Below, in pieces: positions 1 through 31,471 of a stretch of 31,471 nucleotides of DNA. Position 1 is the stretch's first letter; every line of letters starts with the position of its first letter. The stretch comes from a virus: the IMG/VR virus record IMGVR_UViG_3300025098_000181, positions 1 through 31,471 of that record; one strand, 5' to 3'. The position numbers were made by a program, and so were the translations under genes. The notes under the pieces are model-generated. The model was not told the DNA's origin, searched no databases, and saw only the letters and a program-made list of their open reading frames with translations.

Positions 1-1181
1 GTTTGCTGAGATTTACTACAGGAGAAAGTAGTGCAGGAACATTGACGTCGCGCTTGGAAATATCGGATGGTGGCGACATTAGTTTCTACGAAGACACTGG
101 CACGACTGCGAAGTTCTTCTGGGATGCCGCTGATGAACGGTTGGGTATTGGCACCACCACAGTAGACACTACGTTGCATTTATCTGCTGGTAATCTTGGC
201 CCTGTGTTAAGGCTCGAATGCACTGACACAAGCCACGTTACTGACCAAGCGGTCGGTGTTATTGAGTTTGAGCATAACGATGCAACCTCAGTACCAGGCG
301 TTCCCGTAAAAATTGGCGCATATGCAGAAAACAATCACGGCTCTGTAGGCTTACGTTTTTATACGGGTGAGGGTAATACCGCAGAGGAGAGAGTTAGAGT
401 TGACCATGACGGCAACTTGCTGGTTGGTAAGACTGCGGCTGGTGTTAACAGCGACCCCGGCTTTTACGTTGCTCAAGCAGGTAATTTCGGCGCAACGGTT
501 GATGGTGGGACTGCTCAATTTATCAATCGACAAACGTCAGACGGTGAATTGGTTCAGTTCCGTAAAGATGGCTTGCCAGTCGGTAGTATTGGTTGTAGAA
601 GTTCTGGTTCAAATCTTTACATAGATACAGGTGAGTCTGGTATTGACTTTGGAGGTGACGGTTATCTTCCAATGCGAAATGGGTCAATAACAGATAATTC
701 TATAGACATTGGCTCTAGCTCAAATAGATACAAAGACCTTTACCTGTCAGGCGGTGTCTACCTAGGCGGCACAGGTTCAGCCAACAAGCTGGATGACTAT
801 GAAGAAGGGACGTGGACTCCTACGATTATAGGTTCAACAAGTGGTTCAGCTAGTTTAACTGTTACTCAGGCAACTTATACAAAAATAGGAAATACAGTAC
901 GTGTTGCTTGCTTTATAACAGGAGCAAACGTAACTGGACTAAGCGGAGCAGTACGATTAGCGGGATTACCTTTTTCTGTATCAATCTATGCTCCAACAAC
1001 CATTACTTACTGTAATTTATTTAGTTTTGATGAAGCAGACGGTATCGGTGGTTTTACAGAAGCAGGTAATACCTACGTTAATCTAGTCTTTGGCTCTTCA
1101 AAAGATTTAATACAATCTACAAGCGCAGACGCAACTAGTGGAACAGTAATGTTTAGTGCTGTTTACAACACGGCATCATAA
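1..1181 (+). CDS. Tail fibre protein, C-terminal part (continues from 30636-31471)
   Basis: C-terminal ~393 codons of a receptor-binding or tail-fibre protein whose start lies at 30636. The last 19 bases of the window equal the first 19, and the two pieces join in the same frame into a 665-residue protein. The C-terminal region carries the DDYEEGTWTP signature seen near the ends of many phage fibre proteins, followed by a beta-rich, Gly/Thr/Ser-rich domain that is probably the trimeric tip. There is no separate ribosome-binding site at the left edge, so a TTG start at base 3 is an artefact of where the contig was cut. Receptor specificity cannot be read from the sequence. Confidence 0.85.
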   Translation, partial: LLRFTTGESSAGTLTSRLEISDGGDISFYEDTGTTAKFFWDAADERLGIGTTTVDTTLHLSAGNLGPVLRLECTDTSHVTDQAVGVIEFEHNDATSVPGVPVKIGAYAENNHGSVGLRFYTGEGNTAEERVRVDHDGNLLVGKTAAGVNSDPGFYVAQAGNFGATVDGGTAQFINRQTSDGELVQFRKDGLPVGSIGCRSSGSNLYIDTGESGIDFGGDGYLPMRNGSITDNSIDIGSSSNRYKDLYLSGGVYLGGTGSANKLDDYEEGTWTPTIIGSTSGSASLTVTQATYTKIGNTVRVACFITGANVTGLSGAVRLAGLPFSVSIYAPTTITYCNLFSFDEADGIGGFTEAGNTYVNLVFGSSKDLIQSTSADATSGTVMFSAVYNTAS

Positions 1182-1228
1182 CCCTATAGCCTCAGTGGAC
1201 TCTGGGGCTGGACTAACAGGAGACAACA

Positions 1229-1456
1229 ATGTCACTAACTAAAGAAGTAACAGCAGACAAAATCGAAGTAGTCACAGGACAAGACGAGGACGGCAACGAC
1301 GTAACCTCTGTGCAAGTACGGACTGCTACTCGTGTACTCGAAGACGGTGCTGTAATTTCACAGTCGTATCACCGTCATGTAATTCAATCAGGTGACGACT
1401 GGTCATCTGAACCCTCTAACGTGCAGGCTATCTGCAACGCAGTATTCGGAGCATAA
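1229..1456 (+). CDS. Hypothetical small acidic protein downstream of the tail fibre
   Basis: A 75-residue acidic protein starting at ATG 1229 behind a good Shine-Dalgarno (AGGAGA, 11 bases upstream). It follows the fibre gene by about 45 bases and is separated from the next gene by 2 bases, so it is probably co-transcribed with both. The sequence looks like one compact beta-type domain with no cysteines, membrane segment or recognised motif. Similar small proteins often follow fibre genes and may be virion or fibre accessories, but that is inferred from position only. Confidence 0.75.
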   Translation: MSLTKEVTADKIEVVTGQDEDGNDVTSVQVRTATRVLEDGAVISQSYHRHVIQSGDDWSSEPSNVQAICNAVFGA

Positions 1457-1458
1457 CA

Positions 1459-1764
1459 ATGGCTACATGGACAATCGCAAACCTTGAGCGCAACCTAGCA
1501 GACGGTGGTGTCACTGTTGCACACTGGCGTGTTACTGAATCTGAAACTGTTGGTGACGACACATTTACTGCATCCTCTTACGGCACTGTAGGCTTTACAC
1601 CCGACGCTGATGCTGACGGCTTTGTGGCTTACGATGACCTTACTGAGTCTGCTGTATTGGCATGGGTACACGAGTCAGTAGACCAAGACGCTACTGAGGC
1701 GGCACTAACAGCCAACATCGAAGCACAGAAGAACCCTGTGTCTGCTGATGGTATGCCTTGGTGA
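1459..1764 (+). CDS. Hypothetical protein of a phage-widespread small family
   Basis: A 101-residue protein beginning MATWTIANLE, a start I associate with a family of small uncharacterised phage proteins found next to tail-fibre genes. It is acidic and soluble, with no membrane segment, and ends in a short helix-rich tail with a PW terminus. The start ATG is 2 bases after the previous stop. Its own stop overlaps the next ATG (TGATG), so translation of the row is probably coupled. Function unknown; a role in the virion or in fibre assembly is only a guess. Confidence 0.7.
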   Translation: MATWTIANLERNLADGGVTVAHWRVTESETVGDDTFTASSYGTVGFTPDADADGFVAYDDLTESAVLAWVHESVDQDATEAALTANIEAQKNPVSADGMPW

Positions 1765-1931
1765 TGGACTTGTCTATCATCACAGATATTGCGAACATAG
1801 CCACGGCGGTCATCGCGACTGCCTCAATAATCGCGGCCCTCACCCCAACGCCTAAAGACGACGTTTGGATTGCTAAGTTATACAAAGTGCTGGAGGTGTT
1901 AGCCGTAAACATCGGCAAAGCAAAACAGTAA
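1764..1931 (+). CDS. Small single-TM membrane protein (holin-like candidate)
   Basis: A 55-residue ORF starting at the ATG that overlaps the previous TGA stop. Residues about 5-27 form one hydrophobic segment rich in Ile, Ala and Thr. A conserved-looking turn TPTPKDD follows, then an amphipathic helix ending GKAKQ. The TPTPKDD motif after a single TM is familiar from short membrane proteins of many marine and cyanobacterial phages, sometimes annotated as holins. The position ahead of the lysis module fits, but a 3-TM holin candidate is also present downstream, so this may be an accessory lysis or membrane protein. Confidence 0.7.
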   Translation: MDLSIITDIANIATAVIATASIIAALTPTPKDDVWIAKLYKVLEVLAVNIGKAKQ

Positions 1932-1943
1932 GGAGTGACTGAC

Positions 1944-2156
1944 ATGGGTAAAGACGAAAAAACCCCCATCACAGTGAACGACAAAGATTACTTCATCGAA
2001 GACATGACCGACGAGCAGGTCACTTGCATTAACCACATTAAAGACCTTGACCGAAAGCTGTCTAGCGCACGGTTTAATGTAGACCAGTTATCAGTAGGCC
2101 GTGACGCATTCGTCAACATGCTTGCAGAGTCGTTAGAGCAAGAAGCGAACGAGTGA
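1944..2156 (+). CDS. Small coiled-coil protein (DUF6447-like)
   Basis: A 70-residue protein from ATG 1944. A GTG at 1935 is also in frame, but the Shine-Dalgarno AGGAG at 1931-1935 sits 8 bases before 1944 and overlaps the GTG, so 1944 is preferred. The N-terminus is a short beta region (ITVNDKDYFIEDM) followed by a helical, coiled-coil-prone segment (residues ~20-65). This layout resembles the small phage proteins grouped as DUF6447, recalled rather than searched. Function unknown. Its last codons overlap the predicted -10 element at 2157-2162. Confidence 0.7.
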   Translation: MGKDEKTPITVNDKDYFIEDMTDEQVTCINHIKDLDRKLSSARFNVDQLSVGRDAFVNMLAESLEQEANE

Positions 2157-2162
2157 TATAAT
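2154..2162 (+). promoter_or_regulatory. Extended -10 promoter for the lysis genes
   Basis: TGATATAAT is a perfect extended -10 (TG-n-TATAAT) with no obvious -35, as is usual for this promoter class. Initiation about 7 bases downstream would fall at 2168-2170, inside the left arm of the hairpin at 2166-2195. Confidence 0.6.
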
Positions 2163-2165
2163 AGA

Positions 2166-2195
2166 CCCCCATAGGACTTTACTTTTTTATGGGGG
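2166..2195 (+). promoter_or_regulatory. Hairpin covering the ribosome-binding site of the 2203 gene
   Basis: Perfect 8-bp inverted repeat: CCCCCATA (2166-2173) and TATGGGGG (2188-2195) with a 14-base loop. The right arm holds the G-run that acts as Shine-Dalgarno, 7 bases before the GTG at 2203. In read-through transcripts the hairpin would mask it. It lacks a strong U-run, so terminator activity would be weak at best. Confidence 0.55.
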
Positions 2196-2202
2196 ATTTA
2201 TT

Positions 2203-2388
2203 GTGGACTTGGCAGAGAAAGCACTCGAGAAACTAGCGCACCACGAGCGACTCTGCGAGGAACGACTCAAGCGGTTAGACGAAAAGATTGACGCAGCACA
2301 CAAAGATATCGCCAGCAATAGAACGGCGGTTTTTGCCCTCTACCCATTCATTTTTGGAGCTGTGGTATTCGCTCAATGGCTAAAGTAA
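2203..2388 (+). CDS. Coiled-coil/C-terminal TM protein (hemolysin XhlA-like, lysis accessory)
   Basis: A 61-residue protein from GTG 2203. Residues 1-40 are a charged helical region with heptad-like spacing. Residues about 42-60 are a hydrophobic C-terminal segment (TAVFALYPFIFGAVVFAQW). This soluble coiled coil plus C-terminal anchor is the architecture of XhlA-type lysis accessory proteins. The gene opens the row that leads to the 3-TM holin-like protein and the endolysin. Its ribosome-binding site lies within a hairpin that a local promoter can bypass. Family assignment is by architecture only. Confidence 0.65.
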   Translation: MDLAEKALEKLAHHERLCEERLKRLDEKIDAAHKDIASNRTAVFALYPFIFGAVVFAQWLK

Positions 2389-2392
2389 AGCC

Positions 2393-2740
2393 GTGGATAT
2401 TAACGACTCGACCGATATCACCATCCCCATACGTAACTTGATTGCGATGGTCGCGGCTACGTCTATCGCGACGATGGCATATTTCGGCATTCAAGAGCGC
2501 CTGAACACTATAGAACACGCGCTAGACAAGTCGCAGATGGAGATACAGCGCAACACCGAATTCCGCATACTATGGCCTAGAGGCGAGCTGGGAAGCCTGC
2601 CCGACGATGCTCGGCAAGACATGCTCATTGAAGGTGTTCAGTTAGACGTGCAGGACTTAAGAAGTATGCAAGACCAGGTCCATGATTTAACAATTCGCAT
2701 TGGCACAATGGAATCTCTTTATTCTACGGAGCAAGAATAG
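2393..2740 (+). CDS. Membrane-anchored coiled-coil protein (spanin- or lysis-associated candidate)
   Basis: A 115-residue protein from GTG 2393, 4 bases after the previous stop. A short acidic N-terminus precedes a hydrophobic segment at residues ~14-33 (LIAMVAATSIATMAYFGI). Then comes a long periplasm-compatible helical region (to ~115) with heptad spacing. N-terminal anchor plus coiled coil is the topology of inner-membrane spanins, although no partner lipoprotein is visible. The stop TAG overlaps the GTG of the following gene by one base. Function inferred from topology and location. Confidence 0.65.
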   Translation: MDINDSTDITIPIRNLIAMVAATSIATMAYFGIQERLNTIEHALDKSQMEIQRNTEFRILWPRGELGSLPDDARQDMLIEGVQLDVQDLRSMQDQVHDLTIRIGTMESLYSTEQE

Positions 2741-3462
2741 TGTATCAATTTCACAATGAGCGTCCGACCTCTAATTTTTTGTTTGACGTTGTACGCGGCG
2801 CAATCCCTAACGCGTTTGCTGTGCATAAGTTTGGCGCTAACTTTGACATCGACCAAGCAGACGACCCTGAGAGCGTATGGACAGGCGGCGGCTTGTACCC
2901 TTGGGCGTCACTTTCTAGCGCCCAAACTATCTACTGTATTAGTACCAGCGCAAGCGACACCGCCACGCTAAGTATTGAGGGACTTGACGCTAACTATGAT
3001 GAGCAAACAGAGGTGGTTACGCTTACAGGTACGACGGCAGTAGCGACTACAAACACATTTATTCGCGTGTTTCGCATGACCTATCAAGACGGCGCTAATG
3101 TCGGTGACATCACAGCCCGTGTCACAAGCGGCACAGGAACCGTTGTGGCGCAAATAGACGCAGGGTATGCACAGACACTCATGGCGGTCTACACAATCCC
3201 TGCGGGCTTTACAGGCTATCTGGTGGCTCTTGACTCGACTATTGACTCAAACAAAAACGCACAGCTTCTTATGTATCATCGGTTATTCGGTAAGCCATTT
3301 AGAATTGCACACGTTGCTGAGACTAGCGGCCATTACCGCTATGACTTCAATTCGCCGCTTCGCGTCCCTGAGAAAACAGACGTAGACATTCGCGTTGACC
3401 AGGTAAGCGGCAACGACGCACGGGTCACAGCTAACTTCGACCTAGTGCTGCTGAAGAACTAA
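2740..3462 (+). CDS. Putative virion structural protein
   Basis: A 240-residue soluble protein rich in Thr, Val, Gly and Ala that appears mostly beta. It starts MYQFHNERPTSNFLFDV at GTG 2740, overlapping the previous stop. The middle part (DGANVGDITARV, QTLMAVYTIPAGFTGYL) resembles a family found in many marine phages and usually listed as a structural or hypothetical protein. It has no membrane segment or catalytic motif. It lies between small membrane proteins and the holin, at the end of the fibre row, so a virion decoration or host-contact role is plausible but unproven. Confidence 0.7.
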   Translation: MYQFHNERPTSNFLFDVVRGAIPNAFAVHKFGANFDIDQADDPESVWTGGGLYPWASLSSAQTIYCISTSASDTATLSIEGLDANYDEQTEVVTLTGTTAVATTNTFIRVFRMTYQDGANVGDITARVTSGTGTVVAQIDAGYAQTLMAVYTIPAGFTGYLVALDSTIDSNKNAQLLMYHRLFGKPFRIAHVAETSGHYRYDFNSPLRVPEKTDVDIRVDQVSGNDARVTANFDLVLLKN

Positions 3463-3464
3463 TC

Positions 3465-3809
3465 ATGTGGCAGACACTAATAGGCCCCGTGACCGAGCTA
3501 GTCGGCGGGCACTTCAAACGCAAAGCGGCAGAGAAGCAGGCAACGCATGAACGCAAAATGGAAGCAATTAAGCAGGATGCCAATTGGGAAAATATCCATG
3601 CAAGCAATGCGGCTAATAGCTGGCGCGATGAGTTTTTCTCTATTCTCTTTAGCATTCCTCTTGTGCTTTGTTTTATTCCACCTCTCGTCCCTTACGTTCG
3701 TGATGGTTTCGAGGTGCTGGAAACCATGCCAGAATATTACCGAATGCTCCTGGGCGCACTTGTCGCGTCAAGCGTCGGAATTCGCGGCCTTACTAAATGG
3801 AAAAACTAA
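3465..3809 (+). CDS. Holin, 3-TM gene-transfer-release type
   Basis: A 114-residue protein from ATG 3465. A basic amphipathic N-terminal helix (residues ~1-45, many Lys, Glu and Ala) leads into NSWRDEFFS, then two strong hydrophobic segments (~58-76, IPLVLCFIPPLVPYV; ~92-108, LLGALVASSVGIRGL) and a weaker one. This matches the 3-TM holin family of gene-transfer agents and marine phages (GTA_holin_3TM). It would permeabilise the inner membrane to trigger lysis. The stop overlaps the endolysin ATG (TAATG), coupling holin and endolysin synthesis. Confidence 0.8.
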   Translation: MWQTLIGPVTELVGGHFKRKAAEKQATHERKMEAIKQDANWENIHASNAANSWRDEFFSILFSIPLVLCFIPPLVPYVRDGFEVLETMPEYYRMLLGALVASSVGIRGLTKWKN

Positions 3810-4156
3810 TGTATAAGTATTTTCACGAGTCAGAATTTCGCTGTAGAGAGACTGGCGAGAATGACATGAAACCCGAATTTATTGCCATGCTTGATGAGCT
3901 TCGGAATCGGTGCGGGTTTAGCTTCACTGTGACTAGCGGCTATCGCTCGGTGCATCACACGGCAGAGCGCAACAAACAAAAAGGCGGAACTCACACGCAG
4001 GGCATAGCCGCAGACATTGCTGTGTCTAACGGTCAGCAGCGCATGAAGATTGTGAAAGAAGCCTTAGACATGGGCTTTGGCGGTATCGGGGTAGCTCGTG
4101 GCTTTGTACACGTCGATATGCGAACAACTACCCCGGTTATGTGGACTTACGGCTAA
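3809..4156 (+). CDS. Endolysin, peptidase M15 family (L-Ala-D-Glu or D-Ala-D-Ala type)
   Basis: A 115-residue single-domain zinc peptidase that cuts peptidoglycan cross-links. Family landmarks are visible: SGYRS at 43-47, the zinc ligands H62 and D69 in H-x6-D, and the third ligand H101 in HVD. There is no signal peptide, so export depends on the holin. An in-frame ATG exists at 3797, but 3809 overlaps the holin stop (TAATG) and gives the usual N-terminus MYKYFHESEF for this family, so it is preferred. Its end overlaps the convergent minus-strand gene by 4 bases. Confidence 0.9.
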   Translation: MYKYFHESEFRCRETGENDMKPEFIAMLDELRNRCGFSFTVTSGYRSVHHTAERNKQKGGTHTQGIAADIAVSNGQQRMKIVKEALDMGFGGIGVARGFVHVDMRTTTPVMWTYG

Positions 4157-4416
4157 TCTTTTTCACTAAGCCATCTATTCACTTCCCTTTTGGCCTCATT
4201 CATTATGCCTATCGCTGCATAATATTTATCGCGGCTACTGATATGGTCGAAGTCTAAAGTTAGTGTTTGTTTGCACAGTTGTATGACCAGGCCGTCAAAA
4301 TCACCAAACCCTACAGAATCATATGTAGTGTACTCCTCATCTACATCTAAGATTTTGCCTAGCAATAACCCTGCATAAAACAGCTCTAACTCTTTCATGT
4401 TCAATTTAACTTGCAT
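4153..4416 (-). CDS. Hypothetical protein, the only leftward gene
   Basis: An 87-residue acidic protein on the minus strand. It is supported by a clear Shine-Dalgarno on that strand (GAAGGGA, 8 bases before the ATG) and a terminal overlap with the endolysin. The sequence is helical with mixed character (MKELELFYAGLLLGKIL at the start, EAKREVNRWLSEKD at the end). It has no DNA-binding motif, signal peptide or cysteine pair. It transcribes away from the early genes from a shared control region, the place where phages often keep repressors, superinfection-exclusion or anti-defence genes. I do not recognise the family. Confidence 0.7.
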   Translation of the reverse strand: MQVKLNMKELELFYAGLLLGKILDVDEEYTTYDSVGFGDFDGLVIQLCKQTLTLDFDHISSRDKYYAAIGIMNEAKREVNRWLSEKD

Positions 4417-4610
4417 TGCGATTTCCCTTCGGTAGTGGCTGTGTCCCCAGCCGATGAATACAGTTTGCTACCCAATGATAATAATGTAAACCCTCAAGTC
4501 GAAATAAATTAACAATAAAAGCAAAATATTTGTCGTAAATAGGTTGCGCATTGCCTTAAATGGTGCAATCATGATAAGTGTTCCATGTAGAACATTGAAG
4601 GGAGAAAACC
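4417..4610. promoter_or_regulatory. Divergent control region between the leftward gene and the early operon
   Basis: 194 non-coding bases. The centre (4500-4541) is very AT-rich. A weak rightward sigma-70-like promoter can be drawn (TTGCCT at ~4551, N16, GATAAG at ~4573). No convincing leftward promoter was found. A 16-base dyad at 4579-4594 overlaps the expected rightward start site. The early gene at 4611 has a strong ribosome-binding site (GAAGGGAG). Confidence 0.45.
4579..4594. promoter_or_regulatory. Candidate operator, TGTTC-N6-GAACA
   Basis: Perfect 5-bp inverted repeat (4579-4583 and 4590-4594) with a 6-base spacer, placed at the predicted early transcription start. Dimeric HTH repressors bind such sites. 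The phage's own HTH protein (5909-6118) or a host regulator could be the ligand. Confidence 0.4.
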
Positions 4611-4802
4611 ATGAATTTAGACGACCAACTCGTTCATTACAGCGAGATTCTCGACAAGCTCGACGAGGCTATTGCTGAACTTAATAAAGCTGACCGCGAT
4701 TTCGGCCTGACTGACATCCAAGGTCAGTCCGTTGTTCAGCTTAGGCAAATTTACGACGCCATGATTGGCGACATTTTAGATTTGGAGGCTAGCTATGAAT
4801 AA
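4611..4802 (+). CDS. Hypothetical early protein
   Basis: A 63-residue acidic, almost entirely helical protein (heptad-like DKLDEAIAELNKADRDFG), first gene of the early row. ATG 4611 follows GAAGGGAGAAAACC, a strong ribosome-binding site. It overlaps the next gene by 8 bases. No recognised family. Small acidic first-expressed phage proteins often act on host enzymes or defence systems, but nothing in the sequence proves that here. Confidence 0.7.
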   Translation: MNLDDQLVHYSEILDKLDEAIAELNKADRDFGLTDIQGQSVVQLRQIYDAMIGDILDLEASYE

Positions 4803-5085
4803 GCAATTCGTAGAGCCACAGCTCATCAAATCTGACTTGCTTGACGAGCTTGATTCGCTAGTAGGTCAGCTGAAAAACCTGTCTGTCTACAAGCCTAAGC
4901 CGTTTCAGATTATCGAAGCGGCAATGGATGCCCGCCTTGCGGATTTCCTAGAGCTTGCAGAGCAAGACTACATCAAGGGGTGGACTGACCAAGAGGAAGG
5001 CATCAGACACCGCGACGGTATGCCAGAAGCGTACAACGCTGGCTATGCCGATTCTTACGACCACGAAAACCAAGGAGGCATCTAA
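4795..5085 (+). CDS. Hypothetical early protein
   Basis: A 96-residue acidic protein. The N-terminal half is helical. The C-terminal half holds a segment rich in Asp, Tyr and Gly (DYIKGWTDQEEGIRHRDGMP then YNAGYADSYD), reminiscent of small phage proteins with G-Y repeats. ATG 4795 overlaps the previous gene and has TTGGAGGC upstream as Shine-Dalgarno. The stop TAATG overlaps the next start by one base, so it is translated together with the recombination gene. Function unknown. Confidence 0.7.
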   Translation: MNKQFVEPQLIKSDLLDELDSLVGQLKNLSVYKPKPFQIIEAAMDARLADFLELAEQDYIKGWTDQEEGIRHRDGMPEAYNAGYADSYDHENQGGI

Positions 5086-5675
5086 TGACTGATGGCGTAG
5101 TTAAAATCCACGGCAAGGAGTACAAGACGGTTGCGTTGCGTGTAGCCGAGTTTAGGGCGAAGCATCCAGACTTCACCATCTTGACTGAGCTGGTTGAGGC
5201 GAACGACGTTTTGGTAATTATGAAAGCCACGATATCTGCAGCGGGTCAGGTCATTGCCACAGGCCACGCTGAAGAAGTAAGGGCCGCTAGCAAGATAAAC
5301 GCACAGGCCGCGATGGAGGTGGCGGAAAGTTCAGCAGTGGGCAGAGCCTTGGCTTTCTTTGGCTTAGGTGGCACAGAGATAGCCAGTGCTGACGAGGTAG
5401 CTAACGCTATTAGCCAGCAAAACGACGGCGAGTTTTTGGAGTTTATGGCAACAGTGCGCGCCAACTTCGATTGGGTCATGTATGCCAAGGAAGCAATCGC
5501 CAATGAGGACTGGCAATCACTGGCGGCTATTTGGGGTGACATCGACCACGAGACGATGGCGACTCTGTTTAGAGCGCCGACTAAAGGCGGCATTTTTACT
5601 ACCGAAGAGCGTGCGGCTTGCAAAGGCAACGACGCATTTAACAGAGCAAGGAAGGAGTTAGCAAATGGAGTATGA
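5085..5675 (+). CDS. Putative single-strand annealing/ssDNA-binding recombination protein
   Basis: A 196-residue protein. Residues ~1-100 hold IHGKEYKTVALRV, then an IATGHAEE segment and SSAVGRALAFFGLGG followed by IASADEVANAI. This row of motifs recurs in phage proteins linked to ssDNA annealing (Erf/Rad52/Sak3-like groups), where the 'AxGRALA' helix is characteristic. The next gene looks like an ssDNA-binding protein and shares 11 bases with it, which supports a recombination or replication role. I assign the function from motif memory and context. No catalytic residues are expected in an annealing protein. Confidence 0.55.
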   Translation: MTDGVVKIHGKEYKTVALRVAEFRAKHPDFTILTELVEANDVLVIMKATISAAGQVIATGHAEEVRAASKINAQAAMEVAESSAVGRALAFFGLGGTEIASADEVANAISQQNDGEFLEFMATVRANFDWVMYAKEAIANEDWQSLAAIWGDIDHETMATLFRAPTKGGIFTTEERAACKGNDAFNRARKELANGV

Positions 5676-5925
5676 CAACAGCAATCGCGGAGTCCTGTTT
5701 AAGAACGACCGCAAGGAAAAGGACACGCACCCTGACTACAAGGGTAGCTACACCGATGGTAATGGCACCGAGTTTTGGCTGTCAGCGTGGCTTAAGAAGG
5801 ACAAAAACGGCAACACGTTTATGTCACTTAGTACTACGGCTAAGGAACAAGTGCATAGTCAGGGTATGCAGCAGGCTCGACAGGCCATTCAACCAAAGGA
5901 GCTAGATGATGATTTGCCCTTCTGA
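5665..5925 (+). CDS. Putative ssDNA-binding protein with SSB-like acidic tip
   Basis: An 86-residue protein. The N-terminal part (GVLFKNDRKEKDTHPDYKG, then EFWLSAWLKKDKNGNTFMSL) looks like a small OB-type or beta-barrel fold seen in phage proteins beginning 'GxLFKN..K...HPDY.G'. The last residues, DDDLPF, copy the acidic C-terminal tip (DDDIPF) by which bacterial SSB recruits partner enzymes. The gene overlaps both the upstream annealing-protein candidate and the downstream HTH gene. ATG 5665 has AAGGAG upstream. Confidence 0.6.
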   Translation: MEYDNSNRGVLFKNDRKEKDTHPDYKGSYTDGNGTEFWLSAWLKKDKNGNTFMSLSTTAKEQVHSQGMQQARQAIQPKELDDDLPF

Positions 5926-6118
5926 CGTAGGCAAGGCGCTGAAAAAAGCGCAGGCGCTCGCTGGCGTCAGCAATGACGAACTAGCAGCAGAATTTGGCGT
6001 AACGCCTGTCCAAGTATGTCGCTGGAGGCACAAAGATGACATGAAGTTCAGTCGTGTAGTGCAGTTAGCCAACAGACTCAACTTGTCGCTGGATGAGTTT
6101 GAGAAGTTAGGGAGGTAA
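5909..6118 (+). CDS. Small HTH regulator, Cro/XRE-like
   Basis: A 69-residue protein consisting almost entirely of one helix-turn-helix domain: helices around GKALKKAQALAG, NDELAAEFG, TPVQVCRWRHK (recognition helix), RVVQLANRLN and LDEFEKL. Two ATGs (5906, 5909) are possible; AAGGAG ends 7 bases before 5909. It overlaps the upstream SSB-like gene. It probably acts as a dimer on phage promoters, with the dyads at 4579-4594 and 6331-6386 as candidate targets. No dimerisation or cleavage domain is present, which suggests a Cro-like rather than a CI-like role. Confidence 0.75.
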   Translation: MICPSDVGKALKKAQALAGVSNDELAAEFGVTPVQVCRWRHKDDMKFSRVVQLANRLNLSLDEFEKLGR

Positions 6119-6121
6119 GTC

Positions 6122-6250
6122 ATGATGCCTTATCCGTTTGACTGTCCTGTCTGCGATGCGCGTTATTGGCAAGAAGACAGCGTTGTCTATGATGAGAGGT
6201 ATGATGACAGCGTTTGCTTTCGTTGTGCAGAAGAGCCAAAAGAGGAGTAA
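6122..6250 (+). CDS. 42-residue zinc-ribbon protein
   Basis: A 42-residue ORF starting at the first of two adjacent ATGs. GGAGG lies 6-7 bases upstream and the start is 4 bases after the HTH gene stop. It carries two Cys knuckles, CPVC at residues 8-11 and CFRC at 32-35, joined by an acidic Tyr-rich linker, so it most likely folds round one zinc ion. Such tiny zinc ribbons in phages are often nucleic-acid or polymerase-binding proteins. The stop codon abuts the A-run and hairpin of the leftward terminator at 6249-6278. Confidence 0.7.
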   Translation: MMPYPFDCPVCDARYWQEDSVVYDERYDDSVCFRCAEEPKEE

Positions 6251-6278
6251 AAAAAAGCCCCGTCGAGGAAACGGGGCT
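6249..6278 (-). terminator. Intrinsic terminator, leftward
   Basis: 8-bp perfect stem AGCCCCGT (6256-6263) / ACGGGGCT (6271-6278), 7-base loop. On the minus strand it is followed by a run of 8 T (complement of A at 6249-6256). There is no T-run on the plus strand, so it works leftward. Confidence 0.75.
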
Positions 6279-6334
6279 AGACCACTTGCGGAAGGGTTTA
6301 CGCTTGTGGCATCCTTAGTTTGCGTACATAGGAT
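6249..6334 (-). ncRNA. Predicted leftward small RNA with three stem-loops (OOP-like position)
   Basis: Read on the minus strand, a promoter (TATACA, N16, TATAAT) predicts a start at about 6334 and a perfect intrinsic terminator ends at about 6249. The 86-nt product folds simply. Stem 1 is AUCCU/AGGAU, starting at the first base (6334-6311). Stem 2 is CCAC-AA-GCG / CGC-AA-GUGG (6309-6282) with a symmetric internal loop. Stem 3 is AGCCCCGU/ACGGGGCU followed by a U-run (6278-6249). Neighbours are separated by 1 and 3 bases. It is antisense to the early operon transcript just after the HTH and zinc-ribbon genes. Expression is not shown. Confidence 0.55.
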
Positions 6335-6386
6335 GAGGAAAATTATACAGCAATCTAGCTGTCTGTATACTCATAACTCCTCATCC
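6331..6386. promoter_or_regulatory. Nested dyad with overlapping opposed promoters
   Basis: An outer 9-bp perfect inverted repeat, GGATGAGGA (6331-6339) and TCCTCATCC (6378-6386), surrounds an inner 7-bp repeat, TATACAG (6344-6350) and CTGTATA (6363-6369). The inner arms double as promoter hexamers: leftward -35 TATACA (complement of 6364-6369) with -10 TATAAT (complement of 6342-6347); rightward -35 TATACA (6344-6349) with -10 TATACT (6366-6371). Both spacers are 16 bases. A dimeric repressor here could control both directions. Confidence 0.5.
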
Positions 6387-6471
6387 CACCTCAGTACGCC
6401 TAGTTGAGCCTAGTTAAATAGTGCTGTCGCAGGTGCAGCTGCTCACGAAAGCCGATTCATTCCTACGACCT

Positions 6472-6607
6472 TTAGAGGCGGGGACGAACAGTGGTTATGT
6501 TGCCAAGTAGTAAGGGCGCGGTTTGGCAGAGCCGTAAATTTTCTGCACTGATACTGTATGAATGATGGACTAGCTAGATACTTGTATAGGGCAACAACCG
6601 CCTCTAA
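6472..6607 (+). ncRNA. Structured 5' leader candidate (cis-regulatory RNA)
   Basis: A perfect 10-bp stem, TTAGAGGCGG (6472-6481) with CCGCCTCTAA (6598-6607), closes a 116-base element. Directly inside on the 3' side, one base away, GGCAACA (6590-6596) pairs with TGTTGCC (6498-6504). TGCCAA (6501-6506) can instead pair with TTGGCA (6533-6538), so two folds compete. The element ends about 30 bases before the ATG at 6640. It resembles a riboswitch-type or protein-binding leader, but I recognise no known class. Confidence 0.45.
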
Positions 6608-6639
6608 TGACCCCTATTGTCTAAAAAAAGGAGAAGGGT

Positions 6640-7044
6640 ATGAACGCAGTAAAGTCAGCAGATGATTACAAAATGCGCTGGAAGTGCATGGACAAAGGTT
6701 GCTACCTCGACAAGGTAGAGCCAAGGCTTTGGGACTTTCAGCACTGCTTTCCTAGGAATATGAGCATGGGCGACATAGACGGCATTGTCGAAATCAAAGG
6801 TAACTTCTTAGTCGTCGAGTGGAAAAGTGTCGGCGGTAAGCTAACGACAGGTCAGCACATCTTGCTTAAAAACCTAACCGCCATGAGTAGCAATATCATC
6901 GCCTATGTCTTGTATGGCAACTCACAGACAATGGACGTGTACGAAATGCGCCGTTACTTCTGTGGTCAGTGGGAGGACACGCCTACTAATCGCGACCAGG
7001 TGGAGCACCTTTTTAAGTGCTGGTCACGGATGGCGTCGCTATGA
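6640..7044 (+). CDS. PD-(D/E)XK nuclease-like protein (VRR-NUC-like)
   Basis: A 134-residue protein with the nuclease-like row GDIDG (44-48), EWK (60-62) and GQ (71-72). These match the D, ExK and Q motifs of PD-(D/E)XK enzymes of the VRR-NUC/Holliday-junction-nuclease type. The N-terminus contains several cysteines (C16, C21, C36). It starts at ATG 6640 behind AAGGAGAAGGG and opens the DNA-metabolism row. A role in resolving recombination or replication intermediates is likely from the fold and its neighbours. Substrate unknown. Confidence 0.65.
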   Translation: MNAVKSADDYKMRWKCMDKGCYLDKVEPRLWDFQHCFPRNMSMGDIDGIVEIKGNFLVVEWKSVGGKLTTGQHILLKNLTAMSSNIIAYVLYGNSQTMDVYEMRRYFCGQWEDTPTNRDQVEHLFKCWSRMASL

Positions 7045-7415
7045 TTTGCAAAGATGGCACAGACTGGCAACCAACAGATGAGCAACTACTAGGATGGCAA
7101 CACGCTTACCCTGACGTAGACGTATTTGCAGAGCTTAACGTCATGGCTGTGTGGTTAGACTCTAACGAGCCTAAGCGTAAGACTGAGCGGGGAATGCCCC
7201 GCTTTGTTAACTCTTGGCTTTCACGCGCAAATCAGAAAGGCGGGAGCCCCTTTGCACAGCAGGAGCAAGAACAGACGGGCAAAATACCGATGAAGCAGTG
7301 GACGCAGCTCGATGACCTGACCAACGATTTCTGTCAAAGCGAAGCATTTAGGCAGTCATGCCTTGAGAAGTACGGGCAGTACATGAGCTATGAAGGTGTG
7401 AGGGTGACGCGATGA
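7041..7415 (+). CDS. Replication-initiator-like protein (lambda O C-terminal/DnaT-type)
   Basis: A 124-residue protein from ATG 7041, which overlaps the previous stop (ATGA); a GTG at 7017 is less likely. The N-terminal half reads as the conserved block found at the end of many phage replication proteins: W.HAYPDVDV, then a Trp-Leu-Asp 'VWLDSNEPKRKTERGMPRF' segment and NSWLSRANQ. Here the block stands nearly alone, without a large DNA-binding domain, so it may be a helicase-loader or primosome adaptor rather than a full origin-binding initiator. Its neighbours are nuclease and recombination genes. Confidence 0.55.
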   Translation: MICKDGTDWQPTDEQLLGWQHAYPDVDVFAELNVMAVWLDSNEPKRKTERGMPRFVNSWLSRANQKGGSPFAQQEQEQTGKIPMKQWTQLDDLTNDFCQSEAFRQSCLEKYGQYMSYEGVRVTR

Positions 7416-7849
7416 TGGGTGAATTCTGGCTAATCAAAGACCCGATAGAAATCAAAGACCGCATGGAAGCCTTCAAGAAATTTCTTGAAACGGAATGGTG
7501 CTGGGAAAAACCTGTAGCGTGGCAAGTAAAGGAGTACAAGCCACGTCGCTCGCTTAGTCAAAACGACCTATTCCATGTGTGGGTCAGAGACATGACACGG
7601 CACTTTAAAAAGCGCGGCGGGTTCACGGGCACTGAGGACGAATTGAAGCTCATGCTGAAGTATAAATTCCTCGGCACTGAGGATGTAGAAGTCGGCAATA
7701 CGACGATACCCGCACAGGTACGCGGCACTTCGACGCTAGACAGGGGAGAAATGCTATACTTCATGCAACAAGTAGAGGCATGGTGTATCGACCTGGGGGT
7801 CAAACTCACACACCCTACCAATTCGGAGTACCGCAAACTCGGGGGATGA
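7412..7849 (+). CDS. ninB: NinB-like recombination mediator
   Basis: A 145-residue protein with the NinB/Orf hallmark RRSLSQNDLFHVW at residues 45-57 and a C-terminal region YRKLGG. In lambda, NinB (Orf) is an SSB-interacting ssDNA-binding mediator that helps load recombinases onto ssDNA. The length matches the family (about 140-150). Two tandem ATGs (7412, 7415) are possible; the first overlaps the previous stop by 4 bases. It sits among nuclease, SSB-like and NinG-like genes, the expected company. Confidence 0.75.
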   Translation: MMGEFWLIKDPIEIKDRMEAFKKFLETEWCWEKPVAWQVKEYKPRRSLSQNDLFHVWVRDMTRHFKKRGGFTGTEDELKLMLKYKFLGTEDVEVGNTTIPAQVRGTSTLDRGEMLYFMQQVEAWCIDLGVKLTHPTNSEYRKLGG

Positions 7850-7852
7850 GGC

Positions 7853-9010
7853 ATGAGCCTTGTGCAGTTTTGCAAGACCGAAAGGCAGAGAGAAGTTGTC
7901 AGCCGAGTAGAAGAAGGCAAGAGTCAGCGAGAAATAGCTGAAGAGCTGGGTTTAGGTCGTGGCACTGTAAGAGGGCACCTTGCGGCGGTTAGGGCAGTAG
8001 CCGCGAAGCAAGGGTATAGCCCCGAGCATGACTACACGCACCCAGTACCTGACGGCTTTACAGTCAGGGGTGTCTCGACGTACTACAACGACGAGGGCAA
8101 GCCTGTAGGCCAGTGGGTTAAGAGTCAAAGCGACAAAGAGCGGCAACTAGAGCTGTTAGTTGAGCGCATGGAAAACAGCCTCGAACTTGTTAAGCCGTTT
8201 AAGCCTACTAAGCCGCCAAAAAAATCAGACGACAGCTTGCTTTCACTTCTGACGATTACGGACTTTCACGTTGGTTCGGCATGTTGGGAAGCCGAGACGG
8301 GCGACAACTTTGATACTAAGATAGCCGCAGACATATTCCTTAACGCTATGCACGACATGCTTGCAGCCTGTCCTAACTCTAAAACAGGGATGCTAAACAT
8401 ACTAGGGGACTTCATCCACTTCGATGGCATTAACCTCCAACCAGTCACCAGCGGAAATTTTCACGTACTAGACGCTGATACGCGCTACACGAAGATTGTA
8501 GACGTAGCCATGTCGATAGTACGGGAAGCTGTCAAAATGATGCTCAAGCGATTTGAGCGCGTTGTGGTGGTGGTTGCAGAGGGTAACCATGACATTAGCT
8601 CTAGCGTCTGGCTACGCAAGTACATTAAGCACTTGTTTGAGAATAGCCGCGTAGAGGTCATCGACAACCCGTTTCCCTACTACGCTTATCTGCACGGCAA
8701 CTGTATGCTGGGCTTCCATCACGGTCACAAGATGAAGCTGGCCAACCTACACAAGCTATTCGCAAGCGAGCCACGATTCCGAGAAATGTGGGGCAAGGCG
8801 TCATCAGGTGTTTATATCCACATGGGTCATTATCACCATGAGCGAGTGATAGAGGACGGCGGAGCTATTGCCGAAATGCACCCGTCTCTCACTGGCAGGT
8901 CGTCATACGAGGCTCGTGGCGGCTGGATGTCACAGCGTGGCGCAAAGGTGATTACATACGATAAGCTAGAGGGCGAAGTACACCGCACTACCGTAAGGCC
9001 GCGCCTGTGA
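7853..9010 (+). CDS. HTH-calcineurin-like phosphoesterase
   Basis: A 385-residue two-domain protein. Residues ~5-50 form a LuxR/sigma-type helix-turn-helix (EGKSQREIAEELGLGRGTVR). Residues ~128-345 are a metallophosphoesterase with all metal motifs visible: DFH (137-139), GDFIH (185-189), GNHD (244-247), HHGH (289-292) and GHYH (325-328). The GDFIH form resembles Mre11 (GDLFH) more than generic phosphatases, which suggests a nuclease or nucleic-acid phosphatase, tethered to DNA by the HTH. Such fusions are common in phages but their substrate is not established. It follows ninB by 3 bases. Confidence 0.8.
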   Translation: MSLVQFCKTERQREVVSRVEEGKSQREIAEELGLGRGTVRGHLAAVRAVAAKQGYSPEHDYTHPVPDGFTVRGVSTYYNDEGKPVGQWVKSQSDKERQLELLVERMENSLELVKPFKPTKPPKKSDDSLLSLLTITDFHVGSACWEAETGDNFDTKIAADIFLNAMHDMLAACPNSKTGMLNILGDFIHFDGINLQPVTSGNFHVLDADTRYTKIVDVAMSIVREAVKMMLKRFERVVVVVAEGNHDISSSVWLRKYIKHLFENSRVEVIDNPFPYYAYLHGNCMLGFHHGHKMKLANLHKLFASEPRFREMWGKASSGVYIHMGHYHHERVIEDGGAIAEMHPSLTGRSSYEARGGWMSQRGAKVITYDKLEGEVHRTTVRPRL

Positions 9011-9252
9011 TTGAAAAAATGCCTATCCTCTCTATGCCACTACCTGACGGCGGGCAAGTGGTTTGCAGAGTCGATGCGATAACAGCGGCAACAACTAACA
9101 TGCGCAACAATGACATGACCGACGTTTACATTGAGGTCGCTTGCCCCGAGGGAATTACTATTGATGTCGATATTGACTCTTTTACAACGTCATGGCTTAC
9201 GGCGCTTCTCACTACTATTGACGACTGGCGACTCGACCGTGAAATGCACTGA
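9007..9252 (+). CDS. Hypothetical protein
   Basis: An 81-residue acidic protein starting at GTG 9007 (overlapping the phosphoesterase stop as GTGA); an internal ATG at 9019 is an alternative. It appears to be an alpha-beta fold with many Asp and Thr residues and no cysteine motif beyond single residues. It overlaps the following zinc-ribbon gene by about 14 bases. No family recognised. Confidence 0.6.
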   Translation: MIEKMPILSMPLPDGGQVVCRVDAITAATTNMRNNDMTDVYIEVACPEGITIDVDIDSFTTSWLTALLTTIDDWRLDREMH

Positions 9253-9415
9253 CTGCGGTAAGGGTATGCAGCCGCAATTCACTGGCGACAACGGCAAACT
9301 ACGAGGCTGGTTTTGCGAGTGTGGCAACTGGGAAAAGGCCATACTGCGCGAGCGTCAATTCACCAAAGAGACTTATTATGTCAATCAGCAGAACAAACGC
9401 AGACATAGCCTTTAG
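9239..9415 (+). CDS. Small zinc-ribbon protein
   Basis: A 58-residue ORF, most likely from GTG 9239. It has a CTDC knuckle near the N-terminus and CEC near residue 30, then a basic C-terminal tail (RERQFTKE...QNKRRHSL). Two Cys pairs with a glycine-rich turn between them fit a zinc ribbon, probably nucleic-acid binding. It overlaps its neighbours on both sides (14 bases upstream, 38 bases downstream), which is typical of the compact Nin-like region. A longer reading back to 9131 only reads the upstream gene in another frame. Confidence 0.6.
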   Translation: MKCTDCGKGMQPQFTGDNGKLRGWFCECGNWEKAILRERQFTKETYYVNQQNKRRHSL

Positions 9416-9761
9416 CAAGGCAGTACGAGCTAGAGATGGCGCTTGTCTTTACTGCGGTACTGACCAGTCATTAGAGTGCGCGCACATTTACGGTCGCAGA
9501 AACAAAATTGTCAGATGCTCTATGGATAATGCAGTGACACTTTGTCATTCTCATCACCGATATTTCACTGAAAACCCTTTGGCGTTTGCAGGCTGGCTCG
9601 AAATTACGCTAGGCGCAGGCCATCTGGAACTACTGACAGAAAAAATGCGTGGCAGGCTAAAAATGACTCAGGCTGTGCGCAACGAAATAGCCAAGCACTA
9701 CCGCGAAGAAGTGCGCAAGAAAGAGCGAAACCCTGACTACGTGATTGTTTCGTATAACTGA
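9378..9761 (+). CDS. NinG/HNH-like nuclease
   Basis: A 127-residue protein from ATG 9378; an upstream in-frame ATG at 9321 would lie inside the zinc-ribbon gene. It starts SRTNADIAFSKAVRARDG, then CLYC (23-26), CAH (34-36), and CHSHHRYFTENP (56-67). This is the cysteine/histidine layout of NinG/Rap-type and related HNH endonucleases, which cut branched recombination intermediates. The C-terminal part is a basic helical region. Its neighbours (NinB-like, PD-(D/E)XK, phosphoesterase) make it part of the recombination row. Confidence 0.7.
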   Translation: MSISRTNADIAFSKAVRARDGACLYCGTDQSLECAHIYGRRNKIVRCSMDNAVTLCHSHHRYFTENPLAFAGWLEITLGAGHLELLTEKMRGRLKMTQAVRNEIAKHYREEVRKKERNPDYVIVSYN

Positions 9762-9770
9762 TTGCTCGTA

Positions 9771-9785
9771 TGGTATAATATGCAC
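9771..9785 (+). promoter_or_regulatory. Extended -10 promoter, copy A of a repeated 15-base block
   Basis: TGGTATAATATGCAC: TG-n-TATAAT (-10 at 9774-9779) with no clear -35. The identical 15 bases occur at 11047-11061. Expected start about 9786. Confidence 0.6.
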
Positions 9786-9803
9786 ACAACAAGGGGATGT
9801 TGT
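9786..9803 (+). promoter_or_regulatory. 5'-terminal hairpin presenting a ribosome-binding site
   Basis: ACAACA (9786-9791) pairs with TGTTGT (9798-9803). The 6-base loop AGGGGA is the Shine-Dalgarno for ATG 9805. The hairpin would lie at the very 5' end of transcripts from the promoter just upstream. Confidence 0.45.
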
Positions 9804-9804
9804 T

Positions 9805-9993
9805 ATGTGTATACAAAGCCAGCGGCAGTATTTCGGCGAGCGTCACCACATCGTCGTAACTGACAAAATCACAGAGCTACTTAATCGACTAGGTAGAGAC
9901 AAGGGCATAGGCGAAGAGGAATACCTCAAGCGCCTTTCACGTCATCCGAACGAAGACCAATTTGTTGCAGAAATCGCTCGCCACTACGGGTGA
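9805..9993 (+). CDS. Hypothetical small protein
   Basis: A 62-residue protein from ATG 9805, 8 bases after AGGGG. An in-frame start at 9745 would lie upstream of the promoter, so 9805 is chosen. It is a charged helical protein (KITELLNRLGRDKGIGEEEYLKRL...). It has its own promoter and is followed by a hairpin, so it is a separate small transcription unit. No known family. A self-contained promoter suggests strong or differently timed expression. Confidence 0.6.
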   Translation: MCIQSQRQYFGERHHIVVTDKITELLNRLGRDKGIGEEEYLKRLSRHPNEDQFVAEIARHYG

Positions 9994-10030
9994 TTGAAAA
10001 CAACTGTGTCAGGCCTGAGTTGATTCACCC
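9988..10030 (+). terminator. Possible terminator hairpin after the 9805 gene
   Basis: GGGTGA (9988-9993) pairs with TCACCC (10025-10030), with an inner CAACT/AGTTG stem and a CAGGCCTG palindrome near the tip. TTTGCATTT follows, a weak U-tract. The left arm contains the stop codon. Confidence 0.4.
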
Positions 10031-10062
10031 TTTGCATTTAACAAAAAAAAGCAAAAAAGTGC

Positions 10063-10091
10063 TTGCAGCGGGCAAGTAGTGGGAGTAATGT
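10063..10091 (+). promoter_or_regulatory. Sigma-70-like promoter for the 10121 gene
   Basis: TTGCAG (-35, about 10063) and TAATGT (-10, about 10086) are 17 bases apart. The -35 lies inside a small dyad CTTGC/GCAAG, a possible regulator site. The 10121 gene follows with a strong GAGGAGAAGGG Shine-Dalgarno. Confidence 0.4.
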
Positions 10092-10120
10092 TACTTACAT
10101 AACCACTGAGGAGAAGGGAA

Positions 10121-10453
10121 ATGGCAACAAGAGCAACTTATCGTTTCAACACTGGTCACACTGCTTACCATCATTGGGACGGCTATCCGCAAGGTGCTGC
10201 GCAGTTACTGGCGAATGCGCTTGTCAAAGGTGGCGACCTGACTTTCCAAGCTTTTTTGAATGCTAACGATAAAGCAGAAGAAACAGAAAGCCACGACATA
10301 CACGGTGACACAGAGTACCGTTACAACATCTTGCGCAACAATGCAGGCGAATGGCGAGTCAAAGTGCTTGAGCGCATCGACTTTTCTGATAAATGGCGCA
10401 TAGCGTTTTATGGTTTAGCTACTGATTTTTTCAAACAATACGGGGCGCTATGA
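10121..10453 (+). CDS. Conserved hypothetical protein (ATRATYxF...WDGYPQGAA family)
   Basis: A 110-residue protein starting MATRATYRFN, followed by HHWDGYPQGAA and HGDTEYRYN. These motifs recur in small proteins of many phages and some bacteria, where no function is known. The conserved His/Asp/Tyr content might mean an enzyme, but no catalytic arrangement is evident. The start at 10121 is supported by GAGGAGAAGGG. It is separated by 1 base from the sigma-like gene. Confidence 0.7.
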   Translation: MATRATYRFNTGHTAYHHWDGYPQGAAQLLANALVKGGDLTFQAFLNANDKAEETESHDIHGDTEYRYNILRNNAGEWRVKVLERIDFSDKWRIAFYGLATDFFKQYGAL

Positions 10454-10454
10454 A

Positions 10455-10676
10455 ATGCGCAAATTTTCAGAGCAAATGACACTGACAGAGGTTGCCGCAG
10501 TTATGGGCATATCACGTCAGCGTGTAAAGCAAATCGAAACCGTAGCCTTAGAGAAGCTACGCAAGAATCCAAAAGTGAGGGGTTTGTATGAAGGAATTAT
10601 CAACGGACGCTTATGCAGTAATTCTAGTGGGCATGATTATATTGGTGTTCATTCTGGGGATAGTAGGGCGCAGTGA
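10455..10676 (+). CDS. Sigma-70 region 4-like mini protein
   Basis: A 73-residue protein whose residues ~8-48 form a sigma region 4 HTH: MTLTEVAAVMGIS, then RQRVKQIETVALEKLRKN, matching the 'TLEEVG..LGVTRERVRQIE..AL+KLR' block of primary sigma factors. Regions 1-3 are absent, so it cannot direct promoters alone. It more likely binds -35 DNA or the beta-flap of host polymerase as an anti- or co-sigma. The phage's promoters mostly lack a -35, which makes such a factor meaningful. Its last 89 bases overlap the next gene, so the tail after residue ~48 may be non-essential. Confidence 0.65.
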   Translation: MRKFSEQMTLTEVAAVMGISRQRVKQIETVALEKLRKNPKVRGLYEGIINGRLCSNSSGHDYIGVHSGDSRAQ

Positions 10677-10815
10677 TTACGACGATGCGGTAGCGCAACA
10701 GGACATTTACTGCGAATTTGTAGAGCTATGGGGGCAGACAAATGGTAGGGACGGACATCCTGACTTTAGAGGGATTTACGAAACGGCTTGCACAGATGAA
10801 CAGCGACGAGATTGA
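10588..10815 (+). CDS. Small single-TM protein
   Basis: A 75-residue protein from ATG 10588, preceded by GTGAGGGG as Shine-Dalgarno. A hydrophobic segment lies at residues ~9-27 (AVILVGMIILVFILGIVG). A soluble tail follows with paired cysteines (IYCEFVELW ... YETACTDEQRRD) and a GHPDFRG motif known from small phage proteins with a 'C...W....G.PDY' pattern. It probably sits in the inner membrane. It overlaps the sigma-like gene by 89 bases and the next gene by 74 bases. Function unknown; lysis or exclusion are possibilities. Confidence 0.65.
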   Translation: MKELSTDAYAVILVGMIILVFILGIVGRSDYDDAVAQQDIYCEFVELWGQTNGRDGHPDFRGIYETACTDEQRRD

Positions 10816-10963
10816 GGACACCATCATCGCAGTCAAAGCCGCACACGCTATGGCTAACCGACACAGGGAGGACATGGCTATATTATTTGACTACAGCATA
10901 GTGCCGCTCAAGGACAACGACGAGCCACCACTAGAGATAGTCAGGTACAAATTTCCAGCGTAG
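10742..10963 (+). CDS. Hypothetical protein
   Basis: A 73-residue protein from ATG 10742 (GGGGGC 7 bases upstream); an internal ATG at 10796 would remove the overlap with the TM gene and is a fair alternative. Helical, with an acidic C-terminal half (KDNDEPPLEIVRYKFPA). No motif recognised. Last gene before the strong terminator at 10973-10996. Confidence 0.55.
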   Translation: MVGTDILTLEGFTKRLAQMNSDEIEDTIIAVKAAHAMANRHREDMAILFDYSIVPLKDNDEPPLEIVRYKFPA

Positions 10964-10972
10964 AGACGCATT

Positions 10973-10996
10973 GCCCGCACTTAGCGGGCTTTTTTT
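10973..10996 (+). terminator. Strong intrinsic terminator
   Basis: GCCCGC (10973-10978), 5-base loop, GCGGGC (10984-10989), then seven T. It ends the early/middle row and separates it from the modification and packaging row. Confidence 0.85.
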
Positions 10997-11002
10997 ACCC
11001 CA

Positions 11003-11023
11003 AATAAATAGGCGTTATTTATT
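11003..11023. promoter_or_regulatory. AT-rich dyad upstream of the modification operon (operator candidate)
   Basis: AATAAATA (11003-11010) and TATTTATT (11016-11023), perfect 8-bp arms with a 5-base spacer, centred about 37 bases upstream of the -10 at 11050. It may be an activator or repressor site. Confidence 0.4.
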
Positions 11024-11046
11024 GTCCGCACGCTAATCGCATATAT

Positions 11047-11061
11047 TGGTATAATATGCAC
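11047..11061 (+). promoter_or_regulatory. Extended -10 promoter, copy B, for the modification/packaging operon
   Basis: TGGTATAATATGCAC, identical to 9771-9785; -10 at 11050-11055. Predicted start about 11062, right at the GGGGGAA preceding ATG 11075. No promoter-like break is obvious before the terminase genes, so it may drive the modification cassette and the packaging genes together. Confidence 0.6.
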
Positions 11062-11074
11062 GGGGGAACACTAT

Positions 11075-11275
11075 ATGTTGCAAACGGTAACTATAGATTG
11101 GCGGCCCGTAGTACAGGGCAGTATGCCAAGGAATGAAGGCACTTACCTCGTCGCATTTGACGACGGGGCAGTGGAGACATACCCCATGTCAGACCAAGAC
11201 ATCAAACGCGGAGAAGTAAGAGACGGGCAAACACATGGCCTCTATTGGGCCGAAGGCTTACCGTCACCTTTATAA
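11075..11275 (+). CDS. DUF551-like small protein
   Basis: A 66-residue protein with the short beta pattern 'W.P......MP.NEGTYLVAFDDG' near its start, like the small DUF551 phage domain. First gene of the operon carrying the DNA-modification cassette, 3 bases upstream of the ParB-like gene. GGGGGAA upstream gives a moderate ribosome-binding site. Function of the family unknown. Confidence 0.6.
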   Translation: MLQTVTIDWRPVVQGSMPRNEGTYLVAFDDGAVETYPMSDQDIKRGEVRDGQTHGLYWAEGLPSPL

Positions 11276-11278
11276 AAT

Positions 11279-11869
11279 ATGAATCTATCTATTGAATATT
11301 TCGATACGAAACAGTTAACCCCTTACGCCTTAAACTCGAGGACGCATAGTGAGCGTCAAGTTTCGCAAATAGCTGCGAGCATTGAAGAATTCGGGTTTAC
11401 CAATCCTGTTTTGGTTGATGAGCGAGGCGGTATTGTTGCAGGTCATGGGAGGGTGCTGGCGGCAAAAGCCCTGGGCTTGAATGAAGTGCCGGCCATTGTC
11501 CTCAAGAATCTCACGCCTTCACAAAAAAAAGCTTATGTAATCGCTGATAACAAGCTCGCATTGAATGCCGGTTGGAATGACGCAAACCTAAAACTCGAAA
11601 TCGAATCACTCGAGCTTGATGGGTTCAACGTCGATTTACTTGGGTTTGACGTAATTCCTGAGTTTGAGAAAGAAATTGATTATTCCATACTCGATGAAAC
11701 ACTCGATTCGCAAGTTGAAAAAATCGCCACGGATGTGAAGCGTGCGATACAGATTGAATTTGACGAAGCGGATTACGAAAGCGCGACACGGCTGATTAAA
11801 AAGTTACGCCAAGAGGGGCAGTATATCGGCGCTATTGTGCTCGATGCCTTAGCGGCTTTTGAACAATGA
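11279..11869 (+). CDS. ParB/sulfiredoxin-fold protein of the base-modification cassette
   Basis: A 196-residue protein. Residues ~1-100 are a ParB-N domain: LNSRTHSERQVSQIAASI (18-35), GFTNPVLVDE, GIVAGHGRVLAA (51-62, box GHGR), then YVIADNKLALNAGW. In phages this domain is usually fused to a DNA methyltransferase. Here the methyltransferase is missing and residues ~150-196 form a short separate C-terminal domain. The stop overlaps the glycosyltransferase start by 4 bases. It has little Shine-Dalgarno of its own and relies on coupling. It may position the modifying enzymes on DNA. Confidence 0.75.
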   Translation: MNLSIEYFDTKQLTPYALNSRTHSERQVSQIAASIEEFGFTNPVLVDERGGIVAGHGRVLAAKALGLNEVPAIVLKNLTPSQKKAYVIADNKLALNAGWNDANLKLEIESLELDGFNVDLLGFDVIPEFEKEIDYSILDETLDSQVEKIATDVKRAIQIEFDEADYESATRLIKKLRQEGQYIGAIVLDALAAFEQ

Positions 11870-12705
11870 TTCCAATATACATTCCTAGCTTCAACAGGGC
11901 CGAAAGCATAAAAACGCACTATTGGCTCGAAGCAAGCAATATCGATTATAAAATACTGTTACACAGTAACGAATGCGCCGATGCTTATATCAAGGCAGGG
12001 CGAGTCGATAAAACTAAAATTATTGTGACGGGCGCTCCTTTCGGCGTCACTAATCATAGGAATTGGGTCGTTGATAATTTAGCTAAACGCGGAGAATGGT
12101 ATGTTTCTTTAGATGACAATATTCAATCTATGAAGCGTGTCGTTGACGAGCATTACGACAAAAAAAAACTCGAAGTGGATGACCCTGAAATAAACCAAGC
12201 AACCTTCGCCCAACAAATAGAAGCATCTGAATACATCTCATTGCTGCAAAAAGACATCGCAGTAGCTGATGCAATACGCGCAGAATATATTGGCTATGCT
12301 ACTGTCGATAATTATTATTTTAATAGCAAAAAATACAAGGCTGTCGGTTACGTCATAAGCAAAGCGTGTGCCATAAAGTTTGCTGGACTTCGATATGACA
12401 CCGCATTAGAAGCTATGGAAGATTTTGGCTACTGCGCATCACAGCTTGTAAAAAATAATTGCGTGCTCATCAACTCATGGATTAAACCAATCGCGGGGCA
12501 CTATGAAATAGGCGGCATTGGTACCTATGAGCGAAGACTTCCTCGCAAAATCATTGATTGCAAATACTTGATGTCGAAATACCCTGAGTTGTTCCGACAC
12601 AAAGTAAAAAAAGGCTGCCACCCAGAGGCAGAGTTGCAGTTCAGGTTCAACAACCCAAAACAAATTATCGAATGGAAGCGCAAGCACAACATTACGAATG
12701 ATTGA
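11866..12705 (+). CDS. Glycosyltransferase, TET-associated (TAGT) type
   Basis: A 279-residue GT-A-fold enzyme: IPIYIPSFNRAES at the N-terminus (donor-binding strand), GVTNHRNWVVDN at 60-71, and the metal/nucleotide-sugar motif SLDDN at 81-85. The C-terminal half is acceptor-side and basic. The fold, the length and the direct pairing with a TET/JBP gene match the TET-associated glycosyltransferases predicted to attach a sugar to oxidised pyrimidines in phage DNA. It overlaps the ParB-like gene by 4 bases and the dioxygenase by 8. Sugar and exact acceptor cannot be read from sequence. Confidence 0.75.
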   Translation: MIPIYIPSFNRAESIKTHYWLEASNIDYKILLHSNECADAYIKAGRVDKTKIIVTGAPFGVTNHRNWVVDNLAKRGEWYVSLDDNIQSMKRVVDEHYDKKKLEVDDPEINQATFAQQIEASEYISLLQKDIAVADAIRAEYIGYATVDNYYFNSKKYKAVGYVISKACAIKFAGLRYDTALEAMEDFGYCASQLVKNNCVLINSWIKPIAGHYEIGGIGTYERRLPRKIIDCKYLMSKYPELFRHKVKKGCHPEAELQFRFNNPKQIIEWKRKHNITND

Positions 12706-13534
12706 GCTACAGTTACAACAAGTTTCACATGAGCGGCGTAACGGTTCGCAATGCGAATACATAAAGCCAAATGTAACTGAATCATGCCTATTGAAAGATG
12801 GCTCAGAAATCGTCGGCGTGTATTTATCTGACGTGAAACGCCATGATGAAAAACTTGTCAAAATTATGAGCGTAGCAAATGCTGAGTTTCGCTCAGAAAG
12901 AGTGCCCAAAACACTCATGGAGCGCGCAGATGTCTTACAAGCAATTAAAGCAGGAATGAGCAGGGCTGAAGCGCAAAGAATTGGAACGGCGCAATACAGC
13001 ACTATTCTCGGTAGCGTCCCACCGAATCCTGTCATGAGGCGCAATTATAGAAACCGCAGTAGCGTCCATTTGAAGAAAAATGCGAAAACATTTGTCAAAG
13101 CTATGCTCATGGCGACAGAGCGCCTAGACGCGCTGATGGCTGAATATTTACCAAGTTTGCATGATGAGCACGTAAAAGCGATTGCAGAAATAGATGAGCA
13201 ATGGCGTTTCGGTAGATTATTCACCAGCAGCATCAGCAATTTTAATATCGCTGCGCCATTTCACCGCGATAGGGCAAACGTCAGGCAAACCCTCAATGCA
13301 ATCTACACTATGCGGGAAAACTCAGTCGGCGGCTGTCTGTATGTTCCCGACTATGATGCTTGTTTTGAGATGCCTTCGCACAGCCTTTTGTTTTATCCAG
13401 CTTGGCGCAACACACACGCAGTCACACCAATACAAACCACACACGATAGCGGTTATCGCAATTCGTTGGTTTGGTACGCACTACAGGCTTTTGTAGGGGA
13501 TGAGCATGACAACGAAAAAAGGCGGCAGGCCTAA
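12698..13534 (+). CDS. TET/JBP-type 2-oxoglutarate/Fe(II) dioxygenase
   Basis: A 278-residue enzyme. The double-stranded beta-helix core spans ~180-262. The iron-binding HxD is H189-R190-D191 (APFHRDRANV), the distal histidine is H240 (NTHAVTP), and R254 in GYRNSLVWYA is placed to bind 2-oxoglutarate. GGCLYVP between them is also typical of TET/JBP. It would oxidise the 5-methyl of 5-methylcytosine, or of thymine as JBP does, making a hydroxymethyl acceptor for the neighbouring glycosyltransferase. The N-terminal ~120 residues contain a basic stretch (PVMRRNYRNRSSVHLKKN). It overlaps the terminase small subunit gene by 29 bases. Confidence 0.8.
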   Translation: MIELQLQQVSHERRNGSQCEYIKPNVTESCLLKDGSEIVGVYLSDVKRHDEKLVKIMSVANAEFRSERVPKTLMERADVLQAIKAGMSRAEAQRIGTAQYSTILGSVPPNPVMRRNYRNRSSVHLKKNAKTFVKAMLMATERLDALMAEYLPSLHDEHVKAIAEIDEQWRFGRLFTSSISNFNIAAPFHRDRANVRQTLNAIYTMRENSVGGCLYVPDYDACFEMPSHSLLFYPAWRNTHAVTPIQTTHDSGYRNSLVWYALQAFVGDEHDNEKRRQA

Positions 13535-13877
13535 AACTGAATTAGAGGACGGCCAAATTCGTGAAATCGAAACGCTGGCGGCTGTTTTAAACCAAGACCA
13601 AATTGCAGATTATTTAGCAATCCCCGCGCGCACTTTGCGAGCCATCATCAGTCGGGATGAAAATGTTTCTGCCGCCTATAAAAGAGGCAGAGCCAAAGCG
13701 ATTGGCCGGGTCAGTCAAAGCCTGTTGAGGAGCGCCACTGAAGGTAATACGACAGCCCAAATTTTTTACTTGAAAACACAAGCTGGCTGGAAGGAAACTG
13801 CGCCAGAGCCGCAGGATTTGCCGCCTGTTGTAATCAATTTGACTACTGATAATGAATCTAACAAAGCCGCAAAGTGA
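13506..13877 (+). CDS. terS: Terminase small subunit
   Basis: A 123-residue protein from ATG 13506 (AGGGG 6 bases upstream; an ATG at 13500 is also in frame). It begins TTKKGGRPKTEL, then an HTH (DQIADYLAIPARTLRAII) and a helical oligomerisation region (AYKRGRAKAIGRVSQSLLRSA..GN..AQIFYLKTQAGWKE) typical of small terminases. It binds the packaging site and delivers DNA to TerL. It overlaps the dioxygenase gene upstream and TerL downstream (26 bases), so modification and packaging are translated as one chain. Confidence 0.8.
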   Translation: MTTKKGGRPKTELEDGQIREIETLAAVLNQDQIADYLAIPARTLRAIISRDENVSAAYKRGRAKAIGRVSQSLLRSATEGNTTAQIFYLKTQAGWKETAPEPQDLPPVVINLTTDNESNKAAK

Positions 13878-15063
13878 AATTTTTCGTGACGCGAGTCGAT
13901 TTCGCGTTGTGGTTGCTGGCAGGCGTTTTGGGAAAACATTCCTCAGCACAGCAGAGCTGCTTAATAATGCGCTGATGGGGCATAGGCGTAATGTTTGGTA
14001 TGTCGCGCCTACTTACAAAGCTGCTAAAGAAATCGCCTGGGATATGCTTATCAAGCAAATTCCTAAAGAGTATATCCAGCGAACCAACGAATCAGCTCTG
14101 AGTATTACACTGATAAATGAATCAATGATTGCGCTCAAAGGCGCAGAAAAGCCTGATAACTTACGTGGCCGCTCACTCGACTTTGTTGTCCTCGATGAGT
14201 TTGCTGACATGCGTAAGGAGGCGTGGTTTGAGGTCATTAGGCCCTCATTGAGCGATAGAGTTGGCTCTGCGGTTTTTATAGGCACGCCGAAAGGACGCAA
14301 TCACTTTTATGACTTGTATGGGAAAGGATTAGATGGAGATGAAGGGTGGAGTTCGCATCAATACACAACGATTGAAGGCGGCAATGTGCCACCGTCAGAA
14401 ATTGAGTCAGCTAAAGCCGACTTGGACGAACGAACTTTCCAGCAAGAATACCAAGCCGAATTCGTCAACTACAGCGGCATTATCTACTACGGATTCAAGC
14501 GGGAGCAATCAGTAAAACGGCACGACGGCGAACGCTCAATGATACACGTAGGCATGGACTTCAACCTCGACCCAATGAGTGCCGTGCTGATGACACGCAA
14601 GGGTGACACGCTCCATGTATTCGATGAAATCGTCATGTTTGGTAGCAACACTGATGAGATGGTTGCAGAGCTTCGCGAACGCTACGGAAATGGTACAATA
14701 GTGATATATCCTGACCCTGCTTCTCGTCAACGTAAGACAAGCGCAGGTGGAAGGACAGACTTGTCCATATTGCAAAACGCGGGTTTCGAGGTACGCGTCC
14801 GAAACTCACATGCGGCAGTAAGGGACAGGATAAACGCGGTAAATAGTCGGCTACTGTCTAATGACGGCGTCCGACGTTTATACGTTGACCCTAAGTGCAA
14901 AAAGGTGATTGAGTCATTGGAACGCCACACCTACAAAGAGGGTACAAGCCAGCCTGAGAAAGACGGCTTTGACCACATGAACGATGCACTTGGCTATGCG
15001 GTGGAGTATCTATTCCCAATTAGAAAGGCGAACGCGCCGCAATCCCCGCAGAGGTGGACGTAA
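13852..15063 (+). CDS. terL: Terminase large subunit
   Basis: A 403-residue packaging motor and nuclease. Walker A is GRRFGKT at 23-29, Walker B VVLDE at 112-116, and the coupling motif GTPKG at 144-148. The C-terminal RNase H-like nuclease shows its acidic residues at D236 (GMDFN), D288 (YPDPA) and D374/D378 (GFDHMND). It is slightly short but complete. ATG 13852 has no good Shine-Dalgarno and depends on coupling with terS. The stop TAA directly precedes the portal ATG. Cos versus headful packaging cannot be decided here. Confidence 0.93.
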   Translation: MNLTKPQSEIFRDASRFRVVVAGRRFGKTFLSTAELLNNALMGHRRNVWYVAPTYKAAKEIAWDMLIKQIPKEYIQRTNESALSITLINESMIALKGAEKPDNLRGRSLDFVVLDEFADMRKEAWFEVIRPSLSDRVGSAVFIGTPKGRNHFYDLYGKGLDGDEGWSSHQYTTIEGGNVPPSEIESAKADLDERTFQQEYQAEFVNYSGIIYYGFKREQSVKRHDGERSMIHVGMDFNLDPMSAVLMTRKGDTLHVFDEIVMFGSNTDEMVAELRERYGNGTIVIYPDPASRQRKTSAGGRTDLSILQNAGFEVRVRNSHAAVRDRINAVNSRLLSNDGVRRLYVDPKCKKVIESLERHTYKEGTSQPEKDGFDHMNDALGYAVEYLFPIRKANAPQSPQRWT

Positions 15064-16458
15064 ATGTATTACGAAGATATCGAGTACCAGCATCCCGATT
15101 ATGAAAACAACGTAGACCGATGGGAGTTCTATCTGCGTAGTTACATGGGCGGGCAAGACTATCGCGATGGCTCGTATCTGACCAGCTACCTCAACGAAGA
15201 CAAGAACGCCTATAACCGACGCCTGGCACTGACACCACTAGACAACCATTGCCGTAACGTCGTTCACGTCTACAGCTCGTTTCTTTGGCGTGTACCGCCT
15301 ACGCGTAACTATCAGCAGATGGAAGGCAGTGCCGACCTTAATGCGTTTCTAAAGGACGCTAACCTCGACGGGCAGAGCTTTAACAGCTTCATGCGTGAGG
15401 CACAGATATGGTCGAGCGTGTACGGCCACGTTTGGATTATGCTCGATAAGCCACAGTCAACAGCAGGCACACGGGCAGAAGAACTAGCGCAAGAGATACG
15501 CCCCTATGTCACTTTGATTACGCCCGAGAACGTCTACGACTGGAAGTACGAGCGAATGCCTAGCGGTCGCCACGAGCTGACCTACATGAAAGTGCGCGAG
15601 TCTGTTAACCGCATTGACGGCACAACGACCGAAACGTATTTCCGTATCTGGACTCGAGAAACGATACAGCTTGTTCGCTACCACGGTGACGAGGCACAGG
15701 TGGTCGAGACTATCGACAACCCTATCGGCAAGATTCCCGCAGTGCATTTACCGTCTAACCGCTCAGTGGTACGTGGCATCGGCATCAGTGACATTAGCGA
15801 CGTGGCCTATATGCAACAGGCTATCTATCAGGAGCTGTCTGAGATTGAGCAGCTTATCCGCATCTCTAACCATCCTACACTGGTTAAAACCTACGACACC
15901 GACGCTAGTGCAGGTGCTGGCGCTGTAATCAATATCAGTGACGACATGGACGGCGCACTTAAGCCGTATCAGATGCAACCAAGCGGCGCTAACCTTGATG
16001 CTATTCGTGCCTCTATTACTGACAAGATTGACGCTATCAACCGCATGTCGCACATGGGCGCAGTACGCGGTACTGAGGCAATCACACAGTCAGGCGTGGC
16101 AATGCAAACAGAGTTTCAGATGCTTAACGCCAAGCTCTCTGAGAAGGCTGACATCTTAGAGCTAGCCGAGGAACAGTTGTGGCAGTTGTGGTGTACGTGG
16201 CAGGGGCATGACTTGCATGAAGTAGAGATAAGCTACCCTGACAGCTTTGACATTCGCGACTACGAATCCGAGTTGCGCTACCTGCAACAAGCTAAGGCGT
16301 CAGGCGTTCGCTCTTCTACATTCGCACAGGCTGTCGATAAGCAGATTGCAGACTTGTTGCTCGATGATGAAATGCTTGCACAGGCACACACTGAGATTGA
16401 GCAAGGACAGCAGGCACTTGGTGACTTCACGGCAGTAGCGCCAGCAGATGAACAGTGA
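15064..16458 (+). CDS. Portal protein
   Basis: A 464-residue protein immediately after TerL, in the standard position and size for a siphovirus portal. The N-terminal motifs (WEFYLRSYMGGQDY, LTSYLNED, ALTPLDNHCRNVVHVYSSFLWR) are typical of SPP1 gp6/DUF4055-like portals. The middle contains the stem and crown region. The C-terminal ~60 residues are helical and Gln/Glu-rich. It forms the dodecameric ring at one capsid vertex through which DNA is pumped. It overlaps the next gene by 11 bases. Confidence 0.88.
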   Translation: MYYEDIEYQHPDYENNVDRWEFYLRSYMGGQDYRDGSYLTSYLNEDKNAYNRRLALTPLDNHCRNVVHVYSSFLWRVPPTRNYQQMEGSADLNAFLKDANLDGQSFNSFMREAQIWSSVYGHVWIMLDKPQSTAGTRAEELAQEIRPYVTLITPENVYDWKYERMPSGRHELTYMKVRESVNRIDGTTTETYFRIWTRETIQLVRYHGDEAQVVETIDNPIGKIPAVHLPSNRSVVRGIGISDISDVAYMQQAIYQELSEIEQLIRISNHPTLVKTYDTDASAGAGAVINISDDMDGALKPYQMQPSGANLDAIRASITDKIDAINRMSHMGAVRGTEAITQSGVAMQTEFQMLNAKLSEKADILELAEEQLWQLWCTWQGHDLHEVEISYPDSFDIRDYESELRYLQQAKASGVRSSTFAQAVDKQIADLLLDDEMLAQAHTEIEQGQQALGDFTAVAPADEQ

Positions 16459-17188
16459 TGAGCTGATAGCAGGTCTGGGGGGCATCTCTGACCCGCACGA
16501 GCGTAGGCTGTCTCGTGCTATTGCTAACCTAGAGTTGAGGCTAACTGACTTACTTGCAGGCTTACCCTTACGTGATGGCGTACTGTTTGACCTAGACGCA
16601 GCCATTGCCTTACGCGCACAGCTAGACGGCATTGTTCGCACTGAGTTCTTAGAAGAAATAGACGCCATCATTAGGGAGTACCCTGACGCGGTAGAGCTGA
16701 CACAACAGTTCATGTCGCAGTTTGCAGACTTTCGTGTACCGCAGAGCGTTATCGGGCAACTGCAAAACTTTAGCTTTACAGGCCATGAGCAGCTAGCTAA
16801 TGACTTTGTTGAGGCGCTTTATCAGCAGGTGTACAACAACACACTTACAGGCACGCCATTCAGCGCCAGCCTTAACGAGCTGAACAGCCTGCTAGACTCA
16901 ACACTTGCCCGCCACTCTAAGACAATCTTGCACGATGCACTATTTGAGTTCAGTGCGTCAGTAGCGTCGGCCAGTGCAGCAGAGGCAGGCATTGAACGCT
17001 TTGTGTATGCGGGTGATATTATTGATTCAACGCGCGACTTCTGTGAGAGGCACGTTGACAAGGAATACAGCATCGACGAAATACGAGAAATTTGGGCGGA
17101 GAGCTGGGCAGGTAAGAAGCCAGGCGACCCGTTTAGAGTTAGAGGCGGTTACAACTGTCGGCACTATTGGGTGCCTGTCGTAGACTAG
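16448..17188 (+). CDS. MuF-like head morphogenesis (minor capsid) protein
   Basis: A 246-residue protein. The N-terminal two-thirds are helical. The C-terminal MuF domain (residues ~185-246) shows DSTRDFCERHVDKEYS and the closing motif RVRGGYNCRHYW with paired Cys/His residues. Mu gpF/SPP1 gp7-like proteins bind the portal, enter the procapsid and can affect DNA ejection. Location directly after the portal is standard. No C-terminal toxin extension is present. Confidence 0.83.
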   Translation: MNSDELIAGLGGISDPHERRLSRAIANLELRLTDLLAGLPLRDGVLFDLDAAIALRAQLDGIVRTEFLEEIDAIIREYPDAVELTQQFMSQFADFRVPQSVIGQLQNFSFTGHEQLANDFVEALYQQVYNNTLTGTPFSASLNELNSLLDSTLARHSKTILHDALFEFSASVASASAAEAGIERFVYAGDIIDSTRDFCERHVDKEYSIDEIREIWAESWAGKKPGDPFRVRGGYNCRHYWVPVVD

Positions 17189-17197
17189 GAGGAACGT

Positions 17198-17248
17198 ATG
17201 CCGTACCACAAGAAAGACAAGCGTAAGAAAAAGCGTAAGTCACGCTAA
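17198..17248 (+). CDS. 16-residue highly basic micro-protein
   Basis: ATG 17198 to TAA 17248 encodes MPYHKKDKRKKKRKSR, 16 residues of which 10 are Lys/Arg. It is preceded by a near-perfect Shine-Dalgarno (AGGAGG, 7 bases before ATG), among the strongest in the window, which argues for real translation. It sits between the MuF-like and scaffold genes. The charge suggests binding to DNA, to capsid inner surfaces or to RNA. Confidence 0.6.
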   Translation: MPYHKKDKRKKKRKSR

Positions 17249-17250
17249 TT

Positions 17251-17259
17251 TGATACAAT
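17251..17259 (+). promoter_or_regulatory. Extended -10 promoter for scaffold and capsid genes
   Basis: TGATACAAT (TG-n-TACAAT, one mismatch to consensus), start expected near 17266. The 5' end of the RNA would contain CTC-GAAA-GAG (17268-17277), a 3-bp stem with a GNRA tetraloop, partly covering the AGAGG of the 17288 gene. Confidence 0.5.
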
Positions 17260-17287
17260 TAACCCTACTCGAAAGAGGATTCGTAAC

Positions 17288-17956
17288 ATGAGCGATGAAA
17301 TCATGGCTGACGCGGTAACTGAAGCCGCAGTGGAAACACCCGAAGTTCAGGAAACTAAGACGTTTACGCAAGAGGAACTCGACCGAATAGTGGCCGACCG
17401 TGTTGCCCGTACCAAACGGCAATATGATAAGCGACTAGATGGTATCGACCTTGACGAAGCCCGACAGCTTTTACAACGTCAGCAAGAAGCTGAAATTGAG
17501 AAGCAGAAGGAACGCGGAGAGTTTGAGTCGATTCTAAAGCAGACCGTCGAAAAGAAAGACCAAGAGATTAGGACGTACAAGCAACGTCTCGAAAGCCAAT
17601 TAGTCGATGGTGCTTTGCTATCGGCGGCGAGTAGGAACAACGCAGTATCGGCAGAGCAGGTTGTGCAGTTAGTACGTGGTGCGGTTCGGCTGTCTGAAGA
17701 CGGCACAGCAGAGGTTGTAGACTCGAACGGCACACCACGATACAACGACAAAGGCGACCCCGTAAGCGTTGATGAGCTTGTTGGTGATTTCTTGACTACA
17801 AACCCGCACTTCGTAAAGGCGTCAGTTGGTGGCGCTGGCTCGCAAGGAGCGGTAGGTGGTTCCACGTCGAAACCTATGTCGGCGGCTGAAATGGAAGCTA
17901 ACTGGGAAAACGGAGGCAGAGAAGCCTACCGTGCCATGATGTTAGCAAATAAATAA
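17288..17956 (+). CDS. Capsid scaffold protein
   Basis: A 222-residue acidic protein. It has a long charged coiled-coil region (residues ~25-105, rich in Glu, Gln, Lys and Arg) preceded by TFTQEELDRIVADRVARTKRQ, the signature of DUF4355-like scaffolds. The C-terminus is flexible and Gly-rich and ends in a short helix that probably contacts the coat protein. It lies directly upstream of the major capsid gene. No protease is encoded nearby, so the scaffold is presumably released intact or cut by another factor. Confidence 0.82.
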   Translation: MSDEIMADAVTEAAVETPEVQETKTFTQEELDRIVADRVARTKRQYDKRLDGIDLDEARQLLQRQQEAEIEKQKERGEFESILKQTVEKKDQEIRTYKQRLESQLVDGALLSAASRNNAVSAEQVVQLVRGAVRLSEDGTAEVVDSNGTPRYNDKGDPVSVDELVGDFLTTNPHFVKASVGGAGSQGAVGGSTSKPMSAAEMEANWENGGREAYRAMMLANK

Positions 17957-17981
17957 CCGCTTACTTTAGGAGATTTCACTT

Positions 17982-18815
17982 ATGGCGGCTTCAACTAGTT
18001 CAACACTCGACGACCTGTTTGCAAATATCATCATGCAGGCTCGTTTCACTGCCGAAGAGCAATCGCTCATGGCTGGCCTTATCACTCGTTACGACATCGG
18101 TAATGTTGCTGGTACTACTATCCAAGTACCTAAGTACCCATCCGTTGCGGCGGCTGACCTGACTGAAGGCACTGATATGTCTTCAAGCACTGTTAGCACC
18201 TCTGGCGTTACTGTTACTGTCGGCGAAGTTGGTGCGCAAGTCGTATTGACTGACGTTGCAGCAATGGGCGCTGGTAATCCTGCACAGGAGCTAGGCACTG
18301 TATTGGGTAACGCAATCGCTACTAAGATGGACCAAGACATCATCGCTTTGTTTGATGGTCTTTCTGCATCTTTGGGAGCGGCTGCACAAGAGATTACTGC
18401 GGCTGACGTATTCAAGGCTGCGGCTACTCTACGCAATGCAAAGGCGCCTGGTCAGTACGTAGCGGTCTTGCACCCCTACCACGCTTACCAGTTGGCGGCT
18501 AACCTGACCAACACATTTGCTAACCCCAACGGTGGCGACATCCAGAACGAAGCAATGCGCTCTGGCTTTGTTGGCTCATTGGCAGGTATTGACGTATACC
18601 AGTCAGCTAACATCACTGTTGACGGTAACGGCGACGCTAAGGGTGCGGTCTTTGCTCCAGAAGCAATGTGTATTGCTATGAAGCGTGACTTCAACCTTGA
18701 GACTCAGCGCGACGCATCACTCCGTGCCTTCGAGCTTAATGCTACTGCCGTTTACGGTGTTGGTGAGCTTGATGACAGCTACGGTGTTGAGATGTTCTTC
18801 GACGCTACTCTCTAA
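17982..18815 (+). CDS. Major capsid protein
   Basis: A 277-residue protein, position and size typical of HK97-fold coat proteins, with a strong Shine-Dalgarno (AGGAG) and a strong terminator behind it. It begins AASTSSTLDDLFANIIMQAR, followed by IQVPKYPS, VVLTDVAA and a conserved C-terminal region FELNATAVYGVGELDDSYGVEMFFDATL. The Ala/Gly/Thr-rich E-loop and A-domain order fits small marine siphophage coats. It lacks a long N-terminal delta domain, consistent with the separate scaffold. Confidence 0.88.
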   Translation: MAASTSSTLDDLFANIIMQARFTAEEQSLMAGLITRYDIGNVAGTTIQVPKYPSVAAADLTEGTDMSSSTVSTSGVTVTVGEVGAQVVLTDVAAMGAGNPAQELGTVLGNAIATKMDQDIIALFDGLSASLGAAAQEITAADVFKAAATLRNAKAPGQYVAVLHPYHAYQLAANLTNTFANPNGGDIQNEAMRSGFVGSLAGIDVYQSANITVDGNGDAKGAVFAPEAMCIAMKRDFNLETQRDASLRAFELNATAVYGVGELDDSYGVEMFFDATL

Positions 18816-18822
18816 GACGTAC

Positions 18823-18843
18823 ACGCCCCTTCGGGGGCGTTTT
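18823..18843 (+). terminator. Terminator after the major capsid gene
   Basis: ACGCCCC / GGGGCGT, 7-bp stem with a TTCG tetraloop (18830-18833), ending in a short T-run. It likely lowers the level of downstream messages relative to capsid. Confidence 0.8.
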
Positions 18844-18857
18844 ACTCTGAGGATTTT

Positions 18858-19136
18858 ATGGCAGTCAATTATCGTGGTGAAAGGTTTGAAGACTACAACG
18901 TGGCAAAGCGTACGCCACGGCACCCGTCTAAGTCTCACGCGGTTCTGGCTCGCTACAAAGGCGTTATCAAGTTAATTAGGTTTGGCGCTAAAGGCGCGAA
19001 GACTTACCCGCCAAAGGATGGTGAGTCTGCACGCGACAAGGCCATGCGAGCGGCTTGGTACGCACGACACGAAAAGAATCTACGTAACGCGACGCCATTA
19101 GATGCAGTCTATTGGGCCGCTAAAGTGAAGTGGTGA
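18858..19136 (+). CDS. Conserved small basic head-associated protein
   Basis: A 92-residue strongly basic protein: NYRGERFEDYN, then KRTPRHPSKSHAVLARYKG, a GAKGAKTYP turn, ESARDKAMRAAWYARHEKN and AVYWAAKVKW. This pattern (RGE.F..YN..K.TP.HPTKSH...A) is a widespread small phage protein next to capsid genes. It is possibly a head decoration or DNA-binding protein; its role is not established. It starts at ATG 18858 after GAGGA, just past the capsid terminator. Confidence 0.72.
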   Translation: MAVNYRGERFEDYNVAKRTPRHPSKSHAVLARYKGVIKLIRFGAKGAKTYPPKDGESARDKAMRAAWYARHEKNLRNATPLDAVYWAAKVKW

Positions 19137-19140
19137 TTAC

Positions 19141-19554
19141 ATGGCGTTTAGCACTGACGACGATTTAGAAGCAATTGTCCCTGACATTTTTGACCTTGGC
19201 ATTCTTGCCTTCACTGCTGAACATGCAAAGGCGCAGGCAGATGTTGAGCGCGAGATACGCAATCGCTGGTGGCACCGTAAGGGCATAGCGGGCGAAATGA
19301 ATAGTAGCTATCTGACAGATACGCAGTGGACACGCGCAAGCGCCTATCTCGTATTGTGGAAGTACGCATTGCCACAGCTTACTAACTGGGTAGACGACGA
19401 CCGCTTTTTACAGATGATTGATTTCTATAAAGCGCGTTACGGCGAGGAGCTAGACGCAGTTTTTCAGGACGGCGTTGAGTATGACGCAGATGACGACGGC
19501 ACTGTCACTGACAAGGAAAAGGAAAGCATTCCGCTTAACCGCCTAGACCGATGA
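19141..19554 (+). CDS. Head-tail connector (adaptor) with an EF-hand-like loop
   Basis: A 137-residue helical protein directly before the head-closure gene, the usual place for gp6/gp15-type adaptors that bind under the portal. The C-terminal YDADDDGTVTDKEKE (residues ~114-128) matches a D-x-D-x-D-G-x-V-x-x-x-E calcium-binding EF-hand/dockerin-type loop, which could stabilise the connector with Ca2+. It overlaps the next gene by 4 bases (ATGA). Confidence 0.72.
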   Translation: MAFSTDDDLEAIVPDIFDLGILAFTAEHAKAQADVEREIRNRWWHRKGIAGEMNSSYLTDTQWTRASAYLVLWKYALPQLTNWVDDDRFLQMIDFYKARYGEELDAVFQDGVEYDADDDGTVTDKEKESIPLNRLDR

Positions 19555-19982
19555 TTACCGTAAACATAGACACAAAGCCCCGTGACCTGCGCAAGATGGT
19601 GCAGAAGCTAGGGCGCACGTTTACCAAGAACCACAGGCGCGCCATGTTGAGAGCTGCGGCAGTGGGTAGAGCGCGCATTGATAAGCGCACGCGTAGCGGT
19701 GTAGACGTAAACGAAAAGCCATTCCGACCTTATTCCGATGCTTACAAAGGCTTTAGGCAGGAAAAGGGCAGACCTGTAGACAAGGTTAATTTGATATTTA
19801 CGGGTAAGATGCTCGGCGACATGCAATTTGGCATGAAGGGCCAAGACGGTATTATCAACTTTAGTCGTAGTACAGAGGCTAAGAAGGCGGCGTTTAACAA
19901 TCGAAGTCGTAATTTCTTTGGCCTCAACCGAGGCGACACCCGCGCTATCCGCGATGCTTACTTTAAGGGGCTTAAGATATGA
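19551..19982 (+). CDS. Virion morphogenesis/head-closure or tail-completion protein
   Basis: A 143-residue basic protein with the 'phage virion morphogenesis' (Mu gpG/HK97 gp10-like) pattern: RRAMLRAAAVGRARIDKRT near residues 29-47, FRPYS, LIFTGKMLGDM, and a C-terminal region NFFGLNRGDTRAIRDAYFKG. Such proteins complete the neck or tail end before joining. ATG 19551 overlaps the connector stop, and its stop overlaps the next start. Confidence 0.75.
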   Translation: MITVNIDTKPRDLRKMVQKLGRTFTKNHRRAMLRAAAVGRARIDKRTRSGVDVNEKPFRPYSDAYKGFRQEKGRPVDKVNLIFTGKMLGDMQFGMKGQDGIINFSRSTEAKKAAFNNRSRNFFGLNRGDTRAIRDAYFKGLKI

Positions 19983-20410
19983 GCGTTAGAGAAAACATCG
20001 CCGCCAATATTGTGACGGCACTGTCTGCCATATCGACGCCAAACGTCAAAAAAGTGACGCGTGAGCCTTTTGACTTTGACAAGCTATCTAACGCACAGTT
20101 CCCCGCTATATTGGTAAGGACGGCAAACGAGACACGCGAGGACGCAAGCCTTGGCGGTAGCATGACCAGCAGGCATGGCACTATCGACTACGAGCTTGTT
20201 TGCTTTGTTAAGCACAAGAACATCGACACAGCCCGCAACCAGATTGCAGAGGCTATCGACGAAAAACTTGATGAAGATAGGACGCGTGGCGGTTACGCGG
20301 TAGACACGCAGGTTATCAGCGTTGAGGTGGATGATGGTACAATAGACCCTATTGGCGGCGTCATTGTCACCGTACAGATTCTTTATTCATATACACGCGG
20401 CGACGCGTAA
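19979..20410 (+). CDS. Tail terminator protein
   Basis: A 143-residue protein in the tail-terminator position (between head closure and tail tube). Motifs such as ALSAI....VKKVTREPFDF, FPAILVRTANE, and a C-terminal YELVCFVKHKN and VIVTVQILYSYTRGDA are typical of gpU/gp17-like beta-sandwich rings that cap the tail tube. It overlaps the previous gene by 4 bases. A TGGTACAAT extended -10-like sequence at 20335-20343, inside its 3' end, may drive the tail tube gene. Confidence 0.72.
   Translation: MSVRENIAANIVTALSAISTPNVKKVTREPFDFDKLSNAQFPAILVRTANETREDASLGGSMTSRHGTIDYELVCFVKHKNIDTARNQIAEAIDEKLDEDRTRGGYAVDTQVISVEVDDGTIDPIGGVIVTVQILYSYTRGDA
20335..20343 (+). promoter_or_regulatory. Possible intragenic extended -10 promoter for the tail tube gene
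   Basis: TGGTACAAT (-10 TACAAT, 20338-20343), about 80 bases upstream of the tail tube ATG. Similar copies lie in terL (14691-14699) and ninB (7752-7760). Being inside coding sequence, it is weaker evidence than the intergenic ones. Confidence 0.3.
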
Positions 20411-20422
20411 GGGAGAAAATTC

Positions 20423-20824
20423 ATGGCTACACATAAAGGCTCAAGCGGTGTCGTAAAGGTTGCCGCTAGTGGTGGTTCAGAAGCGGCAGTTGGCGAGGTT
20501 CGCTCATACTCAATTGATGAGACTGCTGACACCATTGAGGATACAGTAATGGGTGACACTGTTAAGTCTTACCTTTCTAGCCTCAAAGACGCCACACTCA
20601 CTATCGACGCATTGTGGGACGACGCAGACGCACAGCACTTGGTGCTTGATTCTGGCGCGGCTATCGACTGGGAAATCCACCCCACTGGCACAGGCACAGG
20701 CGAGAAGTATTACGTCGGTGCTGGCATCGTGACTGCTAAGACAATTTCAGCGTCTTACGATGGCTTGGTTGAGGCGTCTTTCTCTGTGCAAGTATCAGGC
20801 GCTGTAACAGAGTCAACTAACTAA
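20423..20824 (+). CDS. Major tail tube protein
   Basis: A 133-residue beta-rich protein beginning ATHKGSSGVVKVA, with EVRSYSIDETADTIEDT near residues 25-41 and a C-terminal YDGLVEASFSVQVSG. This is the usual arrangement of small siphovirus tail tube subunits (hexameric rings). The start has GGGAGAAAATTC upstream. It is followed by one base of overlap (TAATG) with the tail assembly chaperone. Confidence 0.85.
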   Translation: MATHKGSSGVVKVAASGGSEAAVGEVRSYSIDETADTIEDTVMGDTVKSYLSSLKDATLTIDALWDDADAQHLVLDSGAAIDWEIHPTGTGTGEKYYVGAGIVTAKTISASYDGLVEASFSVQVSGAVTESTN

Positions 20825-21171
20825 TGGGTCTCGCTAAAGAATTGCGGGCGCGTCGTAAAGGCTCGCGTCGCAAAATTAGCGTTGCAGAATGGGGGGACGG
20901 TGACGGCGATTTCGTTTTGTTCTGTCGCCCTCTAACCTGCTATGACCTTAACGAGCTGCAAAAGCGCCACCCGCAGGTAATGCAAAACCCAAGCATTGCC
21001 GCGATGGTTGATTTGATTCTTATGAAGGCTGAGAGCAAAGACGGCGAAAAGCTGTTTAGCTCTGCCGAGGACCGCATCGACTTAATGGGGGAAGAGACAA
21101 CCGTTGTCTCGCATATTGCCAATGAGATGTTCGGCACTATCGAGTCATTTGAGGATGTCGAAAAAAACTAA
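20824..21171 (+). CDS. Tail assembly chaperone, gpG-like short form
   Basis: A 115-residue protein ending at TAA 21171 unless the ribosome slips. It starts basic (AKELRARRKGSRRK) and carries a helical region (LTCYDLNELQKRHPQ...MVDLILMKAE) typical of gpG-like chaperones that hold the tape measure protein during tail assembly. A canonical slippery site lies at its last codons and the reading frame one step back continues to 21317, so a gpGT-like fusion is also expected. Confidence 0.85.
   Translation: MGLAKELRARRKGSRRKISVAEWGDGDGDFVLFCRPLTCYDLNELQKRHPQVMQNPSIAAMVDLILMKAESKDGEKLFSSAEDRIDLMGEETTVVSHIANEMFGTIESFEDVEKN
21162..21168 (+). promoter_or_regulatory. -1 ribosomal frameshift slippery site A AAA AAC
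   Basis: In frame the message reads GAA AAA AAC TAA. The heptamer A-AAA-AAC at 21162-21168 has the exact X-XXY-YYZ register, directly before the stop codon. Slipping one base back continues at CTA 21168. Confidence 0.9.
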
Positions 21172-21317
21172 AAAGCGGTCAGACGAGGATGAACCTTATT
21201 GCCTTAGCTGACCGCCTACACAAGACTATCGAAGAAGTAGAGCAGATTTCGGTTACTGAGTTCCATGAGTGGCTCGCTTACTTCAAGATTATGAGCGAGT
21301 CGAACGATGGCAAATGA
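21168..21317 (+). CDS. Tail assembly chaperone frameshift extension (gpT part of gpGT fusion)
   Basis: The extension reads 49 residues to TGA 21317, giving a 164-residue fusion. It contains MNLIALADRLHKTIEEVEQ and FHEWLAYFKIM, matching the conserved T-domain pattern (LA.RL.KT.EE......EF.EWLAY) of phage chaperone fusions. The T part binds tail tube subunits while the G part binds the tape measure. The extension overlaps the tape measure start (21307) by 11 bases. A stand-alone ATG at 21189 has no good Shine-Dalgarno (only ACGAGG), so frameshift expression is preferred. Confidence 0.88.
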   Translation, partial: LKSGQTRMNLIALADRLHKTIEEVEQISVTEFHEWLAYFKIMSESNDGK

Positions 21318-23196
21318 AACCGTAAGCATCCGCATTAAAGCGTTTGACCAAACGCAGAAAGCCTTGCGCGGCATACAAGCTGCATTCGGAAGACTCTCAA
21401 AGGTTTTTTTCAGCTTTAAAACTGCTCTCGTCAGTGCCGTAGGTGCTGGCGGTATGGGCTTGCTAATCAGTAGTTCTCTAAAAGCCACGGACGCCTTAGC
21501 TAAAACAGCAGGGAGGATAGGTACTACCACCGAAGCCTTGTCTAAACTGCAATTTGCAGGGTCATTAGCGGGCATAGAAACCAACACTCTCAATATGGCT
21601 TTGCAACGTTTTGTGCGGCGCACCGCAGAAGCGGCACAAGGCACAGGCGAGGCTGTATCTGCCTTGCGTGAGTTGGGCGTAGATGCACGTCGTATTGAGC
21701 AACTGCCACTTGACGAGCGCATGCAATCACTTGCTTCTGCCTTTAATCGCGTAGATGAGGAAGGCAACGCCGTATTTACTGAGACGGAAAAGCTACGACT
21801 AGCCTTTAAACTTTTCGATTCAGAAGGCACGAGCATGCTGAACATGCTTAGTGCTAACGCTGACGAAATGGGCGCTTTGTTTAAAGAGGCCAAACAGCTT
21901 GGCCTTGTGATGTCTACTGACGCCGCTAAAGGCGTACAAGATGCCAACGACGCCTTCACTAAACTACGCTCTATTTTTGAGGGTGTAGTCAGACAAATGA
22001 CCGCAGGCATGGCTCCTGCTTTAGAGTTGATTGCGACGCGCTTCAAAGAATACATATTGCAACAGTCTGAGGCGCATGGAGGCATAGAGAACTTTGGGCG
22101 CTATCTTGCAGGCGAGTTGATTGAAAACATCCGCACTGCACTGATTGGCTTGCAGGGTATAACAAACGCAGGCATTGAAATAATAAACACCTTCAGCCGC
22201 GCTCGCAGGTCACTTGCCGAAACTTTTAACGTAGGAAAAGCAGACCCTAATGACATAAGGGCGCTACAGACAGAAATTGACCAGATAGACCAAATGCTTG
22301 AAGGTGGCTTTACGGGCATGTTAAATCGCGTCCGTATTGGTGGCGACGGACAAATTCTGCAAATTCTTACAGAAGACGAATTGCGCGAAGAACGTGCGCG
22401 CATTGTCACACGCTTAAATGAGCTTGGTGCAGAGGTGCCAGCACTTTTGGAGCCAGTTGATTGGTCTAAGTGGCTGATAAAGCCTCTACAAGACGCGGCA
22501 GACGAAGTTAAAAAGCCAATACAAAGCGTAAAGGACGAACTGGAAGAGGTCGTCGTTATCGCTCAAGAGCCGTGGTATATGCCGATGATTACTGGCTTGC
22601 GCAATGTGGCTGAGGCAATTAAAAATGTCATCCAGCAAATGCCGAGCATTGAGCAGGCGGTTCAGAGCTTTACCAAAAACGCTATGCAGACGTTTACCAA
22701 TCAATTTACTGCGGCAGTAACGGGCGCGCAAAAGTTTAGTGATGCAATGAAAAGCATGGCTAAAAGCGTTGTCGATTCGCTAATTAAGATGCTTGTGCAG
22801 TATTACATTACTAAGCCTTTGTTTGACGCAATTAGTGGCGGCATATCAAGCGGATTCGGTGCAGGCGGTGGTGGCGGTGGTGGCGGCGGTGGTGGCATGG
22901 GGATGCAAGGCTTGGCCCGTGGCGGTGTTGCGACAGGTGGCACCCCTTATCTAGTTGGCGAAAAAGGGCCAGAAATATTCGTGCCAAGTACGACAGGGCG
23001 CGTTGTGCCTAATGACCAGCTAGGTGGTGGCGGTGTTACCGTAGTCCAAAATATCAACGTAACTACAGGCGTACAGCAAACCGTACGTGCTGAGATTGCT
23101 AACCTACTGCCACAGATTAGTAATGCCGCGAAGTCAGCGGTCGCAGATGCTAGAATGAGAGGCGGTGGCTTCAGTAAGGCAATGGTGGGTGCATAA
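21307..23196 (+). CDS. Tape measure protein
   Basis: A 629-residue protein. It starts ETVSIRIKAFDQTQKALRG. A hydrophobic, glycine-rich segment at ~39-65 is compatible with a membrane-inserting region released at infection. Long alpha-helical stretches follow. The C-terminus holds a run of about 11 glycines (around residue 520) and the motif PYLVGEKGPEIFVP typical of tape measure C-termini. Its length sets the tail length. At the usual ~0.15 nm per residue this gives a tail of roughly 95 nm. No lysozyme or peptidase domain seen. It overlaps the chaperone extension. Confidence 0.88.
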   Translation: MANETVSIRIKAFDQTQKALRGIQAAFGRLSKVFFSFKTALVSAVGAGGMGLLISSSLKATDALAKTAGRIGTTTEALSKLQFAGSLAGIETNTLNMALQRFVRRTAEAAQGTGEAVSALRELGVDARRIEQLPLDERMQSLASAFNRVDEEGNAVFTETEKLRLAFKLFDSEGTSMLNMLSANADEMGALFKEAKQLGLVMSTDAAKGVQDANDAFTKLRSIFEGVVRQMTAGMAPALELIATRFKEYILQQSEAHGGIENFGRYLAGELIENIRTALIGLQGITNAGIEIINTFSRARRSLAETFNVGKADPNDIRALQTEIDQIDQMLEGGFTGMLNRVRIGGDGQILQILTEDELREERARIVTRLNELGAEVPALLEPVDWSKWLIKPLQDAADEVKKPIQSVKDELEEVVVIAQEPWYMPMITGLRNVAEAIKNVIQQMPSIEQAVQSFTKNAMQTFTNQFTAAVTGAQKFSDAMKSMAKSVVDSLIKMLVQYYITKPLFDAISGGISSGFGAGGGGGGGGGGGMGMQGLARGGVATGGTPYLVGEKGPEIFVPSTTGRVVPNDQLGGGGVTVVQNINVTTGVQQTVRAEIANLLPQISNAAKSAVADARMRGGGFSKAMVGA

Positions 23197-23732
23197 TGGC
23201 GGCGTTTCCAAGTGTAGGCATTCAATCAATGACGATGCGGTTGCGCTCTGCAACGGCTATTAGTCAGTCACCTTTTACCTATGACCAGCAGGTTTACCAG
23301 CACCAGGGTGTCAGGTGGGAAGCGGAAGTAACATTGCCGCCCATGAAGCGGGCAGAAGCCAAGCAGTTGGAGGCGTTTTTTGCCTCTCTAAGGGGTCAAG
23401 CTAACACCTTTACCCTTGGCAACCCCCTGCACAATACAACGGCCACAGGCACAGGCACAGGCGCTGTGAACGCTACTACTATCACAGGCTCGTTTACTGG
23501 CGCTGTCGCTGGTGATTATTTCGAGATTGGCGGTGCGCTGTACATCATTACGGAAGTAAATAGCGCGTCATCAATTGATATGATGCCGCCTTTGCGAGCT
23601 ACCGCTTCGAGTAGCCCGTTAGATTTTACTTTACCGAAAGGCACTTGGCGGCTAGCAACTAATGAGATTGGCTGGAGTATTAACCAGGCTAGTCTGTACG
23701 GCTTCACCTTTGCATGTGTTGAGGCGATATGA
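23196..23732 (+). CDS. Distal tail/minor tail protein (GTA g12-like position)
   Basis: A 178-residue protein right after the tape measure (one-base overlap). Motifs: QVYQHQGVRWEAEVTLPPM, EAKQLEAFFASLRGQANTF, and a C-terminal WRLATNEIGWSIN with ASLYGFTFACVEAI. This is the region where siphophages and gene-transfer agents encode the distal tail protein that forms the hexameric ring at the tail tip. Assigned from order and motifs; a specific family number was not checked. Confidence 0.7.
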   Translation: MAAFPSVGIQSMTMRLRSATAISQSPFTYDQQVYQHQGVRWEAEVTLPPMKRAEAKQLEAFFASLRGQANTFTLGNPLHNTTATGTGTGAVNATTITGSFTGAVAGDYFEIGGALYIITEVNSASSIDMMPPLRATASSSPLDFTLPKGTWRLATNEIGWSINQASLYGFTFACVEAI

Positions 23733-24361
23733 GCAGAACTTTATCAAGTGCAATGCAGTCGGCTGTCGAAGCCGATTTGGTGCGCCCTATTGTATTGGTC
23801 ACTTGCGCGTTTGATTCTGGCGACCTAAACCTTTGGAATGGTGTCGGCACACTTACGGTAAGTAGTGTTGACTATGTGGGCGCAGGCACCTTGCTTAACA
23901 TCGGTGAAATTGCTGAGTCATCAGAGCTGCAGGCAAACGGCATCACTGTCACCTTGTCAGGCATCACCGACCCACTGTTGGCTAAGGCGCGTGACGAGGA
24001 TTATCAAGGGCGTGAGCTAACTGTAAAGCTAGGGGCTATGGACGCGGCAAACGCCGTCATAACCAGCCCCGTAACTGTGTTCAGTGGCTTTATGGACACA
24101 ATGGTTATCAATGACTCGTCAGAGACAGCGACCATTCAGGTCAATGTCGAGAATCGGCTGATTGAGTTTGAGCGCACGCGCATCAGACGCTACACAGCAG
24201 AAGACCAGAAAATTGACTACCCAAATGACAAGGGGCTTGAGTTTGTCGCTGAGATGGCAGAGAAAGAGATTGTCTGGGGGCGCAGCCTTGTAGGGACAAG
24301 TTCAGGAACTGGCAACGGGCAAAATGATGGCGGCAGAGAAGACCCAGGAGACTTAGACTAA
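23729..24361 (+). CDS. Minor tail protein (DUF2163/GTA g13-like)
   Basis: A 210-residue protein. The N-terminal half reads as a baseplate-hub beta domain (VRPIVLVTCAFDSGDLNLWNG, TVSSVDYVGAGTLLNIGEI, ANGITVTLSGI). The C-terminal tail (TGNGQNDGGREDPGDLD) is flexible. It resembles the DUF2163-type protein that follows the distal tail gene in gene-transfer agents and related phages. ATG 23729 overlaps the previous stop, and the stop overlaps the next gene. Confidence 0.68.
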   Translation: MSRTLSSAMQSAVEADLVRPIVLVTCAFDSGDLNLWNGVGTLTVSSVDYVGAGTLLNIGEIAESSELQANGITVTLSGITDPLLAKARDEDYQGRELTVKLGAMDAANAVITSPVTVFSGFMDTMVINDSSETATIQVNVENRLIEFERTRIRRYTAEDQKIDYPNDKGLEFVAEMAEKEIVWGRSLVGTSSGTGNGQNDGGREDPGDLD

Positions 24362-24810
24362 TGAAATTTGCATTAGAAAATCTAGCAAAAGTCAGGCGTG
24401 AGATTGAGCCGTTACTAGAGCAGCACTGGCAAGAAATAGCACTTAACAAAGACATCATTAAGATGAACCCTGACTGGGAAGGCTACGCACGACTTGATGC
24501 CGTTAACGCGCTACGAATTTACACAGCGCGCAAAGACGATGAGTTGATGGGTTACTTTGTGGTGCTAGTCAGTAAGTCATTGCACTACCGTGACCATCTG
24601 TTCGCAAATAACGACGTAATCTTTTTGACCAAGCCTGCACGCAAGGGGCTTACAGGCGTCAAGCTCATTAAGTACGCAATTGAGTCGTTAGCGGCTGAAG
24701 GCATTACCAAGCTACATATAAACACCAAGGCGCATCAGCCATTCGACGCAATCCTTGAGCGATTGAACTTCGAGGAAATTGAGCGCGTTTATTCTTTAGT
24801 TCTGAGGTAA
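24361..24810 (+). CDS. GNAT-family acetyltransferase in the tail-tip module
   Basis: A 149-residue GNAT protein: strands around ALRIYTARKDDELMGYFVVLVS, a ligand strand (NNDVIFLTKPARKG) with the acetyl-CoA loop RKGLTGVKLIKYA, then LHINTKAHQPFDAILERLNFEEIERVY. This is the phage GNAT family often found beside tail genes. In gene-transfer-agent-type gene order the NlpC/P60 peptidase would occupy this slot (after g13, before the tail-tip protein), and here it is absent. The substrate may be a virion protein or host molecule; unknown. Confidence 0.75.
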   Translation: MKFALENLAKVRREIEPLLEQHWQEIALNKDIIKMNPDWEGYARLDAVNALRIYTARKDDELMGYFVVLVSKSLHYRDHLFANNDVIFLTKPARKGLTGVKLIKYAIESLAAEGITKLHINTKAHQPFDAILERLNFEEIERVYSLVLR

Positions 24811-24814
24811 AAAC

Positions 24815-27800
24815 ATGGCTATTGCGGCAGTTGCAGGATTAGCGTCTATAGGTTCAGCGATGATTGCCGCAGGGACGTTTGCAATTGGTTGGGCAGCCGC
24901 TGCGGGTGCTTTTGCTTTAGGTGCTGGCTTGTCGATGGTTTCGCGTGCGCTAGCACCAAAGCCCAACATTGGCGCACAGATGCGGGGTATCACACAGACG
25001 ACCCGCGAGCCTGCAAGCAGTCGCAAAACTATTTACGGCAGAATGCGCGTCGGTGGTCAGGTCGTTTTTATTTCACACTCAGGCGATGACAATAAATATT
25101 TACATATGGCTGTCGCGTTTGCCTCCCACGAAATAGAGTCGTTCGATGAAATTTGGTTTAACGACAAGAAAATATGGACGACCGTCGGCTTTCAAAGTGA
25201 CTGGGGCACCTATGTCACTATAGACCGCAAGTTTGGCACAGCAGGGCAAGCAGCCTCAACGCAGCTTACTAACGCCAACGTTTTATGGACTTCTGACCAC
25301 AAGCTCTCAGGCATTGCATATATAGCGTTTAAGCTTGAATGGAATCAAGACAAGTTCCCGCAAGGCGTACCAAACATCACAGCGGTAATTAAGGGCAAAA
25401 AGGTCTATGACCCTAGGACATCAACAACTGCTTACAGTCAAAACCCTGCGCTTTGTCTACGTGATTACATGCTCGACCAAAGCTATGGCCTTGGCGAAGT
25501 AGCGGCAAACATAAACGACACGTCAGTCGGTAATGCCGCTGACCTATGTGAAGAGCAAGTCACTTTAGACGCTGGCGGCACGCAAGACAGATATCAGTGT
25601 AATGGCGTCATTGATACAGCCAATCAAATCAAGGCCAATATCGAGCAACTGCTAGCCTCTATGGGTGGGCGACTAACCTACTCAGGTGGCGAGTATTTCG
25701 TCGATGGCGCAGAGTACAAGACGCCAACGCTCACGTTTACAGAAGCCGATATTGTCAGCGATATACAGACGCAGACTAAGCAGTCGCGCAGAGGCATATA
25801 CAACGGCGTTAAGGGCATCTTCGTATCCGAGGAAAAGAACTTTAAGGTTCTTGATTACCCTGCGCAAATTAGCTCAACGTATGAGTTAGAAGATGGCGAC
25901 CCTATCTACTTAGACATGCCGCTACCTTGTGTGACCAATAACCAGCAGGCACAGCGCCTAGCTAAGATTGCTTTGCTGAAGTCACGCCAACAAGTCGTGA
26001 TGACAATGACGACGAACCTTAAAGGCTTAAGGGTAAAGGTTGGGGACACAATACGAGTCACAAACGACCGTCTTAATTACAGCTCCAAAGTGTTTGAGGT
26101 TATCGACTACTCTCTTGCCATTACTGATGGTGCGCTAGGTGTAAATCTAAGTTGCATCGAAATAGCATCAGCCATATACGACTGGAACACATCTGACGAG
26201 CAAGATTTTTTAGCAGGCGGTGAGCTTGATTTATACGACGGCAGAACAGTCGAAAATGTCACAAACTTAACTGCTACAGAAATTGCAGCAGTTGGGCCTG
26301 ACGGCACATTAACGACAAATGTAGAGCTTACCTGGACTGCGCCTGACGACGCCTTTATTGATTTTTATAAAGTCAGATGGAATGAAAACGGCACGACCGA
26401 CTACTTCCACGCCGAAACCAAAGAAACGCGCATTTTGATTGCTGGGCTTGATGTCACATCTAATTATGATTTCCGCGTACAGGTGCAAAACCTGCTTGGA
26501 GTGACAAGCACGGGCGTATCGCTTGACGATGAAGTTTTGGAGGGAGACACGACAGCACCTGCTGTGCCTACTATTATAGGGACAGAGGGTGGCATTCAAA
26601 CGATTACGCTGACATGGCAAAACCCAAACGACGTTGATTTCAAGCACGTTGAGGTTTTTGTTAACAGCACTAACTCTTTGCCAGCAAACCCTACCTCAAT
26701 AGTTGATGGTGAAACATACACAATCAGCGGTTTGATAGGCGAACAAACACGGTATTTCTGGCTTAAGTCTGTAGATTTCTCGAGTAATAAATCAGCCGCA
26801 ACGACTGCGGTTTCTGGCGTTTCTGTAAAAGTAACTGCTGGTGATATAGAAGACGGGGCGATTGATATTGCCTCATTCGCTTCAGATATCTCGCCTGTAC
26901 AAGTCGTTTCGTCATTACCTGTGTCAGCATCAGAGGGCGACATTGCGTATCTGACGACAGACAACAATCTTTACCGTTACGATGGCACAGCATGGACGCG
27001 AGCAGTTGCACTTGGCGATGTAACTGGAGCAGGAAATTTAGCCGCACTAAATACTGTCGGGTCGTCTCAGATTGATAATGATGCAATTACCAACGCACAA
27101 ATAGCTGTGGATGCTATCCAGGGTGATGTCATTGCCGCTGGTGCCATTACTTCCACAATGATTGGTGCGGATGCAGTGACCACTGCCGCAATAGCCAATG
27201 ATGCAATTACGAGTGACCTAATCGCGGCTGGAGCTATAACATCAACAGAGATTGGTGCGGACGCAGTAACTACTGCCGCAATAGCTAATGACGCAATAAC
27301 CACAGATTTAATTGCCGCAGGTGCTATAACATCAACAGAAATTGGTGCGGATGCAGTAACCACTTCGGCAATAGCCGCAAACGCTATCACAGCAACAGAA
27401 ATAGCGGCTGGTGCTGTTACTGCTAATGAGATAGCGGCAAATACTATTACTGCTGGGCAAATTGCCGCTGGGGCTGTCACGGCAACCGAAATAGCGGCCA
27501 ATACAATTACATCATCACAAATTGCAGCTAATACAGTTACAGCAAGTGAGATAGCGGCTGGTGCTGTCACTGCAAACGAAATAGCCGCAAATACTATTAC
27601 AGCAGGTGAAATTGCCGCTGGTGCCGTTAGCGCAACTGAAATTGCGGCTAATACAATTACATCATCACAAATTGCGGCAAACGCAATCACAGCTAGTGAA
27701 ATAGCCGCAGGTGCTATTACTGCCACAGAGATAGCGGCAGGCACGATTACATCCTCGGAGTTGGCGGCGGATTCAGTGACAGCTAACGCTATCGCGGCGG

Positions 27801-28510
27801 GTTCCGTAGCGGCTGATGAAATAGCGGCTGGGGCAGTTACTACCGCTAAACTCGACGCTGGTGCAGTTACTGCAAACGAGATTGCCGCGAATACAATCAC
27901 GGCGGGTCAAATAGCCGCTGGTGCAATCAGTGCAACAGAAATATCTGTCAGTGAGTTGGCTGCGATATCGTCAGTGCTTGGTACATTGACCGCTGGAACA
28001 ATCGACGCTGACGTTGTTGATATTACAAACCTAAGTGTAGGCACTGCTGACATAGAAGACTTGGCTGTTACAGGCGCTAAGATTGGCTCGCTTGCGGTAG
28101 ACACCCTAAAAATAGCAGATAACGCGGTAACAATACCCGAGTCGGCTGTTGGCACAACACATAGCTCAATTGGTAGCGTTAGTTCACCTACTGTATTGCT
28201 TACGAAAACGATTACCTATGACTCTGGTGCGGCACCCGAGGCAATCATGGTCAGTGGTTTTGCAGTGGTTAAATCAGACCAGTCGCAAGTGGGTTATATA
28301 AAGGTTGTTTTAGAGGTGGCTGGAGTTGACGTATTTACAAGTGCCGACACAAACACAACTACCACAACTGAGACAAAAGCCTTTGTTCATAGGGTTACTG
28401 GACTGACTGGAACCTCAGTAACAATCAAACTAAAAGTTTATAGAACAGGCAGCAGTAGTAACGCTAATGTCTACCAAAGTGGCATCCTCATATTAGGGGC
28501 AAAGAAATGA
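24815..28510 (+). CDS. Tail-tip host-specificity protein (lambda J/GTA g15-like) with decapeptide repeats
   Basis: A 1231-residue protein. An Ala/Gly-rich hydrophobic N-terminus (~1-45) begins the J-like core (to ~475). Two fibronectin-III-like domains follow at ~480-685 (NVTNLTATEIA...VELTWTAPDD; PAVPTIIGTEGG...ITLTWQNPND). A long repeat region spans ~752-1048, and a C-terminal domain (~1050-1231) contains TADIEDLAVTGAKIG and a compact beta domain. It caps the tail tip and contacts the host. The start ATG lies 4 bases after the GNAT stop, weakly spaced. The repeats suggest a fibrous shaft. Confidence 0.82.
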   Translation: MAIAAVAGLASIGSAMIAAGTFAIGWAAAAGAFALGAGLSMVSRALAPKPNIGAQMRGITQTTREPASSRKTIYGRMRVGGQVVFISHSGDDNKYLHMAVAFASHEIESFDEIWFNDKKIWTTVGFQSDWGTYVTIDRKFGTAGQAASTQLTNANVLWTSDHKLSGIAYIAFKLEWNQDKFPQGVPNITAVIKGKKVYDPRTSTTAYSQNPALCLRDYMLDQSYGLGEVAANINDTSVGNAADLCEEQVTLDAGGTQDRYQCNGVIDTANQIKANIEQLLASMGGRLTYSGGEYFVDGAEYKTPTLTFTEADIVSDIQTQTKQSRRGIYNGVKGIFVSEEKNFKVLDYPAQISSTYELEDGDPIYLDMPLPCVTNNQQAQRLAKIALLKSRQQVVMTMTTNLKGLRVKVGDTIRVTNDRLNYSSKVFEVIDYSLAITDGALGVNLSCIEIASAIYDWNTSDEQDFLAGGELDLYDGRTVENVTNLTATEIAAVGPDGTLTTNVELTWTAPDDAFIDFYKVRWNENGTTDYFHAETKETRILIAGLDVTSNYDFRVQVQNLLGVTSTGVSLDDEVLEGDTTAPAVPTIIGTEGGIQTITLTWQNPNDVDFKHVEVFVNSTNSLPANPTSIVDGETYTISGLIGEQTRYFWLKSVDFSSNKSAATTAVSGVSVKVTAGDIEDGAIDIASFASDISPVQVVSSLPVSASEGDIAYLTTDNNLYRYDGTAWTRAVALGDVTGAGNLAALNTVGSSQIDNDAITNAQIAVDAIQGDVIAAGAITSTMIGADAVTTAAIANDAITSDLIAAGAITSTEIGADAVTTAAIANDAITTDLIAAGAITSTEIGADAVTTSAIAANAITATEIAAGAVTANEIAANTITAGQIAAGAVTATEIAANTITSSQIAANTVTASEIAAGAVTANEIAANTITAGEIAAGAVSATEIAANTITSSQIAANAITASEIAAGAITATEIAAGTITSSELAADSVTANAIAAGSVAADEIAAGAVTTAKLDAGAVTANEIAANTITAGQIAAGAISATEISVSELAAISSVLGTLTAGTIDADVVDITNLSVGTADIEDLAVTGAKIGSLAVDTLKIADNAVTIPESAVGTTHSSIGSVSSPTVLLTKTITYDSGAAPEAIMVSGFAVVKSDQSQVGYIKVVLEVAGVDVFTSADTNTTTTTETKAFVHRVTGLTGTSVTIKLKVYRTGSSSNANVYQSGILILGAKK
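27070..27960 (+). repeat. Array of ~30-bp repeats encoding about 29 decapeptides
   Basis: The tail-tip protein repeats a ten-residue unit such as E-IAANTIT-A and Q-IAAGAVT-A about 29 times, with the first part also forming a 30-residue (90-bp) higher-order repeat containing IGADAVTTAAIANDAIT. The DNA copies differ mostly at synonymous positions, so the unit is maintained at protein level and is not a recent slippage product. A regular 10-residue period with Ile/Ala faces suggests a beta-helix or other stacked fold. Confidence 0.85.
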
Positions 28511-28926
28511 ACGCAGTGCTTTACAGAGCTGACGGGCAGATAGCCGCAGTATTAGAGGGCGGTAACGCTTCAACACATGCCTCTGATGCAGAGTCTATGG
28601 GACTGCCATATGTCTTAACTACTGACCCCATAAACCCGTTTACGCACTACGTAAAAAATGGCGTGATAATAGCTATGTCGCCAAAGCCGTCAGACAATCA
28701 TCAGTTCAATTACGTTAATGAGTCTTGGGAGCTGACTAACGAACAGGCTGGCAAAATCAATAAAGAAATTCGACTTGAGCTTTTGGTTAGCTGTGACTGG
28801 ACGCAGTTGCCAGATAGTCCGCTAACAGACACTAAGAAGTCAGAGTGGGCGACATATAGGCAGCAACTAAGAGACTTAGACATGACTCTTAACCCCAACT
28901 CAATCGTTTGGCCTGTCGAGCCTTAG
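28507..28926 (+). CDS. Tail fibre assembly chaperone (phage tail APC-like)
   Basis: A 139-residue protein. Its C-terminal region LLVSCDWTQLPDSPLTDTKKSEWATYRQQLRDL and NSIVWPVEP is the recognised 'W.Q.PDSPL....+..W..YRQ.LRD' signature of tail-assembly chaperone-type proteins (PF16778-like), which help trimerise fibres. ATG 28507 overlaps the tail-tip stop by 4 bases. It is the last gene before the promoter at 28931. Confidence 0.78.
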   Translation: MNAVLYRADGQIAAVLEGGNASTHASDAESMGLPYVLTTDPINPFTHYVKNGVIIAMSPKPSDNHQFNYVNESWELTNEQAGKINKEIRLELLVSCDWTQLPDSPLTDTKKSEWATYRQQLRDLDMTLNPNSIVWPVEP

Positions 28927-28930
28927 CAGA

Positions 28931-28939
28931 TGATATAAT
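28931..28939 (+). promoter_or_regulatory. Extended -10 promoter for the fibre region
   Basis: TGATATAAT, -10 at 28934-28939, same class as 2154-2162. Predicted start about 28946. It serves 28960 and probably the following fibre genes. Confidence 0.6.
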
Positions 28940-28959
28940 TGCCTTACACGGAGGCTCTA

Positions 28960-29280
28960 ATGACTATCCAACTTGTACAGGGCGACACAGGCCCGCAAAT
29001 CAAAGCAACTATTACACGCGACGGCAGTGCAGAAGACTTGACTGGCGCGACGGCTGTTTTGCGCTTTCGTAAAAAAAAGACAAGCACTGTGTTATTTACT
29101 TTGAACACTGTAAGCACTAACGAGCAGTTAGAGACAGGCGACCTATATTTTGTATTCAGCTCGGGTCAGCTTGACCTTGATGAGGGCTTTTACGAGGGCG
29201 AGATTGAGGTAGTCAATGACGGCGTAAGAGAAACGGTTTACGAAATAGTAGACTTTTTCTTGCGCGAGGACTTCGGCTAA
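28960..29280 (+). CDS. BppU N-terminal-like baseplate/fibre-attachment protein
   Basis: A 106-residue protein from ATG 28960, 5 bases after GGAGG (an upstream in-frame start at 28939 would lie before the predicted transcript start). It reads LVQGDTGPQIKATITRDG, DLTGATAVLRFRKK, and ends YEGEIEVVNDGVRETVYEIVDFFLREDFG, the single beta domain of BppU-N type proteins that connect fibres to the tail tip. The stop TAA lies 3 bases before the next gene. Confidence 0.72.
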   Translation: MTIQLVQGDTGPQIKATITRDGSAEDLTGATAVLRFRKKKTSTVLFTLNTVSTNEQLETGDLYFVFSSGQLDLDEGFYEGEIEVVNDGVRETVYEIVDFFLREDFG

Positions 29281-29283
29281 TAG

Positions 29284-30174
29284 ATGCGTGGCTTTGATGC
29301 TGTCTTTACCGCTGCACGTCTACTAGCCCGAACTACAGGCTTATCAATTAGTGCGGCTGTAAGTGCGCTATCCCTAAAAGCAGAGGTAGTAGTTGGCTTT
29401 TTCATTCGTTCATTGTTCCTGGCAGATGAAGCTAACACTACTGATAGCCAAACATTTGATATCAATAAATCGCTCACTGAATCGCCTAGCCTAGTAGATG
29501 ATGATGTCATTACACTGCTGAAACGCGCAAGCGACTTAGGCGCGCTGACCGACGATGACGTACTCACAATCATCAAGGGTCTAACAGAAACGCCAGCGGC
29601 CACAGAAGCTCATATATTTGCCTTCACAAAGCCTTTTGCTGACAGCGGTAGTGTTGCGGACACGCCATCAATACGGTCGGTCAAGCCTTTCACAGAGGCC
29701 CCTAGCACCACTGACAACGACACGCTAGACATAATTAAGATTGCAGGCGAGGACACACAGCAAGACTATTGTGACCTTAGCTACTTTTTAGAAGACTACG
29801 TTGATGGTGACCGCACTGACCTCGGATTTTTTACTGATGACAATGTAGTCAGCATTACTAAATTTTTAACCGACCAGACCTTTGTGACTGATGACCTCGA
29901 CGGCGAGGCTAGCGCAGAGGATGACCAAGAGATTGCCTTTGTTAAAACGCGCACTGACATAGGCGTTGCGTCTGACAGCTTTAACAGGACGGTAACTTAC
30001 TTGCGTGACTTTGCCGAAAATGGCAGTGCAAGCGAGTCTGCGGTAAAATTGACCACTAAGGCTCGCTCTGATTCTGGCTCTGTTTCTGATAGTGGAGACT
30101 TACGCAGTCAGGGTTATTGTGATTTCACTTACTTTGCCGAGGACTATGTCGGCGCATCAAGGACATTTACATGA
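29284..30174 (+). CDS. Repeat-containing tail/fibre structural protein
   Basis: A 296-residue acidic protein. After a hydrophobic-leaning N-terminus it repeats a unit of ~20-25 residues around 'FT(E/D)..S..DD(D/N)..(L/T)..(I/K)', for example SPSLVDDDVITLLKRASDLG and ALTDDDVLTIIKGLTET. It closes with YFAEDYVGASRTFT, and an earlier CDLSYFLEDYV copy lies near residue 161. Such repeats are known from structural proteins in marine phages. Start ATG 29284 is close to the previous stop with only a weak Shine-Dalgarno. It overlaps the next gene by 4 bases. Confidence 0.65.
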   Translation: MRGFDAVFTAARLLARTTGLSISAAVSALSLKAEVVVGFFIRSLFLADEANTTDSQTFDINKSLTESPSLVDDDVITLLKRASDLGALTDDDVLTIIKGLTETPAATEAHIFAFTKPFADSGSVADTPSIRSVKPFTEAPSTTDNDTLDIIKIAGEDTQQDYCDLSYFLEDYVDGDRTDLGFFTDDNVVSITKFLTDQTFVTDDLDGEASAEDDQEIAFVKTRTDIGVASDSFNRTVTYLRDFAENGSASESAVKLTTKARSDSGSVSDSGDLRSQGYCDFTYFAEDYVGASRTFT

Positions 30175-30617
30175 TTAATGAAGGCTTAAAACTGCGTGGT
30201 GATGTTGCTCTAGTTCTACGTGACAAGGACGGCAATATTAAAGATGAGCGAAAGATTGAGAACCTGATTGTAGACACGGGTCTCAACTTTATTTGTGACC
30301 GCATGAAGGACGACGAGACGGCTATGACACACATGGCGCTGGGTTCTGGCTCTACTGCGGCCGCGGCTGGTAATACTGCACTTGAGTCACAACTTGGCTC
30401 ACGCGAAGCACTAGACTCTTCCACAGTTACTAACAACCAGATTGTTTACGTCTCTTCATTCGAGGCTGGTGACGCAACTGGTGCGGTGACTGAGGCAGGT
30501 ATCTTCAATGCTTCATCTGGCGGAACAATGCTCTGCCGTACTGTCTTTAGTGTAGTCAACAAAGCGGCTGACGATACGCTTACTGTTAACTGGACTATCA
30601 CTTTAACTGCATCCTAA
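30171..30617 (+). CDS. Tail/fibre adaptor protein of a phage-conserved family
   Basis: A 148-residue protein: LRGDVALVLRDKDGNIKDER, NLIVDTGLNFICDRM, then MTHMALGSGSTAAAAGNTALESQLG, TEAGIFNASSGGTMLCRTVF and a C-terminal TLTVNWTITLTAS. This order is typical of a small conserved tail protein encoded just before fibre genes, probably a short adaptor or collar piece. ATG 30171 overlaps the previous stop. Confidence 0.75.
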   Translation: MINEGLKLRGDVALVLRDKDGNIKDERKIENLIVDTGLNFICDRMKDDETAMTHMALGSGSTAAAAGNTALESQLGSREALDSSTVTNNQIVYVSSFEAGDATGAVTEAGIFNASSGGTMLCRTVFSVVNKAADDTLTVNWTITLTAS

Positions 30618-30635
30618 TTTAGAAAGAGGTTAACC

Positions 30636-31471
30636 ATGACTACGATTACAACACGCTCGGGGAAGGGTTCGCCTCTAACTAATGACGAGGTTGATGCTAA
30701 CTTCACGGGATTGAACAGCGACAAGGTAGAAACGTCTGGCGACAGCATGACGGGCGACCTGTCATTCGGGGATAACAACAAGGCTATCTTCGGTGCTGGC
30801 TCTGACCTACAGATTTATCATGATGGTGGCAATTCATTTATAAACGAAGGCGGAACAGGAAGCCTATATATACAAGCTAGAGACTTGTATTTAAGAGATT
30901 ACGATACGTCTGTTAGCTTTATAAATATGCTTAATAATGGTGCTGTAACTTTGCATCATGCAGGTAACGCCAAACTAGCCACAACCTCCACAGGCATCGA
31001 CGTAACTGGAAGTGTCGTCAGCGACGGTTTGACTGTTGATGGTATTGCTTCTGTTTCTTCTACAAACCCAAAGATTCAATTATTTGAAACAGACACAACA
31101 GATTTAAACACTCAAATTCAAAACCAAGCTGGTGACTTTAAAGTTTCTCGATTAGATGACGACGCTGGCTCACTAACAGTCCACTTTGAGATTGACCATT
31201 CAACAGGAAATGTCAGCATTCCTAGTGGCGATTTAGACGTAACTGGCACAGTGACTGCTGATGGTTTGACTGTTGATGGTGATAGCTTTTTAAAAGCATC
31301 TGGCTCTAATACCACGCCTTTAAAAGTATTTTCTTCAAGCTCAGCAACCAATAACACTACAACAATTGAATTAGGCGATTTTACAGGCGGCGGTGCATTT
31401 GAGGTTCCAAGAGCCTCTATTATTGGTCAGCGTTCTGGTTCTGGTTCAGGAGGTTTGCTGAGATTTACTAC
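30636..31471 (+). CDS. Tail fibre protein, N-terminal part (continues at base 1)
   Basis: Starts at ATG 30636 after AGAGG and runs open to the window end. It joins in frame to 1-1181 through the shared 19 bases, giving 665 residues in all. The N-terminus is TRSGKGSPLTNDEVDANFTGLN, then MTGDLSFGDNNKAIFGAGSDLQIYHDGGN, a very common opening of marine phage fibres. A 'DGLTVDG' unit recurs (around residues 131 and 210). It ends before the joint with a Gly/Ser-rich segment. The N-terminus likely attaches to the tail, the C-terminus (base 1 side) to the receptor. Confidence 0.85.
   Translation, partial: MTTITTRSGKGSPLTNDEVDANFTGLNSDKVETSGDSMTGDLSFGDNNKAIFGAGSDLQIYHDGGNSFINEGGTGSLYIQARDLYLRDYDTSVSFINMLNNGAVTLHHAGNAKLATTSTGIDVTGSVVSDGLTVDGIASVSSTNPKIQLFETDTTDLNTQIQNQAGDFKVSRLDDDAGSLTVHFEIDHSTGNVSIPSGDLDVTGTVTADGLTVDGDSFLKASGSNTTPLKVFSSSSATNNTTTIELGDFTGGGAFEVPRASIIGQRSGSGSGGLLRFT
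31453..31471 (+). repeat. 19-base terminal overlap (copy of 1-19)
   Basis: The last 19 bases are identical to the first 19 and fall inside one continuous reading frame (the fibre gene), the mark of a contig that closes on itself. Unique length would be 31,452 bp. Confidence 0.9.

Follow-up and report, generated by a model that had tools for sequence, protein, structure and literature searches.

A conserved three-hairpin small RNA in a family of uncultured aquatic phages that probably tunes phage genes through base pairing

Introduction

The early region of the phage genome analysed here raises the question of whether a leftward element with three stem-loops, lying antisense to the early operon, is a genuine RNA gene and, if so, what such an RNA would act on. 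The window, i.e., the whole stretch of DNA that was analysed, comes from IMG/VR, measures 31,471 bases and has a GC content of 48%. The original prediction, made from the letters of this one genome, likened the element to lambda OOP or ColE1 RNAI and left room for control of the operon as well as for action in trans. To our knowledge, most of the phage small RNAs described so far come from lambdoid phages, cyanophages and the prophages of pathogens, and we know of hardly any with family-wide covariation. The small RNA described here is present in most examined members of a wide aquatic phage group and carries a clear, constant putative seed.

Results

The coordinates of the leftward RNA were confirmed to within a base, at 6335-6249 on the minus strand of the window (Table 1). 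Folding of this segment agrees with the predicted order of three packed stem-loops starting at the presumed first base (6335-6310, 6309-6282 and 6278-6256), followed by the U-tail of the 8-T terminator; the 87-nt RNA has a minimum free energy of -30.5 kcal/mol (z -4.5), and none of 200 shuffled sequences was equally stable. The T-run of the terminator exists on the minus strand only. The anticipated minus-strand promoter with 16-base spacing is also present, and its -10 hexamer is TATAAT or TACAAT in class A relatives, whereas the remaining relatives have TATAAT or TATACT. As expected for an RNA that encodes no protein, comparison of the window with its relatives revealed no conserved ORF inside the small RNA; a plus-strand ORF (6138-6407) spans it in the window, and a spanning ORF is missing from most relatives. 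The symmetric AA/AA internal loop remarked upon in the middle stem does occur in the window but is not conserved as such: only the 3′ AA is widely kept, the 5′ side being AA, AU, GA, UU or GUA among relatives. Motif counts came to 8 terminator-like sites versus 4.5 expected and 9 promoter-like sites versus 4.3 expected, sufficiently near expectation that the small RNA would not stand out from motifs alone; what sets it above chance is that it is conserved, and covaries, over 60 related phages.

Table 1. Features of the small RNA locus and its surroundings (window coordinates unless a contig is named)
Feature	Position	Strand	Remarks
Leftward small RNA	6249-6335	-	~87-94 nt, start uncertain within 6342-6335; three hairpins
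Hairpin 1	6310-6335	-	4 of 4 modelled pairs covary over the family
Hairpin 2	6282-6309	-	Stems covary; loop and 3′ arm CCCUU(CC/GG)RCAAGUG constant
15-mer CCCUUCCGCAAGUGG	6282-6296	-	Invariant in 33 of 33 rows; proposed pairing seed plus 3′ arm
Intrinsic terminator, 8-T tail	6249-6278	-	Stem swapped wholesale among relatives, pairing kept
Leftward promoter TATACA-16-TATAAT	6342-6369	-	TATACA 6369-6364, 16-nt spacer, TATAAT 6347-6342; 10 of 12 matches
Dyad TATACAG-N12-CTGTATA	6344-6369		Overlies promoter; likely operator (predicted)
Inverted repeat, left arm GGATGAGGA	6331-6339	+	Flanks promoter
Inverted repeat, right arm TCCTCATCC	6378-6386	+	Rightward leader start resembles small RNA start
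Type A leader RNA	6390-6639	+	~245 nt, non-coding; apparent core pseudoknot between 6467 and 6610
Type B leader, examples	L051:1610-1829, L018:5294-5513, L024:2556-2775, others	+	GTCAGAGATTACTGGGCGTTAGGCC...GATTCGATACAGTAATC
Shine-Dalgarno GGAGAAGGGT of downstream gene	6630-6639	+	GAAGGGT (6633-6639) complementary to hairpin-2 loop
First gene after leader	6640-7044	+	Weak VRR-NUC match; different genes here in other phages
Neighbour 5085			Protein related to phage proteins of unknown function
Neighbour 5665			Single-strand DNA-binding protein
Neighbour 5906			Weak Cro/CI-type HTH
Neighbour 6122			42-aa CxxC..CxxC protein
Neighbour 7412			NinB

The first relatives came from protein and pattern searches of viral contigs and yielded 33 distinct RNA sequences, in the alignment of which CCCUUCCGCAAGUGG is wholly invariant. 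A covariance model built from these sequences (R1) matched the same syntenic place, antisense, in diverged phages that had been retrieved only through the 5085 gene, with E values from 1e-25 to 1e-2. In the resulting alignment of 60 phages, which is fitted to the model and whose cells are not independent, 97.3% of the pair cells are standard, whereas sliding the partners as a control lowers pairing to 25-50%. Compensatory base changes in related phages, on which the original prediction had staked the RNA, are present: 15 of the 19 pairs show double changes, a level that none of 500 shuffles reaches. Sequence change in all three hairpins is visible by eye, as in hairpin 2, where CCAC/GTGG with GCG/CGC becomes TCAC/GTGA with GTC/GAC in L143. 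With the outermost pair of hairpin 2 excluded, departures read in the minus orientation comprise 8 G-U cells versus 1 A-C cell, an excess that selection on the minus-strand RNA would be expected to produce. The terminator stem-loop, in turn, has been exchanged wholesale between phages, and the hairpin of L014 is the exact reverse complement of that of L015.

The best R1 score in bacterial control genomes (~25 Mb) was 23.2 bits, so that matches above ~24 bits at the right place can be considered safe; those in L024, L025, L042 and L053, at 18-21 bits, were accepted on synteny. There is one copy per genome in 14 of the 16 longer contigs (28-32 kb). R1 found nothing in 375 sampled genomes of two bacterial classes (190 and 185), a result that is weak evidence because the filters were stricter and a positive control was lacking. 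An exact 16-mer, ACCACTTGCGGAAGGG, turned up in L089, L090, L094, L104, L110, L119, L120, L122 and L132, none of which has the cassette, and these occurrences were put down to chance or coding sequence. No Rfam 15 family reached its gathering score in the window, the best sub-threshold match scoring 21.8 bits against a gathering score of 49.5; RF02837 (anti-hemB), RF02278 and RF00519 resemble the small RNA in overall size and in having a terminator hairpin, but all of them score far under the gathering level. Sequence and conservation together thus support a leftward, non-coding, intrinsically terminated small RNA, as predicted, which is almost certainly a real conserved RNA gene of a phage family and belongs to a previously uncatalogued small RNA family with no Rfam 15 entry.

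The carriers are aquatic, uncultured dsDNA phages of one family, and their genomes measure ~28-32 kb. The terminase encoded in the window is 50-53% identical to those of pelagiphages HTVC111P, 202P, 026P and 112P and of Phage DSL-LC06, and an R1 search of these closest cultured phages by terminase, as well as of HTVC028P/106P, returned nothing. A big tail-region protein of the window (24815-28507, plus strand) contains a long run of near-identical repeats (AIANDAITSDLIAAGAITSTEIGADAVTT). Immediately upstream of the small RNA, the stop codon TAA occupies 6248-6250, such that the RNA, which ends at 6249, overlaps the ORF by 2 nt, and in most relatives the upstream stop codon falls within a few bases of the small RNA 3′ end. 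The upstream gene itself varies, encoding an HTH protein, a zinc ribbon, a 78-82-aa MKIEKG protein, a PAPS-reductase-like protein or others (unmatched proteins were named by eye). Given that this gene is not constant, the neighbours, including the HTH and zinc-ribbon genes named in the original prediction, are incidental and there is no fixed antisense gene.

The two models invoked for the locus fit only in part and fail on the points specific to each. ColE1 RNAI is an RNA of ~100 nt with a three-hairpin shape that is antisense to the primer transcript. The phage RNA shares the three stem-loops, but the likeness is in shape only: it lies outside the rightward leader, points away from it and is not antisense to a primer RNA. 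The only candidate rightward promoter, a mirror image of the leftward one, lies beyond its 5′ end, so that the two transcripts diverge and only a read-through transcript could overlap. Lambda OOP and the phage RNA are both small leftward phage RNAs with their own promoter and an intrinsic terminator (here conserved, and predicted from the sequence); both run antisense to the strand of the early operon, and in many relatives the phage RNA, too, is located after a small DNA-binding regulator gene. However, OOP shares 52 bases with the 3′ end of cII (PMC5869508), whereas here the overlap is confined to the stop codon in phage after phage (2 nt in the window), next to a variable upstream gene, and no O-like replication gene was recognised downstream of the small RNA. 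The OOP-like slot and mechanism are therefore not borne out.

On the other side of the promoter lies a leader RNA. In its type A form, identity between phages reaches 90-97%, compared with mostly 70-87% for the HTH gene of the same phages, and the genes 3′ of it differ between phages. The minimum free energy of the whole plus-strand leader is no better than that of shuffles (z +1.1); support for its structure came not from energy but from comparison between phages. The covarying stems are P1 (GAGGNC/GNCCUC) and P2, in which GUUGCC/GGCAAC changes to GGUGAC/GUCACC in the divergent copies L143, L027, L046, L148 and L152; a third stem, CAGUG/CACUG changing to CAGCG/CGCUG and read by eye, crosses P2 and would form a pseudoknot. 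In many other small-RNA phages, type A is replaced at the same position by the type B leader, with an 8-bp closing stem P1, five pairs of which covary, and several further supported helices. Neither type matched an Rfam family, and type B and L148-type leaders found no match in cultured phages. A sub-threshold similarity of the plus-strand leader to Rfam Bacilli-1 (E 0.21) was rejected, as it reflects short common words only; likewise, ten matches of the leader pattern in bacterial genomes (L157-L166) all lack the remaining leader and are chance. The leader, predicted to be structured and occurring in two forms, is even more conserved than the small RNA. The small RNA itself is the landmark of a short non-coding cassette whose conservation exceeds that of the surrounding protein genes. 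It is conceivable, although doubtful, that the small RNA and the leader make up a single control module of two RNAs that is passed between phages as a whole, with the small RNA as the dedicated partner and the leaders, pseudoknotted in type A, and type B as novel classes of structured RNA (a riboswitch, a ribozyme or an antitermination RNA being the candidates). If the adjoining leaders are functional RNA classes, the module would exemplify early gene control by RNA in a large group of uncultured phages.

Across clades, hairpin 2 keeps its loop and 3′ arm constant while the stems change, which suggests that the RNA has a partner in trans recognised by sequence. Of 50 start sites in the window, that of the gene behind the leader gives the longest loop match (7 nt, equalled by none of the other 49), and shuffled loops of the same composition reach 7 nt with P ~0.01; the pairing is nevertheless short, and a purine-rich sequence is usual for any Shine-Dalgarno site. 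Divergent loops also match their own sites: CCCUUCUC in L147 matches the Shine-Dalgarno sequence GAGAAGGG, and AUUCCCUU in L144 matches AAGGGAAU, each over 8 nt (P 0.006). In the group of L013, L014, L015, L043, L047 and L131, a loop base U goes with the Shine-Dalgarno sequence GAAGGGA; such agreement follows clades and hence is partly inherited. Over 55 loci, 180 of 812 other start sites match equally well or better, with a few of the downstream genes mis-called. There is no GGG at the Shine-Dalgarno site and no match to the loop in L035, L036, L055 and L145; the loops of L018, L041 and L076 lack CCCUU, and the match in type B phages extends over 6 nt only (P 0.07-0.11). The U-tail could also pair over 8 nt with an A-run just 5′ of the Shine-Dalgarno sequence, which may be chance.

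Discussion

Among the functions entertained in the original prediction, action in trans appears to fit best, given the constant loop and 3′ arm of hairpin 2 and its varying stems. We propose that the small RNA probably tunes phage genes through base pairing: the exposed C-rich loop (CCCUU and its neighbours) would cover the purine-rich Shine-Dalgarno sequence at the leader end, and perhaps AAGGG sites in a small number of further phage or host mRNAs, and would lower translation of the next operon, whereas a regulator bound at the promoter dyad would set the timing of small RNA synthesis. We put the probability that Shine-Dalgarno pairing with the next operon is the main action at about 0.4, held there by the non-matching loci, the loops devoid of CCCUU and the 6-nt matches of type B.

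Cis-antisense processing is a serious, if unlikely, alternative. Under this scenario, the downstream operon would be transcribed mainly by read-through from the early operon, and the leftward RNA would pair over its full length with that mRNA between two genes, resulting in RNase III cleavage or a read-through block, an OOP-like outcome that requires no fixed target gene. Indeed, the small RNA is fully complementary to any read-through transcript, and between 6250 and 6640 no rightward terminator was found except for a weak one at 6518-6535. In the window, the rightward mirror-image promoter has the -10 TATACT, and in most relatives the poorer TATACC or TACACC, so that rightward transcripts may often originate in the upstream operon and read through, and the inverted repeat around the promoter would give a long hairpin in such an mRNA (6335-6395, z -2.7). 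However, a cis-antisense RNA needs no constant sequence of the kind maintained in hairpin 2 across clades, and three stable, covarying minus-strand hairpins would slow the formation of a full-length duplex.

The constant loop and arm amid changing stems could also serve a main target outside the operon, either a host mRNA or a host RNA-binding protein recognising CCCUU...CAAGUG, and phages with a non-matching loop or Shine-Dalgarno sequence still retain the small RNA. There is precedent for such a design among bacterial small RNAs: alpha-r14 (NfeR1) of alphaproteobacteria consists of three hairpins with a constant C-rich anti-Shine-Dalgarno loop sequence and differing stems (PMC10746234). The phage RNA likewise has three hairpins, but the combination of a constant C-rich loop with divergent stems holds for hairpin 2 only, where CCCUU...CAAGUG is fixed, even though type B phages carry CCCUU in loop 1 too; CCUCCUCCC, which lies in the unpaired part of each of the three alpha-r14 hairpins, is absent from the small RNA alignments, and the RNA is phage-borne and 87-94 nt long, compared with 123 nt for alpha-r14. 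An outside target would also fail to account for the neighbouring operon giving the best match within the phage, and we regard it as rather improbable.

Far less probable is that the 390-bp non-coding cassette acts as DNA, namely, as a replication origin or a recombination or regulatory site, with the hairpins and terminator as by-products. The long palindromic arrangement and the persistence of the cassette while the flanking genes on both sides change would suit such an element, but compensatory changes in every hairpin, the strand-specific T-run and the minus-strand G-U excess argue for RNA, and no iterons were found within 6100-6700. The least probable reading, a plain leftward terminator or insulator that shields the upstream genes from opposing transcription, with the RNA itself playing no role, would account for a terminator abutting the upstream stop codon in most relatives but not for hairpins 1 and 2, which would then need neither conservation nor covariation.

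The promoter region has symmetries of its own. The arms of the putative operator dyad vary symmetrically among relatives, being TGTACAG/CTGTACA in some and ATACACACAAT/ATTGTGTAT in L143. Around it, the sequence with which the small RNA begins returns in inverted form where the rightward leader starts, with CCTCATCC and GTACGC on both sides in the window and CCTATCC and GAGTGC on both sides in L009. Divergent transcripts from this inverted repeat (6331-6386) would share similar starts, and the arms change together between phages, with alignment scores higher within phages (17.4) than between them (14.8; permutation sd 0.37), a difference to which kinship contributes. The likeness of the arms possibly reflects the binding of a protein to a symmetric site or a hairpin formed by the mRNA on read-through, neither of which is a firm explanation. 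Pairing of the small RNA with the leader via the common 5′ motif GTACGC was rejected because both hold the same strand of the motif. Finally, CTAG, a rare word in many bacteria, repeats between 6350 and 6590; the promoter dyad contains it, and so does the leader (GCCTAGTYGAGCCTAGT, GACTAGCTAG).
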